A DNA stretch of 64,000 nucleotides from an uncultured Atopobiaceae bacterium (lineage in GTDB: Bacteria; Actinomycetota; Coriobacteriia; Coriobacteriales; Atopobiaceae): contig CANQOF010000008.1 of NCBI GenBank assembly GCA_947625405.1, forward strand, positions 1-64,000. Direction: 5' to 3'. Under the pieces are notes generated by a model. It was not told the origin of the DNA and did not search any database. It was given only the letters and a program-made list of their open reading frames with translations. Position 1 is the first letter of the stretch. The number at the start of each line of letters is the position of its first letter. Of this stretch, positions 1 to 64,000 are shown piece after piece. The position numbers and the translations under genes are program-made.

Positions 1-153
1 CTCATCAACTCCTTCCTCGCCACCGCCGGCGACTGGCGTGCTCCTATCTGCCAGCTCGCCCTCATCGCCGTGATCACCGTGGTCTACATCTTCTTCATGA
101 AGATCGCCGAGGCGGCGGGCACTGGCGAGATGCCGAGCGAGGAAGAGGCCTAA
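1..153 (+). CDS. PTS EIIC, lactose/cellobiose family (3' end only)
   Basis: The window opens inside this gene, so only the last 50 residues and the TAA stop are visible. They contain a Gly-Asp-Trp-Arg-Ala segment followed by one hydrophobic helix and a short acidic tail. That is how cellobiose/lactose-family EIIC permeases end. The protein would be the membrane channel that transports and phosphorylates a beta-glucoside together with EIIA and EIIB. The ROK-family kinase starting about 190 bases downstream on the same strand fits a beta-glucoside or amino-sugar uptake locus. The substrate cannot be named from this fragment. Confidence 0.7.
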   Translation, partial: LINSFLATAGDWRAPICQLALIAVITVVYIFFMKIAEAAGTGEMPSEEEA

Positions 154-341
154 GGCTTGGGTAGCAGAGATTTCGCGCTCTCTCGGAATCTCTTCTATTG
201 AAAGCGCCGGCTCCTGACCCCGAGCCCGGCGCAGTCCACAGGGAGGGATCTCCGACCAACCCATGCCATCCCTCCCCACCAGCGGCTCCTCGCGCGTGCG
301 GGGAGCCGCTTCCTTGCTCGCGACGATTGAAGGGAACCGAA

Positions 342-1229
342 ATGGCAAAACTGCTGGTGTTTGACGTGGGAGGCAGCGCGATCAAATTCGCCACGTGGGA
401 AGGGGCGCTTGCGTGCGAAGGCTCCGTCGCCGTGCGTGCCGAGCGACTCGATGAGTTCCTAGAGGATATCGACGGGGTGATCCGGGACTCCCTGCCCGTG
501 GACGGCATCGCCTTCTCGCTTCCCGGGAAGATCGATCCTGAAAGCGGCCTCGCGCACACGGGCGGTGCCATCCCGTGCCTCTATGGCGCGAACCTCAAGG
601 CGCATTTCGAGGCCGCTTACGGCGTGCCCGTTTCCGTGATGAACGATGCCAAGTGCGCAGCGCTCGCCGAGCTTGGCTTCGGGGCGCTCAAGGGTGTGCG
701 TGACGCGGTGGTCGTGGTCTTTGGCACGGGCATCGGGGGCGCGCTCATCGTGAACGGCCAGCTCGTGCTCGGCGCGCACCTCATCTCCGGAGAGCTCTCA
801 GTGGTAAACGACAACATCGAGGAGATGGGGAGCGAAACGCAAGAGTTTTGGTACCAATGCGGCATCGACGGGCTGTCGCGTGCCGTGGAGGAGGCGAGTG
901 GCATCCCGGGACTCTCCGGCATCGAAGTCTTTCAGAGGATCGACGAGGGAGATGCGCACGTGGAGGAGGGCCTTCGCTCCTTTTGCCGTCGCGCCGCGTG
1001 GAACCTCTACAACCTGCAGGTGGTGACGGATCCCGAAGTCTTCTCCATCGGCGGCGGCATCTCGAACGAGCCGCGCTTCATCGAGTACCTTCGCGAGGCG
1101 GTGGATGAGCTCGCCGACGTGATCCCGCAACACTTCGAGAAGCCCCGGCTCGTTCCTTGCGAGTTCAAGGCGAGCGCCAATCTCGTGGGAGCCGCCTACG
1201 CGTGGAAACTCCGGGAGGATGCCCACTAG
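342..1229 (+). CDS. ROK-family sugar kinase
   Basis: A 295-residue ROK-family protein. The N-terminus carries the ATPase phosphate-1 motif (DVGGSAIKFA, residues 8-17), and the phosphate-2 loop FGTGIGGA lies near residue 130. A late SIGGGIS motif is also typical. The Cys-x-Cys-Gly-x2-Gly-Cys zinc motif of glucokinase and NagK-type ROK proteins is absent, which is closer to beta-glucoside-kinase-like members. It probably phosphorylates a sugar delivered by the upstream PTS. The ATG at 342 was chosen because AGGGAA lies 5 bases upstream. A longer in-frame start at 198 has no support. Its TAG stop overlaps the stop of the convergent gene in a shared CTAG. Confidence 0.85.
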   Translation: MAKLLVFDVGGSAIKFATWEGALACEGSVAVRAERLDEFLEDIDGVIRDSLPVDGIAFSLPGKIDPESGLAHTGGAIPCLYGANLKAHFEAAYGVPVSVMNDAKCAALAELGFGALKGVRDAVVVVFGTGIGGALIVNGQLVLGAHLISGELSVVNDNIEEMGSETQEFWYQCGIDGLSRAVEEASGIPGLSGIEVFQRIDEGDAHVEEGLRSFCRRAAWNLYNLQVVTDPEVFSIGGGISNEPRFIEYLREAVDELADVIPQHFEKPRLVPCEFKASANLVGAAYAWKLREDAH

Positions 1230-3079
1230 TACTCGAGGAAGCCGAAACGCACGGGGACGAGGTCTCCGTAGTAGGAGACCCACCAGTCGAGATCAGAGCG
1301 CCGGATGTAGCCAAACTCGTCTACCACCACGCCATCTCCGAGGTAGATGCCCACGTGCCCCCATCTTCGGCCCGCGGGCGTGTGGCTGTGCGTGGAGACG
1401 GCGATGCACATGCCGGGGAGGAGCTCGTCGAGGTTTGTCTTGCTGAGCCGGTAGTACATGTCGTTCGCGTCATCGCTCAGGTTGTAGGGCTGGCCGGCGT
1501 TCATGAGCACGATGCTCACCCATCCCGCGCAGTAGCCGTAGCCGATGCTCGGCGTGTTGAGGGCGGCGTTGATGATCGCGCGCTGCCTTCGCGTGAGCAC
1601 TTCCTTCGGCGAGACGGTGAACGAGAACGGCTCCCTGAGCTCGCCATCCACGTAGACGTGCGTGATGCAGCGCCCGCTGTGGAGGAAATTCGTGGCGTCG
1701 ATCGTCGCCGTCCAGCGGTCGCCTTCTTGCGTGGCCTCGTACCACACGAGATCGTCCTGGCCGCCATCCTCCGACCACGTGGGCATGGTGACCGAGCTCG
1801 CGGGCCCCGGGTTCACGATCGAGAGGGTGTAGGTCTTGGGGCCGCCCGCGAGGTAGACGAGGTTTTGGAGCTCGAGCGCACAGGTGGCCTGCGCGACGTT
1901 CACGAGGAGGCCGTTTCCCGCGCGCACATAGGCGTGGGCGGTGTAGGCACGAGCGTAGGCGTGGTCGGCCGCGCGCACGTGCGCGAGGTAGGTGCCGTCT
2001 TCTTGCGGCTCCGCCGGATACCATACGATGTCGCGCTGGTCGTCGGCTCCCCAGACGGGCACCAGCACCTCCGCCACGCCCGTGGCGGAGTGGACGTCGC
2101 CCACGACCACGTCGAACGAGGCGTCTTCCTCGTTCACATTCACGATGGAGGCGGAGGCGCTTGGCGCGGAGACGCTGAACGTCGCCTCGCCGAGAGGCGT
2201 CTCGGTGCCGTCATCTAGGATCGCAAGGGCTTCTACGTGGTAGGCGCCAGGGGCGCTCAACGGGCGGTTTCCCGAGGGGAGGCTCCACGTGCCGTCCGCG
2301 TTCACGCCCGCGCCGAACCACGAGGTGCCCTCCTCCTGCCACCCCAGGGAAACGAGATCCTCGCGCTCGGTTTCGCTCGTGGTGTAGTGGTGCGTGCCGA
2401 TCTCCGCATACGGGTTGAAGAGGCGATAGACCGGTTGGGCCGAATCGGGATCCGAGCGGAACCCGACGCCCTCGGGGCGCCAGCCGACCTCGGAGAGCGC
2501 GTCGTACTCGCCGGAATCCATGGTGTAGAAATGGTCGCCACTCGTGGGGTTGTAGAGGCGATAGACGGGCTCCGCGGCACGCTCGTCCTCGGGCTCGATC
2601 CACGCGACGCCCTCGTAGCTCCAGCCGCTCTGGATGATGCTCTCCGCCTCGCCCACTTCGCTCGTGTAGAGGTGCTGGCCGGTGAAGGGGTTGTAGAGGC
2701 GGTGCACCGCGCCCGCGACTTTGCAATAGCGGGGCACGCCCGGCTCGGAGGGCGTCTCCGGCGAGATGAAGACCGTCGAGGTCCAAGAGCCGTCGTCAAG
2801 CTGCTTGGCACCCCGGCGCACGGCCGCCTCCTCGCCGGCTTCTTCGGCCCACACGTCGAAGACGAGGGAGGTTGCCGACGAGGCGCTCGCGCCCTTGGCC
2901 GCGAGGACGACCTGCTGCTCGTCGGGGGAGACCTCCGCGGTCACGCGCGCAAGCGCTCGGGCTTGCGTGGCATTCTCGGCGCCTTGCGCGAGGACGGGCA
3001 TCGGCGCGGCGAGGACGAGCGTCGCGATCAGCACCGCGGCGCCCCGTGCGTACTTCTTGCTCCGCTTTCTTCTCTCCAC
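1226..3079 (-). CDS. secreted DUF5648 / GBS-Bsp-like repeat protein with NlpC/P60-like peptidase domain
   Basis: A 617-residue exported protein. A GTG start (3079) behind a G-rich Shine-Dalgarno gives a basic N-terminus and a signal peptide cleaved near Ala31. Residues 45-115 resemble a GBS-Bsp-like unit. Residues about 121-260 hold three DUF5648 repeats, each with a YRL(Y/F)NP motif, an H(L/F/H)YT motif and a GW..EG motif. Residues 310-490 hold two more GBS-Bsp-like units. The C-terminal 120 residues look like a papain-fold cell-wall peptidase with Cys517 in a GYCAGW context and His575 in WGHVGIYLG. A role in peptidoglycan remodelling or surface binding is inferred. The repeats probably bind cell wall or glycans. 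Confidence 0.8.
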   Translation of the reverse strand: MERRKRSKKYARGAAVLIATLVLAAPMPVLAQGAENATQARALARVTAEVSPDEQQVVLAAKGASASSATSLVFDVWAEEAGEEAAVRRGAKQLDDGSWTSTVFISPETPSEPGVPRYCKVAGAVHRLYNPFTGQHLYTSEVGEAESIIQSGWSYEGVAWIEPEDERAAEPVYRLYNPTSGDHFYTMDSGEYDALSEVGWRPEGVGFRSDPDSAQPVYRLFNPYAEIGTHHYTTSETEREDLVSLGWQEEGTSWFGAGVNADGTWSLPSGNRPLSAPGAYHVEALAILDDGTETPLGEATFSVSAPSASASIVNVNEEDASFDVVVGDVHSATGVAEVLVPVWGADDQRDIVWYPAEPQEDGTYLAHVRAADHAYARAYTAHAYVRAGNGLLVNVAQATCALELQNLVYLAGGPKTYTLSIVNPGPASSVTMPTWSEDGGQDDLVWYEATQEGDRWTATIDATNFLHSGRCITHVYVDGELREPFSFTVSPKEVLTRRQRAIINAALNTPSIGYGYCAGWVSIVLMNAGQPYNLSDDANDMYYRLSKTNLDELLPGMCIAVSTHSHTPAGRRWGHVGIYLGDGVVVDEFGYIRRSDLDWWVSYYGDLVPVRFGFLEY

Positions 3080-3184
3080 TCGCTCCCCCCCGTCAGAAGT
3101 TTCACCCGCTATCAACGCGACCCTCAAAGCATGACGGAAAGCGCGAGACCGTACAGGGTTGGAAGCTTCCGCTCCTCGCGCCCT

Positions 3185-3281
3185 CTCGGGTTCGAACCCC
3201 TCATGCCGCACGAGAAACAAAAAGCCGGCCCTTTGGGCCGGCCATTTGTTTCTGGTGCGGCGTGAGGGATTCGAACCCCCG
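3185..3281. repeat. 47-bp imperfect inverted repeat mirroring the 3' part of tRNA-Arg
   Basis: The left arm is 3185-3231, the loop TTT is 3232-3234, and the right arm is 3235-3281. By hand alignment 40 of 47 positions pair. The right arm contains the T-arm, the 3' acceptor strand, CCA and the downstream flank of tRNA-Arg. The left arm is a diverged inverted copy of the same sequence, including TTCGAA and GCCGCAC. The tRNA terminator forms the tip of this larger hairpin. Confidence 0.8.
3216..3242 (-). terminator. rho-independent terminator of tRNA-Arg
   Basis: On the minus strand an 8-bp perfect GC stem (GCCGGCCC pairing with GGGCCGGC, loop of three) is followed by a short T-rich run. It starts 10 bases after the encoded CCA end of tRNA-Arg. 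Confidence 0.8.
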
Positions 3282-3329
3282 ACGTTCTGATTCGTAGTCA
3301 GGCCCTCTATCCAGCTGAGGTAACGCCGC
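3253..3329 (-). tRNA. tRNA-Arg (anticodon ACG), CCA encoded
   Basis: The cloverleaf was folded by hand on the minus strand. The acceptor GCGGCGT pairs with ACGCCGC. The D arm is CCTC/GAGG. The anticodon loop CTACGAA gives anticodon ACG, read as ICG for CGN arginine codons. The T arm holds TTCGAAT, and CCA is encoded. The outermost anticodon-stem pair is a C-A mismatch. The gene stands alone between the secreted peptidase-like gene and the Fic-like gene, all on the minus strand. Confidence 0.95.
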
Positions 3330-3436
3330 GTTGGACTTTGAAGTATGCGAGGACGACGGGGGAGTGTCAAGCCAAAGGAGCAGCTCCGCGCCCTCATCAC
3401 ACATCCCGAGCGCCTGTGGCGCGAAAGACATCGACG

Positions 3437-4336
3437 CTATCCCACGTGCCAGTAGCCGCTGCGTCGGCTTCCCACGCGCGTGAGCTTTCCCGCGCGTTGG
3501 AGCTCGGAAATGTAGCGCGCGCACGTGCGTGGCGCCATGCCAAGGGCGTCGGATGCCTCGGCGATGGTCGCCTTCGGTTGCTCGGCAAAAAACGCGAGCA
3601 CGCGCTCGGACTTTCCCGCGGGGGAAATGCCGCGATCAAGGCGCTCGCCAAGCCGCGTGAGCGTTTCCACGAGCGATTCCAGCATGAACGTCACGTAGGG
3701 CGCGTCGTTGATGCGCTTGCGGGATTCCGAGAGGGCCTCTCCTCTCTCGGCTTCGCGTTCCCGCAGGACTTGCTCGAGTTCGCACCAGCGAAGGACGGGG
3801 TTCCATCTCGCGAGCATGAGACGGTGCCAGAGCACGCCCGTGAAATGCGACGCGCGGGAAAACGGCTGGATGTAGTCGTACTCGAAGCGAAAGACCGAGC
3901 TCGCCACGAGCGGGTGGAGGTCGGTCATGGCGTACCAATCGAGAAGTCCCTCAAGGAGATGCGAGACGCGCGCCGCGGGTGCGGGCGTCTCGTCATCGGA
4001 TCCCCCGTCCCGCTCGTCCTTCGTGCGCCACACGTCGAACGAGCCGAGGGAGTCGGCGAGGAACGTGTTGAGGCGCACGAGGTCGGAAAGCGAGGTCGGA
4101 TCGTAGCTCTCGAGCCGTTGGCATGCCGCCTTCACCACCTCGGAGAGGGCCGTGGCTCCCTCGCTTTCCAGCTCGCTCGCTTCGATGAGTTCGCGTAGCT
4201 GCGCTTCGTGGATCTCCCTTGCGAGGGCAAGGTCGCGTGGCGGGACGCGCTCCTCCAGCGAGCCCACAAGCGTGCCCGCCTCGACGCAGAGCCGGGTGAT
4301 GGGCGGGGTGATCGTGATGGGAGGCGCGTAGTCCAT
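3437..4336 (-). CDS. Fic-fold protein with degenerate catalytic motif and C-terminal winged helix
   Basis: A 299-residue protein. The N-terminal YAPPITITPPITRL segment and the run HPLVASSVFRFEYDYI match the framework of Fic-domain proteins. Where an active AMP-transferase has HPFx(D/E)GNGRxxR, this protein has QPFSRASHFTG (residues 157-167). The catalytic histidine is glutamine, and the GNGR phosphate-binding residues are gone, so AMPylation is unlikely. Residues about 238-299 form a winged helix of the kind often fused to Fic domains. It may act as a DNA-binding regulator whose Fic fold is only structural or ligand-sensing. The ATG at 4336 has AGGAG 4 bases upstream. Confidence 0.7.
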   Translation of the reverse strand: MDYAPPITITPPITRLCVEAGTLVGSLEERVPPRDLALAREIHEAQLRELIEASELESEGATALSEVVKAACQRLESYDPTSLSDLVRLNTFLADSLGSFDVWRTKDERDGGSDDETPAPAARVSHLLEGLLDWYAMTDLHPLVASSVFRFEYDYIQPFSRASHFTGVLWHRLMLARWNPVLRWCELEQVLREREAERGEALSESRKRINDAPYVTFMLESLVETLTRLGERLDRGISPAGKSERVLAFFAEQPKATIAEASDALGMAPRTCARYISELQRAGKLTRVGSRRSGYWHVG

Positions 4337-4355
4337 GGCTCCTAGAAGGGCAATG

Positions 4356-4388
4356 GTCGCGGCGCCCGGGGACGTCAGGCGCCGCGAC
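4356..4388. terminator. GC-rich hairpin downstream of the man PTS operon
   Basis: Perfect 11-bp arms (GTCGCGGCGCC at 4356-4366 and its complement at 4378-4388) lie between the end of the IID gene and the start of the Fic-like gene, both on the minus strand. There is no clear T-run, so it may be a weak terminator or an RNA 3'-end stabiliser. Confidence 0.55.
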
Positions 4389-4402
4389 CTTTGGGAGAGT
4401 GG

Positions 4403-5452
4403 TTAGAAGATGCCAACGAGCGCGCCGAGGATGCCCACGGCGAAGAGTCCGACGATGATGGCGATCGGGTTCACGTGCTTCTTGAGCAGCCAGATGCAGA
4501 GGAACGTGAGGAGCAGCGGCAGCAGGCCGGGCAGCAGCTGGTCGAGCACGCTCTGGAGCGTCGTGGTGGTCATGAGGCGGTAGGGGTTGTCGGCGTAGTT
4601 CGCGGGGTCGTTCACGATGGAGAAGCCGCCGTCCACGACGCCCTGGAGCGACTGGATGCCGTTGTGGAACACGTCGAGGCCCATGGGTTCGCCGTTCACG
4701 ATGCCGTTCAGCTGCCCGATCATCGCGATGGCATCGGGGAACTTGTCGCCCACGGCGCCCATATCGGCTTTGCTGAACACCACCGTGCTCATGTCGATGG
4801 ACGTCCACCTCGGGATGAGGACGCCCATGATGAACATGCCGAGGATGGAGGCGCCGAGGGTGATCTTCTGGAGGAGGCCACCCGTGAGGTTCTTGGTGAT
4901 CGAGGCACCCTGTTCATAGCCGAACTCGAGCGTGTACCAGATGAAGAGCATGCGGATGAGGTTCCAGATCACGAAGAACAGGATCGGGCCGAGGATGTTG
5001 CCCGTGAGGGCGAGGGAGGCCGCGAAGGCGCCGAGCACCGGACGCAGCGTGCCCCAGAAGATGGGGTCGCCCACTCCGGCGAGCGGGCCGATCATGCCGA
5101 TCTTCACGCCCTGGATGGCGGCATCGTCCACCTCGCCGCCGTTGGCGCGGTTCTCCTCGAGCGCCATTTCGACGCCGAAGATGGGCGCGGCGCAGTAGGG
5201 GTGCGTGTTGAAGAACTCGAGGTGGCGCTTCAGGAAGGCGCTGATCTCGTCCTTGGAGTGGTAGAGCTTGCGCATCGCGGGGATGAGCGAAAACGCCACG
5301 CCCATGTTTTGCATGCGCTCGTAGTTGAACGAGGCGAGCAGGAACTGGGAGCGCCACCAGACCTTTTTGATGTCCGACTTGTCGATCTTCTTCTCGCCGG
5401 TGTCCGCGGTGTCGATGGACGTATCGACTTCTTGCTTGATCTCGTCTGCCAT
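4403..5452 (-). CDS. manZ: PTS mannose family EIID
   Basis: A 349-residue EIID of the mannose/fructose/sorbose PTS family. It forms the membrane channel together with EIIC. An N-terminal cytosolic stretch contains the family's WWRSQFL..SFNYERMQN motif (about residues 32-50). It is followed by GPLAGVGDPIFWGT near residue 122 and several C-terminal transmembrane helices. It is longer than the roughly 300-residue family norm because of about 25 extra acidic N-terminal residues and a longer insert before the last helices. The ATG is preceded by GGGAGG. It is the last gene of the IIAB-IIC-IID operon, 17 bases after the IIC stop. Confidence 0.93.
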   Translation of the reverse strand: MADEIKQEVDTSIDTADTGEKKIDKSDIKKVWWRSQFLLASFNYERMQNMGVAFSLIPAMRKLYHSKDEISAFLKRHLEFFNTHPYCAAPIFGVEMALEENRANGGEVDDAAIQGVKIGMIGPLAGVGDPIFWGTLRPVLGAFAASLALTGNILGPILFFVIWNLIRMLFIWYTLEFGYEQGASITKNLTGGLLQKITLGASILGMFIMGVLIPRWTSIDMSTVVFSKADMGAVGDKFPDAIAMIGQLNGIVNGEPMGLDVFHNGIQSLQGVVDGGFSIVNDPANYADNPYRLMTTTTLQSVLDQLLPGLLPLLLTFLCIWLLKKHVNPIAIIVGLFAVGILGALVGIF

Positions 5453-5469
5453 GGTGAATCCTCCCTTCC

Positions 5470-6273
5470 CTACTCGTAGTCGTTGAGGATCGCGTCGACC
5501 GGGTCCACGCCCGCGCCACCGCCGCCACCCGCGCTGCCGCCGCTGTTGAATTCAGGGGAGAGCTGCACGTAGACGAGGGCGATCACGACGCCGATGATGC
5601 CGAGGGCCACGAGGCCGAGCTCGGAGAGCGAGGCGAGTGCGAAGCCCAGGAAGAAGAACGGCCACACCTTGCCGGAGGCCATCATGTTGATGACCATCGC
5701 GTAGCCGACGACGACGATGAAGCCGCCGGCGGTGGAGAGGCCCGTGGTGATCCACGAGGGGATGGCCTCGAGGCCCGCCTGCACGGCCTCGGCGGGGATC
5801 GCCATGATGACGCCCGCGGGGATGGCCACGCGAAGGCCCTGGATCATGAGGGCGCCGATGTGGCAGAACTCCACGCCTCCGACGTTGCCCCTCGAGGCGG
5901 CCGCGTCGGCGGCATGGGCGATGCCGACGGTGATGGTGCGCACGAAGATGGTGAGCGCGAGGCCGGCGACGGCCATCGGAATGGCCACGGCTACGGCCTC
6001 CTGCACGTCCATGCCCTTCATGCACACGAAGATCGCGGAGGCCACGCCCGCGAGTGCCGCGTCGGGGGCCATGGCGGCGCCGATGTTCATCCACCCGAGG
6101 GCGATGAGCTGGAGCGTGCCGCCGAGGATGACGCCCTCAAGCGGGTGGCCGGTGACGATGCCGATCATCGTGCAGTTCAGGATCGGCTGGTGGAACTGCC
6201 ATTGGTCGAGAACGGATTCCATGCCCGCGAGAAACGCGACCACGAGCACGAGGATCACAGAGACGAATGCCAT
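5470..6273 (-). CDS. manY: PTS mannose family EIIC
   Basis: A 267-residue polytopic membrane protein of the sorbose/mannose EIIC family. It has the conserved GTLQLIALGWMNIGAAMAPD segment (about residues 52-71) and multiple hydrophobic helices. The C-terminal tail is glycine-rich and ends in acidic residues. It forms the translocation pore with EIID and receives phosphoryl transfer from the IIAB protein encoded just upstream (24-base gap). The ATG at 6273 follows an AAGGGAAG ribosome-binding site. Confidence 0.93.
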   Translation of the reverse strand: MAFVSVILVLVVAFLAGMESVLDQWQFHQPILNCTMIGIVTGHPLEGVILGGTLQLIALGWMNIGAAMAPDAALAGVASAIFVCMKGMDVQEAVAVAIPMAVAGLALTIFVRTITVGIAHAADAAASRGNVGGVEFCHIGALMIQGLRVAIPAGVIMAIPAEAVQAGLEAIPSWITTGLSTAGGFIVVVGYAMVINMMASGKVWPFFFLGFALASLSELGLVALGIIGVVIALVYVQLSPEFNSGGSAGGGGGAGVDPVDAILNDYE

Positions 6274-6297
6274 TGTCTTCCCTTCTCCTTTCTCTGC

Positions 6298-7287
6298 TCA
6301 GATGCCGCGCGAGGGCATAAGTCCGTTGTCTTCGATGAGCTTGAAGAGGTCGTCCGAGCCGCTCGAAGGCACTTGCTTGGTGTCGAAGCTCACCCCCGCG
6401 TCGCGCAGGGCGAAGACGGTCTTCGCGTCGTCCTCATCCATGGCGATGGCCTGGGAGAGCATGGTCTTGCCGGCCTTGTGGGCGAGCGAACCGAAGTTGA
6501 TGTGCTCGATGGGCACGCCGAGGCCCACGAGCGTGAGCGCGTCCTGCGGGTTCTCGAAGAGCACGAGCGCCCTCACGTTGCCCATGCGGGTGTCGTGGTA
6601 GGCCTCGGCGAAGCGTCCAAGCGTCGTGACGTTGGCCTTCACTCCCGGAGGCGCCGCCTCGACGATGAGGGACTTGCGCATGTCGTCGTGGGCGACGTTG
6701 TCGCTCACGACGATGATGCGGTTGCAGCCCACCGACTTCGCCCAGTTGGTGGCCACTTGGCCGTGGAGCAGGCGGCTGTCGATGCGCACGTGGACGATCT
6801 TCATCTGCCCGTCGCCGACCACCGTGCCGGGCGGGAGCATGCCCGTAGCTTGCGCTGGGGCCGCCTCCCGCTTGGCCTCCTGGCCCGGGTCGATGTCCTC
6901 GGGCTTGGTGCGGGTGCCATTTCGGCCCTCCACCACGATGTGGGCGGCGATCTCGCGGGCGGTGTCCATGCCCATGCGCGCCGTGAAGGCCTCGATGAGC
7001 ATCGGCAGGTTGAGGCCGGTCACGATGCACCACTTCTCATGACCGTTGATGGCGGCACTCGCCTGGTTGAAGGGCGTTCCGCCCCATAGATCCACGAGGA
7101 AGAGCACTTCCTCTTGGTTGCTCAGGCTCGCCACCGCCTGGTCGAGGCGCGCCCGGAAATCATCCGGGCCCTCGCCGGGCTTGAGCGTCACGTAGGCCAC
7201 GTCCTCCTGCTCGCCGAAGACCATCGACGATGACATGAGGATGCCCTTGGCAAAGTCTCCGTGGGTCGCCAGAACGATTCCGACCAT
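6298..7287 (-). CDS. manX: PTS mannose family EIIAB, fused
   Basis: A 329-residue two-domain phosphocarrier. The EIIA domain (residues 1 to about 125) has the phosphorylated His9 in ATHGDFA. The EIIB domain (about 162-329) has RIDSRLLHGQV with phosphorylated His175. A linker rich in Pro, Ala and Glu joins them. EIIA takes phosphate from HPr, and EIIB passes it to sugar bound in IIC/IID. The family takes up mannose, glucose, amino sugars or sorbose; the substrate here is not determined. The start at 7287 follows AGGAGG. It is the first gene of the operon and diverges from a GntR-type regulator. Confidence 0.93.
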   Translation of the reverse strand: MVGIVLATHGDFAKGILMSSSMVFGEQEDVAYVTLKPGEGPDDFRARLDQAVASLSNQEEVLFLVDLWGGTPFNQASAAINGHEKWCIVTGLNLPMLIEAFTARMGMDTAREIAAHIVVEGRNGTRTKPEDIDPGQEAKREAAPAQATGMLPPGTVVGDGQMKIVHVRIDSRLLHGQVATNWAKSVGCNRIIVVSDNVAHDDMRKSLIVEAAPPGVKANVTTLGRFAEAYHDTRMGNVRALVLFENPQDALTLVGLGVPIEHINFGSLAHKAGKTMLSQAIAMDEDDAKTVFALRDAGVSFDTKQVPSSGSDDLFKLIEDNGLMPSRGI

Positions 7288-7415
7288 GTTCCGATTCCTC
7301 CTCTCTCTTTCCCTCTCTTGCGAATCGCTGATTCCGGGGTCCTTTACCTCGGTGTTTGCGGATTCGCCCTCTCCTCTTGCCGCGAGTGCTCGCCACGGTG
7401 CGCAGAGCGAGGCGC

Positions 7416-7449
7416 ACCGCCCCATGCTCGGAACCGCCCCATGCTCGGA
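7416..7449. repeat. 17-bp perfect tandem repeat (two units)
   Basis: Two exact, adjacent 17-base units, each ACCGCCCCATGCTCGGA, occupy 7416-7432 and 7433-7449. They lie within the presumed 5' untranslated or promoter region of the man operon. They could be a duplicated regulator site or a slippage product. Confidence 0.85.
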
Positions 7450-7594
7450 GGAGCGAGGCAATCGCGGACGCTCCCATGATTGAAAAAGTCCATACATAAC
7501 AAATACGAAATGACGAGAACCGATGATAATTCATATAATCTCCAAGAAAATTAGAGGGTGAGTTATGAAAGTGCAGGTAAATATGGTCGCTATT

Positions 7595-7609
7595 TATGCC
7601 ATTGGCATA
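7595..7609. promoter_or_regulatory. 15-bp palindrome, putative operator
   Basis: TATGCCATTGGCATA is a perfect palindrome about a single central base. It lies between the divergent man operon and the GntR/UTRA regulator. Position and symmetry suggest a regulator binding site, probably for that GntR protein. The binding itself is inferred. Confidence 0.5.
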
Positions 7610-7828
7610 TAAAATGTCATGATGAGTGAGGGAAATCCGGTACCACGGTCGTTATGAGCACGCTACTGGGCGATGAGTGTTTCGATATGTCACATGAAGA
7701 AATGGTTCGAACGTGGAAACCTCGTGATCAAGGCCTCACAAATAAGGCAATATGTCAAAGCTTATCCGCGAACGGCTTTGCGATACGTGGATGCGAGTGC
7801 TCTATGGACGCGGATCCAGGAGACCGAG

Positions 7829-8557
7829 ATGGCTGATTCGCTCTACCTCAAGATTCGCGATGATCTCCTCTCGAAGATCGAAGACGGCACCTTCGCGCCC
7901 GGCTCGACGATCCCCTCGGAGATCGAGCTCGCCGAGTTCTACGGCGTGAGTCGCCCCACCGTACGGCAGGCCCTCCAGCTGCTTTCAGACGAGGGCGTGG
8001 TGGACCGACGCCGACGTCGAGGGACCATCGTGGTGGATCGACGCTATGAACAGCGCTTCGTCGACCAAATCGAGGACTTCGAGGGGCAGCTTCCGCTCGT
8101 TGAGGAAACCGCGGAGCGCATGACGAATAGGGTGCTTACGCTCCGTTGCGAGGTGCCGCCCGCCGAGGTGGCCCGCGACATGGGGATAGGGCCCGACACG
8201 GAGGCCTACCTCCTCATGCGACTCCGCTCGCTCGATGGCGTGCCTCAGGTGATCGCCACGAGCTACTCGCCCGTCGACCTCTTCCCCGACTTCATGGAGC
8301 ACGATTTCGAGCACGAGAGCTTCTATCGCTACATGGCCAACGCCGGCCACCCCATCGACCACGTGGAACGCCGGCTCTCGGTGACGATGCCCGAGCTCAC
8401 GTCGGCGACGCTTCTCGAGATCTCGCTCAACACGCCCTGCTTCGTGTTCGATTCCATCGGCAGGGCGAGAAACGAACGGGTCGTGGAGCTCTCCCACGTG
8501 CTCTATCGCGGCGACACGAACCACTTCACGATGCGGCTGCGCACCGCCACCGACTAG
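7829..8557 (+). CDS. GntR-family regulator, HutC/UTRA subfamily
   Basis: A 242-residue regulator. Residues about 5-70 are the GntR winged helix, with the signature (A/S)...PSEIELAEFYGVSRPTVRQAL. Residues about 90-235 form a UTRA ligand-binding domain, which usually senses a sugar phosphate. It diverges from the man PTS operon and is probably its local regulator. The ATG at 7829 was chosen because AGGAG lies 7 bases upstream and the GntR domain begins at once. A 52-residue upstream in-frame extension reads through the AT-rich control region and looks non-coding. Its stop overlaps the convergent gene in a CTAG. Confidence 0.88.
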   Translation: MADSLYLKIRDDLLSKIEDGTFAPGSTIPSEIELAEFYGVSRPTVRQALQLLSDEGVVDRRRRRGTIVVDRRYEQRFVDQIEDFEGQLPLVEETAERMTNRVLTLRCEVPPAEVARDMGIGPDTEAYLLMRLRSLDGVPQVIATSYSPVDLFPDFMEHDFEHESFYRYMANAGHPIDHVERRLSVTMPELTSATLLEISLNTPCFVFDSIGRARNERVVELSHVLYRGDTNHFTMRLRTATD

Positions 8558-9300
8558 CGTCCCCTACGCGCCGCGCGCGCGGCCCTCTTGCTCGCCTTCC
8601 TCTGGGCATCGGCGGCCTTCGCCTGCGCCTTCACGACGTTCCAGCGGTCGAGCGTGCGAAACATCTTCGAGGAGGCGGCGTGGATGCGCCCCTTATCCTC
8701 CGGGACCACCTTTTCGTAGGCGAAGCGCACGAAGTCCTCGGCGCTTCCGCGGGTGAAGCCGTGGGCGTCGATGATGAAGGTGATGGGATTGCGCTCCTTA
8801 AGCGTGAGGATGAAGGTGTCCTTGGTGCCGGCAAACTCGTCCACCGCGCTCCATGGATAGCTCCGCACGGTGCCGTTGTAGAGCACGAACCCCAGCTCAT
8901 CATCGGTGGCGAAGTAGATGTGGTGGCGCGTTTCGCTCCCGGCTTCGGCGAACTGCCTCATCATCCTTCGCGCGGGATCCATGCCGAGGTGCATCGATTG
9001 CCACACGAATGTGAAGCCGAGTACGAGCAGCAAGATGAGCGCGAGCGTGTCGAGCGAGAGGAAGATGCGTCCGAGCACGCCAGCGACGCCGATGCCGATG
9101 CCCACGAGCAGGTAGACGAGGCGCGTGGTGGGCGGGACCGTGAGGCTGCAGGCTTGACGGATGATCCGATCCGTGATCACGGTCTCATTGCAGAAGCGCG
9201 CATCGGCCGGAACGCCCTCGGGGAGGGTGCGCGATCGCGCCTCGCCGGCGACGAACTCGGCGTTGCGTTGGCGCTTTGCCTTGGACCGGGCCTTTGACAC
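8554..9300 (-). CDS. YcxB-like membrane protein
   Basis: A 248-residue protein of unknown role. A basic N-terminus (Lys/Arg-rich, residues 1-12) precedes two adjacent transmembrane helices (about residues 59-105). Then comes a cytosolic domain with RSYPWSAVDEFAGTKDTFIL and ITFIIDAHGF motifs that resemble the YcxB/PH-like family. The C-terminal 20 residues are strongly basic. The GTG start at 9300 has GAGGAGAG upstream. YcxB-like proteins are membrane-anchored PH-fold proteins without a defined function. The gene converges on the GntR gene. Confidence 0.6.
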   Translation of the reverse strand: MSKARSKAKRQRNAEFVAGEARSRTLPEGVPADARFCNETVITDRIIRQACSLTVPPTTRLVYLLVGIGIGVAGVLGRIFLSLDTLALILLLVLGFTFVWQSMHLGMDPARRMMRQFAEAGSETRHHIYFATDDELGFVLYNGTVRSYPWSAVDEFAGTKDTFILTLKERNPITFIIDAHGFTRGSAEDFVRFAYEKVVPEDKGRIHAASSKMFRTLDRWNVVKAQAKAADAQRKASKRAARAARRGR

Positions 9301-9508
9301 GGTTGATCTCTCCTCGAAGCGAGACCCTTGGACTTCGGGCGGGTGCTCGCATGGCCTGCGCGGATTGTAGCGTGAGGCAAAACGACCCCGAGAGATGCGC
9401 AGTTTGTCCATGGAAGCCAGGTTCTATGGCACTATGGGGCCTCGTGCGGTGCGCGGGCGCCGTGCCGGCAGTTCGCGACATCCTGCCTCATCAAAACTAA
9501 GGAGCCAT

Positions 9509-10180
9509 ATGGCAGATCGTGGTCATTCCCTCGCCAAAAGCGACGAACGCGAGCTCACGAGCCTTCTCGTGCTCGCCGTCGTCTTCATCGGCGCCACCAT
9601 GACGGCGAACATCATGAGCCTTCGCATGGTCGCGCCGCTCGGCATCGTCTTCGACGCCGGCACCGTGCTCTATCCCATCACCTTCCTCGTGCGCGACCAG
9701 ATCCACCGACGCGCCGGCAAGCACTTCTCCGACACCGTGGTGCTCGTGTCCGCACTCGCGAACCTCGCGATGTTCGGCTGCTTCTTCATCGCCGCGTGGC
9801 TGCCGGCCGACCTCGCGACCGGCCCGCAGGAGGAGTTCGCGATGGTGCTCCTCCCCGGCGTGCTCATCGTGCTTGGCAGCGTCGTGGGCCAGTACGTGGC
9901 CGAGCGCATCGACGGCGTCATCTACCACCGCGTGTACCGGAACGGAGAGGGGAGCGCCACGCGCGCGGCCGTGCTCTCGAACCTCGTGTCGATCCCGATC
10001 GATTCCGCGCTCATGTCGACGATCGCCTTCGCGGCAACCGTGCCCTTCGTCTCCTACACCTCAGCCATGGGCGTAAACATCGTGCTCAAGTACGCCATCA
10101 CCATGGGCGCGCTCACCGCCTCGATCGGCGTGACGAACGTAGTGGGCTCCCTTCGCATCTCGAAGCGGGCGCGCTCGTAA
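9509..10180 (+). CDS. queuosine precursor transporter, VUT/YhhQ family
   Basis: A 223-residue protein with about six hydrophobic helices. It contains ANIMSLRMV..LGIVFDAGTVLYPITFLVRD (about residues 32-62), the hallmark of the YhhQ/VUT family. Known members import queuosine precursors (preQ0, preQ1 or queuine), which suggests that this organism salvages them. A GluQRS gene, whose substrate is Q-modified tRNA-Asp in other bacteria, lies 1.8 kb downstream on the other strand. The ATG at 9509 follows AAGGAG. The GNAT gene starts 9 bases after the stop. Confidence 0.82.
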   Translation: MADRGHSLAKSDERELTSLLVLAVVFIGATMTANIMSLRMVAPLGIVFDAGTVLYPITFLVRDQIHRRAGKHFSDTVVLVSALANLAMFGCFFIAAWLPADLATGPQEEFAMVLLPGVLIVLGSVVGQYVAERIDGVIYHRVYRNGEGSATRAAVLSNLVSIPIDSALMSTIAFAATVPFVSYTSAMGVNIVLKYAITMGALTASIGVTNVVGSLRISKRARS

Positions 10181-10189
10181 AATCTCATT

Positions 10190-10687
10190 ATGGAGATCAG
10201 GAAATCGCAGCTCGGCGACGTGCCGAGGATCATGGAGATCTACGCGCACGCGCGGCGCTTCATGGCCGAGCATGGCAACCCGAACCAGTGGGGTCCCACG
10301 AACTGGCCGCCCGAGTGGCTGATCATTCGCGACATCCACCAGGGCCGGAGCTACGTGTGCGAAGACGACGCGGGGCGCGTCGTCGGCACGTTCTCCTACG
10401 CATTCGGGCCGGACATCGAGCCGATGTATCGAGAGATCGCGGATGGCGAGTGGCTCTCGGACGCGCCCTACGGCGTCGTGCACCGCATCGCCTCCGACGG
10501 CTCCATGAGGGGCGTCGGCACGTATTGCCTGAACTGGGCCTTCGCACAGTGCGGCCACCTTCGCATCGACACCCACGGCGACAATACGGTGATGCGGCAC
10601 CTCCTCGCCAAGCTCGGCTTTGCGCACGTGGGCACGATCCACGTGGAAGAGGACGATTATCCGCGACTCGCGTACGAGAAGTTCTGA
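10190..10687 (+). CDS. GNAT-family N-acetyltransferase
   Basis: A 165-residue single-domain GNAT protein. The N-terminus (MEIRKSQLGDVPRIMEIYAHAR) is the usual beta1-alpha1. The acetyl-CoA loop is diverged (VHRIASDGSMRGVGTYCLNWA). A late DTHGDNTVMRHLLAKLGF matches the beta5-alpha4 substrate/CoA end. The substrate is unknown. It probably shares a transcript with the upstream transporter gene (9-base gap). A ~195-bp hairpin element follows the stop. Confidence 0.82.
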   Translation: MEIRKSQLGDVPRIMEIYAHARRFMAEHGNPNQWGPTNWPPEWLIIRDIHQGRSYVCEDDAGRVVGTFSYAFGPDIEPMYREIADGEWLSDAPYGVVHRIASDGSMRGVGTYCLNWAFAQCGHLRIDTHGDNTVMRHLLAKLGFAHVGTIHVEEDDYPRLAYEKF

Positions 10688-10699
10688 GGGGGGGCGGGG

Positions 10700-10894
10700 G
10701 CGGCCGAGCCTATGGTCTCCGGATCCCGGCTCCCGCTCGTACGGGTTAACGGCTTTCATCGGCCCTTTTTCTCGGGTGACACACCTCCAGCTGGCATACG
10801 GGCTTTGGTTCCGGCGGACCACTCCTCCGGTCCGAGAAAAAGGGCCTTCTCCTTGCGGCTCCCGCAGGGCTCCGGAGACCATAGGCTCGGCCGC
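10700..10894. repeat. long-hairpin repeat element, copy 1 (~195 bp)
   Basis: The termini are a perfect 24-bp inverted repeat (10700-10723 with 10871-10894). An inner 15-bp perfect inverted repeat, GGCCCTTTTTCTCGG at 10761-10775, pairs with 10832-10846. A small CCCG..CGGG hairpin sits in the left shoulder. The apical region is nearly identical to that of copy 2 at 25801-25994, whereas the outer stems differ in a compensated way. It lies between the GNAT gene and the exporter gene. It may be a structured RNA, a bidirectional terminator or a small non-autonomous mobile element. No protein-coding role is apparent. Confidence 0.85.
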
Positions 10895-10920
10895 TCGCGT
10901 AACGTTCGCCCCTCGATAGA

Positions 10921-11817
10921 ATGGGGCCCGTGAAAAACGCGGAGGGAAAATTCATTGCCACGATGGTGGGGTACGGGTGCTTGGGGCTCGTGCTCGCATT
11001 CGTGCCGTTTAGCACGGAGGTCGTGGTGCTTTGCCGCGCGATGATCGGCGCGGCGACGATCCTTCTCCTCATCACGCTCCTCAAGCATCGGATCGACTTC
11101 GCGCAGGTCCGCAGCCACTTCCCCACCATGCTCGGCTCGGGCGTGTGCCTCGCGCTCAATTGGCTCTGCCTCTTCGCGTCGTATCGTCTCACGACGGTGG
11201 CCGTGGGGAGCGTGCTGAACTACCTCGCGCCGATCCTGCTCGTGCTCGCCGCGCCGTTTCTCTTCCACGAGAAGATCTCGTGGAAGAAGGCCGTGTGCAT
11301 CGCGGTGGCGTTCGTGGGCGTGGCGCTCGTGTCCGGCGTCTTCGGAGGGCTCGCCGAGGGGTCCGACCCGCTCGGGGTGGTGCTCGGCATCGCCGCGGCG
11401 TTCTGTTTCGCGGGGATCGTCACCTTCAACAAGCACCTCGTGGACGTGGATCCGCTTGACAAGACGCTCGTGCAGCTCTTCCTCGCGGGAATCGTCCTCA
11501 TCCCCTTCGCGATCATCGTCGGCCCCGCGCCCGAGGTGCCGATCGAGGTGCACCCGGTGGTCGGCTTCGCGGCGCTGCTCTTTGCGTGCGTCGTGCTCAC
11601 GGGCCTTATCTACGTGTGGTACTTCGACGCGATCGCGACGCTGCCGGTGCAGACCGTCGCGGTGCTCGGCTACCTCGAGCCCGTCGTGGCCGTCATCACC
11701 TCGGCCCTCATCCTGGGAGAGCCCCTCACGCCCACCGGCCTCGTGGGCTCGGTCCTCGTGATCGGCGCCGCTCTCGCCGGCGAAACCTGGGCGCGCACCT
11801 CGAGCGACGACGCGTAG
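10921..11817 (+). CDS. EamA-family (DMT) transporter
   Basis: A 298-residue membrane protein with ten predicted hydrophobic helices in two EamA repeats. The first-repeat end (VGSVLNYLAPILLVLAAP) and the second-repeat end (GYLEPVVAVITSALILGEPL) are typical of drug/metabolite exporters. The substrate is unknown. The start is uncertain: the ATG at 10921 and a GTG at 10930 are both possible, and neither has a strong Shine-Dalgarno. The gene ends just before the bidirectional terminator that it shares with tRNA-Ser. Confidence 0.85.
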   Translation: MGPVKNAEGKFIATMVGYGCLGLVLAFVPFSTEVVVLCRAMIGAATILLLITLLKHRIDFAQVRSHFPTMLGSGVCLALNWLCLFASYRLTTVAVGSVLNYLAPILLVLAAPFLFHEKISWKKAVCIAVAFVGVALVSGVFGGLAEGSDPLGVVLGIAAAFCFAGIVTFNKHLVDVDPLDKTLVQLFLAGIVLIPFAIIVGPAPEVPIEVHPVVGFAALLFACVVLTGLIYVWYFDAIATLPVQTVAVLGYLEPVVAVITSALILGEPLTPTGLVGSVLVIGAALAGETWARTSSDDA

Positions 11818-11831
11818 GGGCCTCCGTGATG

Positions 11832-11876
11832 AGAGAACAAAAAAAGACCCGGTTGTACCGGGTCTTTTTGTTCTCT
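11832..11876. terminator. bidirectional rho-independent terminator
   Basis: A hairpin with arms AGAGAAC-A(n)-GACCCGG and CCGGGTC-T(5)-GTTCTCT (loop TTGTA) has A/T tracts on both sides. It can therefore end the plus-strand exporter transcript and the minus-strand tRNA-Ser transcript. The left arm has two extra A residues. The pairing runs on past the A/T tracts to the base next to the tRNA CCA end. Confidence 0.9.
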
Positions 11877-11966
11877 GGCGGAGAGCTGGGGATTCGAACC
11901 CCAGAACGGGTCACACCCGTTACTCGCTTAGCAGGCGAGCACCTTCAGCCACTCGGTCAGCTCTCC
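11876..11966 (-). tRNA. tRNA-Ser (anticodon GCT), CCA encoded
   Basis: The minus-strand cloverleaf has acceptor GGAGAGC/GCTCTCC. The anticodon stem CTCGC/GCGAG carries the loop CTGCTAA (anticodon GCT, for AGC/AGU). A long variable arm (ACGGGT..ACCCGT) typical of type II tRNAs follows, then the TTCGAAT T-loop, discriminator G and encoded CCA. It lies just upstream of gluQ on the same strand and may share its promoter region. Confidence 0.96.
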
Positions 11967-11982
11967 TTGGTGATAGGGCATT

Positions 11983-13008
11983 CTAGCTTATCGACGACGC
12001 GGGCCCGCCGAGGCGCGCGAGAAATCGTTCGTCCACCACGATGTCTTCGCGATGAGAGATGAGGGACGCGAGCGAGAAGCGCTCGACGAGGGCCGAGGCG
12101 CTGAGCGCTTCGCCCGGTTCGGCGAATCCGACGGTCGCGGCGAGGCACCCGAGGAGCGGCTCGGGCCCGGGAAGCCATGCGCGAAGGGCGCCGAGGTCGA
12201 GGTCTCGCTCGCGCTTCGAGAGGCGTCGGCCATCCGGCGCCACGAGCATGGGAATGTGCAGGTAGTGGGGTTGTGGGCATCCGAGGAGCCGCTGGAGGTA
12301 GATCTGGCGCGCCGTGGAGTCGAGGAGGTCTCGGCCGCGCACGACGAGCGACACGCCCTCGTCGCCGTCATCCACCACGACGGCGAGCTGGTAGGCCACG
12401 ACCCCGTCCGAGCGCTCGACGAGGATGTCGCCCACCTCGTTTACGAGGTCTTGGCGTTGGGGGCCATAGACCTCGTCCTCAAACTCGATCACCGCGTTGG
12501 GGCTCTCCGAATCCGGCACGAGAAGTCGGAGGCCGTAGGGGCGACCCTCGGCAAGGCGCGCGATGCGCTCCTCGCGTGAGAGGCGCCGGCAGGTGCCGGA
12601 ATAGACGTAGGTGCCGTCGCTCGCGTGGGGCGCACTTGCCGCGTGGAGCTCGCGCCTCGTGCAGAAGCAGGGGTAGAGAAGCCCACGCGAATCGAGCGAG
12701 CCGAGCGCCCTCGCGTACCTCTCGCCGTGTTCATGCTGGTAGATGGGGCCTTCGTCCCAGTCGAGCCCGAGCCACGCGAGATCGTCGATGAGTTGCGCGG
12801 CCACCTCGGGGCGCTGCGTGCGGGGGTCGAGGTCCTCGATCCTCAGCACCATGCGCCCGCCCGCTGCGCGCACGGCGAGCCAGCCGATGAGCGCGGAGAA
12901 GACGTTCCCCAGGTGCATGCGCCCCGAGGGCGACGGCGCGAACCGCCCCGTGACGGCGAAGGGCCGCCCGAAAGAGCGGCCCTCCTCGTGTCCAAGCGCG
13001 TGTGGCAC
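11983..13008 (-). CDS. gluQ: glutamyl-Q tRNA(Asp) synthetase
   Basis: A 341-residue truncated GluRS-like enzyme. It has a HIGH-type motif (SGRMHLGN, about residues 27-34), the zinc-site pattern CFC...YVYSGTC (about residues 112-138) and a KMSKS-type RLSKR late in the sequence. It lacks the anticodon-binding domain of true GluRS. GluQRS attaches glutamate to queuosine at position 34 of tRNA-Asp. The C-terminal region is somewhat longer than in proteobacterial forms. The GTG start at 13008 is the least certain point, because the family core begins 18 residues later. Confidence 0.85.
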   Translation of the reverse strand: MPHALGHEEGRSFGRPFAVTGRFAPSPSGRMHLGNVFSALIGWLAVRAAGGRMVLRIEDLDPRTQRPEVAAQLIDDLAWLGLDWDEGPIYQHEHGERYARALGSLDSRGLLYPCFCTRRELHAASAPHASDGTYVYSGTCRRLSREERIARLAEGRPYGLRLLVPDSESPNAVIEFEDEVYGPQRQDLVNEVGDILVERSDGVVAYQLAVVVDDGDEGVSLVVRGRDLLDSTARQIYLQRLLGCPQPHYLHIPMLVAPDGRRLSKRERDLDLGALRAWLPGPEPLLGCLAATVGFAEPGEALSASALVERFSLASLISHREDIVVDERFLARLGGPASSIS

Positions 13009-13032
13009 GCGAGTACCTCGAGCCCAGAGGCC

Positions 13033-13551
13033 CTACATCGGCATGCTGGTCGTGGGGGTGAAGGTGCGCGCGGCGTACTTCTGGTCGAGCGAGAAGAGGC
13101 CGTCCGCGCTCTCGCCGAAGAGTTCCATCTCGGTGACCATGTCGGTGGCGTTCGTCTCCTCCTCGCCCTGCTCGTCGATGAACCAGTCGAGCATCTTCAT
13201 CGTGCGCCAGTCCTTCTCCGCATAGGCCACGGAGTAGCAGTCGTTGATGAGGCTCGTCACGTAGCGCTCGTGCTCGAGGCCGGCGCGAAGCGGGGCGAGG
13301 TCGTTATCAAAGGTCTTGTCCGGCTTGTCGATGGCGAGCATCACGGGCGAGGCGTCGTTGTCGAGCAGGTAGCGACGAAGGATCATCGCGTGCGAGAGCT
13401 CCTCCTGCACCTGCACCAGGTACCAGTTCGCATAGCCCTTGAGGCCGCGTCCCTCGTAGTAGTCCGCGAAGGTGAGATAGAGGTAGGCGGAGTAGATTTC
13501 CTTGTTGATCTGCGTGTTGAGCTTTTCCTCGACTGCGGGCGAAAGGGCCAT
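13033..13551 (-). CDS. ftnA: ferritin (non-haem, FtnA type)
   Basis: A 172-residue four-helix iron-storage protein that oxidises Fe(II) and stores Fe(III) in a 24-mer shell. Ferroxidase ligands are visible in order: Glu in NKEIYSAYLY, Glu and His in VQEELSHA, and the E/Q cluster in DWFIDEQGEEE. The length matches bacterial FtnA. The ATG at 13551 follows AAGGAGG. It diverges from the DUF2207 gene. With FprA and rubredoxin elsewhere in the window, it fits iron and oxygen protection in an anaerobe. Confidence 0.93.
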   Translation of the reverse strand: MALSPAVEEKLNTQINKEIYSAYLYLTFADYYEGRGLKGYANWYLVQVQEELSHAMILRRYLLDNDASPVMLAIDKPDKTFDNDLAPLRAGLEHERYVTSLINDCYSVAYAEKDWRTMKMLDWFIDEQGEEETNATDMVTEMELFGESADGLFSLDQKYAARTFTPTTSMPM

Positions 13552-13659
13552 CGTTCCTCCTTGATTTCCGAGGTATCCAGCTACGCCGCGGTGCGCGGGA
13601 CGCTGGGTATCATGGGGCCTGTGAATTCACGACCATTGTTCCACGGGGAGGCGACGCGC

Positions 13660-15678
13660 GTGGGTCTGAAACTGCAACTTCATACGCGGGCGGGCGATCG
13701 CGGGGCGTGCCGAGGCATCGCTCTGGTGATCGTGGCGCTCGTGGCGTGCGCGACGCTCTTCGCGGCGCCTCGGCCGGCATGGGCCGACGACTACGAGATG
13801 AGCCGCACGGCCATCGACGCCACCGTGGGGTCGGACGGCGTGATCAACGTGGTCGAGGATCGCACGTTCGACTTCGATGGCGATTTCCATGGCGTCTATT
13901 GGGAGATCGGCACCGGTTTTGCCGAGGGGCAGCCGGTGGAGGCGCAGGTGAGGGAGGTGGGCGTCGTCTCGCCGGACGGGACCTTCACGCCCTTCACCTC
14001 GGATACCTCGGCTTCCGGGCTTCCCGACACCTACGCCGTCGAGGATACGGGCGACCTCGTGCGCGTGACGATCTACCACGACGCGAGCCATGAGGACGTG
14101 ACGTATCGGCTCGTCTACGACCTCACGAACGCCGTCTGGGCCTGGGCCGACACGGGCGAGCTCTATTGGAAGTTCGTGTCCGACGGCTGGGATGTGATGA
14201 GCGACGACATCACCTGCACGGTGCACCTGCCGGTGCCCGCGGGCGAGGAAGTGGTGCCCGGCGAGAACGTGCGCGCGTGGGGCCACGGCACGCTCGACGC
14301 GAACATCAGCTTCGACGGGGACGACGTCATCTACCAGGTGCCGGCGGTGGGCACGGACCAGTTCGCGGAGGCGAGGATCACCTTCCCGCTCTCGTGGCTC
14401 ACCCTGCCCGCGCGCTCCGAGGCCAAGCTCCAGACGATCCTCTCCGAGGAAGAGGCGTGGGCCGAGGAGGCGAACGCGCGGCGCGCGCAAGCTCGCGCGA
14501 TCACCTTCGGCGCGACGGGCGTGGTCGCCGCGGGGGGCGCGGGCGCGATCATCTTCGGCCTTGCGACGGGCGCGAGCTATAGGAAGCGACATCGTTCGAG
14601 CTTCCAAGGCCCGTATTGGCGCGACGTGCCGAGCCACGACCACCCCGCGGTGGTGGGCGCGCTCGTGAACGGCGAGCCTGGCGGCCCCGAGCTCACGGCC
14701 ACGCTCATGCGCCTCACCGATCAGCGCGCGATTGGGCTCGACCACGTGACGAGCACCAAGCACGGCCTGCTCGGCGACAAGGCGCAAGACGATTACCGCC
14801 TCACCCTTCGCGCGAAGGGCGCGGCCGCGGTGAACGATCCCATCGACGAGTCGGCGCTCGAGTTCCTCTTCGACTTCGTGGCGCCGAGGACCCCCACCTT
14901 CAAGGAGCTTCGCGAGAAGGCGGACGCCGAGGCGGTGGCGGCCGACGCGGAGCCCGACTTCGACCCCGTGCTCGACTTCTCCGAGATGAGGGGCGTGGCG
15001 AAGAAGTTCCCGAGCAGCTACGCGGAGGCGCTCAACGACTGGCGAGATACCGTGAAGGCGCAGGTGGAAGCTCATGGCTACCTGAGCGATGAGGCGGCGA
15101 GGCAGCGAAACTCGCTTTATGGCGGCGCCGTGCTCTCCGTCGTGCTCGCCGTGGCGGGCTTCGTCGCCTTTCTCATCCTCGAGCCGCCGGTGTGGTTCCT
15201 CCTCTTCCTCGTCCTTCCCATCGTGGGAGCCGTCGTCTGCAGCATCGTGGCGAGCAGTTGCGAGGGCTACTCCGAGGAGGCGGACGAGATCCGCGCGAAG
15301 GCCCTCGCGCTCAAGGCGTGGCTGAGGGACTTCACGCGTCTCGACGAGGCGGTGCCCGACGACGTGCGCCTCTGGAACCAGCTCCTCGTCTACGCCGTGA
15401 TCCTCGGCGTGGCGGACGAGGTGATCGACCAGCTGCGCGTGGCCAAGCCGTATGTGGTGAACGATCCGTATTTCTATCCCTACTACGTGTGGTACTGGGG
15501 CTATGGCGGCCCGTGGACGCCCATGCGCGCCCTTGGCGACGCGTACCAAGCGAGCTACACGGCCTCGGTGGGTTCTATCGCCACGAGTGCGAACGCGTCC
15601 GGCGGGGGCCTTGGCGGTGGCTTCTCCGCGGGCGGCGGAGGCGGCGTCGGTGGAGGCGGCGGAGGAGGGGCCTTCTGA
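13660..15678 (+). CDS. DUF2207-family membrane protein
   Basis: A 672-residue protein. The signal peptide ends near ..RPAWA. An extracellular DUF2207 domain covers about residues 35-270 (VNVVEDRTFDF..GVYWEIG start, then an ..SDGWDVMSDDI segment). One transmembrane helix lies near residue 295, followed by a cytosolic region with two further adjacent helices (about residues 490-535). The tail is Gly-rich, ending in runs of glycine then Ala-Phe. The function is unknown; such proteins are common in Gram-positive cell envelopes. I prefer the GTG at 13660 because GGGGAGG lies 8 bases upstream. An ATG at 13612 is the alternative. Confidence 0.8.
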   Translation: MGLKLQLHTRAGDRGACRGIALVIVALVACATLFAAPRPAWADDYEMSRTAIDATVGSDGVINVVEDRTFDFDGDFHGVYWEIGTGFAEGQPVEAQVREVGVVSPDGTFTPFTSDTSASGLPDTYAVEDTGDLVRVTIYHDASHEDVTYRLVYDLTNAVWAWADTGELYWKFVSDGWDVMSDDITCTVHLPVPAGEEVVPGENVRAWGHGTLDANISFDGDDVIYQVPAVGTDQFAEARITFPLSWLTLPARSEAKLQTILSEEEAWAEEANARRAQARAITFGATGVVAAGGAGAIIFGLATGASYRKRHRSSFQGPYWRDVPSHDHPAVVGALVNGEPGGPELTATLMRLTDQRAIGLDHVTSTKHGLLGDKAQDDYRLTLRAKGAAAVNDPIDESALEFLFDFVAPRTPTFKELREKADAEAVAADAEPDFDPVLDFSEMRGVAKKFPSSYAEALNDWRDTVKAQVEAHGYLSDEAARQRNSLYGGAVLSVVLAVAGFVAFLILEPPVWFLLFLVLPIVGAVVCSIVASSCEGYSEEADEIRAKALALKAWLRDFTRLDEAVPDDVRLWNQLLVYAVILGVADEVIDQLRVAKPYVVNDPYFYPYYVWYWGYGGPWTPMRALGDAYQASYTASVGSIATSANASGGGLGGGFSAGGGGGVGGGGGGGAF

Positions 15679-15741
15679 GCTCGTCCGGCGCACGCGAGGC
15701 GCGCTCGAAGACCCCCGTCTCCTTGCACTCCGAAGGCCCCG

Positions 15742-18318
15742 CTACGCACGGCTCTTCAGCGCCTCGTCGAGATCGCCGGGAAAGCCTCCCTGCTCGTTTT
15801 TCCTGAGCCAGCGGGCGAGCGAGCGATGGAGCGCCTCCATGCGCGCCGAGGGCAGCACCTGAAGCTCGCGCTCTAGGCGATGGCGATAGGCGGAGTAGGT
15901 GTCCTCCAGCTCCTTCACGCGGCCATCCGCGGCGAGCGAGCGAAGATAGCACCCCACGACGTCCTCGCGAAGTGGTTCGCTCTCGCGCGCGGCTTGGGCG
16001 AACCAGAGCGCCTCCTTCACGAGCCCCTCCTTGAGTGCGAGATCGCTCGCCTCCACCTGCACGTCGAGGTAGAGGGCTTGGAGGGATCGTTGCTTGGCGG
16101 CGAAATCGCCCCGCACGTCCTGTGGGGGAACGCGGAGGCCGCCCGCGTAGAGCGCGCTCACGTGGCGGCAGAGCGAAAGGCGCCACGCCCTGTCGCCGGT
16201 GTGCGAGAGCACCTCCTTGCAGAGCGCTTCGAACTCGTCCACGTCCACCATCACGAGCTTGGGGTTGAGTGTGATGCGCCCGGTTTCTATCACGAGATAG
16301 GGCGGCTTGCCCTCACGGCAACCAAGCGCATCGCGCACGCTGCTCACCACGGAGTAGAGGTTGTTTCGGCTGAGGAGGAAATCGCGATCGGGCCACATGA
16401 GCTCGCAGAGCTCGGCGCGCGTGAGCGAGTGGGTGGGCACCATCGCGAGGATCTCGAGCATGAGGCGCGCGGCCTTGCGACGCCAATCCCCCTCCTCGAT
16501 CCTGCGATCACCCACGATCACCTCGAATTCCCCGAGGAGCTTCAGCTGGAGGAGCGGTGTCTCGGCGTCGAGGAATTGGAGCGCGCGGGCGCCCTCGGGC
16601 GGATCCGCGGGATCGAAGAGCGTGAGCTGGCGCGGATCTTGCGAGCGTGTCGATGCCACGCGGCTCTTCGCGGGGGCGAGCGCGGGCGGTGCGTCGGACG
16701 TGGCGGGAGCCGTGGCCAACAGAAACGCCTGCTCGGCGCGCTCCTTTCGCTTCGAGAGGCGGGGGAAGAGTCCGCTTACGCCCGAAAGCCCGAGGTCAGC
16801 CACCTCACGGCGCGCGACAAGGCCGGGTTGGGCCCAACGCGCGGGAAGGAGCTGGCGGAAGACGCCCGCCTCATCCCATGGGCTCTCGAGCACGAGCTCC
16901 ACAAGCGCGTCCGCGGCGAAGGTGGGCACCGTCTCCTCGAGGGCCTCGGCAAAGGAGAGCTCGTCGAGGCACTCGGCCACGGACGAGATGTCCGAGGAAA
17001 CGGCGTAGATGAGGTGCGCGAGTGCGAGGAGCGCGGGCGAAGCGGCTCGCGCGTCGACTGGGGGAGGCGCCTCCACCTCCTCTCCCATGAGCTTGCGGGC
17101 GAGCATTTCCGCGGGATAGGCGGCAAGGGCGAGCGTGCCGGCGCCCATCGTGAGCAAATCCTGCGTGAGGCTTCGGGAGATGGAATACGCGGCGAAGAGC
17201 GAGCGATCGCGAAGGAGCATGAGGGTGAGGCCGAGGCGAAGCGCCGCGCGGAGCCGGGCGTCGGGGTGGCGCGCCACGCGCTCGAGCGTGTCCTTGATGG
17301 GCGAGGTGAGCCCCGTCTCCCCGGGAAGGGCGAGCGCGGCGAGCGAATAGCCCTCCGCGGAGTGGCTGAGCACGTGAAAGCCCTGCTTGTCGAGGAAATC
17401 GATCGCGCAATAGAGCAGAGCGCGGTCGCTCTCTCGCACTGCGCGGCCGGAAACGGTGGCGCAGACGAAGCGCTCCGCCGCCGCGAGCGACGACACGATG
17501 GTCGCGCAGTCTTGCCCCGGCCCCGCCCGCCTGAGGAGGAAGTAGGCCTCCTCGTAGGCACCCTCGAGGCGGCGCGCGTGGATCGCGCTCAGGCTCTGGA
17601 GCGCGAGCGTGAGCGGGTCGTGGAGCGGGGAATGTCCATCAGCCGACGGCGCATCCACCGAGCTTGCGGATTTCGAGGTGGCCCAAGAAGTGACGAGCCC
17701 GATGAAGGCGCGCGCTTGGCTCCAGAGGATCCGTTCGCGCTCCGTGCACTTTGCGGGAGGCGACGTCGCCTCGAGGCTGTGCAGGGTCTCGAGCGTGTCC
17801 ACGAGCGCGCGTCCGAAGCGCTCCGGCGCGGCGAGCAGGAGATTGAGGACGACGGATACGAGGGTGCGCACGGTCTTCGAGACCTTGAACGCGTCGTCGA
17901 AGACGTAGCTCTCCACCATCTCGCGAAAGCCGTGGTTGATGAAGTCGAAGCAATGGGCGATCACGAAATCGCTCACCTCCACCGCGCCTCCCGCGGCGAG
18001 GATGATGTGCGCGGCGCGCGCGACCTCGCCGCGCGCGAAGAGCATCTCGAGGATGGCACGCACGAGCTCGGGGCACTTCTTTGCGCTCGCCATGCGCGAA
18101 GGGAGGTTGGGCGGCGCGGGGTCGGCGGGGACGCGCGAAAAGCCGAACCAGGGGCTGATCACGATCTTTTGGGGCAAGCGGGAAAGCGCCGCCTCGAAAT
18201 CGCGTGCCCGAGTGGGAAATCCGAGCGCTTGGAGCTCATCGATCGTCCCGTGGTCGAGCAGCTCCATGGCGAGTGCCAGGTTGTGAACGGTGTCCTTCTT
18301 TTCTCCTCGTCTCGGCAT
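15742..18318 (-). CDS. large SARP/BTAD-type transcriptional regulator
   Basis: An 858-residue cytosolic protein. The first ~585 residues are helical and resemble no domain I can name. Residues about 589-690 form an OmpR/PhoB-type winged helix (LQLKLLGEFEV start, then WRRKAARLML and RNNLYSVVSSVRDALG). Residues about 700-835 are the helical bacterial transcriptional activation domain (BTAD). In SARPs the winged helix is usually N-terminal; here it is near the C-terminus, behind a long sensor-like region. It diverges from a lipoprotein gene and may control it. The ATG at 18318 follows a GAGAGGG run. Confidence 0.75.
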   Translation of the reverse strand: MPRRGEKKDTVHNLALAMELLDHGTIDELQALGFPTRARDFEAALSRLPQKIVISPWFGFSRVPADPAPPNLPSRMASAKKCPELVRAILEMLFARGEVARAAHIILAAGGAVEVSDFVIAHCFDFINHGFREMVESYVFDDAFKVSKTVRTLVSVVLNLLLAAPERFGRALVDTLETLHSLEATSPPAKCTERERILWSQARAFIGLVTSWATSKSASSVDAPSADGHSPLHDPLTLALQSLSAIHARRLEGAYEEAYFLLRRAGPGQDCATIVSSLAAAERFVCATVSGRAVRESDRALLYCAIDFLDKQGFHVLSHSAEGYSLAALALPGETGLTSPIKDTLERVARHPDARLRAALRLGLTLMLLRDRSLFAAYSISRSLTQDLLTMGAGTLALAAYPAEMLARKLMGEEVEAPPPVDARAASPALLALAHLIYAVSSDISSVAECLDELSFAEALEETVPTFAADALVELVLESPWDEAGVFRQLLPARWAQPGLVARREVADLGLSGVSGLFPRLSKRKERAEQAFLLATAPATSDAPPALAPAKSRVASTRSQDPRQLTLFDPADPPEGARALQFLDAETPLLQLKLLGEFEVIVGDRRIEEGDWRRKAARLMLEILAMVPTHSLTRAELCELMWPDRDFLLSRNNLYSVVSSVRDALGCREGKPPYLVIETGRITLNPKLVMVDVDEFEALCKEVLSHTGDRAWRLSLCRHVSALYAGGLRVPPQDVRGDFAAKQRSLQALYLDVQVEASDLALKEGLVKEALWFAQAARESEPLREDVVGCYLRSLAADGRVKELEDTYSAYRHRLERELQVLPSARMEALHRSLARWLRKNEQGGFPGDLDEALKSRA

Positions 18319-18726
18319 GGCAAAACCCTCTCGTTCATGGAAGACGGGGTGAAGATCGCTCCTCATCACGACCCGTCCTCCGGCAAAGCTTGGGAAAGCG
18401 ACGCTACCGAGCGAATGGCGGTTTCCACCACCACGCACCTGCCAGCGCAAGGCGAGCGGACTCGCGCCCAACCAGCAGGTAGGAGCGTTGCGCCTTCGGG
18501 GGCATGCCGAGGGGAGGTTGGAGAGATCCGAGGTAGAACGCCGTGTTTTTCGGAAGTGCCGCGATATCGAAAAACACGGACGCAAATCCGCCCATCGGAA
18601 AGATCGATAGAAATCGAAACGTTTTCTCGACGCCCGCGATGCCTCGCGTTCGCGAGCTGGCCCATACTGGTGGCGAATGCGGGGCGGCAGCGCACGGCAC
18701 GTCGCCGCGGGAGGTTGAGGGGGAGC
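18319..18726. promoter_or_regulatory. divergent intergenic region, SARP-type regulator / lipoprotein
   Basis: These 408 bases separate the start of the SARP-type gene (minus) from the lipoprotein start (plus). They hold the 12-bp inverted repeat at 18541-18579 and an imperfect palindrome around 18614-18630 (TCGAAACGTTTTCTCGA) that looks like a LacI/CcpA-type operator core. I could not place -10/-35 elements with confidence. Confidence 0.45.
18541..18579. promoter_or_regulatory. 12-bp perfect inverted repeat, putative operator
   Basis: The arms CCGTGTTTTTCG (18541-18552) and CGAAAAACACGG (18568-18579) are perfect complements with a 15-base spacer. They lie in the divergent region between the SARP-type regulator and the lipoprotein. 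The size suits a dimeric regulator site or an attenuator hairpin, and it is followed by no clear T-run. Confidence 0.55.
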
Positions 18727-20268
18727 ATGGACAGGGAAAAGCGCGGGCTCCTTGCGGCGCTCTCCGTGGCGCTCGGCCTCGTGGTGGCCATCGGCGTGCT
18801 CGTGGCGTGCGGCCAGGCGGCCAACCAGCTCGAGCCCGGCGAACAGGTTTCCGGGCAGGTCACGCGCATCGACGGGGCCACGATGCAGTTCGCGCCCGGC
18901 GAGATGGACGATGGCACCTTCAAGCGCACCGGCGAGGCCATGCTCGTGGATCTCTCCAAGGCTCACATCGTCTCCGACGCCGGAGAGGAGCTCACCCAAG
19001 ACGACATCGCCACCGATGATCTCGTGAGCATCGTGGCGAGAGAGGATGGCGCCTCGGACATCACGGTGGCGCGCGACGCCGAGACGGTGGCGGCGGAGCA
19101 GGGAAGTGCGAGGACCGAGCTCAATGAGGCCGCGAACCCCGTGGGGTCAACGTTTCGCTCTCGCTCGGAGGATGAGAGCGCGCTCAGGGTCACCGCGCGC
19201 GACGTGGTGCTCGTGGACTGCGCGGTCGAGCAGTCGGGCGAGGCCACCGACCTCTCGAAGGCTCGGCTCTTCGGGCTTGATTCCGCGCTGCTCGTCTCGC
19301 ATGGCGGCGGCCTCGTGATGGACGGCGGATCGATCACATCCTCGGCCGACGGCGCGACCGGGCTCTTCTCCTATGGCGAGGGCTCAGAGGCCATCCTGAA
19401 CAAGACCGAGGTCGTGACCACGAAATCGAGCGCGCCCGCCATCGTGGCGAGCGCGAGGGGCACGGTAAACCTGAACGGCGCGACGCTCACCACCTCCGGC
19501 ACCCAATCCCCCGCGCTCCGCTCGACGGCGAGGGGGCAGGCGGTGGTCGCGAGCGGGGAACTCGTCTCGAATGGCATCGACTCGCCCGTGATCGAGGCGA
19601 CCTCGAGCCTGAGCGCCGAGAGCGCGAAGCTCACCGCGGCGCACGCGGAGGCGCTCGTGCTCTCCGGGAGTGCGCAGGCGAGCTTCTCCAACTGCTCGAT
19701 CGCGAGCGCCATGGACGAGGGCCGCGGCGCGCACGCCGCCGTGAACGTGCAGGGCATCCTCATCTTCGGCGAGCGAGGCCGGGCGACGCAGACGACGACG
19801 CTCGCGCTTTCCGGCGGATCGCTCACGAACAACGCGGGCGACCTCATCTTCGTGACGAACGTGAACGCCGAGCTCACGCTGGACGACGTCAACGTGCAAA
19901 ACGCCGACGCCGACGCCGCGCTCTTGCGGGTGGCGGCCAACGACGGCTCGCTCGGCTGGGGCGAGGCGGGCGCAAATGGCGGAAGCGCCACGCTCACGTG
20001 CGTGAACCAGCGGCTCATGGGCGACGTGGCGGTGGATCGGCTTTCGAGGGCGACGATCCACCTCACCGAGGGTTCAAGGCTCGAGGGGGCCATCAACCTC
20101 GAGACGCCGGACGAGGACGACCCCGGCTCGCTCAAGGTGATCGTGGAATCGGGCTGCACGTGGAAGCTCACCGCCGACTGCTCGATCACCGATCTTGAGA
20201 ACCATGGCACCGTGAACTTCAACGGCCACACGCTCACCCTCGCCGACGGCTCGGTGCTCGGCGGCTAA
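18727..20268 (+). CDS. lipoprotein with right-handed beta-helix-like repeats
   Basis: A 513-residue protein. A type II signal peptide ends in VLVAC with the lipidated Cys28. Residues about 30-130 resemble a small OB-like domain (VSGQVTRIDGATMQF). The rest is a run of degenerate 20-25-residue strands rich in Gly, Ser, Thr and Ala with recurring SGG/NGAT/GGS turns, as in pectate-lyase-like or polymorphic-outer-membrane-type beta-helices. It is probably a surface-exposed adhesin or a carbohydrate-interacting protein. The ATG at 18727 follows a GAGGGGGAG run. It diverges from the SARP-type regulator. Confidence 0.65.
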   Translation: MDREKRGLLAALSVALGLVVAIGVLVACGQAANQLEPGEQVSGQVTRIDGATMQFAPGEMDDGTFKRTGEAMLVDLSKAHIVSDAGEELTQDDIATDDLVSIVAREDGASDITVARDAETVAAEQGSARTELNEAANPVGSTFRSRSEDESALRVTARDVVLVDCAVEQSGEATDLSKARLFGLDSALLVSHGGGLVMDGGSITSSADGATGLFSYGEGSEAILNKTEVVTTKSSAPAIVASARGTVNLNGATLTTSGTQSPALRSTARGQAVVASGELVSNGIDSPVIEATSSLSAESAKLTAAHAEALVLSGSAQASFSNCSIASAMDEGRGAHAAVNVQGILIFGERGRATQTTTLALSGGSLTNNAGDLIFVTNVNAELTLDDVNVQNADADAALLRVAANDGSLGWGEAGANGGSATLTCVNQRLMGDVAVDRLSRATIHLTEGSRLEGAINLETPDEDDPGSLKVIVESGCTWKLTADCSITDLENHGTVNFNGHTLTLADGSVLGG

Positions 20269-20294
20269 GGCGGGGCCTCGCGCTCGCCTCGCGC

Positions 20295-21476
<1,182 letters not shown>

Positions 21477-21571
21477 GGGTCCCTCCGTGTTTGGGCTTCG
21501 ATCGCCTTGGCGACGAGTTTCGCAGACGTGAGGGTACCATGCGGGTTTTAGGGTCTTCGCGAATCCTCGGC

Positions 21572-21577
21572 TATACT
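21572..21577 (+). promoter_or_regulatory. -10 element of the ftsEX promoter
   Basis: TATACT matches the housekeeping -10 consensus and lies 42 bases before the GTG start of ftsE. The -35 region 17 bases further upstream (around TAGGGT) is poor. Confidence 0.5.
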
Positions 21578-21618
21578 TTCCGCTGTCTGTCCGTAATCGC
21601 AGATTCAAGGAGCACACC

Positions 21619-22890
21619 GTGGCAGATCATTTCCGCGGGGACGGGAGCGCCGCGCCCGCAGATCCCACTCCGGACGCATCGGGTTTGGATCAAGCGCCCC
21701 TCACGCAAGAGGAGGTGCCCGCGGCGCCCGTCATCGAGCCGCCGCTTGAGGTGGTCGAGATGGCGGAGGTCGCGGACGTGGCGAGCGTGGCGCCCACCGC
21801 GCCCACGACCCCGAGCTTTCCCAACGAGGTGCCCACGAGCACCCTCTTGGACGAGCCCTCCTTCATCGAGGACGTGGTGGAGATCCCCGTCGCCCAGGCG
21901 CCCGCGCAGCCAGCGCCTCCCGCCGTGCCGATCCCGCCCGCGCCCATGCCGCAAGCCCCGGCTCCTGCGCCCGACCCCTACACCTCGGTGCACCTGCCGC
22001 GCTCCGTGCCGAACGTGCAGGCCGGCGCGGCGTCCACCGCTCCGCATGCCGCCCCGCAGGCCGTGACTCTCGTCACCGCGTCGGCCTCGCCCGAGGCGCA
22101 GGCCGCCGACCCCGGCTACACGCCGCACGGCCTCTACAGCTCCCTCGGCTCCGAGGAGAACGCACCGCAGGTGAACCGCGACCTCGAGCCCACGATCTCG
22201 ATGCGCCACGTGACGAAGATCTATCCCGCGCAGCCGAACAAGCCCGCGCTCGAGGACGTGTCGCTCGACATCTACCCCGGCGAGTTCGTCTTCATCGTCG
22301 GCCACTCGGGCTCCGGCAAGTCCACGTTCCTGCGCCTTCTCACCCGCGAGCTCAAGGTGACCTCCGGAGAGATCCTCGTCGCGGGACAGAGCCTCACCAA
22401 GATGCGCAACTGGAAGGTGCCCTTCCTGCGCCGCCAGATCGGCTGCGTCTTCCAGGACTTCAAGCTCCTCCAGGATCGCACCACCTATGAGAACGTGGCC
22501 TTCTCGCTCGAGTGCATCGGTAAGCCGAAGGCCGTGATCGGGGTGCAGGTGCCCGAGGTACTTCGCCTCGTGGGCCTCGAGGACAAGATGGACCTCTTCC
22601 CCGACCAGCTCTCCGGCGGCGAGCAGCAGCGCGTGTCCGTGGCGCGCGCCATGGTGAACCGCCCGCCGCTCCTCATCTGCGACGAGCCCACGGGAAACCT
22701 CGACCCGGCCATCTCGCTCGGCATCATGCGCCTGCTCGAGGCCATCAACCGCAACGGCACGACCGTCATCATGGCCACCCACGACCGCGAGATGGTCGAC
22801 TCCATGCGCAAGCGCGTGGTGGCACTGGAAAACGGCCACCTCGTGCGCGACCAGGAGAGGGGAGGCTACGGCTACTATGGCGCCCTCTAA
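21619..22890 (+). CDS. ftsE: FtsE cell-division ABC ATPase with ~190-residue Pro/Ala-rich N-terminal extension
   Basis: The C-terminal ~230 residues are a standard FtsE. Walker A is GHSGSGKST (228-236), the signature is LSGGEQQR and Walker B is LLICDEPTGNLD. FtsE pairs with FtsX to control peptidoglycan hydrolases at the septum. Ahead of it lie about 190 residues rich in Pro, Ala, Glu and Val, which look disordered. E. coli FtsE is only about 220 residues. The extension belongs to the gene because the GTG at 21619 has AAGGAG 6 bases upstream and reading continues without a break. No strong alternative start lies nearer the ATPase domain. Confidence 0.92.
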   Translation: MADHFRGDGSAAPADPTPDASGLDQAPLTQEEVPAAPVIEPPLEVVEMAEVADVASVAPTAPTTPSFPNEVPTSTLLDEPSFIEDVVEIPVAQAPAQPAPPAVPIPPAPMPQAPAPAPDPYTSVHLPRSVPNVQAGAASTAPHAAPQAVTLVTASASPEAQAADPGYTPHGLYSSLGSEENAPQVNRDLEPTISMRHVTKIYPAQPNKPALEDVSLDIYPGEFVFIVGHSGSGKSTFLRLLTRELKVTSGEILVAGQSLTKMRNWKVPFLRRQIGCVFQDFKLLQDRTTYENVAFSLECIGKPKAVIGVQVPEVLRLVGLEDKMDLFPDQLSGGEQQRVSVARAMVNRPPLLICDEPTGNLDPAISLGIMRLLEAINRNGTTVIMATHDREMVDSMRKRVVALENGHLVRDQERGGYGYYGAL

Positions 22891-23803
22891 TTTCGGCTAC
22901 GCTCTCCGCGAGGCCGGTCACCACATCCTTCGCGGCTGGTCGACGGCCCTCGGGGCCATCGTCACCATCTTCCTCTCGCTCTTCATCATCGGATTCTTCA
23001 TCCTCGGCTCCTCCCTCATCACCAACATGGTGGGCTCGGTGGAGGACCAGGTGACGATCCAGGCGTTCCTCTCCGACGACGCCACCTCGGCCACGGTCGA
23101 CCAGCTCCAAGATTCCATCGAAACCTGGGACTACGTGGAGAGCGTGACGTATAAATCGAAGGAGGAGGCGCTCGAGGAGTACCGCTCGACGATGTCGAAC
23201 AAGAACGCCGCGGCGGCCGTGGAGGCCCTCGACGGCGAGAACCCGGTGCCGGCCTCGCTCGTGATCGAGCTCACCGACCCGCAGGAGGTGGCCGGCGTGG
23301 CCGACAAGCTCGCGGCCGACCCCACCTTCCAGAGCGTGTGCGACGATCCCGAGGACGTGGAGCTCTCCATCCAATACGGCCAGCAGACGGTGGAGCGCCT
23401 CTTCTCCGTGGCGAACTACATCCGCATCATCGCCATCGTCCTCGTGGTGATGCTCATCTTCGTGGCCTTCGTGTTCATCAACAACACGATCCGCCTTGCC
23501 ATCGCCGCGCGTCGTCGCGAGATCGCGATCATGCGCCTCGTGGGCGCGAGCAACAGCTTCATCCGCGGGCCGTTCATCATGGAGGGCATCATCGAGGCGC
23601 TCATCGGCTCGGCGCTCGCCATCATCGGCCTGCAGATCGGCATGTCCGTGCTCATGCCGCGCCTCGCGGAGAGCCTGCAATTCCTCACGCTCACGATCGA
23701 CGGCTCCACCATCGCGTGGACCTACGTGATCCTGCTCGCCATCGGCGTGGTGATCGGCCTCTTTGGCTCGGCCATCGCCATGCGCCGCTACCTCAAGGTC
23801 TAG
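22877..23803 (+). CDS. ftsX: FtsX cell-division permease-like protein
   Basis: A 308-residue membrane protein. A first transmembrane helix (about residues 21-45) is followed by an extracellular domain (about residues 50-175). Three more helices follow, with a LVGASNSFIRGPFIMEG loop of the FtsX/MacB type. It transmits FtsE ATP hydrolysis to extracellular cell-wall hydrolases. It overlaps the ftsE reading frame by 14 bases, indicating translational coupling. The TPR gene begins 2 bases after its stop. Confidence 0.95.
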   Translation: MAPSNFGYALREAGHHILRGWSTALGAIVTIFLSLFIIGFFILGSSLITNMVGSVEDQVTIQAFLSDDATSATVDQLQDSIETWDYVESVTYKSKEEALEEYRSTMSNKNAAAAVEALDGENPVPASLVIELTDPQEVAGVADKLAADPTFQSVCDDPEDVELSIQYGQQTVERLFSVANYIRIIAIVLVVMLIFVAFVFINNTIRLAIAARRREIAIMRLVGASNSFIRGPFIMEGIIEALIGSALAIIGLQIGMSVLMPRLAESLQFLTLTIDGSTIAWTYVILLAIGVVIGLFGSAIAMRRYLKV

Positions 23804-23805
23804 CG

Positions 23806-24717
23806 ATGGCCGAGGCACCCGAGCGCTTCGTCACGCGGCTCTTGAACGCCGAGCTCAAGCTCGGTGCGGCTGACTATGCGGGCGCCGCGGGCGACCTTCG
23901 CCAGATGACGGAAGAGATCGAGGCCTTCGTGGCCGAGCACTGCCCCACGACGGAGACGCTCCAGTGGTTCAGCTTCCCGACGTTCTTCGAGCGCCTCGCC
24001 TATCGACGCGTGGAGGACGACCCACGCGAGCTTCGCGATGTGGGGGAGCCCTACGATCGCGTCTACGCCGACCTCGGCCTCGCGCTCGCCAACATGGGCG
24101 ACCTCGCCGGCGCCCGCGCCGCGCTCTCGCAGGCGGTGCGCTGGAATCCGATGGAGTGCGCGTGGCGCCTCGGCCTCGCCGAGGTCTGCCTTTCCATGGG
24201 AGACGAGCGCGAGTGGCTCGCGCTCTCCTTCAGCGTCTTCGAGCGGGCGAGCCATCGCGCGCATCTCGTGCGCGCCTACGCGAACTTCGCGCGCCATTTC
24301 GCAAGCTCGCAGGAGCACGCGCTCGAGGCGGCTTGCCTTGCGTGCGCCGCGCGTCTCGGCACCGATGACGCCGAGGTCGCGGCCCTCATCGAAAACGCCG
24401 CGGGCACTCCCGCCGATCCCTCCGCGCTCTCCGACGAGGACATCGCGGCAATCCTTGGCGAGGCCGGCATTCCCGAGGGTGCGAACGCGGAGATCGCGAT
24501 CTGCCTCATCATGTGCGCTTCCGACGCGCGCGCCCTTGGCGACGATCGCGCCGCGGGTGCCCTCGTGGTGCGCGCGCGAGATCTCGTGGGCGAGGAGGCC
24601 TGCCGCATGCTCGCCGAGCTCGTGGCCGACGCCGACGCCTCGCTCGCCGCGCGCGACGAGGCCTCCGCCGAGCCGCCCATCCCCTCCGACGAACCGATGG
24701 ACGAGCTCGATGGCTGA
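23806..24717 (+). CDS. TPR-like helical repeat protein
   Basis: A 303-residue protein made of helices. A clear TPR-like pair lies at about residues 75-115 (DRVYADLGLALANMGDLAGARAALSQAVRWNP). No signal or membrane segment is seen. The C-terminal tail is acidic and proline-containing. It sits between ftsX (2-base gap) and smpB (8-base overlap), so it is co-expressed with both. I do not recognise a named family; a scaffolding role is plausible from the repeats only. Confidence 0.75.
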   Translation: MAEAPERFVTRLLNAELKLGAADYAGAAGDLRQMTEEIEAFVAEHCPTTETLQWFSFPTFFERLAYRRVEDDPRELRDVGEPYDRVYADLGLALANMGDLAGARAALSQAVRWNPMECAWRLGLAEVCLSMGDEREWLALSFSVFERASHRAHLVRAYANFARHFASSQEHALEAACLACAARLGTDDAEVAALIENAAGTPADPSALSDEDIAAILGEAGIPEGANAEIAICLIMCASDARALGDDRAAGALVVRARDLVGEEACRMLAELVADADASLAARDEASAEPPIPSDEPMDELDG

Positions 24718-25183
24718 GCGAAAGCGAGAGATTAAGGTCATCGCCCGCAACCGCTCCGCTCGCCACGACTACGAGATCCTCGAGACCTTCGAGGCGGGCA
24801 TCGTCCTCGCGGGCACGGAGGTGCGAAGCCTCCGCGAGCGCCCTCCCTCGCTCGCCGAATCCTTCTGCCTCGTCCGCGGCGGCGAGGCGTGGGTGATCGG
24901 GCTCCACATCCCGCCTTTCTCGCACGGCAACATCGCCAATCGCGACCCCGACCGCAGGCGCAAGCTCCTTCTCCACAAGCGCCAGATCCGCTACATCGAC
25001 CAGCACCTTCGCGCGAAGGGCATGGCGCTCGTGCCGCTCCAGCTCTACTTCGACGAATCCAACCGCGCGAAGCTCACCATCGGCCTCGCGCGCGGCAAGA
25101 AGCTCTACGACAAGCGCCAGGACATGGCGAAGCGCGATAGCGATCGCGAGCTGCGCCGTGCGGTGAAGGAGCTCAACCGCTAG
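24710..25183 (+). CDS. smpB: SsrA-binding protein SmpB
   Basis: A 157-residue SmpB, the partner of tmRNA in trans-translation. Typical elements are the N-terminal ARNRSARHDYEI, GTEVRSLR, the H..PFSHGN loop and the basic C-terminal tail ending GKKLYDKRQDMAKRD..R. It overlaps the end of the TPR gene by 8 bases. Its RNA partner ssrA lies 1.3 kb downstream on the same strand. Confidence 0.96.
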   Translation: MAERKREIKVIARNRSARHDYEILETFEAGIVLAGTEVRSLRERPPSLAESFCLVRGGEAWVIGLHIPPFSHGNIANRDPDRRRKLLLHKRQIRYIDQHLRAKGMALVPLQLYFDESNRAKLTIGLARGKKLYDKRQDMAKRDSDRELRRAVKELNR

Positions 25184-25261
25184 CTCCCGCGTGACGCCAT
25201 CCGCGCTCGCGCGGTGCCACAATGTCGGCGACATCTCGACGCGCCGAGCAAAGGAGCTCCC

Positions 25262-25771
25262 ATGGTCGATCCCACCGTCATGTTCAAGCACCACTACGGC
25301 CTCTACATCGCCTCCTCCAAGACGGACGAGGGTTACGCCGCCTGCCTCATCAACACCGCCACGCAGGTCACCGCCACCCCGATCCAGGTGGTCATCTCGG
25401 TGAACAAGGAGAACGTCACCTGCGGGCGCATCCTCGCTTCCGGTCACTTCGCGCTCGCGATCGTGGACGAGACGGCCGACATGCCCTTCATCGGGCGCTT
25501 CGGCTTCCGCTCCTCCCTCGACTTCGACAAGTTCGCGGACATTCCCGTGGAATACGACGAGTTTGGCGACCCCTACACCACGCTCCACACCTGCGGCATG
25601 GTCTCCTGCGCCGTGAGCCAGTCGATCGACGTGGGCACCCACATGCTCTTCATCGGCGAGGTAGCCGAGACGAGGGATCTCGGCGAAGAACCGCCCATGA
25701 GCTACAGCTACTACCACAAGGTGCTGAAAGGAAAAACTCCGCCGAAGGCCGCATCGTACGTAGCCGAGTAG
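25262..25771 (+). CDS. flavin reductase-like FMN-binding protein
   Basis: A 169-residue flavin-reductase-like domain. It has an N-terminal YGLYIASSK, the FMN-region motif (NTATQVTATPIQVVISVNK) and a late SYYHKVLKGKTPPKA end. This matches the flavoredoxin / first domain of high-molecular-weight rubredoxin (Hrb) of anaerobes. In Moorella-type organisms Hrb reduces the flavodiiron protein FprA. Here the flavin domain and a rubredoxin are separate neighbouring genes, split by a ~194-bp hairpin element, and FprA lies at 60357. The ATG at 25262 follows AAAGGAG. Confidence 0.8.
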   Translation: MVDPTVMFKHHYGLYIASSKTDEGYAACLINTATQVTATPIQVVISVNKENVTCGRILASGHFALAIVDETADMPFIGRFGFRSSLDFDKFADIPVEYDEFGDPYTTLHTCGMVSCAVSQSIDVGTHMLFIGEVAETRDLGEEPPMSYSYYHKVLKGKTPPKAASYVAE

Positions 25772-25800
25772 CAATCCTCACTCCCAATGCCTGTCGGGGT

Positions 25801-25994
25801 CGGTGGAGGACATGGTCCCCGGATCCCGGTTCCCGCTCGCACGGGTAACCGGCTTTCACCAGCCCTTTTTCTCGGGTGACACACCTCCAGCTGGCATACG
25901 GGCTTAGATACCGGCGGACCACTCCTGGAGGGCCGAGAAAAAGGGCCTTCTCACCGCGGCTTCCACAGGGCTCCGGGGACTATGTCCTCCCCCG
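25801..25994. repeat. long-hairpin repeat element, copy 2 (~194 bp)
   Basis: Homologous to copy 1 at 10700-10894. The outer arms are 25801-25823 and 25972-25994. They differ from copy 1 at several bases, and most changes occur on both arms so that pairing is kept. One arm position would be a G-U pair. About 44 consecutive bases of the inner left stem and apical loop (25862-25905) are identical in both copies, and the right stem CCGAGAAAAAGGGCC is also kept. It lies between the flavin reductase-like gene and rubredoxin. Its function is unknown. Confidence 0.85.
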
Positions 25995-26084
25995 CCCTTG
26001 CGAGGTTGTCCAAATCGCAAATTGGGTACGAACGGCTAAGCTATGTTCCCCATACTCGAAATGGAGCCCGTGAAAGGAGCCATC

Positions 26085-26231
26085 ATGGCTGACGAGAAGA
26101 AGACCTACACGTTTCGTTGCACCGTATGCGGCTACGAAGTGACCATCGACGAGCCGCAGCTTCCCGATGATTACGTCTGCCCCGTGTGCGGCGTGGGCCC
26201 CGACATGTTCGAGCTTGTCGACGAGGGTTAA
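26085..26231 (+). CDS. rubredoxin
   Basis: A 48-residue rubredoxin. The two knuckles CTVCGY and CPVCGVG supply the four cysteines for a mononuclear iron centre. It is slightly shorter than the usual 52-54 residues, with a compressed middle section. It carries single electrons, here probably between the neighbouring flavin protein and the flavodiiron protein. The ATG at 26085 follows AAGGAG. An upstream in-frame start at 26043 lacks support. Confidence 0.93.
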   Translation: MADEKKTYTFRCTVCGYEVTIDEPQLPDDYVCPVCGVGPDMFELVDEG

Positions 26232-26249
26232 CGAGCCGACGCTGCGGCA

Positions 26250-26342
26250 CTCTGGTGCACCCGATCTGCGCGCGATTTTGGGCACTCGCGTAGCGAAGTA
26301 CGCTACGTGCCCAAAATCCCACGCATCTCGGGCACCCTAGAG
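26250..26342. repeat. imperfect palindrome downstream of rubredoxin (~93 bp)
   Basis: The centre is TAGCG-AAGTA-CGCTA (26291-26305). The inner arms GATTTTGGGCAC and GTGCCCAAAATC pair with a 4-base bulge. The outer arms (CTCTGGTGCACCCGA.. and ..TCGGGCACCCTAGAG) pair imperfectly. There is no T-run suited to a classic terminator. It is not homologous to the ~194-bp element. Confidence 0.7.
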
Positions 26343-26418
26343 CGCCTCGCTGACGTTTTGCTGATTCCGTAGCTCTTTGGTTGTCGAAGCAAGGAATCAC
26401 GAACGTTCAGCGAAGCAC

Positions 26419-26447
26419 TTGATATGTGAGGTTTGTCTGGGTACATC
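26419..26447 (+). promoter_or_regulatory. ssrA promoter
   Basis: TTGATA (26419-26424) and TACATC (26442-26447) with exactly 17 bases between them form a plausible housekeeping promoter. It would start a precursor about 30 bases ahead of the mature tmRNA 5' end, for RNase P to trim. Confidence 0.6.
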
Positions 26448-26486
26448 CGGCAAGCTTTCAATGTGAGGTCTCCCAACGACCCGAAA

Positions 26487-26857
26487 GGGGGCGACTGGTT
26501 TCGACAGGTTAGGCTTGAGACGGCAAGCAAGCCGTGGTCTCCTCGCCACGCTAAACAGGGGTACCGTCAAATTGAATTGACAACACTCGTACTGCTGAGC
26601 CTCAGCTGGCTCTCGCTGCTTAGTCGATAGACGGCAGCTGTCTTCGGGGGACCCTCTCCTAAGAACCTGAAGGCATCACCTCATGGGGATGCGGTTGCGC
26701 ACGTAGCCGGTATGGCGCGACCAAAGGGCGAACCGGCTAGGGCGCCAAGGGATTGTCTGTGGACCCGAGGCGCTCGAATGCGAACCACAGACTGAGCTTG
26801 GAGAAAACCGTCAGGGGCTTGGCTTGGACCGGAGTTCGATCCTCCGCGCCTCCACCA
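26487..26857 (+). ncRNA. ssrA: tmRNA (SsrA), 371 nt
   Basis: Transfer-messenger RNA that frees stalled ribosomes together with SmpB. The 5' end GGGGGCGACTGGTTTCGAC and the 3' end ..GGTTCGATCC-like T arm followed by CGCCTCC-ACCA are diagnostic. The 5' and 3' acceptor strands pair with one G-U. The tag frame runs 26579-26623 and encodes DNTRTAEPQLALAA and then a TAG stop; the LALAA end is the usual protease signal. It is a one-piece, non-permuted tmRNA. Confidence 0.97.
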
Positions 26858-26864
26858 AAAACCC

Positions 26865-26901
26865 AAAGGGCCCGCGTGGCGCTCAGCCGCGCGGGCCTTC
26901 C
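26865..26901 (+). terminator. terminator of ssrA
   Basis: The stem GGCCCGCG (26869-26876) / CGCGGGCC (26890-26897) is flanked by AAA upstream and TTCCT downstream. It starts 8 bases after the tmRNA CCA end. Confidence 0.7.
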
Positions 26902-26953
26902 TCGTGGGCGATGTGGGCTTTTCGGCGAGGTCGAGACGCCGCGTGCGATGGTG

Positions 26954-26959
26954 TACACT
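26954..26959 (+). promoter_or_regulatory. putative -10 of the rplM-rpsI promoter
   Basis: TACACT lies about 100 bases before rplM, leaving a leader of ~90 bases that could carry the L13 autoregulatory structure known in other bacteria. No good -35 is visible, and I did not resolve a specific L13-leader fold. Confidence 0.35.
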
Positions 26960-27057
26960 CATTAAGTTCTTTTGCCTTCATACCCCGTGCAAGCAGAAGA
27001 GCCGCCCAAAGGCAGACGTCCAGCTGCCCCACGGCACCCAGGAAAGGTCCTCGCGAC

Positions 27058-27495
27058 ATGAAATCAACTCCCTCCGCAAAGCCGGGTGAGGTCGAGCGCA
27101 AGTGGGTGCTCGTCGACGCCGATGGCGCCGTACTCGGCCGCTTGGCCACGCAGGTGGCCATGATCCTTCGTGGGAAGAACAAGCCCCAGTTCACGCCGCA
27201 CGTCGACACCGGCGACTACGTGGTCGTGGTGAACGCGTCGAAGGTGAGGCTCACGGGCAACAAGGCCCAGTCGAAGCAGTACTGGCGCCACTCCGGCTAC
27301 CTTGGCGGTCTCTCGTTCGAGAGCTTCAACAAGGCCATGGAGACGCATCCCGAGCGCGTGATCGAGCATGCCGTGCGCGGCATGCTCCCCAAGACCACGC
27401 TCGGCCGCAAGCAGCTGACCAAGCTCAAGGTCTACGCGGGCCCCGAGCATCCGCACGCTGCCCAGCACCCCACCCCCATCGATCTGAAGGGCTAG
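27058..27495 (+). CDS. rplM: 50S ribosomal protein L13
   Basis: A 145-residue L13. Characteristic stretches are [25 protein letters not shown], the [16 protein letters not shown] region, [11 protein letters not shown] and the [11 protein letters not shown] end. It binds 23S rRNA early in large-subunit assembly. The ATG at 27058 has GGAAAGG upstream. It is followed 3 bases later by rpsI, the universal L13-S9 pair. Confidence 0.98.
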
Positions 27496-27498
27496 CAC

Positions 27499-27900
<402 letters not shown>

Positions 27901-27990
27901 TGCGTTTACGCTGGTAGTTGCAAGGGGTTCGTCCGCGTGGCGCGGGCGAGCCCCGTTTTCGTACTCGCTCGGCACATTCGGGAGGCGCCC

Positions 27991-29319
27991 ATGGGCAGGA
28001 TCTTCGGCACGGACGGAGCGCGCGGCGTGGCAAACACCGAGCTCACGTGCGAGCTCGCCTTCCGGCTGGGCCAGGCGTTCGTGCGCTACGCGGGCCCGGA
28101 CCTCGTGCTCGGCCGCGACACGCGCCGAAGCGGGATCATGCTCGAGGATTCGCTCGTGGCGGGCATCACGAGCTCGGGCGGCACGGCGCACCTCTGCGGC
28201 ATCATCCCCACCCCCGCGGTGGCCCTCCTCACCCGCCAGCTCGGGCTTTCCGGCGGCGTCGTGATCTCCGCCTCGCATAACCCTCCCGAGTTCAACGGCA
28301 TCAAGCTCTTCTCCGGCGACGGCAAGAAGCTCTCCGACGCGGTGGAGGACGAGATCGAGGAGTACCTCAACCACGGGGTGTCGCGCCCGGAGGACAGGCC
28401 CGTGGGGGATGGCGTGGGCAAGCCGGTGAAGGTGGAGCACGCGCGCCAGCAATACGTGGCCCACGCGATCGACACCATCGAGGGCGACCTCGAGGGCATG
28501 ACGATCGCCGTCGACTGCGCCCATGGCGCGGCCTGCAAGACGACCCCCGCGGCCCTTCGCGACCTCGGAGCCGAGGTCTTCGCCACGAACACGCGCTACA
28601 CGGGCGTGGACATCAACGTGAACTGCGGCTCCACGCACCTCGACCAGCTTCGCGAGCTCGTGGCGCAAACGGGCGCGTGCTGCGGGTTCGCGCACGATGG
28701 CGATGCCGACCGCGTGCTCTTCGTGGACGAGCGGGGAAACGAGGTCGATGGCGACGCGATGCTCGCGATCTGCGCGGTGCAGATGAAGGAGCTCGGGCTC
28801 CTGCCGGGAAACGAGGTCGTGTCCACCGTGATGGCGAACCTCGGCTTCGTGCGCGCGATGGAGCGTCAGGGCATCAAGGTCGTGCAGACGCAGGTGGGGG
28901 ACCGCTACGTGCTCGAGCGCATGGTGCGAGACGGCGCCACGCTCGGCGGCGAGCAGAGCGGCCACATCATCTTCCTCGAGCACAACTCCACGGGAGACGG
29001 CCTCATCACGGCGCTCCAGGTGCTCGCCATCATGAAGAAGCTCGACCTCCCGCTCTCGAGGCTCGCGAAGATCGTCACGCGCTACCCGCAACGCCTCATC
29101 AACGTGAGCGGTGTGAGGAAAGACGAGCTCGAGGGCTGTGCACCCGTCTGGGACGCGGTGCGCGAGACGGAAGCGCGGCTTGGGGACAGGGGCCGCGTGC
29201 TCGTGCGCGCCTCGGGCACGGAGCCGCTCGTGCGCGTGATGGTGGAGGCCGCCTCCGCCGAGGACTGCGACGGGTGCGCCGAGCACATCGCGGCCGTGGT
29301 GGAGCGCGAGCTCTCTTGA
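27991..29319 (+). CDS. glmM: phosphoglucosamine mutase
   Basis: A 442-residue phosphohexomutase converting glucosamine-6-phosphate to glucosamine-1-phosphate for UDP-GlcNAc synthesis. The phosphorylated serine is Ser95 in ISASHNP, Mg2+ is held by DGDADR, the sugar loop is GEQSGH and the phosphate loop is RASGTEP. The ATG at 27991 has GGGAGG upstream. It lies 56 bases before glmS, which makes its substrate. Confidence 0.96.
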   Translation: MGRIFGTDGARGVANTELTCELAFRLGQAFVRYAGPDLVLGRDTRRSGIMLEDSLVAGITSSGGTAHLCGIIPTPAVALLTRQLGLSGGVVISASHNPPEFNGIKLFSGDGKKLSDAVEDEIEEYLNHGVSRPEDRPVGDGVGKPVKVEHARQQYVAHAIDTIEGDLEGMTIAVDCAHGAACKTTPAALRDLGAEVFATNTRYTGVDINVNCGSTHLDQLRELVAQTGACCGFAHDGDADRVLFVDERGNEVDGDAMLAICAVQMKELGLLPGNEVVSTVMANLGFVRAMERQGIKVVQTQVGDRYVLERMVRDGATLGGEQSGHIIFLEHNSTGDGLITALQVLAIMKKLDLPLSRLAKIVTRYPQRLINVSGVRKDELEGCAPVWDAVRETEARLGDRGRVLVRASGTEPLVRVMVEAASAEDCDGCAEHIAAVVERELS

Positions 29320-29375
29320 TCGCGGGCTAGACTGGGGCAGGCAAAGCGCGCGCAGCGCGCGAGGGAGGGGACGCC

Positions 29376-31220
29376 ATGTGCGGCATCGTTGGATACACCG
29401 GAAAGAACCCCGCACTGCCCTTCCTCCTGGAGGGCTTGCGCACGCTCGAGTATCGCGGCTACGACTCCGCGGGCGTGGAGCTTGAGGCGCCCTCGGGCTC
29501 GCTCACGGAGGTGAAGTGCAAGGGCCGCGTGGCCGCCCTCGCCGCGCTCTGCGAGAAGCTCGACGCCACGCAAACGACCGGCATCGCCCACACGCGCTGG
29601 GCCACCCATGGCGAGCCCTCGGACGCGAACGCACACCCGCATCGCGACTGCTCGGGCCGCGTGGCCGTCGTCCACAACGGCATCATCGAGAACTTCCAGG
29701 AGCTCGTGGCCGAGCTCGAGGAGCGCGGCCACCACTTCGCGAGCGAGACGGATTCCGAGGTCATCGCGCACCTCATCGAGGAGGCGCTCGCGGGGCCCGC
29801 GGAGGGGGACTTCGCCCTCGCCGTCTCGCTCGCCACCTCGAGGCTCGAGGGGTCGTGGGCCATCGCCTGCCTCTCGGCGGCCTCGCCCGGAGAGATCCTC
29901 TGCTGCCGCAAGGGCTCGCCGCTCGTGCTCGCGTCCACGCCAGACGGCGCCTACGCCGCCTCCGACGTGACCGCCCTCGCCCACACGACCTCGCACGTCG
30001 TGAACCTCGGCGAGGGCCAGATCGCGCGACTCCTCCCCACGGGCGAGGTGAGCGTCTTCGAGGGCGATCTCACCCCGGTGGCCGAACCCGACACCTTCGA
30101 CATCGACTGGGACGCCTCGGCCGCCACCCTCGGCGGCTACCCCGACTTCATGGCGAAGGAGATCGCCGAGCAGCCCGAGGCCATCGAGCGCCTGCTCGAG
30201 GGGCGCCTGGGGCAAGACGGCATCGTGCTCGACGAGCTCCGCCTCTCGCCCGAGGAGGTGGCCGCCATAGACCGCATCTACGTGGTGGCGTGCGGCACCT
30301 CTTGGCACGTGGGGCTCATCGCGAAGACGTACTTCGAAACGTGGGCGCGGATCCCCACGACGGTGGAGTGCGCGAGCGAGTTCAACTACGAGGAGATCCT
30401 CACCACCGACCACACGCTCTGCGTGATCATCACCCAGAGCGGCGAGACGGCCGACACCCTCGCCTCCGCGAGGAAGATGCAGGCCGCGGGCGCGAAGGTG
30501 ATCGCCATCACGAACGTCCTCGGATCCTCGGCCGCGCGCGAGAGCGACGGCGTGCTCTACGTGCAGGCGGGGCCGGAGATCGCCGTGGCCTCCACGAAGG
30601 CCTACACCGCCCAGCTCGTGGCCGCGGCGCTTCTCGCGCTCTTCCTCGCGCGCGCGAACGGCGCCATCTCGCTCTCCGAGGTGCGCTCGCGTTTCCGCGA
30701 GATGCAACGCGCCCCCGAGCTCATCCGCATCGTGCTCTCGCGCGCCTGGCAGGACGAGGTGGCCGCGCAGGCCTTCGCCAGCGCGCACTCCGCGCTCTTC
30801 CTCGGGCGCGGGGTCTCCTCCACGACGGCGCGCGAGGGAGCGCTCAAGCTGAAGGAGATCAGCTACCTCCACGCCGAGGCCTACCCCGCGGGCGAGATGA
30901 AGCACGGGCCCATCGCCCTCGTGGAGCCGGGCTACCCCGTGGTGGTCGTGGTGCCGGAGAGCCACGTGCGCGACAAGACGATCTCGAACCTCCAGGAGGT
31001 GAATGCCCGCGGGGCGACGACGATCGCGCTTGCCACCAACGGCGACGTGCGCGTGGCGCAGCTCGCGAGCCACCTCCTGCTCGTGCCCCCGGCGCCCGAA
31101 TGGCTCTCGCCCGTGGTGGACGTCGTCCACCTCCAGCTCCTCGCGCGCTACGTGGCGCTCGCTCGCGGCTGCGACGTGGACAAGCCCCGCAACCTCGCGA
31201 AATCGGTGACGGTGGAGTAG
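29376..31220 (+). CDS. glmS: glutamine-fructose-6-phosphate aminotransferase
   Basis: A 614-residue enzyme making glucosamine-6-phosphate from fructose-6-phosphate and glutamine. The N-terminal Ntn amidotransferase starts MCGIVGYTG with Cys2 as nucleophile. Two SIS sugar-isomerase domains follow (VACGTSWHVG and FLGRGVSS regions), and the sequence ends DKPRNLAKSVTVE. I saw no glmS ribozyme signature in the 56-base gap upstream, which is too short for one. acpS begins directly at the next base. Confidence 0.97.
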   Translation: MCGIVGYTGKNPALPFLLEGLRTLEYRGYDSAGVELEAPSGSLTEVKCKGRVAALAALCEKLDATQTTGIAHTRWATHGEPSDANAHPHRDCSGRVAVVHNGIIENFQELVAELEERGHHFASETDSEVIAHLIEEALAGPAEGDFALAVSLATSRLEGSWAIACLSAASPGEILCCRKGSPLVLASTPDGAYAASDVTALAHTTSHVVNLGEGQIARLLPTGEVSVFEGDLTPVAEPDTFDIDWDASAATLGGYPDFMAKEIAEQPEAIERLLEGRLGQDGIVLDELRLSPEEVAAIDRIYVVACGTSWHVGLIAKTYFETWARIPTTVECASEFNYEEILTTDHTLCVIITQSGETADTLASARKMQAAGAKVIAITNVLGSSAARESDGVLYVQAGPEIAVASTKAYTAQLVAAALLALFLARANGAISLSEVRSRFREMQRAPELIRIVLSRAWQDEVAAQAFASAHSALFLGRGVSSTTAREGALKLKEISYLHAEAYPAGEMKHGPIALVEPGYPVVVVVPESHVRDKTISNLQEVNARGATTIALATNGDVRVAQLASHLLLVPPAPEWLSPVVDVVHLQLLARYVALARGCDVDKPRNLAKSVTVE

Positions 31221-31763
31221 ATGGGCAAGCTTCTCGTGGGCGTGGACCTGGTGGAGGTGGCGCGCATGCGCCGCGCCCTCGAGCGCACGCCACGCCTGAA
31301 GGAGCGGCTTTTCACGAAAGGCGAGATCGCCTACTGCGAGCGTCGCGCCAAGCCCGAGCAGTCATTCGCCGCGCGCTTCGCCGCGCGCGAGGCCGTGCTG
31401 AAGGCGCTCGGTTGCGGGTTTTCCGGCATGGGCTGGAAGGACGTCTCGGTGGAGATCGCCGAGGACGGGCACCCCGTGGCCATCCTCGAGGGAGCCGCGA
31501 GGGCCCGCGCCGAGGAGAGGGGCGTGGAGGAAGTGGCGCTCTCGCTTTCCCACACCGATGCCGTGGCCTGCGCGAACGCCGTGCTCATCACCCACGACGT
31601 GCGTCCCGCGCCAAAGGCTCGCGCGAGCGAGCGGGATGCCCTTGCGTCATCATTCAAAGAGGCGCGCTCGATCGTGTTCGAGCTCGAACGCGCCCAGAGG
31701 GAGGCGGAGGAGGAACGCCGCGAGAAGGCGGAGCGCGATTCCTCGCCCGCGCGCGAAGAGTAG
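31221..31763 (+). CDS. acpS: holo-ACP synthase with C-terminal coiled-coil-like tail
   Basis: It transfers 4'-phosphopantetheine from CoA to acyl carrier protein. The catalytic core (residues 1 to about 125) has VGVDLVEVARM near the N-terminus and RFAAREAVLKALGCG, the Mg2+/CoA motif. Residues about 126-180 are extra: highly charged, Arg/Glu/Ala-rich and probably helical. Typical AcpS proteins are about 120-130 residues. The ATG abuts the glmS stop with no gap. Confidence 0.9.
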   Translation: MGKLLVGVDLVEVARMRRALERTPRLKERLFTKGEIAYCERRAKPEQSFAARFAAREAVLKALGCGFSGMGWKDVSVEIAEDGHPVAILEGAARARAEERGVEEVALSLSHTDAVACANAVLITHDVRPAPKARASERDALASSFKEARSIVFELERAQREAEEERREKAERDSSPAREE

Positions 31764-31772
31764 GGGCCACGC

Positions 31773-33380
31773 ATGCAGCCGGTCTTGAACGTCGAGGATG
31801 TGAAGCGGGTGGAGCAGGCCCTCACGCTCGAGGGCGTGAGCCTCGCCGAGCTCATGCGCAGGGCGGGCCACGCCGCGGCCCAGGAAGTGGTGAGCGGCGG
31901 CGCGCCCGGCAAGGTGTGCGTGCTCTCAGGCTCGGGCAACAACGGCGGAGACGGCTGGGTGGCCGCCGAGCTCCTGAAACGCGCGAACGTGGATGTGACG
32001 GTCGTGTGCCCGGCGGAGCCCTCCACGATCAAGGGATCGCTTGCGCTCATGGTGGCGAGGAGCGCCGTGGCGGCGGGCGTGCCCTATCGCCCGGGCCCCT
32101 CCTCAGACGAGCTCGCGGAAATCGTCGCCGGCTCCGACGTGGTGCTCGACGCCATGCTCGGCACGGGCTTCGAGGGCGCGCCACGCGCGCCGTTCGACCT
32201 CTGGATCGACGTGGTGAACAGCCTCTCCACGAAGGTCGTGTCCGTCGACGTGCCGAGCGGCCTCTCGGCGCAGACGGGCCTTGCGCCGGCGGGTGCCGTG
32301 GTGGCCGACACGACGGTGACGATGCTCTCGCTGAAGCCGGGCCTTCTCTCCGACGCGGGCCGTGCGCTCACGGGAAACATCGTGCTCGCGCCCCTCGCCA
32401 CGCAAACGTCCGACCTCGTGCTCGAGGCGGATCCCGTGGCGTGGCGCCTCGATCTCTCCGATTACGTGGACTGCTTGCAGGTGGCGCGCACCGACGTGGA
32501 CAAATACACCCGCGGATCGGTGCTCGTGGTGGCCGGATCGGTGCCCTACATCGGCGCCGCGGTGCTCGCCGCCCGCGCCGCCGCGCGCATGGGCGCGGGC
32601 TATGTGACGCTCGCCGTGCCGCAGCCGATTGCCACCGTGTGCCGCACGCATCTGGTGGAGATCCCCGTCGTGGGGCTTCCCGCCTCGGGGGCGGGCACCT
32701 TCTCGGCCGCGGCGAAAAACGAGATCTGCCGGCTCGCGCGTGAGCGCTCGGCCGTGGTCGTGGGTCCGGGGCTTCAGGTGAACGCCGATACGGAGGCCAT
32801 CGTCGAGGCGCTCCTCGCCACCGACTGCCCGCTCGTCGTGGACGCGGACGGCTTGAACGCGCTCTCGCGCCTCACCTCCGGGCGGCTCGATCGCTATCCA
32901 GAGATCATCCGCAGGAGCGCGCCCCTCGTGCTCACTCCGCATCGCAAGGAGCTCGGACGCCTCGTGGGCCAGCCCACGAACTCGCCGGCCTCGCTCTCGG
33001 CGGCGCTCGAGGCCGCGCGAAAGATCGTCTGGGCGGATGGCGGCTCCGAGCTCTGCGTGGTGGCGAAGGGCGCCGCGAGTGCCTGCGTGGGCGTGGACAT
33101 CGCGTTCTTGCCGAATCCCGGGCCGCCGGCGCTTGCCACGGCGGGCACGGGCGACGTGCTTTCCGGCGTGATGGGCGCGCTTCTGGCCACCGGCGGGCGC
33201 GAGGTGGATTCGCTTCCGCTGCTTTGCGCCTATGGCTGCGAGGTCCATGGCTTCGCGGGCCACCTCGCGGTGGAGACGCGCGGCTCTCGCGGCGTGATGG
33301 CGCTCGACGTGGCCGAGGGGCTCGGACTCGCGCTCGATGCCCTCGAGGAGCGCATCCTCGCGAGCGAAGGGGAGGCGTAG
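31773..33380 (+). CDS. nnr: bifunctional NAD(P)H-hydrate epimerase / dehydratase
   Basis: A 535-residue fused repair enzyme. The N-terminal YjeF epimerase domain (about residues 1-210) includes [15 protein letters not shown] and [10 protein letters not shown]. The C-terminal ADP-dependent dehydratase domain (about 235-530) includes [25 protein letters not shown] and the ribokinase-like [11 protein letters not shown]. Together they restore hydrated NADH/NADPH. It lies 9 bases after acpS and directly abuts alr. Confidence 0.94.
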
Positions 33381-34550
33381 ATGCCCGCCGACGCGAGCGC
33401 GCATACGCCCGAGACCCGCTGGGCCTGGGTGGAGGTGAGCCGCTCCGCCATCCGCCACAACATGCGCGAGTTCAAGGGACTGCTCGGCCGCAACCAGCGC
33501 CTCATGGCCGTGGTGAAGGCCGATGCCTATGGCCACGGCGCCGTGCAGTGCGCGCGCACGATGATGGCGTCGGGCGCGGACGCCTTCGGCGTGGCCACCG
33601 TCGACGAGGGCATCGAGCTTCGCCAGGTGGGCGTCGACAAGCCCATCGTCATCCTCGCCGAGCCGCCGATCGATTCGGTGCCCTACATCGTGGATTTCGA
33701 TCTCGAACCCTCCGCCTACCACGAGGATTTCGTCCTCGCCCTCGGCGAGGAGGCGGCGAGCAAGGACACCATCGGCCGCTACCACGTGCCCGTGGACACC
33801 GGCATGACGCGAATCGGCCTCATGCCCGGCGACGTGGCGGAGTTTCGCCAAGCCGTGGGCTGGCACCGCGGCATCGCCTGCGCGGGCACGTTCACGCACT
33901 TCGCCACGGCGGAGGTGCCGAGGGACTGGGACTTCGAGCTGCAGGTGCGCCGCTTTGGCGACCTCGTCTCCTCGCTCGAGGCCCAAGGGATCGACCCCGG
34001 CCTCGTGCATTGCGATAACACCGCCGCGACGATCCTCCACCCCGAGACGCACTTCGACATGGTGCGCGTGGGCCTTGGGCTCTACGGCCTCTATCCCGCG
34101 CCGAACTGCGAGCCCCTCGTGGACCTCAGGCCGGCGATGAGCGTGAAGGCGCGCATCACCCGCGTGGTGGAGCCGCCGACGGGCGCGGGCGTGTCCTATG
34201 GGCTCACCTACCGCCTCTCGCGGGCGAACGTGCAGATCGCGACGATCCCGCTCGGCTACGCCGATGGCTACGCGCGCACGCTCTCGAACCGCGCGGAGGT
34301 GCTCGTGGACGGCATGCGCTGCCGACAGGTGGGCAACATCTGCATGGACCAGTGCATGTTCGCGGTGGAGGTGAACGGCGCGCGCGAGTTCCAAAAGCGC
34401 CGGCCCGTGCACGAGGGCCAGGTGGTGACGATCATGGGCGCGGACGGCGACTACGAGATCTCCGCCGACGAGCTCGCGCGCCTGCGCGGCACGATCTCCT
34501 ACGAGGTGTGTTGTGACTTCGGGCTCCGCTTGGAGAAGGTCTACGTGTGA
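33381..34550 (+). CDS. alr: alanine racemase
   Basis: A 389-residue PLP enzyme supplying D-alanine for peptidoglycan. The PLP lysine is in [11 protein letters not shown] (about residues 34-44), with GMTRIGL and the second catalytic region GVSYGLTYR further on. The last segment ([10 protein letters not shown]) is also typical. The ATG follows the nnr stop directly. The nnr-alr-tsaE-tsaB order is common in Gram-positive bacteria. Confidence 0.95.
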
Positions 34551-34602
34551 TGCGCCTGGGCACGCGCGCGCATCGGCAACCTTTAAGGAAAGTAGCGGTG
34601 AG

Positions 34603-35220
34603 ATGAGTGCGATTGCGATTCCCGGATACCCGCATCCCAAACCGGCCGAGGTGCCGCTCGAGGCCATTCGCGCGTGCCTCGGCGAGTGCCATCGCTGCGC
34701 GCTCGGACAGACCCGGACGCACCTCGTCTTCGGGGTGGGAAACCCCCACGCGCGCGTGATGTTCGTGGGCGAGGCGCCGGGGAGAAACGAGGACCTCCAA
34801 GGCGAGCCCTTCGTGGGCGCGGCGGGAAAGAACCTCGACTCGCTCCTCGCGCTCGCACACCTCCGGCGCGAGGAGGTCTACATCGCGAACGTCCTCAAGT
34901 GTCGCCCACCGGGAAACCGAGACCCCCAGCCGGGCGAAATCGAGGCGTGCTCGCCGTTTTTGCGCGAGCAGATCCGAAGCGTCTGGCCGGACATCCTCGT
35001 GGCGCTCGGGAACTTCGCCATGCGCTTCATCCTCCACACCGATCGCGGCATCACCTCCATGCGCGGGCGCATCTACGAGGTGGGGCACTTCGCGGTGCTT
35101 CCCGTCTTCCATCCGGCGGCCGCGCTCTACTCGCGCGACAAGCAGGGCGACCTCGAGGCGGATTTCCGCCTTCTCGGGCAATGGCTCGCGGAGCACCCCG
35201 AGGCAAAGGGCGCGCGATGA
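34603..35220 (+). CDS. family 4-type uracil-DNA glycosylase
   Basis: A 205-residue iron-sulfur uracil-DNA glycosylase. Cluster cysteines are seen in GECHRC (29 and 32) and in [16 protein letters not shown]. Catalytic-region motifs are [18 protein letters not shown] and the late FHPAAAL. It removes uracil from DNA. The ATG at 34603 gives the standard N-terminus; an in-frame start at 34513 inside alr is unlikely. Its TGA overlaps the tsaE ATG. Confidence 0.9.
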
Positions 35221-35756
35221 GCGGGCTCGAGCGCGTGGGGGAGGGGCGTTGGCACTCCTCCTCCGAGGAGGCCACGCGCCGCTTCGGCGAGCTTTTGGGC
35301 GCCCACCTCGAGGAGGGCGACGTCGTCATCCTCGAGGGAGAGCTCGGCGCGGGAAAGACCCAGCTCGCAAAGGGCGTGGCGAAGGCGCTAGGCGCCGAGG
35401 GCGAGGTGACGAGCCCCACCTTCAACCTCCTCGTGAGCCATTCGGGCGGGCGCATCCCTCTCCACCATCTCGATCTCTATCGCCTCGACGCCTCCTCGGG
35501 CGCCGAGGAGCTCGGCGAGGCCGGGGCATGGGACGTGGTGGGCGAGGACGGGGCGTCGCTCGTGGAGTGGGGCGCTCCCTTCGCGGGGCTCCTCAGCCCC
35601 GAGCGCCTCGAGATCGCCCTCGCGCGCGAGGAGCTCGAGGGCGCCGATCCCCGCACGCTCGAGGGAGAGCCCGCGCGGATCATCAGCGTGCGGGGCGTCG
35701 GTAGCCGCGGCGAGGCGCTCGCCCGCGCGCTCGACGAGGAGGAGGGAGCATGGTGA
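35217..35756 (+). CDS. tsaE: tRNA t6A biosynthesis ATPase TsaE
   Basis: A 179-residue P-loop ATPase of the t6A complex. Walker A is ELGAGKT, then SPTFNL and HHLDLYRL (Walker B-like) follow. The C-terminal ~35 residues exceed the common core. It works with TsaB and TsaD to add threonylcarbamoyl to A37 of ANN-decoding tRNAs. The start overlaps the glycosylase stop (ATGA), and its end overlaps the tsaB-rimI-tsaD gene by 7 bases. Confidence 0.93.
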   Translation: MSGLERVGEGRWHSSSEEATRRFGELLGAHLEEGDVVILEGELGAGKTQLAKGVAKALGAEGEVTSPTFNLLVSHSGGRIPLHHLDLYRLDASSGAEELGEAGAWDVVGEDGASLVEWGAPFAGLLSPERLEIALAREELEGADPRTLEGEPARIISVRGVGSRGEALARALDEEEGAW

Positions 35757-38155
35757 TCCTCGCCTTTGATACCTCGAGCGATTTCCTCTGCGCATCCGTG
35801 CTCGAGGGAGACCCCTCCCAAGGCCCGGACGCGCTTCGGCTCCTCGCCACGCGCGACCATCCCTGCCGCCGGCAGTCGAACGTGGAGCTCGTGCAAAGCC
35901 TGGGCGAGGCGCTCGGCGAGGCGGGCCTCGCGTTCGGCGACGTGGACGCCTTCCTCGTGGGGCGCGGCCCCGGCTCCTTCACGGGCGTGCGCATCGGCGT
36001 GGCGACGGCCAAGGGCCTCTCGCTCGGCGCGCAAAGGCCGCTCTACGGCGCCTCGACGCTCGACGCCTGCGCGTGGCGCGCGTGGAAGGCGGGCGTGCGC
36101 GGGCTTATCGGGGTAGTGCTCGACGCGATGCGGCGCGAGATCTACCCCGGGCTCTTCTCGCTCGACGAGACGGGCGCGCATCGCCTCTTCGACGCCGAGA
36201 CCGTCTCGAAGGTGCCGAGCGCCGTGGCGGCGTGGGCCACGCGCGAGGATGCGAGCCGCATCCAGCTCACCGGCGATGGCCTGGGGAAGTATCGCCAGGC
36301 CTTCGCGGAGGCGGGGCTCGCGAGGGCGCTCGACGAGGAGCTTTGGCACCCCTCGGGCGAGGGGCTCGCGCTTTCCCTCGCCGCGCCGTGGAACTTCGAC
36401 GCGAGCGATCCGGGCGACCCCGCCCTCCTCCTTCCGATCTACACGCGCCTCTCCGACGCGGAGGAAAACGAGCTCAAGCGCCTTGGGCTTCCCGAGCCCG
36501 AGAGCGCGAGGACGACGGGCGTGGCCGATGCGCTCGCCGACAGGCACCTGCAGATCCGCCCGCTCGGCCTCGCGGATCTTCCCGCGCTCGCGCTCCTCGA
36601 GCAGGCCATGTACTCCGAAAGCCCGCATACGCCGTGGTCGGAGGCGATGTTCCAAGATGAGCTCGGCGACCCCGCGCACCCGTGGTGGGTCGCGCACGAC
36701 CAAGGCCGCCTCATCGCCTACGCGGGAGGGCGTCTCTGCGGAAGCGACCTCGAGATCCTCGATGTGGTGGTGGAGCCCGCGCGGCGACGCGAGGGCATCG
36801 CGAAGCGCCTCCTCGCGCGCGTGGCCGCGAGTGGGCTCGCCCTCGGCGCGCGCACCGCGAGCCTCGAGGTCTTCGAGGGGAACGCCGAGGCGAGGCGGCT
36901 CTACGACGCGCTCAGCTTCGTCGAGGTTGGGAGGCGCCCCGACTACTACGGCACCGGAGGGGACGCGCTCGTGCTCTCCGTCGACCTCCCGCTCGCGGGA
37001 GGCGACGAGGTGCTCTGCGAGACCGCCCTTCCCGAGCGCCCCTGGCCGCCCGCGCCGATCGAGCGCACGGCGGCTGAGCGGGAAACGCTCGCGGCGCTCG
37101 GCGACCTCATCCTCGCCATCGAAAGCTCATGCGACGAGACCGCGATGGCGGTGGCCACCTCCACGGGTGAGGTGCTCGCGCAGGTGGTGGCGAGCCAGAT
37201 CGACTTCCACGCGCGCTTCGGCGGGGTGGTGCCGGAGATCGCCTCGAGAAAGCACACGGAGGCGCTCGTCGGCGTCTTCGAGGAGGCCATGGCGAAGGCG
37301 GGCGAGGCGCTCGGCATGTCCGCGCTCCGCGCGAGCGAGCTCAAGGCGGTGGCGGTCACGCAGGGCCCCGGGCTCGTGGGCGCCCTCGTGGTGGGCATCG
37401 CCTTCGCGAAGGGCCTCGCCGCCACGGCGGACCTTGCGCTCGTGGGCGTGAACCACCTCGAGGGCCACCTCTTCGCGAACCTCGTGGTGAATCCCGAGCT
37501 CGCGCCTCCCTTCGTGGCGAGCCTCGTCTCGGGCGGCCACACGATGCTCGTGCTCGTGCGCCGCTGGGGCGATTACGAGATACTCGGCCAGACCATCGAC
37601 GACGCGGTGGGGGAGGCCTTCGACAAGGTGGCGAAGGCGCTCGGCCTCGGCTACCCCGGCGGGCCCGCGATCAGCCGGCTCGCCAAGGAGGGGGATCCGA
37701 AGGCGATCGACTTCCCGCGCGCCCTCCTCCACTCCCACGGCCTCGACTTCTCGCTCTCGGGGCTCAAGACCTCCGTGGTCACCTACCTCGAGGGGAAGGC
37801 CCGCGCGAAGGAGCGCGTGAACGCGGCCGACGTGGCGGCCTCCTTCCAGGCGGCGGTCATCGACGTGCAGGTGGCCAAGGCGCTTCGCGCGGTGGAGGAG
37901 GCGGGGGTGAGGGACTTCTGCCTCGGCGGAGGCGTGGCGGCAAACGAGGCGCTTCGCCGCTCGCTCGCCCGCGCGCTCGAGGCGCGCGGCGTGCGCGTGA
38001 CGGTGCCGCCGATCGACGCCTGCACCGATAACGCGCTCATGATCGCCCTCGTGGCGGCGCGCAAGCTCCGCGCGGGCGAAACCTCGCCGCTCACGCTCGA
38101 CGCCGATCCCAACTTGCCGCTCTCGCGGGATGCGTCGCCGAGGCGCGACGCGTAG
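35750..38155 (+). CDS. tsaB/rimI/tsaD: TsaB-RimI-TsaD three-domain fusion protein
   Basis: One 801-residue chain joins three usually separate proteins. Residues 1 to about 245 are TsaB (LAFDTSS start, GRGPGSFTGVRIG at 71-83). Residues about 265-413 are the RimI acetyltransferase (LQIRPLGLADLPAL; acetyl-CoA loop RRREGIAKRLL at 345-355; SLEVFEGNAEARRLY). Residues about 453-801 are TsaD (AIESSCDETA; metal histidines 569 and 573 in NHLEGH; SGGHT; GGPAISRLA). No stop or frameshift separates the parts. TsaB and TsaD, with TsaE, make t6A in tRNA. RimI acetylates the N-terminus of ribosomal protein S18 in E. coli. Confidence 0.95.
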   Translation: MVILAFDTSSDFLCASVLEGDPSQGPDALRLLATRDHPCRRQSNVELVQSLGEALGEAGLAFGDVDAFLVGRGPGSFTGVRIGVATAKGLSLGAQRPLYGASTLDACAWRAWKAGVRGLIGVVLDAMRREIYPGLFSLDETGAHRLFDAETVSKVPSAVAAWATREDASRIQLTGDGLGKYRQAFAEAGLARALDEELWHPSGEGLALSLAAPWNFDASDPGDPALLLPIYTRLSDAEENELKRLGLPEPESARTTGVADALADRHLQIRPLGLADLPALALLEQAMYSESPHTPWSEAMFQDELGDPAHPWWVAHDQGRLIAYAGGRLCGSDLEILDVVVEPARRREGIAKRLLARVAASGLALGARTASLEVFEGNAEARRLYDALSFVEVGRRPDYYGTGGDALVLSVDLPLAGGDEVLCETALPERPWPPAPIERTAAERETLAALGDLILAIESSCDETAMAVATSTGEVLAQVVASQIDFHARFGGVVPEIASRKHTEALVGVFEEAMAKAGEALGMSALRASELKAVAVTQGPGLVGALVVGIAFAKGLAATADLALVGVNHLEGHLFANLVVNPELAPPFVASLVSGGHTMLVLVRRWGDYEILGQTIDDAVGEAFDKVAKALGLGYPGGPAISRLAKEGDPKAIDFPRALLHSHGLDFSLSGLKTSVVTYLEGKARAKERVNAADVAASFQAAVIDVQVAKALRAVEEAGVRDFCLGGGVAANEALRRSLARALEARGVRVTVPPIDACTDNALMIALVAARKLRAGETSPLTLDADPNLPLSRDASPRRDA

Positions 38156-38216
38156 GGCCGGCTTCGCGCCGTAGGATCGAGGGCACGGTGGCGCACGCTC
38201 TTTGAGGAGGAACCCC

Positions 38217-40187
38217 ATGCGCGATGGATTCGTGAAGGTGGCCGTGGTGTCGCCCGAGGTGCGGGTGGCCGATGTGGACTTCAACGTCGAGCGCGCCATC
38301 GAGGGCGTGCGCTGGGCGGCGGGCGAGGGCGCGAAGGTGGTTTCGCTCACGGAGCTTTGCCTTTGCGCCTACACGGTGGAGGACCTCCTTCGCCAGCCGA
38401 TCCTCCTCGAGGCCGCCGAGAGGGCCCTCGCGCGCTTCGCGGAGGCCACGGCCGACCTTGATTGCCTCGCCGTCGTGGGCCTGCCGCTCGCGTTTTCCGG
38501 AAACCTCTACAACGTCGCCGCCTTCGTGGCCCATGGCAGGCTCCTCGGGCTCGTGCCCAAGCGAAACATCCCCACCTACAACGAGTTTTACGAAGGGCGC
38601 CACTTCACGCCGGGCCCTCGCGACGTGTCGTTCGTGAGCGTGGCGGGCTTTGGGGAGGTGCCCTTCGGCGCGGCGCAGGTCTTTCGCTGCGAGGAGCTCC
38701 CGAGCCTCGTCGTGGGCGCGGAGATCTGCGAGGACCTCTGGGTGCCCGATCCGCCGAGCATCGGCCTCGCGCGGGCCGGGTGCACGCTCATCTGCAACCT
38801 CTCCGCCTCAAACGCGCTCGTGGGCAAGGCGGATTACCGCCGAAACCTCGTGGTGGGGCAGAGCGCCCGCCTCATCTGCGGCTACCTCTACGGGAGCGCG
38901 GGATGGGGCGAATCCACCGACGACCTCGTGTTTTCCGCGCATGACCTCATCTCGGAGAACGGGCGCCTCCTCGCCGAGGCGAAGCCATTCGGTCCCGGGC
39001 GCGCGATCTCGGAGATCGACGTGGCGATGCTCGAGGCCGAGCGCCTGCGCATGACCACCTTCGAGACGACGCCCACCCCCGAAGTGGCGGGCTACTTCGA
39101 GACGGGCTTTTCGCTCGAGCTTGGAAAGACCGTGCTCACGCGGAGCGTCGACGCGCATCCCTTCGTGCCGGTTGACACCTCCGAGCTCGGCCAACGCTCC
39201 GAGGACATCCTCAACATCCAATCCCTCGGGCTGGCGAAGCGCCTCTTCCACACGGGCTGCAAGCGGGCGGTGATCGGCATCTCGGGAGGCCTTGATTCCA
39301 CGCTCGCGCTCCTCGTGACGGTGCGCGCTTTCGACCAGCTCGGGCTCGAGAGGTCGGGCATCCTCGCCATCACCATGCCTGGCTTCGGGACCTCGAACCG
39401 CACGCTCGAAAACGCCCTCGGCATGGCGCGGACGCTCGGCGCCGAGACGCGCGAGATCTCGATCGTCGCCGCGGTGGAGCGGCACTTCAAGGACATGGGC
39501 CACGATCCCTCCGTGCACGACACCGCCTATGAGAACGCGCAGGCGAGGGAGCGCACGCAGCTTCTCATGGACATCGCGAACCAGGAGGGCGGGCTCGTGG
39601 TGGGCACGGGCGACCTCTCCGAGCTCGCGCTCGGTTGGGCCACCTACAACGGCGACCACATGTCCATGTACGGCGTGAACGCGGGCGTGCCGAAGACGCT
39701 CGTGCGCCATCTCGTGCGCCACGAGGCCGAGCTCGCGCGCCTTCGCGCGAGGGAGAGCGAGGCGAAGGGCCCCGAGGCCGACGAGGAGCTCGCGCGCGTG
39801 CTCCTCGACGTGCTCGACACCCCCGTCTCGCCGGAGCTCTTGCCCGCCGACGCCTCGGGCACCATCGCGCAGAGGACAGAGGACCTCATTGGGCCCTATG
39901 AGCTGCACGATTTCTTCCTCTACCACATGCTTCGCATGGGGCACCGCCCGCGCAAGGTCTATCGTCTCGCGAGGATCGCCTTCGCTCACGCCTACGACCC
40001 GGAGACGATCCTTTCTTGGATGAAGATCTTCTACCGGCGCTTCTTCTCCCAGCAGTTCAAGCGAAGCTGCCTTCCGGACGGCCCGAAGGTGGGCTCGGTC
40101 GCGCTCTCGCCGAGGGGCGATCTCAGGCTCGCGTCGGACGCGCTCTCCACGCTCTGGCTGGATGAGGTGGAGACGCTCAAGCCCTAA
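38217..40187 (+). CDS. nadE: glutamine-dependent NAD+ synthetase
   Basis: A 656-residue two-domain enzyme completing NAD+ synthesis. The N-terminal nitrilase-type glutaminase has the catalytic triad in SLTELCLCAY (Glu), LVPKRNIPTYNEFYE (Lys) and GAEICEDLW (Cys). The C-terminal synthetase has the PP-loop GISGGLDSTLALL and GTGDLSELALGWATYNGDH. The ATG at 38217 follows GAGGAGG. Confidence 0.96.
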   Translation: MRDGFVKVAVVSPEVRVADVDFNVERAIEGVRWAAGEGAKVVSLTELCLCAYTVEDLLRQPILLEAAERALARFAEATADLDCLAVVGLPLAFSGNLYNVAAFVAHGRLLGLVPKRNIPTYNEFYEGRHFTPGPRDVSFVSVAGFGEVPFGAAQVFRCEELPSLVVGAEICEDLWVPDPPSIGLARAGCTLICNLSASNALVGKADYRRNLVVGQSARLICGYLYGSAGWGESTDDLVFSAHDLISENGRLLAEAKPFGPGRAISEIDVAMLEAERLRMTTFETTPTPEVAGYFETGFSLELGKTVLTRSVDAHPFVPVDTSELGQRSEDILNIQSLGLAKRLFHTGCKRAVIGISGGLDSTLALLVTVRAFDQLGLERSGILAITMPGFGTSNRTLENALGMARTLGAETREISIVAAVERHFKDMGHDPSVHDTAYENAQARERTQLLMDIANQEGGLVVGTGDLSELALGWATYNGDHMSMYGVNAGVPKTLVRHLVRHEAELARLRARESEAKGPEADEELARVLLDVLDTPVSPELLPADASGTIAQRTEDLIGPYELHDFFLYHMLRMGHRPRKVYRLARIAFAHAYDPETILSWMKIFYRRFFSQQFKRSCLPDGPKVGSVALSPRGDLRLASDALSTLWLDEVETLKP

Positions 40188-40241
40188 GATGGGAAGGCGA
40201 GCGAGCGCGCGCGGCGTGTGCGAGGACGAATGCGAGGGGCC

Positions 40242-41954
40242 ATGAAATGTCCGAGGTGCGGGGCCGAGCTCCACGATGATTCGGCGTTCTGCCATCGCTG
40301 CGGGCATCTCATCGCGTCCTCATCGGAGGACGCCGACGCGACGCGCATCGTGCGCTATTCCGAGGACAAGCCCACGGAGATCTCGCACACCGCCGACGAC
40401 GACGCGACGCGCGTGGCGCGTCGCCGCGAGGAGACGGTGCTTGCCGGCGAGACGACCTTGATCGATCGCCCCGGGGACCCTGCCTTAGAGGATGATCGCG
40501 GCCTCGACGGCGACGGGCTCGATGTGGAGATGCCCCCGTCCTTTGCGGACGACGTCGCTCCCGCGCCGAGGCCCGCGCCTGCGCCGGAAGGCGGCGAGGG
40601 TGGCGAGCCGAAGCGCCGCTCGAAGGCCCCCTACGTCTTCGCCGCGATTGCCGCCGTCGTGGTGGCCGCGGTCGTGATCGCGTTCGTGAGCTGGCGCCTC
40701 GAGCTCTGGGGCGGCGTGAGCGTGCCCGACGTGATGGGGATGGGCGAGGCCGAGGCCACGTCCGTCATCACCGAGGCCGGCTTCGAGGTGGAGATCTCGT
40801 CGGTGGTGGTGGACGACGGCGCGGGCACCGTCGTCTCCATGCAGCCGCAGGCGGGCAGAAGGATCGCGCTCGGCCGCACGGTGGAGCTCGGCATCGGCAT
40901 CTCACGCCTCGTGCCCGACGTCGAGGGGCTCACGCTGGACGAGGCGCGCGAGAAGCTCGCCGCCGCGGGCATCGACCACCTTCGTCTCGAGTACCAAAAC
41001 GCCTCCGACCCGAAGGGCACGGTCATCGCGGTCTCGCCCGTCGCGGGCACGAAGGTGGGGGCCGAGGACGTGGTGACGCTCGTCATCGCGCAGCCCTACA
41101 CCGTGCCCGACGTGATCGGCCTCGCAGAGCAAGCCGCGCTCGCGGCCCTCGAGCGGGCGGGGCTCTCCGGCGCGGTCTCCTACGTGCCCTCGGATGAGGT
41201 GGACGCCGGCCGCGTCGTGTCCACCGAACCCGCCGCCGGCACGGAGCTTCGCGAGGGGCAGTCGGTGGAGGTGCGAGTCTCCTCGCCCTATCCCAAGGAT
41301 GCCTTCGACATCGAGGGATTCTTGAACTTCAAGCCTGAGGACGTGTCGAGCTTCCTCAGGGAGGCGGGCTTCGTCGTGTCCTACGCCAAGGAGGCGAACG
41401 GCTCGCTCGAGATGGCATGGACGCCGGGCTTCGGCACCACGGCGGGCGACGAGGTGGACGGCATGCGTGTGGAGGAGATCGGCTTTTCGCCCTTGCCCTT
41501 CTCCATCCCGAGCGGCTTCCAGCTCTTCCCTCGCGATCTCCTCGCCGATGGCACCGCGCCGCTCGGCGCCTGCGTGAGCATCGCGAGCACGAGCGAGGGC
41601 GAGAGCCTCGAGCTCACGCAAGACGCCGTCACGCGCGTGATGAACGCGTGCGGCCTGCGCTCGGATTCCCAGACCACGACGACCTCCACCGGCGAGGGCG
41701 AGGACACCGCCACGCACGAGGGCGCGGCCTACGTGGCCAAGGCCTCGCAGATGGACGAGGACACCTGGTACGTCGTGATATGGAGGGATTCGCGCACGGG
41801 CGAGGCGGAGCGCGTGCGGGCCATGGCCGGCATCGCGAAGAGCGAGGATCTCGAGCGCGCCCTCGAGGACTCAGGCGTGGACGTGGGGCAGTACGGTGGC
41901 TCGCTTGCCGAGGTGGCGGCGGCCCTCGTGCTCCAGGGGTCGAACGCGCTCTAG
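40242..41954 (+). CDS. zinc-ribbon and PASTA-repeat membrane protein
   Basis: A 570-residue protein. An N-terminal zinc ribbon (CPRCG and CHRCG, residues 3-25) is followed by an acidic, Thr-containing linker (TRIVRYSED.., TRVARR..). One transmembrane helix lies near residues 132-155. Three PASTA domains follow (about 162-225, 226-293 and 294-357; each begins VPDV). The C-terminal ~210-residue extracellular region is unlike anything I recognise. It looks like a PknB-type sensor that has lost its kinase domain, so it may be a Ser/Thr-kinase substrate binding peptidoglycan. The ATG at 40242 follows GAGGGG. Confidence 0.8.
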   Translation: MKCPRCGAELHDDSAFCHRCGHLIASSSEDADATRIVRYSEDKPTEISHTADDDATRVARRREETVLAGETTLIDRPGDPALEDDRGLDGDGLDVEMPPSFADDVAPAPRPAPAPEGGEGGEPKRRSKAPYVFAAIAAVVVAAVVIAFVSWRLELWGGVSVPDVMGMGEAEATSVITEAGFEVEISSVVVDDGAGTVVSMQPQAGRRIALGRTVELGIGISRLVPDVEGLTLDEAREKLAAAGIDHLRLEYQNASDPKGTVIAVSPVAGTKVGAEDVVTLVIAQPYTVPDVIGLAEQAALAALERAGLSGAVSYVPSDEVDAGRVVSTEPAAGTELREGQSVEVRVSSPYPKDAFDIEGFLNFKPEDVSSFLREAGFVVSYAKEANGSLEMAWTPGFGTTAGDEVDGMRVEEIGFSPLPFSIPSGFQLFPRDLLADGTAPLGACVSIASTSEGESLELTQDAVTRVMNACGLRSDSQTTTTSTGEGEDTATHEGAAYVAKASQMDEDTWYVVIWRDSRTGEAERVRAMAGIAKSEDLERALEDSGVDVGQYGGSLAEVAAALVLQGSNAL

Positions 41955-41998
41955 CGTGCGCGCCGCGCGGACGCGAATCCGAAGGCCCGCGAAGGGGA

Positions 41999-42433
41999 CT
42001 ACGACATCGAGCGCCAGAAGAACATCCAGCAGAAGAAGAGCACCACGGCCACGACCACGAGGATGATCGCGATCGCGAGCACGGGGCCCCGCGAGCGGCG
42101 CTGCTCTCGGAAGATGGGCTGCTTTCCCTTGGGCACCTCGAGGTATTGCCCGTAGCGGAGGTTCTCCTTCATGCGCTTTTCGCCCGAGCGCGAGCGGCGA
42201 TATCCGCCGTCGTCCACGCGCGGCGCGCCCTTCGCCGTGAAGTTCGTGCTCTGCGCGTAGTCGGTCGTGGCGAAATCTTCGCTCGTCACGCTCGCGGGAG
42301 GCTGTGTCTTGCGCGGCTTGGGCTCATGGGAGAAGGCCTTGCGGCCCCCCAGCGAGATCTCCGCGCCATCGCTTGGACGCGGCGCCTCTCCCGCGGGCGC
42401 GTGCGGAGTGTTCGACGTGTCGGAAGCCGCCAC
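41999..42433 (-). CDS. small tail-anchored protein of unknown function
   Basis: A 144-residue protein with a hydrophilic, Pro/Arg/Lys-rich N-terminal region (about 115 residues). One hydrophobic helix at the C-terminus is rich in Val, Ile and Phe and ends near Trp-Arg-Ser-Met-Ser. A cytosolic N-terminus with a C-terminal anchor is inferred. The GTG at 42433 follows GAGGAGGG. It is downstream of the MBL-fold gene on the same strand and converges with the PASTA gene. No family is recognised. Confidence 0.6.
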   Translation of the reverse strand: MAASDTSNTPHAPAGEAPRPSDGAEISLGGRKAFSHEPKPRKTQPPASVTSEDFATTDYAQSTNFTAKGAPRVDDGGYRRSRSGEKRMKENLRYGQYLEVPKGKQPIFREQRRSRGPVLAIAIILVVVAVVLFFCWMFFWRSMS

Positions 42434-42489
42434 CAGGCCCTCCTCGAGGACGATCCGGGCTCTCAGGCCGATGATAGCGCGCGCTCGCG

Positions 42490-43308
42490 CTATCCGAAGG
42501 TCATCGGGCGGGTTTGCGAGGCGCACACAATCTCGAGTGGAGAGGCGCCCGGCTCCCGCGGCGCTCGCACGGCGCGCGTGAAGGTGGTGTTCGCCGGCTT
42601 CGCGCCAAGGGCCTCCGCGCACGCGCGGACGGCGAGCGAGGGGAGGTTATTCTCCTCGGAGAGGTGCATGAGCACGACGGCCTCGGTGGCGGGGGTGGCG
42701 ATCTCGGCGGCCGCTCTTGCCGCCTGAGAGTTCGAGAGGTGGCCGCGCTCGGAGAGGATTCGCCGCTTGAGCGCCCAGGGATAGGGCCCCTCGGCGAGCA
42801 TCTCCTCGTCGTGGTTGCTCTCGAGGGCGATGATGCGCGCGCCGCGCGCCACCCGGAGCGCGTCTTCGGGAAAGACGCCCGTGTCGGTGATGATCGCGAG
42901 GCGATCCCCCTTCGCCTCGAAGACGAGCCCCATGGGTTCGCGCGTGTCGTGGCTCGTGGCGATCGTGCGGATGGTCATGCCCACCGCCTCGAAGCTCGCG
43001 CCCACCATCACCCGTTCGATCCCGAAGTCCACGAGCCGCGTGGAGGTGGCGGTGCCGCCGCTCGCGAGGATCGGACCCTCCCAGTGGCGCGACCACACCT
43101 CGAGCCCGCGAATGTGGTCGGAGTGCTCGTGGGTGATGAGCACGAGGCGCACGTCCTTGGCGTCGACGCCGAGCTCGGATGCGCGGGAGATGAGCGTGCG
43201 CCGCGCGAGCCCGCAGTCCACGAGCACGCTTCCCTCGGGGCCCTCGACGATGGCGGCGTTTCCCTTCGAGCCCGAGCCGAGCACGTGGAGCGTGAGGGCG
43301 CCTGCCAT
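42490..43308 (-). CDS. MBL-fold metallo-hydrolase (YycJ/VicX-like)
   Basis: A 272-residue metallo-beta-lactamase-fold protein. The N-terminus LHVLGSGSKGNAAIV and the metal motif THEHSDH (about residues 60-66), with later His-Asp motifs (ATSHDTREPMG, ITDTGVF, ESNHD), match the WalJ/YycJ family, thought to be nuclease-like. In Firmicutes yycJ sits with the walRK genes; here it stands next to tilS. The ATG at 43308 follows AGGAG. It diverges from tilS with a 115-base gap. Confidence 0.85.
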   Translation of the reverse strand: MAGALTLHVLGSGSKGNAAIVEGPEGSVLVDCGLARRTLISRASELGVDAKDVRLVLITHEHSDHIRGLEVWSRHWEGPILASGGTATSTRLVDFGIERVMVGASFEAVGMTIRTIATSHDTREPMGLVFEAKGDRLAIITDTGVFPEDALRVARGARIIALESNHDEEMLAEGPYPWALKRRILSERGHLSNSQAARAAAEIATPATEAVVLMHLSEENNLPSLAVRACAEALGAKPANTTFTRAVRAPREPGASPLEIVCASQTRPMTFG

Positions 43309-43423
43309 GGATTCTCCTCTCGGCGCGCGGGATCCTCGCGCGGGGCACCTTGCGCTCGCGCGTCTCGGGGGTAGTGTGTACCTGAACGCGTCGGTTGTCG
43401 AAAGCGCGAGGGAGGCGAGGACC

Positions 43424-44980
43424 ATGACGAGCGTGGCGAGGCGCTTCGGCCATCAAGGCTCGCCCTTCGAGCGCGCGAGCGGGCGGGGGAGCGCCGCGCA
43501 CGGCGCCCCCGTCGTCCTCATGGTCTCCGGAGGGGCCGACAGCTCGGCGCTCCTCTTCCTCGCCGCCACCTCCACGCTCGACATCGAGGACGGTCGCGGC
43601 ACCGCGCGCATCGGAAGGGAGCGCCTCCACGTGCTCCACGTGAACCATCAGGCGCGCCCCATCGACGCCGAGGAGGACGAGGAGTTCGTGCGCGAGCTCG
43701 CCGGGCGCTTCGGCATCCCCTGCACCGTCATCTCGAGGGACGTCCCCGCGCTCGCGGCGTCGAGCCATGGACGGAGCTTCGAGGACGTGGCGCGCGACGT
43801 GCGCTACGAGGCGGCCAACGCGCTCGCCAATCGGCTCTCGGAGGAGGCGGGGTGCCGGCCCGGCGACGCGCGCATCCTCACCGCCCACACCGCCGACGAT
43901 CGCGTGGAGACGTTCTTCATGAACGCGCTTCGAGGCTCCGGGCCCGCGGGACTCTCCTCCATCCCGCGCAGGCGCAACCGCATCGTGCGCCCCCTTCTCG
44001 ATCGCACGCACGAGGAGCTCTGCGATCTCCTCCGCATGCACGGCATCATCTGGCGCGAGGACTCCTCGAACGCCGACGAGCGCTTCCTCAGGAACTACGT
44101 GCGGCGCGAGATCGTGCCCCCGGCCAAGGCGAGGAACCCGCGGCTCGTGGAGGCGCTCTCGTCCACCTGTGATCTCCTCGGCGACGAGGACGCCTACCTC
44201 ACGGGCCTCTCCGCCGAGGCCCTGAGGCGCCTCACCATCGAGGAGGGCGACGGGTTTCGCCTGCTCGACGCCGCGGCGCTCGCGCTCGAGGACGTGGCGA
44301 TCGCGAGGCGCGTGGCGAGGCGCGCGATCCTCGAGGCGGAGCCCGCCGCGAGGCTCGAGGCGCGCCATGTGAATCGCGTGCTCGGGCTCGTGGCCGAGGG
44401 TTCCGGCTCCCTCACGACTCCACTCGGCGTGGACGTGGCCGCGGATCGCGGCGTCCTCATCATCCGCGCCAGGAGGGCCCAGGAGGCCCTTTCCTCGGGC
44501 TGGCTCGGCGTGCCCGGGCGGCTCGTCCTCGGCCCGCTCGTGCCGAACGCGCTCCTCGAAGCAGGCGACGCGCGCGAGGATCGCGGGCCTCGCGCCACGC
44601 TCGAGGCGCACTTCCAGCGCACGGCCGCGACGTCCGACGTCGTGGCCGCCGCGCGCACCTTCGGCCTCGAGCAGGAGGGGCGCGGCGTGATGCTCGATGC
44701 CGAGGCCTGCGGGCTCTCGCCGAAGGACCCCGGGGCGCGCCTTTGGGTGGGGCCGCCGGAAGCGGGGGAGGTGCTCTGCCCCTTGGGGATGGGGGGACGC
44801 TCGAAGCGCCTCTCCGATCTCCTCGCCGAGGCCGGCGTGCCCGCGCGCGAGAGGGCGCGGGTGGCGGTGGTGCGTCGCGCGCCCAAGGGCGAGATCGTGT
44901 GGGTGGCCGGCATTCGCGCCGATGAAAGGGTTCGCGTGACGTCCGCCACGGCCACGTTGGTACTATTAACGCTCAGGTGA
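43424..44980 (+). CDS. tilS: tRNA(Ile)-lysidine synthase
   Basis: A 518-residue N-type ATP pyrophosphatase that converts C34 of tRNA-Ile(CAU) to lysidine. The PP-loop is SGGADSSALL (about residues 35-44). LHVNHQARP and a TAHTADDRVETFFMNALRGSG segment follow, then IWREDSSNADERFLRNYVRREIVP. The C-terminal TilS substrate-binding domain is present. The ATG at 43424 has several GAGG-type sites upstream. It is followed by hpt and ftsH, the classic tilS-hpt-ftsH order. Confidence 0.95.
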   Translation: MTSVARRFGHQGSPFERASGRGSAAHGAPVVLMVSGGADSSALLFLAATSTLDIEDGRGTARIGRERLHVLHVNHQARPIDAEEDEEFVRELAGRFGIPCTVISRDVPALAASSHGRSFEDVARDVRYEAANALANRLSEEAGCRPGDARILTAHTADDRVETFFMNALRGSGPAGLSSIPRRRNRIVRPLLDRTHEELCDLLRMHGIIWREDSSNADERFLRNYVRREIVPPAKARNPRLVEALSSTCDLLGDEDAYLTGLSAEALRRLTIEEGDGFRLLDAAALALEDVAIARRVARRAILEAEPAARLEARHVNRVLGLVAEGSGSLTTPLGVDVAADRGVLIIRARRAQEALSSGWLGVPGRLVLGPLVPNALLEAGDAREDRGPRATLEAHFQRTAATSDVVAAARTFGLEQEGRGVMLDAEACGLSPKDPGARLWVGPPEAGEVLCPLGMGGRSKRLSDLLAEAGVPARERARVAVVRRAPKGEIVWVAGIRADERVRVTSATATLVLLTLR

Positions 44981-45042
44981 GCGCCGCCGTTTCCTGCGCG
45001 CGGACGTCGCGCGCGGCTCGGGGCCCTTCAAGAGGAGCTTTG

Positions 45043-45609
45043 ATGGACTGCGAAGATGCCATGACACCTCGCCACGAGGATATCGAGCGCGTGCTTCTCT
45101 CCGAGGCGGATATCAAGCGCATCGTGGAGCGCATGGGCGCCGAGATCGCGCACGACTATCGCGAGTCGAACCCGCTCTGCATCGCCATCCTGCGTGGCGC
45201 CGTCGTGTTCTTCGCGGACCTCATTCGCGCCGTCCATTGCCCGATGGAGATAGACTTCATGGCGGTCTCGAGCTACGGCTCGGCGGCCAAGAGCTCGGGT
45301 GTGGTGAGGATCCTCAAGGACCTCGACACGCCCATCGAAGGCCGCGACATCGTGATCGTCGAGGACATCCTCGACACGGGCATCACCTTGAACTACCTCA
45401 TCAAGAACCTCGAGAGCCGCGGACCCCGCTCCGTGGAGATCGCGGCCTTCCTCGTGAAGGACGTGCCGGGGCAGCGGAGCGCGGTGCGTCCGCGCTACGT
45501 GGGCGCGCACGTGCCCGACGCCTTCGTGGTGGGCTACGGTCTCGACTACGACGAGCGCTATCGCAATCTTCCCTACCTCGGGATCCTCAAGCCCGAGGTT
45601 TATTCCTAG
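45043..45609 (+). CDS. hpt: hypoxanthine phosphoribosyltransferase
   Basis: A 188-residue purine salvage enzyme making IMP or GMP from hypoxanthine or guanine and PRPP. It has the PRPP-binding loop IVEDILDTGITL (about residues 105-116), the LRGAVVFFADL segment and the terminal GYGLDYDERYRNLPYLGIL. The ATG at 45043 follows AGAGGAG; an internal ATG six codons on is less well supported. It lies between tilS and ftsH. Confidence 0.95.
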   Translation: MDCEDAMTPRHEDIERVLLSEADIKRIVERMGAEIAHDYRESNPLCIAILRGAVVFFADLIRAVHCPMEIDFMAVSSYGSAAKSSGVVRILKDLDTPIEGRDIVIVEDILDTGITLNYLIKNLESRGPRSVEIAAFLVKDVPGQRSAVRPRYVGAHVPDAFVVGYGLDYDERYRNLPYLGILKPEVYS

Positions 45610-45633
45610 CATCCTCGGACCCAGGGCACGATC

Positions 45634-47955
45634 ATGGCTATCTTCGAACGATTCGCACCCCCAAGCGCCGCGCGCGGCGCGCGTTTCGCGCGGGACGATA
45701 ACTCGCGACCCCCGAGGCCAAGCGGCTTCGGGGGCTCAGACGACGAGGGGGGCAACGGCGGAAACGGAGGCCCGCTCGGGCCGCTCGGCCCGGGCGGGCC
45801 GAGTGGCGGCCAGAAGCCGAACGGGCGCATCACCTTCATCTACCTCATCATCGCCGTCATCTGCGCGGTCTACCTCTTCTGGACCTTCACCGGCCCCACG
45901 ACCCAGGGCCAGGCGAACGTCATCAACATCCCCACGAACGAGTTCACCCTCGCCGTGGAGCAGGGGCTCGTGCAGTCCGTGACCTTCCACACGTCGACGG
46001 GCGCACTCGACGGCACCGTGTGGGTGAGCGCCGACGCCAAGAAATCCGGCGAGGATCCCATCCGCTTCACGAGCACCTACGCGGGCACGGACAGCCTCGA
46101 CGAGCTCATGGCGAGAAATCCAAGCGTGACCTACCTCGTGGACAACTCCGACGGCGATTTCTTGAGCTCGCTCCTCTTCTCGCTCATCCCCACCCTCCTC
46201 TTGGTGGGCGTGATGGTGTACTTCATGAGCCGCATGCAGAACCAGAACAGCAACGCCATGCAGTTCGGCAAGACGAAGGCCCAGACGAACGAGGCCACGC
46301 GCCCGAACGTGACGTTCGACGACGTCGCGGGCATCGACGAGGCCGTGGAGGAGCTCCGCGAGGTGCGCGACTTCCTCGCCGAGCCGGAGCGCTTCCGCCG
46401 TCTCGGCGCGAAGATCCCCCACGGCGTGCTCCTCGTGGGGCCCCCGGGCACGGGCAAGACGCTCCTCGCGAAGGCGGTGGCCGGCGAGGCGGGCGTGCCG
46501 TTCTTCTCCATCTCCGGCTCCGACTTCGTGGAGATGTTCGTGGGCGTGGGCGCGAGCCGCGTGCGAGACCTCTTCAAGCAGGCGAAGGCGCAGGCGCCGG
46601 CCATCATCTTCATCGACGAGATCGACGCGGTCGGCCGCCAGAGGGGTGCCGGCCTCGGTGGCGGCCATGACGAGCGCGAGCAGACCCTCAACCAGCTCCT
46701 CGTGGAGATGGACGGCTTCGAGGAGAAGGAAACCGTCATCCTCATCGCCGCCACGAACCGCCCCGACGTGCTCGACCCGGCGCTCCTTCGCCCCGGGCGC
46801 TTTGATCGCCAGGTGACGGTCGATAGGCCCGACCTCGTGGGGCGCGAGAAGATCCTGCGCGTCCACGGCGCGAACAAGCCGCTTTCGCCCGAGGTGTCCT
46901 ACGCCGAGCTCGCGAAGCTCACGCCGGGATTCACGGGCGCCGACCTCATGAACCTCATGAACGAGGCGGCGATCCTCGCCGCGCGCAGGAACCTCCCGAC
47001 GATCGGCCAGGCGGAGATCGAGGAGGCCATGGAGCGCGTGGTGGCGGGCCCCGAGCGCCGGAGCCGCGTCATCACCGAGAAGGAGCGCAAGACGATCGCC
47101 TTCCACGAGAGCGGCCACGCGCTCGTGGGGCACGTGCTCGAAGACGCCGATCCCGTGCATAAGATCTCGATCATCGCCCGGGGCCAAGCGCTCGGCTACA
47201 CCCTCTCGCTTCCCGAGGAGGATCGCTTCCTCGAGAGCCGGAGCGCGATGCTCGACAGCATCGCCGTGCTCCTCGGCGGCCGCACGGCCGAGGAGCTCTT
47301 CTGCGACGACATCACCACCGGCGCCTCGAACGACCTCGAGCGCGCCACGAAGGTCGCGCGCAACATGGTCACGCGCCTCGGCATGAGCGACGAGCTCGGC
47401 GTGCAGGTCTTCGGCGAGGCGCAGCACGAGGTCTTCCTCGGGCGCGACTACGCGCAGCACCAGGACTACTCGCCCCAGACGGCCGATCGCATCGACGCCG
47501 AGGTCACGCGCATCATCGACGAGGCGCACCGGCGCGCGCGGCAGATCCTCGAGGAGCGCGCCGACCAGATGCGCCTCATGGCGTCCGTGCTGCTCGAGCG
47601 CGAGACCGTCGAGGGTGAGGCCGTGAACGCGCTGCTCGATGATCGCTGGGACGACTACCTCGCGAAGCATCCCGAGGAGGCCGCGAACGAGGACGCCTCG
47701 AAGGAGGGCGCCGACGTGGCGCCCGCGGGCGACGCCCTCGCGGATGGCGGCCTCGACGGGGGGCTCGAGGAGGAGAGGCGAGTGAGCGCCGCGGCGCACG
47801 ACAAGACGTCGAGCGATCCCGCGGTGCGCGCGGCCGATGCGGCCATCGCCGCCGAGGAGGCCGCCGCGCGCGAGCTCGAGGCCTCAGACGCCGAGATCAA
47901 CGCCGAATCCTCGCCGGAGCAGCCCGCCCCTGGCGAAGAAACCCCTGCCGAGTAG
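45634..47955 (+). CDS. ftsH: ATP-dependent zinc metalloprotease FtsH
   Basis: A 773-residue membrane AAA+ protease. A Gly/Pro-rich ~65-residue N-terminus precedes transmembrane helix 1 (about 68-88). A periplasm-side domain and helix 2 (about 178-200) follow. The AAA domain has Walker A GPPGTGKT (about 269-276) and the SRH. The protease domain has zinc motif HESGH at 491-495. The last ~120 residues are an acidic, Ala/Glu-rich tail. It degrades unassembled membrane proteins and regulators. The long flexible termini exceed the E. coli form (~640 residues). Confidence 0.96.
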
Positions 47956-47993
47956 CACGGGCACGTGCCGCCCGCGAGAGGAGAGAGCCCGTC

Positions 47994-49175
47994 ATGATCA
48001 ACGCTGAAATGTTCGGATACGGCTCGGAGAAGTCGTCCATTCGCGAGATCGCGGCCTACGCGGCCGGCCGCAAGGCCGCCCTCGGCGCCGACAAGGTCTT
48101 CGACTTCTCGCTCGGCAATCCCTCGGCGCCCGCGCCGGACGAGGTGCGCGCCTCCATCGAGCGCGCGCTCACGCTGCCGTCGATGGCGCTTCACGGCTAC
48201 ACCCCGGCGATCGGCCTCCCCGAGGCGCGCCAGGCCGTGGCCGCCTCGCTCAACCGCCGCTACGGTGTGGACTACTCAGCGGCCGACCTCTTCCTCACCG
48301 CGGGCGCGGCGCCCGCCCTCGCGGCCACCTTCCGCGCGCTCACGGAGCCGGGCCAGAGCGAGATCATCGTGATCGCCCCCTATTTCCCCGAGTACAAGCT
48401 CTGGATCGAGGCCGCCGGCGCGCGCTGCGTGGAGGTGCTCGCGGACGAGGAGACCTTCGACATCGACGTGGACGCCGTCGCGGCCGCCATCACGGCGAAG
48501 ACCGCGGCCATCGTGGTCGATTCCCCGAATAACCCCACGGGCAAGGTGTATCCCGAGGCCACGCTCCGCGCGCTCGGCCGTGCCCTCGACGAGGCCGAGC
48601 GGCGCTTCGACACGAAGATCACCCTCGTCTCCGACGAGCCGTATCGAGAGATCACGTATGGCTGCGTGGTGCCGTGGATCCCGAGCATCCACGATCGCAC
48701 CGTCGTCACGTACTCCTACTCCAAGGCGCTCTCGCTTCCCGGCGAGCGCATCGGCTGGGTCTGCGTGCCGCCGACGCACCCCGAGCATGACGAGGTCTAC
48801 GCCGCGGTTGCGGGAGCCTCGCGCATCCTCGGCCACGTGTGCGCGCCCTCGCTCTTCCAGCGCGTGCTCATCGACTGCGTGGACGTGCCGGCGGACGTGG
48901 AGGCCTACGCGGAAAACCGCGAGGCGCTCACGCGCGGGCTCTCCGAGGCCGGCTACTCCTACGTGGAGCCTGACGGGGCCTTTTACCTCTGGGTACGCGC
49001 GCTCGAGCCCGACGCGAACGCGTTCTTCGAGCGCGCGAAGGCGCTCGAGCTCCTGCCCGTGCCCTCCCACAGCTTCGGCTGCAAGGGCTGGGTGCGCGTC
49101 GGCTATTGCGTGCCGTACTCCACGATCGTCGACTCGATGCCGGCCTGGAGAAAGCTGGCCGAATCCTATGCTTAG
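47994..49175 (+). CDS. class I/II PLP-dependent aminotransferase
   Basis: A 393-residue fold-type I aminotransferase. Typical features are FSLGNPSAPAPDEV, the DSPNNPTGKVYP loop, the Asp-Glu of SDEPYREI and the PLP lysine in YSYSKALSLPGERIGW (about residue 243). It probably acts on aspartate or a related amino acid, but the specificity cannot be set from sequence. It overlaps the following PHP-domain gene by 8 bases, so the two are co-translated. A histidinol-phosphate-type pairing is possible but not shown. Confidence 0.9.
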   Translation: MINAEMFGYGSEKSSIREIAAYAAGRKAALGADKVFDFSLGNPSAPAPDEVRASIERALTLPSMALHGYTPAIGLPEARQAVAASLNRRYGVDYSAADLFLTAGAAPALAATFRALTEPGQSEIIVIAPYFPEYKLWIEAAGARCVEVLADEETFDIDVDAVAAAITAKTAAIVVDSPNNPTGKVYPEATLRALGRALDEAERRFDTKITLVSDEPYREITYGCVVPWIPSIHDRTVVTYSYSKALSLPGERIGWVCVPPTHPEHDEVYAAVAGASRILGHVCAPSLFQRVLIDCVDVPADVEAYAENREALTRGLSEAGYSYVEPDGAFYLWVRALEPDANAFFERAKALELLPVPSHSFGCKGWVRVGYCVPYSTIVDSMPAWRKLAESYA

Positions 49176-50001
49176 GAACCTTTGCGACACCCACGTCCAC
49201 ACCCTCTTCTCGCGCCACGCGTATTCCACGGTGGAGGAGGACGTGCGCGCGGCCGCCGAACGCGGCCTCGAGCTCGTGGGCATCACCGACCACTACTCCG
49301 CGATGATCTCGAGCGAGATCCGCCCGCTCGAATACCAGCACCTCTTCAACTTCGGCGTCATTCCTCGGCGTTGGATGGGCGTGAGGGTGCTTCGGGGGGC
49401 CGAGGCTGACATCATCGACCTCGAGGGCCACCTCTTCGGCCACGGAATGCAGTTCGATCGCATGCTCACGGGCGACGTGTGGGTGTCGCCGTTCACGCTC
49501 GAGGAGCAGGCGCTCAAGGACGTGGACTACGCCATCGCCTCGGTGCACGGCCGCGACTTCACGCGCGACGCCACGCCGGCGCAGGTCACGGACATGTACG
49601 TGAGGGCGCTCGCGCATCCGAAGGTCCTCATGCTCGGCCACATCGGGCGCACGGGCCTTCCCTACGAGCTTGGCCCGATCGTGCGCGCCGCGCGCGAGCT
49701 GGGGAAGATGCTCGAGATCAACGAGCACAGCTTCGACTTCGGCAAGCCCGGCGACGCGCGCCGCGCCGCCACGATGAGCCGATGCCGCGGCCTCGCCGAG
49801 GCATGCGCGGAGGCGGGCGTGATGATCGCGGTGAACACCGACGCGCACATCTCCTTTGACATCGGCCGCTTCGCGCACGCGCTCCAGATGCTCGAGGAGA
49901 TCCACTTTCCCGAGGAGCTCCTCGCCACGCGCTCAGCGGAGGCCTTCATCGGCGCCGTGGGGCGCGCCATCGCAGCGTTCGAGGACGAGGGCGCGCGCTA
50001 G
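49168..50001 (+). CDS. PHP-domain phosphatase
   Basis: A 277-residue PHP-fold metal phosphoesterase. The N-terminal DTHVHTLFSRHAYS supplies the first metal histidines, followed by GITDHY, GAEAD, ASVHGRDF, LGHIG and a late NTDAHIS. It resembles YcdX and histidinol-phosphatase-like proteins; the substrate is unknown. The ATG at 49168 lies inside the aminotransferase stop region. Its TAG stop shares a CTAG with the convergent xth gene. Confidence 0.88.
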   Translation: MLRNLCDTHVHTLFSRHAYSTVEEDVRAAAERGLELVGITDHYSAMISSEIRPLEYQHLFNFGVIPRRWMGVRVLRGAEADIIDLEGHLFGHGMQFDRMLTGDVWVSPFTLEEQALKDVDYAIASVHGRDFTRDATPAQVTDMYVRALAHPKVLMLGHIGRTGLPYELGPIVRAARELGKMLEINEHSFDFGKPGDARRAATMSRCRGLAEACAEAGVMIAVNTDAHISFDIGRFAHALQMLEEIHFPEELLATRSAEAFIGAVGRAIAAFEDEGAR

Positions 50002-50756
50002 ATATCAAGCTCGAGCAGCACGGGGCAATGGTCCGAGCCCATGATATCCGTGAGGCACTCGGCCTTCGCCACGGCGCCTTCGAGGTCCTCCGACACGAGG
50101 AAATAGTCGATGCGCCAGCCGGCGTTCGTGCGCCGCGCCTGGAATTGGTAGCTCCACCAGCTGTAGACCTCGGCCGTGTCGGGGTGGAGGTGGCGGAAGG
50201 TGTCGATGAAGCCCTCGGCGAGGAGCTCGGAGAAGTCGTCGCGCTCGATCTGCGAGTAGCCGGCGTTGCCCTCGTTTGCCTGCGGGCGCTTGAGGTCGAT
50301 CGGCTGGTGAGCCACGTTGAAGTCCCCGCAGACGATGACGGGCTTCTCCTCGGCGAGCTCGCAGAGGAAGTTCGCGAGGTGCGCGTCGAACTCCTCGCGC
50401 ACGTCGATCCTCGCGAGGCCGTTTTGGCTGTTTGGCACGTAGACGCACACGAACCAGTAGTCCTCGAACTCGCACGCGCAGACGCGCCCCTCGCTGTCCG
50501 CCGCCACGTCGCCGATCTCCCTCACCACGGAGATCGGCGCCTCCTTCGAGAAGACGGCCGTGCCGGAGTAGCCCTTGCGCTCGGCGTAGCTCCAGCTCTG
50601 GTGGTAGCCGCCAAGCTCGAGCTCCACCTGGCAGTCCTGGCACTTCGTCTCCTGGACGGCGAAGACGTCGGCGTCGAGCTCTTCGAAGATGGCGGCGAAG
50701 TCCTTCTTCAGGATCGCGCGGATGCCGTTCACGTTCCACGAGACGAAGCGCTTCAT
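49998..50756 (-). CDS. xth: exodeoxyribonuclease III
   Basis: A 252-residue AP endonuclease / 3'-5' exonuclease. The EEP-fold motifs are in order: SWNVNGIRA, VQETK, CGDFNVAH, WRIDYFLVS and SDHCPV. It repairs abasic and 3'-blocked DNA ends. It follows the patatin gene on the same strand with no gap, and its stop overlaps that of the PHP gene. Confidence 0.96.
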   Translation of the reverse strand: MKRFVSWNVNGIRAILKKDFAAIFEELDADVFAVQETKCQDCQVELELGGYHQSWSYAERKGYSGTAVFSKEAPISVVREIGDVAADSEGRVCACEFEDYWFVCVYVPNSQNGLARIDVREEFDAHLANFLCELAEEKPVIVCGDFNVAHQPIDLKRPQANEGNAGYSQIERDDFSELLAEGFIDTFRHLHPDTAEVYSWWSYQFQARRTNAGWRIDYFLVSEDLEGAVAKAECLTDIMGSDHCPVLLELDI

Positions 50757-51653
50757 CTAGGCCTCCAGGAAGTCGCGCACGCGCGTGGCCTCGCGCGCAC
50801 CCTGCGCGGTGCCCGCCTTCCAGGCGGCATCGAGGTCGGCGTAGCTGAGCGTCGTGTTCTTGAGGGGCATCGCGTCCGGGTAGATGATGAGCGCGCGACC
50901 CTCCCTCTCGAGCTCGGCGAGGTGATCGAGGGTTTCGTTGTAGACGGCCGGGCGGTCGATGAGCGCCTTTGCCACGAGGGGATAGCGTCCCGCCCAGCGG
51001 AAGTAGAGGTCGCGCATCACCGGCGCAATGGCTGACTTCCTATAGCCCCTCACCTGCGAGAGCACGCAGACGAAGCGCTCGTAGCCGAGCTCTTCGGCGA
51101 TGTCCACGGGGATGCCCGCGCCGCGTCCGAGCCCGCCGTCGTACATCACGTGCCCGTCGATGGCGATCGGTTTCATGAGCATGGGCATCGTCGAGGAGGC
51201 GCGCACGTGGCTCGCCATGCTGATGGCGTCGTCCATCTCCGCCTTCTGCCAGATGGCGGTGCGCCCGGTGTCCGCCTCGAAGGCCTGCGTGGCCCAGTTC
51301 GCGGGGCTTTCCTCGAAGCGCTCGAAGTCGAAGGGGTAGGAGCCATCCTCGATGCAGCCCTCGTAGAGGTAGTCCGCGTCAAAGTAGCCGTCGCCCTTCG
51401 CGAGGCCGAGCCAGCCGCCGTAATGCGCGCTCTCGTCGCTCTCCACGCCGTCCACGAACATCGCGCGCGTGCGCCACGGGATCTCCGCCACGAAGTTTGC
51501 CGTCACGGAGGCGCCCGCGGAGATGCCGCAGGCAAGCGGGAAGGTGATGCCGGCGTTTTGGAGCGCGCACACGATGGCGCCCGTGTAGGCGATGCGCATG
51601 CCGCCGCCCTCCACGCAGAGCGCAACGCCACTCTTCGAATGCGAACTCTCCAC
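50757..51653 (-). CDS. patatin-like phospholipase
   Basis: A 298-residue lipid acyl hydrolase. The oxyanion loop is EGGGMR, the nucleophile serine is in GISAG (about residue 45), and the catalytic aspartate is in YDGGLG (about residue 166). It is close to the YjjU/RssA type in length. The GTG at 51653 has AAGGAG 5 bases upstream; a GTG two codons earlier would place the ribosome site too close. It is probably co-transcribed with xth, and the lipid substrate is unknown. Confidence 0.88.
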   Translation of the reverse strand: MESSHSKSGVALCVEGGGMRIAYTGAIVCALQNAGITFPLACGISAGASVTANFVAEIPWRTRAMFVDGVESDESAHYGGWLGLAKGDGYFDADYLYEGCIEDGSYPFDFERFEESPANWATQAFEADTGRTAIWQKAEMDDAISMASHVRASSTMPMLMKPIAIDGHVMYDGGLGRGAGIPVDIAEELGYERFVCVLSQVRGYRKSAIAPVMRDLYFRWAGRYPLVAKALIDRPAVYNETLDHLAELEREGRALIIYPDAMPLKNTTLSYADLDAAWKAGTAQGAREATRVRDFLEA

Positions 51654-51713
51654 GGCCACTCCTTTGGGGCAAGATGGACGTGCCTATCCTAGCGAATGCA
51701 AGCGAGGTGCCCC

Positions 51714-52448
51714 ATGCCGGCGATCACGGACGCACGCGAGGGAGCCAAGGCCCTCAAAGCGCAGGTCGAGCGCGCAAACTCGATGGTCTTCCTCGGAGGC
51801 GCGGGCGTGTCCACCGCGAGCGGCATCCCCGACTTCCGCTCCGCCGATGGCCTCTACCACCAGCACTTCGCCTACCCGCCGGAGGAGATGCTCTCGCACC
51901 ACTTCTACGTGGACCACCCGAGGGAGTTCTTCCAGTTCTTCCGCGAGCGCATGGTGGCTCCCGACGCCAAGCCCAACCAAGCCCACTACAAGCTCGCCGA
52001 GCTCGAGCAGACGGGCCCCCTCACCGCCGTCCTCACGCAAAACATCGACGGGCTCCATCAGATGGCGGGCTCGAAGCGCGTGCTCGAGCTCCACGGCTCC
52101 GTGCATCGCAATATCTGCCAGCGCTGCGGCGCGGTCTATCCCGTGGAGTGGGTGCTCGAGAAAGAGGGCGTGCCGCACTGCGACGCCTGCGGGGGCCCCG
52201 TGAAGCCCGACGTGGTGCTCTACGAGGAATCCCTCGACCAACGCCTCCTCCAAGAGGCCGTGAACCTCATCAGCGAAGCCGACCTCCTCGTGATCGGTGG
52301 CACGTCGCTCGTGGTCTGGCCCGTCGCCGGCCTCGTCCAATACTTCAACGGCGACGCCCTCACCATCGTGAACCTCCAGCCCACCCCGCAGGACTCCTAC
52401 GCGGACCTCGTGATCAACGCGGATATAGCGAAAGTCTTCGATTTCTGA
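51714..52448 (+). CDS. Sir2-family NAD-dependent protein deacylase
   Basis: A 244-residue sirtuin. NAD-binding and catalytic motifs are GAGVSTASGIPDFRS, TQNIDGLHQ, the catalytic His in ELHGSV and GGTSLVVWP. The zinc site uses CQRCG and CDACGG. It removes acetyl or related acyl groups from lysines using NAD+. The ATG at 51714 has GCGAGG upstream; an ATG six codons earlier lacks a site. It diverges from the patatin gene. Confidence 0.94.
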   Translation: MPAITDAREGAKALKAQVERANSMVFLGGAGVSTASGIPDFRSADGLYHQHFAYPPEEMLSHHFYVDHPREFFQFFRERMVAPDAKPNQAHYKLAELEQTGPLTAVLTQNIDGLHQMAGSKRVLELHGSVHRNICQRCGAVYPVEWVLEKEGVPHCDACGGPVKPDVVLYEESLDQRLLQEAVNLISEADLLVIGGTSLVVWPVAGLVQYFNGDALTIVNLQPTPQDSYADLVINADIAKVFDF

Positions 52449-52731
52449 GCCGACGCCATTCCAAGGCCAAGGGCGCCTCGCGCTCGTCCCCTCGTGAGCG
52501 CCCCGTGGAAGCCCATGTGAGTAATATCTACCGTTTGCCCACATCGTTGAGTTTTCAACAAACTCCGAGCTAGCGTTTGCGGGGCTCGAGGGCTACCATG
52601 CACGTTTGTTTAGCAATGTGGAGGTTTGGTGCACCGTGTGGGTATAAAGGCGCACGGACACAAACGCACGGGTTGCGGGGAGCATGGTTCCACCTCGCAA
52701 TTCCGAGCCGAGGAACCGAAGGGGAGCACAC
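52449..52731 (+). promoter_or_regulatory. leader region upstream of the radical SAM gene
   Basis: A 283-base gap with lower GC than its neighbours. It has a small inverted repeat GAGTTT..AAACTC around 52549-52567 and an extended -10-like GGGTATAAAG about 90 bases before the radical SAM start. There is no convincing -35. No small gene is evident. Confidence 0.35.
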
Positions 52732-54309
52732 ATGCAGTCTAAACTCGCCCACGCCGCAGAGCGCAAAGCTTGGGGTTTCGCCATCGATCGAGTGATCTCG
52801 GCAGCTTCCGGTCCACAGCGCGAAAAGAACCTCGAGAAACTCATCGACATGGCGGGAAACCTGCTGAAGGACACGGCCCCCGGCGCCACGCGCGGCCTTC
52901 GCGCGGGCCTCTACCCGGGATCGAAGTGGGAGACGTTCCTCTTCTCGCTCATGGACGAGGTCGACCACAACATCATCAAAACGATGATCTTGAACGGCGC
53001 CTATGAGAGCGCGTTCCGCGGCCTTCGCACCTGCACCGAGAACGCCGAGAAGTACCAGTGCAACGTGCCGTGGATCATCCTCTTCGACCCCACGAGCGCC
53101 TGCAACAAGCACTGCATCGGCTGCTGGGCCGCCGAGTACGGCAACCGCATGAACCTCACCTTCGAGGAGATGGACAAGCTCGTCTCGGACGCCAAGGCGC
53201 TCGGCACCCACCTCTTCATGCTCACCGGCGGCGAGCCCCTCGTGCGCAAGAACGACATCATCAAGCTCGCCGAGAAGCACCAGGACTGCGTGTTCAACAT
53301 CTTCACGAACGCGAGCCTCATCGACCAGAAGTTCTGCGAGGACGTGAGGCGCGTGGGCAACATCGCCTTTAGCGTCTCGCTCGAGGGCTTCGAGGACGCC
53401 AACGACATGCGCCGTGGCGAGGGCGCCTTCGACGAGGTCATGGCCGCCTTCGACCTCATGAAGAAGAACAAGCTCATCTTCGGCACCTCCACGGCCTACA
53501 CCTCGAAGAACTACAAGGCCGTCACCGACGACGACTTCATGGATCTCCTCGTGGAGAAGGGCTGCCGCTTCGCGTGGTTCTTCCACTTGATGCCCGTGGG
53601 CGCGGGCGCCGACGTGGACCTCATGCCCACCCCCGAGCAGCGCGAGTACGTGCTGAACCGCATCCGCGAGATCCGCGGCATCACCGGCGGCAAGCCCATC
53701 TTCGCGATGGACTTCCAAGACGACGGCGAGTACGTGGGCGGCTGCATCGCCGGCGGGCGCATCTACTGCCACGTGAACGCCGCAGGCGACGTGGAGCCCT
53801 GCGTCTTCATCCACTACTCCGGCGCCAACATCCGCGAAAAGAGCTGGATCGAGTGCCTCCAGCAGCCGCTCTTCCAGGCCTACCGCAAGCACTGGCCCTT
53901 CAACGACAACCTCTTGAAGCCCTGCCCGATGCTCGAGAACCCGGGCCAGATCTACATGATGGTGCACGAGAGCGACGCCCACAGCTCCGACTACGCCTCG
54001 CCCGAGACGGTCGAGGAGCTCGTCGAGCGTACCGTGCCCTACGCCGAGGCCTGGAACGAGACGGCCGACCGCATCTGGCTCTCCGAGCACCCCACCGGCA
54101 AGAAGGTCTACGCCGACGCGCTCTCCACGGTGGGCGTCGACGACAAGGCCAAGCTCATCGCCGCCGACGACGCGGCCGCCGAGGCCGAGCTCGAGGAGCT
54201 GGCCGCCGATGCCGAGGAGATGGGCGCCGAGTTCGGCGACCTCGAGGAGGCCGTCGTGGCCGCGACGGCCGAGGAGCGCGAGGCCGTGCACGCGATGTAT
54301 CGCAAGTAG
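52732..54309 (+). CDS. radical SAM protein with SPASM-like C-terminal cysteines
   Basis: A 525-residue enzyme. A helical N-terminal region (about 115 residues) precedes the radical SAM core, with [4Fe-4S] cysteines 124, 128 and 131 in CNKHCIGCW and the SAM motif LTGGEPL. After the barrel, cysteines in GGCIAGGRIYCHVNAAGDVEPCV and in PCPML could bind auxiliary clusters as in SPASM proteins. The last ~90 residues are an acidic, Ala/Glu-rich helical tail. The reaction is unknown. It has its own leader and terminator and no operon partner. It is 3.2 kb from the orphan RiPP precursor, but a link is only a possibility. Confidence 0.8.
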   Translation: MQSKLAHAAERKAWGFAIDRVISAASGPQREKNLEKLIDMAGNLLKDTAPGATRGLRAGLYPGSKWETFLFSLMDEVDHNIIKTMILNGAYESAFRGLRTCTENAEKYQCNVPWIILFDPTSACNKHCIGCWAAEYGNRMNLTFEEMDKLVSDAKALGTHLFMLTGGEPLVRKNDIIKLAEKHQDCVFNIFTNASLIDQKFCEDVRRVGNIAFSVSLEGFEDANDMRRGEGAFDEVMAAFDLMKKNKLIFGTSTAYTSKNYKAVTDDDFMDLLVEKGCRFAWFFHLMPVGAGADVDLMPTPEQREYVLNRIREIRGITGGKPIFAMDFQDDGEYVGGCIAGGRIYCHVNAAGDVEPCVFIHYSGANIREKSWIECLQQPLFQAYRKHWPFNDNLLKPCPMLENPGQIYMMVHESDAHSSDYASPETVEELVERTVPYAEAWNETADRIWLSEHPTGKKVYADALSTVGVDDKAKLIAADDAAAEAELEELAADAEEMGAEFGDLEEAVVAATAEEREAVHAMYRK

Positions 54310-54334
54310 CGAAACACGCACAGCTGACTGACCG

Positions 54335-54372
54335 AAATCGGCCCCGCCTTCTCGGCGGGGCCGGTTTTCCTT
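54335..54372 (+). terminator. rho-independent terminator of the radical SAM gene
   Basis: A strong stem CGGCCCCGCC-TTCT-GGCGGGGCCG is followed by TTTTCCTT, 25 bases after the stop codon. Confidence 0.9.
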
Positions 54373-54429
54373 ATAGCCGAACGTCCGTAGCCAGTGGCCC
54401 TCAGCCTTCAGTCCGCTTCTTCCCTCGTG

Positions 54430-54655
54430 CTTTACATAACATCTCAGAATTACACGGGTTCACGGCAGGAAGGTACCGAAACTCCTTGCCTCGCGACATT
54501 GGGTGGCACAAGGCAAGGAGTTTCTGACATTGATTTCGCTCAGATCTGGCGCGAGTGCAAGAGTTTCTGAGTTCTTCTGGCGCGAAGAGTGGTCTTTCTG
54601 AGTTTTCGGCCCTCCGAATCCACAATCGAGTCAGAAACTCTGGCTCTTGCGGCAG
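54430..54655. repeat. left 226-bp inverted repeat of the mtnA/nuclease segment
   Basis: It pairs with 57061-57286 in inverted orientation. The outer 101 bp (54430-54530) match the right copy at 99 of 101 positions. The inner 125 bp match at roughly 70-75 percent by eye. Each copy contains its own hairpin (GAAACTCCTTGCC.. against ..GGCAAGGAGTTTC) and several TTTCTGA/TCAGAAA heptamers (54521, 54564, 54595, 54631). The innermost part resembles an inverted copy of the 3' end of the nuclease-like gene (..CGCAAGAGCC-GAGTTTCTGA). Confidence 0.92.
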
Positions 54656-54674
54656 CAGAGCAGCAGTACGCGGC

Positions 54675-55799
54675 CTATCGCGTCGGGGTGCCCATCGCCG
54701 TTGCGATCGACTGCTCGTAGGGCGGGCGCAGCACGCCCTTCTCCGTGACGATGGCGGCGATGAGGCGAGCGGGCGTGACGTCGAAGGCCGGGTTGTAGAC
54801 CTTCACGCCCTCGGGCGCCATGCGATGCGCGTAGTGGAGCTCGGTCACCTCCGAGGGGTCGCGCATCTCGATGGGGATGTCCGCGCCCGTCGCGCAGGTG
54901 GCGTCGAAGGTCGAGGTCGGTGCGCACACGTAGAAGGGCACCCCGTTTTCGGCCGCGGCGAGCGCGAGCATGGAGGTGCCGATCTTGTTCGCCGTGTCGC
55001 CGTTCGCCGCGATGCGGTCGGCTCCGACGAAGATCGCGTCGATGGCACCCGTGGCCATGAGCGAGTTCGACATGTTGTCGCAGAGAAGCGTCGTGTCCAC
55101 GCCGGCGGTCATGAGCTCGAGCGCGGTGAGGCGCGCCCCCTGGAGGAGCGGCCGCGTTTCGTCGCAGTACGCGCGAAGCGCCATGCCGTGCTCTTTCGCG
55201 AGGTAGATGGGCGCGGTCGCCGTGCCGTACTCCACGGCGCAGAGACGTCCCGCGTTGCAGTGCGTGAGGACGCCGAAGCCGTCGGAGATGAGGGTGAGCC
55301 CGTGCTCGCCGATGGCGCGGCAGCTCGCCACGTCCTCGTCGCGGATCGCGCGCGCCTCGCGGGCGAGGCCGTCCACCATGAGCTCGGGGTCGAGCTGCGT
55401 GCAGGCGGAGCACGAGGGGTCGGTGGCCACGGCGGCGAGCATGCGGCGCGTGGCCCAGGAGAGGTTCACCGCCGTCGGACGCGAGGAATCGAGGTAGGCA
55501 CGCGTCTCGAGGAGCCGCTCCCACACGTCCTCCGACGCGGCGGTGGGATGCGCCTCGAGCCAATGGCGCGCGTCGAGGTAGAGCGCCATCGCGGCGAAGA
55601 CCCCGATCGCCGGCGCGCCGCGCACTTCGAGGCGCTGAATCGCGCGGTACGCCTCTTCGCGCGTGCGCAGGTGCTCGAGCACCACCTCGCCGGGAAGCAG
55701 CGTCTGGTCGATGATGACGATCTCGCCCGCGGTGTTATTGAGTTCGAGTGTGGGCACGCCGGCGATGCTCTCGCGGCGCTCGATGACGGTTTCGGCCAT
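54675..55799 (-). CDS. mtnA: S-methyl-5-thioribose-1-phosphate isomerase
   Basis: A 374-residue eIF2B-like isomerase of the methionine salvage pathway, converting methylthioribose-1-phosphate to the ribulose form. Family motifs are RGAPAIGVFAAMAL, the catalytic cysteine in LTHCNAG, the LLCDNM region and the ADRIAANGD segment with the catalytic aspartate. No other methionine-salvage gene is in the window. The ATG at 55799 has only a weak site (GCGAGAG). It lies alone inside the inverted-repeat segment. Confidence 0.93.
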   Translation of the reverse strand: MAETVIERRESIAGVPTLELNNTAGEIVIIDQTLLPGEVVLEHLRTREEAYRAIQRLEVRGAPAIGVFAAMALYLDARHWLEAHPTAASEDVWERLLETRAYLDSSRPTAVNLSWATRRMLAAVATDPSCSACTQLDPELMVDGLAREARAIRDEDVASCRAIGEHGLTLISDGFGVLTHCNAGRLCAVEYGTATAPIYLAKEHGMALRAYCDETRPLLQGARLTALELMTAGVDTTLLCDNMSNSLMATGAIDAIFVGADRIAANGDTANKIGTSMLALAAAENGVPFYVCAPTSTFDATCATGADIPIEMRDPSEVTELHYAHRMAPEGVKVYNPAFDVTPARLIAAIVTEKGVLRPPYEQSIATAMGTPTR

Positions 55800-56007
55800 G
55801 GGCTCTCGCTTTCCGTACGCACTCGTGTATGCGCAATGAGCGTACCCCACCACACGTCACGCTGAACGCGCGAGAGGTGATGGAGATTTCGCACGCGCCG
55901 CGCATCCCGCGCACGTCTTCGCAGGCCAGCAAACAGTTCGATGAAATTCAATCTAACCGTTCACCCTTTGCAAGGTCTGTGGGCTTGACAGGCGATACCG
56001 TGGGCGC

Positions 56008-57084
56008 ATGAGCATCATCCTCACAGGCACCTGGGCCTTCGCCATCATGCGCATGAACCTTGCGGATGAGGCGCCGCTCTCCCAAGCGTGCTGCGAGCAG
56101 ATACTCGATGAGGCGCGCTGCCCCGTCGAGCAGGTTCGCGCGATCCGTCGTCGCGTCGATGACGAGGGTCTCCTCGGCCATGATCGCTCACTCTGGTCGC
56201 GCCTGCAGCACCTCGACGTACTCGTCCCCCGCCCCTCGGCTGACCGGCAGCTCGAAGGCGTGAAGATCCACACGCACGCGCTCCCGCTCGCTCCGGAGTC
56301 GCTTGTGCGGGTACGAGGGGATTTCGGCCTCGGCAACAACGTCTTCATCACCTCGCCCGCGCTCACCTACCAGCTCCTCTGCGCGCGAAGACCATTCCCC
56401 ATCGCGGTGCTCCTTGGGCTCGAGATACTCGGGAGCTTCCACCGGATTCCCGGCGAGGGCGGGCGCACGTGCTACGACGTGGCGCCCGTGACCACCCATG
56501 CGGCACTCTCGAAGGGGATCGCGGATCTTTCGCAGGCGTATGCGAGAAGTCGAGATGCGGGTCTCAAGAGCCATGCGCCGGTGGGGCTCGGTGTATGCCA
56601 GCGCGCACTTCCATGGCTCAAGGAGGGATCCGCCTCGCCCATGGAAGCCGCGCTCTTCGCGCTCCTCTGCCTTCCGATTAGAAACGGCGGCTACGGTCTT
56701 CCGTTTCCCGAGCTCAACGGCAAAATCGTGCTGAGCTGGCGCCAAGAGCGCCTCACGGGGACGCGCTCCATGCGCTTCGATTTCCTCTGGCGCGATGTCG
56801 GCTTTGCCGTTGAGTACGACAGCGACGCCTACCACGTCGAGGGCGTCACGCCCGAGAAGGTGCTCAGGGATAAGCGCCGCATCAACGCGGCGAAGATCGC
56901 GGGGATCGACGTGCTCACCATCACGCGCAACACCGTGATGAAGCGCACGTCCTTCGACCTCTTCGCATCGGAGCTCGCGCAGCGGCTCGGCAAGCGCCAA
57001 CGCGCGCTCAGCTCCCATACGCTCATGGCGCGCGCAGACCTGCGCGACCTGGTCCTCTATGGCCGCAAGAGCCGGAGTTTCTGA
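56008..57084 (+). CDS. DUF559/Vsr-like nuclease-fold protein
   Basis: A 358-residue protein. The N-terminal ~200 residues resemble no domain I can name, though they recall AbiEi-like or transcription-factor-like modules. The C-terminal ~150 residues look like a PD-(D/E)xK nuclease of the DUF559/Vsr type. The core is SPMEAALFALLCLP, then RFDFLWRDVGFAVEYDSDAYH and later DKRRINAAKIAGIDVLTIT. Candidate catalytic residues are the Asp in FDFLW and the Glu/Asp in VEYDSD. Its last eight codons lie inside the right inverted repeat, and the TGA stop is part of a TTTCTGA heptamer. The start is uncertain because there is no clear ribosome site. Confidence 0.65.
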   Translation: MSIILTGTWAFAIMRMNLADEAPLSQACCEQILDEARCPVEQVRAIRRRVDDEGLLGHDRSLWSRLQHLDVLVPRPSADRQLEGVKIHTHALPLAPESLVRVRGDFGLGNNVFITSPALTYQLLCARRPFPIAVLLGLEILGSFHRIPGEGGRTCYDVAPVTTHAALSKGIADLSQAYARSRDAGLKSHAPVGLGVCQRALPWLKEGSASPMEAALFALLCLPIRNGGYGLPFPELNGKIVLSWRQERLTGTRSMRFDFLWRDVGFAVEYDSDAYHVEGVTPEKVLRDKRRINAAKIAGIDVLTITRNTVMKRTSFDLFASELAQRLGKRQRALSSHTLMARADLRDLVLYGRKSRSF

Positions 57085-57286
57085 CTCGGATTCCCGATTC
57101 GAGGGGACGAAAGCGCAGAAAGAGTGGGCCTCGCGCCACGAAAAGTCAGAAACTCCCGCCCTCACGCCAGATTTAGGTGAATCCCATGTCAGAAACTCCT
57201 TGCCTCGTGCCACCCAACGTCGCGAGGCAAGGAGTTTCGGTACCTTCCTGCCGTGAACCCGTGTAATTCTGAGATGTTATGTAAAG
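57061..57286. repeat. right 226-bp inverted repeat of the mtnA/nuclease segment
   Basis: Inverted counterpart of 54430-54655. The outer part (57186-57286) is nearly identical to the left copy, with two differences in 101 bp. It contains a hairpin (57189-57239) and a second internal one (GGAGTTTCTGACT at 57074 against AGTCAGAAACTCC at 57145). It begins inside the 3' end of the nuclease-like gene. No transposase is encoded, and no flanking direct duplication is visible. Confidence 0.92.
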
Positions 57287-57556
57287 TTCGAGTGAGGAGG
57301 GACGAGCGAGGGGGTTGAGGGCGGAGGGAAAGCGCGGCGGGCATGGGGGAGACGGAGCGAGCATCGTCCAGTGGGGATGGTCTGTGCGGCGTGCCCGAAA
57401 GGCGGACGAGGGTTCACGAGCGTCCATGCGCATGCCGATTGTTCGCATCTGGTAATCCGGCGTGCGAAGCTCGTACGTAGAATCGAATAACGCGAAAACG
57501 ATCAGTCGGGCGTGGCACGGTGCTGCTCGCTGTTTTCGGAAGGGAAGGGATTCAAC

Positions 57557-57928
57557 GTGAACGAGAACATGACCCGTTTCTACGAGGCGGTCTCGGCTGA
57601 CGAGGGGCTCCAGGCCGAGCTCGCGGCCGTGGCCGAGGGCGTGCAGATCGAGGGCGTGCCGGAGGCTGAGGCCAAACAGGCCGTGGCCGAGGCGCTCGCC
57701 GCCTTCGCCGCCGCGCACGACTTCGACCTCAGCGCGGAGGACGTGCTCGCGGCCGACGCGGAGCTCTCCCAAGGCGAGCTCTCCGAATCCGAGCTCGCGG
57801 CCGTGGCGGGTGGAGGCGACTGCATCTGCATGGTCGGCGGCGCTTCGAAGGGCTCCTTCTGCCTCCTCATCGGCGCGGGCAAAGGCCTCTCGGAATTAAA
57901 GATGTGCGCCGTCCTCTTCGGTGTGTAG
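57557..57928 (+). CDS. Nif11-type leader peptide, probable RiPP precursor
   Basis: A 123-residue precursor-like peptide. Residues 1 to about 86 form an acidic, Ala/Glu-rich helical leader with the Nif11-like pattern (MTRFYEAVSADEGLQAELA start, AAHDFDLSAEDV) and the terminal GELSESELAAVAGG, a double-glycine export/cleavage motif. The remaining ~37 residues are a Gly-rich putative core with cysteines at 89, 91, 102 and 117. No modification enzyme or peptidase-exporter lies beside it, so the gene is an orphan in this window. The GTG at 57557 follows AAGGGA; the ATG at 57569 is the alternative. Confidence 0.75.
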   Translation: MNENMTRFYEAVSADEGLQAELAAVAEGVQIEGVPEAEAKQAVAEALAAFAAAHDFDLSAEDVLAADAELSQGELSESELAAVAGGGDCICMVGGASKGSFCLLIGAGKGLSELKMCAVLFGV

Positions 57929-58228
57929 GCGGCGGCAGCGGCTTCGACGGGGGAGAGTGCATCGTGACTGGAGCCAAGGGCATCCACGTCAGCTCACCAT
58001 TCCCTTCGTGCTCCCAACGCCTTCCAACGGCACGGGCGAGTGAGGACATAGCGGGGCGTTCGCGGCCAGCGGGCGCCCCGCTTCGTGTGCGGGCGATGAA
58101 GCTCTGCCGCGAGCCGAGTCGTGCCCAAGGTGGGGCACGCCCTGCGCTACCCTTGGGGCTTGGACTGTGACGCGGCGCGAAGAGCCGCCCGATAAGCGGC
58201 TCCGCAAGGCCGCGATGAAGGAGCAACC
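57929..58228. other. intergenic region upstream of the EF-G paralogue
   Basis: These 300 bases hold no convincing gene. They contain a GC hairpin at 58051-58081 (end of the RiPP gene transcript). A second stem, GAGCCGC..GCGGCTC, lies around 58185-58205, close to the fusA-like start. AAGGAG precedes the ATG at 58229. Confidence 0.6.
58051..58081 (+). terminator. hairpin downstream of the RiPP precursor
   Basis: The arms GCGGGGCG (58051-58058) and CGCCCCGC (58074-58081) are followed by TTCGTGT. The T-run is weak, so termination is probable rather than certain. Confidence 0.45.
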
Positions 58229-60286
58229 ATGGCAGAAAAGGTGAAGAACGTCGTCCTCGTCGGCCAGGGTGGCGTCGGAAAGACGATGGTCGCCGAGGCG
58301 ATGCTGCATCTTTCCGGCGCGACGAGCCGCCTTGGCGGCCACGATGGCACCAAGGCCAACCTCGACTACGACCCCGAGGAGGAGAAGCGTTCCTTCTCCA
58401 TTAACCTCTCCATGGCGCCCATCTCGTGGCTCGGCATGCGCCTGAACATCCTCGACGCGCCCTGCTACCCGGACTTCGTGGGCGACGCCTACGCCGCGAT
58501 GAGCGCGTGCGAGACCGCCGTCTTCGTGGTGGACGCGGCAAGCGGTCCGGGCGCCACGACGACGCGCCTTTGGTACGCCGCCGAGGAGCTCAAGCTCGCG
58601 AAGGCCGTCTTCGTGAACCGCATCGATCGCTCCGAGACGTCCTACGACCAAACGCTCGCCGAGCTCACCGAGCGCTTCGGCACCCGCCTCGGCGCGGTGA
58701 CGCTGCCAATGGGCGTGGCCGGGAACTTCCACGGCGTCGTGGACGTCGTGCGTCGCGAGGCGCGCCACCTCGACGCCAAGGGCAACGTGGTCGTGGAGCC
58801 GGTGCCCGCCGACATGGAGGCGGAGGTCGAGAACGCGCGCGAGACCCTCATCGACCTCGTGGCCGAGGCCGACGACGACCTCATGATGAAGTACCTCGAC
58901 GGAGAGCCGCTCTCCCAAGAGGAGATCGAGATGCTCCTCGGCAAGGCCATCCAGCAGCGCCTCTTCATTCCGGTCTTCGCCGGCGCCGCCGTCAAGGAGG
59001 AGGGCATCACCTCGCTTCTCGACGACATCGTGGCGTACTTCCCCTCGCCCGACACCAACGGCAAGGTGCCGCTCGTGAACGGCGAGAAGCTCGACGTCGA
59101 CCCCGACGACGACCGTCCGGTGGTCTTCGTGTTCAAGATTCTGAACGACGCCCAGCAAGGCCGCATCGCCTTCGTGAAGGTGCTCACCGGCACCATCACC
59201 CCGGGTATTGAGCTCACCAACGCGCGCACCCGCAAGGGCGAGCGCCTCGCGCACATCTACCACATGCTCGGCCGCGAGATGACGGAAGTGAAGAGCGCGT
59301 CCGCGGGCGACATCGTCGTCGTGCCGAAGATCGAGGCGCACTCCGGCGACACCCTCTCCGTGACCGGCAAGGTGGAAGCCGCGGAGTTCAACTTCCCGAA
59401 CAGCCTCTACCGCATCGCCATCGAGGCCGACCAGCGCGGCGTTGAGGACAAGCTCTACACGTTCCTCGAGCGCATGAGCGACGCCGATCCGACGCTCAAG
59501 GTCGAGCGCGACGAGGACACGAGCCAAACCGTCATCTCCGCCATCGGCGAGGCGCAAGTCTCCGTGCTCCTCGACCGCCTCGAGGCGCGCGCGGGCGTCT
59601 CCGCGCACACCGTGCCGCTGCGCATCCCGTATCGCGAGACGATCCGCCGCACGGCCTCCGGCCATGGCCGCCACAAGAAGCAGACCGGTGGCGCCGGCCA
59701 GTTCGCCGACGTGCGCATCCGCATCGAGCCGAACCCCGACCAAGGCTACGAGTTCCTCGACGAGGTCGTGGGTGGCGCCGTGCCCAAGGGCTTCATCCCC
59801 GCGGTGGACAAGGGCCTTCGCGAGACCATGTCCGAGGGCGTGCTCGCCGGATATCCCATCATCGACGTGAAGGCCGCGCTCTTCGACGGCCAATACCACC
59901 CGGTCGATTCCAACGAAATGGCCTTCCGCACCGCCGCTCGCCTCGGGCTCCAGGATGCCATGAAGCAGGCCGAGCCCGTGATCCTCGAGCCCATGGCGCA
60001 CCTGCAGATCACCGTGCCCGAGAGCTACGCCGGCTCCATCATGGGCGACATCTCCGCCTCGCGCGGCAGGGTCGAGGGCATGGAAACGAACGCGAAGGGC
60101 GAGGTCCAGGTGAACGCCACCGCGCCCTACGCCGAGGTCGTGGACTACGCCACGCGCCTGCGTTCGCTTTCGAGGGGCACCGGCGAGTTCACGCTCGAGA
60201 TCGAGGGCTACGAGCAGGTGCCGCACGACGTGCAGAAGAAGCTCGCCGACGACTACGCGGAGCGTCGCGCGCAGGGTAGCCACTAG
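58229..60286 (+). CDS. EF-G-like GTPase with atypical G-domain motifs
   Basis: A 685-residue five-domain EF-G paralogue. G1 is GQGGVGKT (12-19), where canonical EF-G has GHIDAGKT. The region of the catalytic DTPGH is DAPCYPDF, so the GTPase histidine is replaced. G4 is NRID. Domains II-V are intact, including the domain IV loop around SGHGRHKKQTGGAGQFADV. Such proteins form the FusA-like/EF-G2 subfamily, whose job is often unknown. It may act in ribosome rescue or recycling, or as a regulatory translocase. It is unlikely to be the main EF-G, which usually lies beside rpsL-rpsG-tuf. Confidence 0.85.
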   Translation: MAEKVKNVVLVGQGGVGKTMVAEAMLHLSGATSRLGGHDGTKANLDYDPEEEKRSFSINLSMAPISWLGMRLNILDAPCYPDFVGDAYAAMSACETAVFVVDAASGPGATTTRLWYAAEELKLAKAVFVNRIDRSETSYDQTLAELTERFGTRLGAVTLPMGVAGNFHGVVDVVRREARHLDAKGNVVVEPVPADMEAEVENARETLIDLVAEADDDLMMKYLDGEPLSQEEIEMLLGKAIQQRLFIPVFAGAAVKEEGITSLLDDIVAYFPSPDTNGKVPLVNGEKLDVDPDDDRPVVFVFKILNDAQQGRIAFVKVLTGTITPGIELTNARTRKGERLAHIYHMLGREMTEVKSASAGDIVVVPKIEAHSGDTLSVTGKVEAAEFNFPNSLYRIAIEADQRGVEDKLYTFLERMSDADPTLKVERDEDTSQTVISAIGEAQVSVLLDRLEARAGVSAHTVPLRIPYRETIRRTASGHGRHKKQTGGAGQFADVRIRIEPNPDQGYEFLDEVVGGAVPKGFIPAVDKGLRETMSEGVLAGYPIIDVKAALFDGQYHPVDSNEMAFRTAARLGLQDAMKQAEPVILEPMAHLQITVPESYAGSIMGDISASRGRVEGMETNAKGEVQVNATAPYAEVVDYATRLRSLSRGTGEFTLEIEGYEQVPHDVQKKLADDYAERRAQGSH

Positions 60287-60305
60287 TTCCACCACATCAA
60301 TCCGT

Positions 60306-60340
60306 GGCCCCGTTGCGCAGCCCGCGCGGCGGGGCCCTTT
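60306..60340 (+). terminator. terminator between the EF-G paralogue and fprA
   Basis: The stem GGCCCCG (60306-60312) / CGGGGCC (60330-60336) is followed by CTTT, 20 bases after the stop of the EF-G-like gene. Confidence 0.6.
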
Positions 60341-60356
60341 CGAAAAGGGGAAGCAC

Positions 60357-61541
60357 ATGCTCACGGCCAAGCAAATCGCGAAGGACATCTGGTGGGTTGG
60401 CGCCATCGACTGGAACGAGCGCCTCTTCCACGGCTACACCACCGAGAAGGGCATCACCTACAACGCCTATCTCATCATGGACGAGAAGGTCACGCTCATC
60501 GACACGGCGAAGGCGCCCTTCGCCGACGAGCTCATGGCCCGCATCTCGCAAGTGGTGGATCCCGCGAAGATCGACGTCGTCATCTCGAACCACGTGGAGA
60601 TGGACCACTCCGGCTCGCTTCCCGTGGTGGCGAAGGCCTGCCCGAACGCCGAGTTCTACGCCTCGACGAAGGGCTGCGAGGGCCTGCGCGCGCACTACGG
60701 CGACATCGCGGACTTCAAGCCGTTGAAGACCGGCGACACCCTCTCCATCGGCGCGCGCACACTCACCTTCGTGGAGACGCCGATGGTCCACTGGCCCGAC
60801 AACATGGTCACCTACGACGCCACGGACAAGATCCTCTTCTCCAACGACGCCTTCGGCCAGCACTTCGCGAGCTCCAAGCACTTCGACGTCGACAACGATA
60901 TGTGCGAGATCATGAAGCAGGCTCGCAAGTACTACGCCAACATCGTGCAGCCCTATGGCATGCAGGCCAGAAAGGCGCTCGACGTGGTGAAGACGCTCGA
61001 GCTCTCGATGATCTGCCCCGCGCACGGCGTGATCTGGACCGAGCACATCGCAGACATCCTCGCCGCCTACGAGGGCTTCACCTCGGGCGACGTGGTGGAC
61101 AAGGCCGCCATCATCTACGACTCCATGTGGAAGAGCACCGAGAAGATGGCGAAGGCCATCTGCGAGGCGTTCGTCGAGGAGAACGTGACGGCGCAGTACA
61201 TCAACCTCAACGACACGCACGAGAGCGACATCCTCGCCTACACGCTCGACGCGAAGTACATCTGCGTGGGCTCCCCGACGCTCAACATGCAGATGATGCC
61301 GAACGTCTCGAAGTTCCTCACCTACTACCGCGGCCTCTCGCCGAGAAACGCGAATCGAGTGGGCATCGCGTTCGGCTCCTATGGCTGGGCGCCGAAGGGC
61401 CCGAAGGACGTGGCGCAGGTGCTCTCCGACTGCGGATTCCAGATGCCGGTGGACACCCTCACGCATCAGTGGATCCCCACGAAGGAGTACCTCGACAATA
61501 TCCAGGAGACGGTGCGTGAGGCCATCGCCAAGAGCGAGTAG
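60357..61541 (+). CDS. fprA: flavodiiron protein (A-type, FprA)
   Basis: A 394-residue enzyme that reduces O2 and/or NO to water or N2O. The N-terminal MBL-like diiron domain has ligands His79, Glu81, Asp83 and His84 (HVEMDH), His145, Asp164 and His223. The C-terminal flavodoxin domain (about 255-394) begins AAIIYDSMWKSTEKMA and has GSYGWAPKG. Electrons usually come from rubredoxin or the flavin-rubredoxin protein Hrb; candidates are encoded at 25262 and 26085. The ATG at 60357 lies just after an AAAAGGGG site. Confidence 0.95.
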   Translation: MLTAKQIAKDIWWVGAIDWNERLFHGYTTEKGITYNAYLIMDEKVTLIDTAKAPFADELMARISQVVDPAKIDVVISNHVEMDHSGSLPVVAKACPNAEFYASTKGCEGLRAHYGDIADFKPLKTGDTLSIGARTLTFVETPMVHWPDNMVTYDATDKILFSNDAFGQHFASSKHFDVDNDMCEIMKQARKYYANIVQPYGMQARKALDVVKTLELSMICPAHGVIWTEHIADILAAYEGFTSGDVVDKAAIIYDSMWKSTEKMAKAICEAFVEENVTAQYINLNDTHESDILAYTLDAKYICVGSPTLNMQMMPNVSKFLTYYRGLSPRNANRVGIAFGSYGWAPKGPKDVAQVLSDCGFQMPVDTLTHQWIPTKEYLDNIQETVREAIAKSE

Positions 61542-61602
61542 GGCCAAGGCGCGGGTTCACTAGAATGGGAGCGCTCTATTCCGAGCCCCCAAGGAGGCAA
61601 TG

Positions 61603-61791
61603 ATGACGACCATCAACGTGAAGGGCATGCACTGCGCCCATTGCGACATGCTCGTGACGATGGAGCTCGAGGATCGCGGCGCCACGAACGTCTCCGCGAA
61701 CCACGAGACGGGCGTCGTGACCTTCGACGGCGATCTTTCCCCCGAACGCGTGAAGGAGGCGGTGGAGGCCGCAGGTTTCCAGGTGGCCTAG
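61603..61791 (+). CDS. HMA-domain copper chaperone-like protein
   Basis: A 62-residue heavy-metal-associated domain with the metal-binding GMHCAHC motif (residues 8-14) and the usual beta-alpha-beta-beta-alpha-beta pattern ending EAVEAAGFQV. It probably carries Cu(I) to a P-type ATPase, but none is in the window. The ATG at 61603 is 5 bases after AAGGAGG; the ATG one codon earlier is only 2 bases away. Confidence 0.9.
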   Translation: MTTINVKGMHCAHCDMLVTMELEDRGATNVSANHETGVVTFDGDLSPERVKEAVEAAGFQVA

Positions 61792-61853
61792 CGGCCGAGT
61801 TGCGGGGATGAGCCCCGCGCTCCCACGGCCCTGGAAACACTGAGCGCCATGCC

Positions 61854-63254
61854 ATGGACATAGCGCTATCAATCACAGCCACCCTCGTTCTCATCATCGT
61901 CAACGGGTTCTTCTCGATGTCGGAAATGGCGCTGGTGAACGCCAAGCGCCCCATCCTCGAGCACGATGCCGAAGAGGGCGACCGCAAGGCGCGCGCCGCG
62001 CTCGAGCTCTCCGAGGATTCGGGCGAGTTCCTCGCCGCCATCCAAGTGGCCATCACGCTCGTGGGCTTCTTCGCCTCCGCGGCCGCCGCGACGAATCTCT
62101 CCGCGCCCTTCGCGGCGTGGATGATGGGGCTGGGGCTTCCCGGCGAGGCGGCGCACGTGATCGCGCCCATACTCATCACGCTCGTGGTGTCCTACGTGTC
62201 CATCGTGATCGGCGAGCTCGTGCCCAAGCGCATCGCCCTCGCCGACTGCGAGGGCGTCTCGAAGCGCGTCTCGGGTTTCCTCGGCGCATTCACCACCGTG
62301 GCGAAGCCGCTCGTGTGGCTCACGTCGGCCTCCGCGAACGGCATCTCGAAGCTCCTCCACATCCGCTCGGCCGAGGATCGCCAAAACATTTCCGAGGAGG
62401 AGATCCGCTACATGGTCTCCGACGCCGACGAGCTCTCCGAAGAGGAGAAATCGATGATCCACGAGGTCATCGAGCTCGGCGACACCAAGGCGCGCGAGGT
62501 GATGATCCCGCGCGTGGACATGGACGCCCTCGAGGACACGACGAGCCTCTCCGACGTGCTCGCGCGCATGCGTGAGACCGGCCACTCGCGCATCCCGATC
62601 TACCACGAGGACGTGGACGACATCGTGGGCATCGCGCACATCAAGGACGTGATCACGCCCATCGTGGACGACGGCCTCGGCTCCACCGCCATCAAGGACC
62701 ACCTCCGCGAGGCGAGCTTCGTGCCCGACACGAAGGAGATCATCCCGCTCCTCTCCGAGATGCAGCTCTCGCACGAGCAGATGGCCATCGTCGTGGACGA
62801 GTGGGGTGGCACGGCCGGCCTCATTACCCTCGAGGACATCGTGGAGGAGATCGTCGGCGAGATCGAGGACGAGTTCGACCCCGACAACAAGTTCCTCACC
62901 CGCATTGGAGATCGCTCGTGGCTCGTGGACGGGCGGTTCCCCATCGACGACGCGATCGAACTCGGCTGGCCGATCGAGGATTCAGACGAGTACGAGACCG
63001 TCGCCGGCTTCATCCTCGACGAGGCCGACGGACTGCCCGAGCCGGGAGACGTGATCGAGAAGGACGGCTGGCAGTTCCGCGTGCAGACGGTGCGCGGCCA
63101 GAGGATCGCGCTCATGCGCGTGCGCGCTCCCGAGCCGAAGCCCGAGGTGGACGCGGGTGCCGAGAGCGAGGGCGGCCTCCTCTCGAGGATCCTTCCCGGC
63201 GGCGCGTCGGATGAGGCCGACGAGAAGGCGCAAGCCGAGGGGGAGCCCTCTTAA
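61854..63254 (+). CDS. CNNM/CorC-type membrane protein (hemolysin family)
   Basis: A 466-residue protein. The N-terminal DUF21 membrane domain has about four helices (residues 1-160, with NGFFSMSEMALVNAKR). A CBS-domain pair (about 205-330) includes VMIPRVDMDAL and VVDEWGGTAGLITLEDIVEEIVGEIEDEFD. A CorC/HlyC C-terminal domain (about 345-425) and an acidic tail follow. The family is linked to magnesium or other divalent-cation efflux. The hemolysin name is historical. Confidence 0.92.
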   Translation: MDIALSITATLVLIIVNGFFSMSEMALVNAKRPILEHDAEEGDRKARAALELSEDSGEFLAAIQVAITLVGFFASAAAATNLSAPFAAWMMGLGLPGEAAHVIAPILITLVVSYVSIVIGELVPKRIALADCEGVSKRVSGFLGAFTTVAKPLVWLTSASANGISKLLHIRSAEDRQNISEEEIRYMVSDADELSEEEKSMIHEVIELGDTKAREVMIPRVDMDALEDTTSLSDVLARMRETGHSRIPIYHEDVDDIVGIAHIKDVITPIVDDGLGSTAIKDHLREASFVPDTKEIIPLLSEMQLSHEQMAIVVDEWGGTAGLITLEDIVEEIVGEIEDEFDPDNKFLTRIGDRSWLVDGRFPIDDAIELGWPIEDSDEYETVAGFILDEADGLPEPGDVIEKDGWQFRVQTVRGQRIALMRVRAPEPKPEVDAGAESEGGLLSRILPGGASDEADEKAQAEGEPS

Positions 63255-63320
63255 GCGGCTACTATTACGAACGAGGTGGCGGGGCCCGAAGCGGGCGCGC
63301 GCGAAGAGACCGGAGGCACC

Positions 63321-64000
63321 ATGGCCCAGTTGCTCGACATCCAGAAGGTCGTCGTCGGCCCGAACACCTTCACGGCGACGGTGCGCGTGGCCGAGGGCGT
63401 CGCGCTCTCCACGTCGGAGAACGTGGAGGCCACGGCCCGGGTCTACTGGCTCTTGCCGGAGATCGCCGACCACGTGTGCGTGGGCGATGGCGGCGAGACC
63501 TTCCGCGTCGTGATGGGCAACACCAACATCGCGCACCTCATGGAGCACGTGGCCCTCGAGCTCCTCGCGCGCACGAACATGGCGGGCGATCTCTCGAACG
63601 CGCGCACGCGCGCGACGGACGTGGATCGCGTCTATGAGATCGAGCTCGCCTGCCCCGACGACGTGCTCGTGGCCTCGGCGCTCTCGAGCGCGGGCTGGAT
63701 CATCCAATGGGCCTTCGGCGCCGCCGACGAGGAGAGCAAGCCCAACATCGACGCCATCGTCGCGGGCATCGTGAACCTCACCGCGAACTCCTACCAGATG
63801 GAGGGCAACGAGGCGCCCATGCCCGGCACCGTCGTGGCGGACGCCGAGGTGGCCGTCGCGGACGACGAGGGCGACGTGGCGGAGGCGAAGGCGGAGATCG
63901 ACGCCGTCGCTAAGGACGAGGACGCCGCCGCAGACGAGGCCCTCGTGGATGCCGAGGACGCCCTCGCGGGCTTCGAGCTCGAGCTCGGCGGCGACGAGGA
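63321..64000 (+). CDS. protein resembling the N-terminal domain of cyanophycin synthetase (3' end outside window)
   Basis: The frame is open from the ATG at 63321 (GGAGG 7 bases upstream) to the window end, 226 codons, with no stop. Residues about 70-125 (NIAHLMEHVALELL.., NARTRATDVDRVYEIELACPDD..VASAL) resemble the segment of CphA that has HLxEHVALELQ..TRxT..GVYxV. After about residue 165 the sequence becomes acidic and Ala/Asp/Glu-rich. If the ATP-grasp and Mur-ligase domains of CphA do not follow beyond the window, this is a stand-alone version of the domain. The function is unknown. Confidence 0.55.
   Translation, partial: MAQLLDIQKVVVGPNTFTATVRVAEGVALSTSENVEATARVYWLLPEIADHVCVGDGGETFRVVMGNTNIAHLMEHVALELLARTNMAGDLSNARTRATDVDRVYEIELACPDDVLVASALSSAGWIIQWAFGAADEESKPNIDAIVAGIVNLTANSYQMEGNEAPMPGTVVADAEVAVADDEGDVAEAKAEIDAVAKDEDAAADEALVDAEDALAGFELELGGDE

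Follow-up and report, generated by a model that had tools for sequence, protein, structure and literature searches.

The gene at positions 57557-57928 of the window, which is the whole 64,000-nucleotide stretch that was analyzed and contig C8 of its genome (assembly of 1.72 Mb in 33 contigs, 98.5% complete), encodes a Nif11-type double-glycine precursor. The gene is an orphan in its immediate neighborhood only and is one member of a precursor family that is dispersed over the genome. We consider it probable (roughly 0.6) that this family shares a trans-acting radical SAM-SPASM maturase, for which the tandem C9 pair is the likeliest candidate, that its products leave the cell by NHLM-type export, and that their cysteines likely form thioethers.

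In the mechanism that we propose, the Nif11 leader would recruit a radical SAM-SPASM maturase encoded elsewhere, most likely the C9 pair, and the core would be modified by this enzyme at its Cys-x3-Gly units, where the likeliest product is a Cys thioether link inside or close to each unit. Export would then fall to the single NHLM system on contig C1 (a C39 peptidase/ABC protein, a second ABC protein and an HlyD-like protein), which would cut after Gly-Gly and secrete a peptide of roughly 37 residues. The precursor family is apparently undescribed: a limited literature search found no open-access paper on Nif11 precursors in Coriobacteriia or on this core.

The precursor gene and its sisters

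The features of the gene are as follows, all on the forward strand of the window.

57540..57549 (+): Shine-Dalgarno-like AAGGGAAGGG, 7 bases upstream of the GTG start, read from the sequence
57557-57928 (+): Nif11-leader precursor gene, 123 aa, stop included; based on PF07862, sisters and syntenic orthologues
57557..57814 (+): leader, residues 1-86, ending in ELSESELAAVAGG (74-86); based on the sister alignment
57815..57925 (+): core GDCICMVGGASKGSFCLLIGAGKGLSELKMCAVLFGV, residues 87-123, 37 aa, with Cys 89, 91, 102 and 117
57827..57841 (+): first Cys-x3-Gly unit, C91-MVG-G95; C91 and G95 invariant in 11 sisters, Cys-Gly at +4 enriched
57854..57856 (+): codon 100 (Ser), the site of the third Cys in five-Cys sisters; based on the sister alignment
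57860..57874 (+): second Cys-x3-Gly unit, C102-LLI-G106; C102 and G106 invariant in 11 sisters

The GTG start was accepted because the sister genes start at the same residue; at the Shine-Dalgarno position, the sisters carry AAAGGA or AAGGGA. An earlier, sequence-only reading had placed a Nif11-type double-glycine precursor here, and its coordinates, the leader end, the core of about 37 residues and the four cysteines agree with the sequence and the sister alignment. Profile searches gave 25.2 bits for Pfam Nif11 PF07862 (cut-off 23.8). Cleavage by a C39 peptidase is predicted after Gly-Gly 85-86, which is present in all sisters. In structure predictions the leader is helical (pLDDT 70-90 for residues 1-70) and the core has no confident structure; neither sequence nor fold searches returned a credible solved relative of the precursor.

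Searching the genome with the target and inspecting the retrieved stretches yielded about a dozen sisters that share its leader, spread over eight other contigs; the sequence-only reading had proposed to look for such genes. The 15 matches comprise the target itself, 10 full-length sisters whose core motif is that of the target, two peptides with Cys-containing cores of a different type (L012 and L014), one with a related leader and a Cys-free core (L013), and a truncated copy (L015). C13 carries a cluster of five matches and C6 a cluster of two; the others are single. Eleven sisters are 48-62% identical to the target across the whole peptide, and all of them retain the Gly-Gly and the positions C89, C91, G95, C102, G106 and C117. 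Thus, the earlier label of an orphan holds for the neighborhood, where no LanM, YcaO or C39 gene is adjacent, and fails for the genome, which contains sisters, a C39 NHLM exporter and radical SAM-SPASM genes. Other kinds of double-glycine leader peptides are present on C6, C7 and C10. One Nif11-leader peptide on C10 (L024:9955-10296) has a Cys-free, Lys-rich, amphipathic-looking core, NIFTDIWSGIKKGFDDLGDTLSKVGQDIYGGVKKLLKK, and is kept in the related genome G003.

Orthologues of the target occupy the same place in the genomes of two sister species, G003 (L079) and G004 (L099, also L035), with nucleotide alignments that span both flanks. The core is the same in all three (36 of 37 residues) except for residue 100, where the window has Ser and both orthologues have Ala. 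Among these three genes, dN/dS is 0.09-0.21 for the leader; for the core it is 0.07 in the two differing pairs, the third pair being identical, and this value is rough because it rests on four synonymous changes and one non-synonymous change. Synteny and low dN/dS together show that the target is not a chance open reading frame. They also bear on the idea that the gene, with its lost cysteine and GTG start, is a paralogue in decay. The target does have one Cys fewer than nearly all sisters, and a sister core on C7 (L015) is truncated; yet decay is barely credible given a core that two other species conserve with mostly synonymous changes, the preserved synteny, and a Cys loss that all members of the target's subgroup have in common. 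The truncated sister (L019:9091-9255) has lost its leader and consists of the core only, just upstream of the C7 radical SAM gene on the same strand. In G004, a tandem paralogue adjoins the target orthologue (L099:4877-5245), and its third Cys is likewise replaced by Ser. The named relatives in which these peptides also occur are MAGs of uncultured Atopobiaceae with 'Lapin' isolate names and one Eggerthellaceae MAG; the name 'Lapin' suggests a rabbit gut habitat.

Leader family, exporter and scattered layout all have known precedents (PMC2887384, PMC10783134). Nif11-derived precursors (N11P, TIGR03798/PF07862) and NHLM export (TIGR03794/03796/03797) were described by Haft et al. 2010 (PMC2887384), and the target system shares with them the Nif11-like double-glycine leader, paralogous expansion and an NHLM-type exporter in the genome. 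It differs in that the target, despite its leader and Gly-Gly anatomy, misses NCBIfam TIGR03798 by 0.5 bit (31.8 versus a cut-off of 32.3), in that the genome has no TOMM or Lan enzymes, and in its host, a gut Atopobiaceae instead of the nitrogen fixers of the 2010 description (PMC2887384). Prochlorosin genes are scattered in the genome and served by one ProcM (PMC10783134). Prochlorosins and synechococsins (ProcA/ProcM) thus resemble our family in having many scattered Nif11 precursors, most of them without a local enzyme (PMC10783134). In contrast to these systems, the target genome has radical SAM genes instead of a LanC-domain protein, and the core of the target family is a conserved motif and not hypervariable.

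Cys-x3-Gly units in the core

The sister alignment gives the family core as CxCx3G-x3-G-CxCx3G-(linker)-Cx3G, with five cysteines. In each pair, the second Cys always has Gly at +4 and the first does not, with one exception. The first Cys of the second pair (Cys 3), a Cys in the other sisters, is replaced in all four members of the target subgroup (by S, A, A and S). Judged from this alignment, the family has five Cys and the four-Cys core is derived from that state.

We counted Cys-Gly pairs at +4 in 22 non-redundant cores and found 61 compared to 22 expected from shuffles, a test that treats related cores as independent. Because the 22 cores share ancestry, the count was redone on nine different core classes from the own genome and other genera, which gave 23 pairs versus 6.9 expected (p ~0.0005); this p value is indicative only, since the classes were hand-picked from matches of a profile built on the target family. 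Cys-x3-Gly also recurs in other core classes that lie beside related radical SAM genes, both in Atopobiaceae and in other families of the order.

The spacing bears on the reading that the product is secreted as a Gly-rich peptide that is either unmodified or disulfide-bonded, the exporter removing the leader and the radical SAM enzymes serving other peptides. In line with this, no enzyme gene adjoins the target or most sisters, the target subgroup tolerates the loss of one Cys, and L013 in the same genome combines a related leader with its Cys-free core. However, precise Cys-x3-Gly spacing across unrelated cores and the co-occurrence with radical SAM genes are not expected of disulfides alone, and most sisters have an odd number of cysteines (five). 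We therefore regard this reading as improbable.

Maturation by a radical SAM enzyme, which we prefer, could in principle involve chemistry other than thioether formation on the same core, namely epimerization, or the spliceotide reaction, in which tyramine is excised at Xaa-Tyr-Gly. Several sisters contain an FYG, MYG, IYG or LYG stretch, and an additional Cys (C229) is present in the C9-like enzymes and missing in C4 and C7; it may correspond to the hydrogen donor of an epimerase. Against this, Tyr-Gly is missing from the target core and from more than a third of the sisters, and the residue conserved in the cores is Cys, not Tyr; we consider such chemistry very unlikely. The target core contains no Tyr and hence no Xaa-Tyr-Gly splice motif of the spliceotide (Plp) type. 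SCIFF peptides have about six Cys in their last 45 residues, compared to four Cys in the target core.

For thioethers, the analogues are streptosactin and freyrasin (PMC8172795, PMC8326336). Streptosactin (GggA/GggB) is an unnested sactipeptide with reported Cys-x2-Ser/Gly rings (PMC8172795). It has in common with the target short Cys-to-Gly units in the sequence, a radical SAM-SPASM gene and a gut or oral commensal setting (PMC8172795), but the target has Cys-x3-Gly and another leader. With freyrasin, a ranthipeptide, the target shares repeated cysteines that are each followed at constant spacing by a known or putative acceptor. Freyrasin has the spacing Cx3D; the putative acceptor of the target is Gly, and none of the CxC cores contains Cys-x3-Asp/Glu. 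In freyrasin (PapA/PapB), the acceptor is Asp, whose carboxylate is reported as necessary, and several links are made per core (PMC8172795). Neither of the two has Cys-x3-Gly spacing, and we infer the thioether chemistry of the target by analogy.

As a tentative extension, which we think possible but would not bet on, the Cys-x3-Gly units may define a new class of radical SAM-matured RiPPs, in which about a dozen scattered precursors of one small genome, one or a few radical SAM-SPASM enzymes and one NHLM exporter produce a combinatorial thioether set with a new ring from the Cys sulfur to the Gly alpha-carbon at +4. Several known sactipeptides are narrow-spectrum antibacterials, and by analogy the product, once secreted, probably acts as an antibacterial or within the species. 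If the proposed maturation is true, natural variants that differ in a single Cys (Ser or Ala at residue 100 in the target and its orthologues) make the family a set of testable substrates for mapping the Cys links.

Exporter and candidate maturases

The genome contains a single C39 domain, which lies in a TIGR03796 protein (908 bits). The gene is followed by that of a TIGR03797 protein (728 bits), both scores being above the cut-offs, and an HlyD-like gene lies on the other side. This set on C1 is an NHLM export set, and it accompanies the double-glycine end of the leaders in the same genome. A genome scan for LanC (LanM synthetase) gave no PF05147 match over the cut-off (best score 10.5 bits), and YcaO (PF02624) gave no match. 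The enzyme classes named by the sequence-only reading are thus represented by radical SAM-SPASM proteins and one C39 exporter, while LanC and YcaO are absent over the cut-offs. That reading would have fallen had no homologue kept the Gly-Gly and cysteines or had the genome lacked maturation or export enzymes; neither is the case.

Among 16 radical SAM matches in the genome, four are of the RiPP-maturase type and each lies beside double-glycine leader precursors: the tandem C9a/C9b, C7 and C4. The other radical SAM contigs that were retrieved looked like housekeeping or unrelated genes, judged from translations and neighbors. None of the radical SAM proteins reached the cut-off of a curated NCBIfam radical SAM subfamily. 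No radical SAM-SPASM gene adjoins the target. The C9 pair lies behind the sister L011, whose core ASDCICPVIGAANGCGCFFYG has the same CIC motif as the target, and this arrangement is kept in G001. Since radical SAM-SPASM genes lie beside other precursors of the genome, the earlier suggestion of modification in trans remains plausible. The closest solved relative of C9a by sequence is SkfB (1.8e-15), and the best matches by predicted fold are SkfB, SuiB and PqqE, from a weak model (mean pLDDT 55). SkfB and SuiB are RiPP maturases with an RRE. A Pfam search for PqqD/RRE gave no match; in the weak predicted model of a C9a orthologue, strands and helices at the N-terminus follow a pattern that would fit an RRE, at low confidence.

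Additional information came from other genomes. CxCx3G cores lie beside C9-like radical SAM genes in three other genera (G124, L118; G260, L142; G362, L143). In G124, precursor and enzyme gene are 50 bp apart; in G260, the distance is a few kb, with a second such precursor nearer. In a tree, the enzymes of these three genomes group with a fourth (support 94/94, just below the tree tool's own threshold). Enzymes adjoining other Cys-x3-Gly cores lie close to this group (89/87), and the C4-type (99/100) and C7-type (100/100) proteins form separate clades. Around the G260 enzyme gene (L142:8706-14557), further Cys-rich double-glycine peptides with CCATC/CCASC cores were seen, and in G069 three C9-like radical SAM genes are interleaved with precursors of a different core motif, GCAATVE.GSWCWS.D.C (L149, C179).

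Across the bacterial family, all 13 genomes that match the precursor profile (A1) have a C9a-like radical SAM protein (threshold E 1e-20), compared to 24 of 140 overall. By genus, it is found in 5 of 5 with the precursor profile versus 7 of 35 (hypergeometric 6e-5), and outside the family in 5 of 6 genomes. As the threshold also catches C4- and C7-type proteins, the association is with this radical SAM group and not with the C9 pair itself.

The C9 pair itself is patchily distributed, which brings in the alternative that another radical SAM enzyme, of the C4 type with its reduced SPASM domain or of the C7 type, modifies the core in trans while the C9 pair serves L011 only. Consistent with this, G003 (91% complete) has the target orthologue and plentiful CxC precursors, but only C4- and C7-type enzymes were found there and the C9 pair was not; only a C4-type enzyme was found in G004 (69% complete), and only a C4-type fragment in G251 (85% complete), which has a CxC precursor. 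The peptide adjoining C4 also contains Cys-x3-Gly (QCSLFG). On the other hand, C4 and C7 each adjoin a peptide of their own, which has another core type and is kept in sister genomes, and three of seven shared SPASM cysteines are lost in C4-type proteins. Furthermore, G001 (88% complete) has the C9 pair without a C4- or C7-type match, and the CxCx3G cores of the three other genera adjoin C9-like and not C4- or C7-like enzymes. We consider the alternative unlikely. In the C4-type protein of the window's genome (L025:8241-9707), encoded beside the QCSLFG peptide, the lost cysteines are changed to M, S and S, and the same loss occurs in G002, G003 and G005, which suggests from sequence a reduced auxiliary cluster. 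G005 has a C9b orthologue, and no CxC precursor was found in it.

Assembly gaps, or more than one enzyme acting on the family, could lie behind the patchy distribution of the C9 pair. For this reason, we rate trans-maturation in general well above the specific pairing of the C9 enzymes with the target, which we infer from the points above. If trans-maturation holds, an anaerobic gut lineage whose genome measures 1.7 Mb applies the logic of the prochlorosins, with many scattered precursors and few enzymes, to radical SAM chemistry in place of LanM, and genome mining limited to neighborhoods overlooks most precursors of such systems.

Surroundings of the gene

The sequence-only reading had singled out the radical SAM protein encoded at 52732 as the nearby modification-type enzyme, and we rejected it as the maturase of the target because it is family-wide and distant from the RiPP-type enzymes. 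We found the protein in 85 of 140 family genomes, spread over 26 of 35 genera; nearly all of these lack the precursors, and the precursor profile matches 13 genomes in 5 genera. Relative to the RiPP-type enzymes, it sits on an end branch of 6.4 in the tree, and most of their common SPASM Cys columns are missing from it. It does match the Radical_SAM and SPASM Pfam families, as many non-RiPP enzymes also do. The protein is probably irrelevant to the peptide, with proximity as the sole link.

Upstream of the precursor gene, we observed an inverted repeat pair of ~256 bases, 83% alike, at window:54418-54672 and 57043-57298; a third copy was not found in the stretches of the own genome that were examined. 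The repeats flank a segment with genes at 54675-55853 and 56008-57084, and each of them has an internal palindrome (GAAACTCCTTGCC...GGCAAGGAGTTTC).
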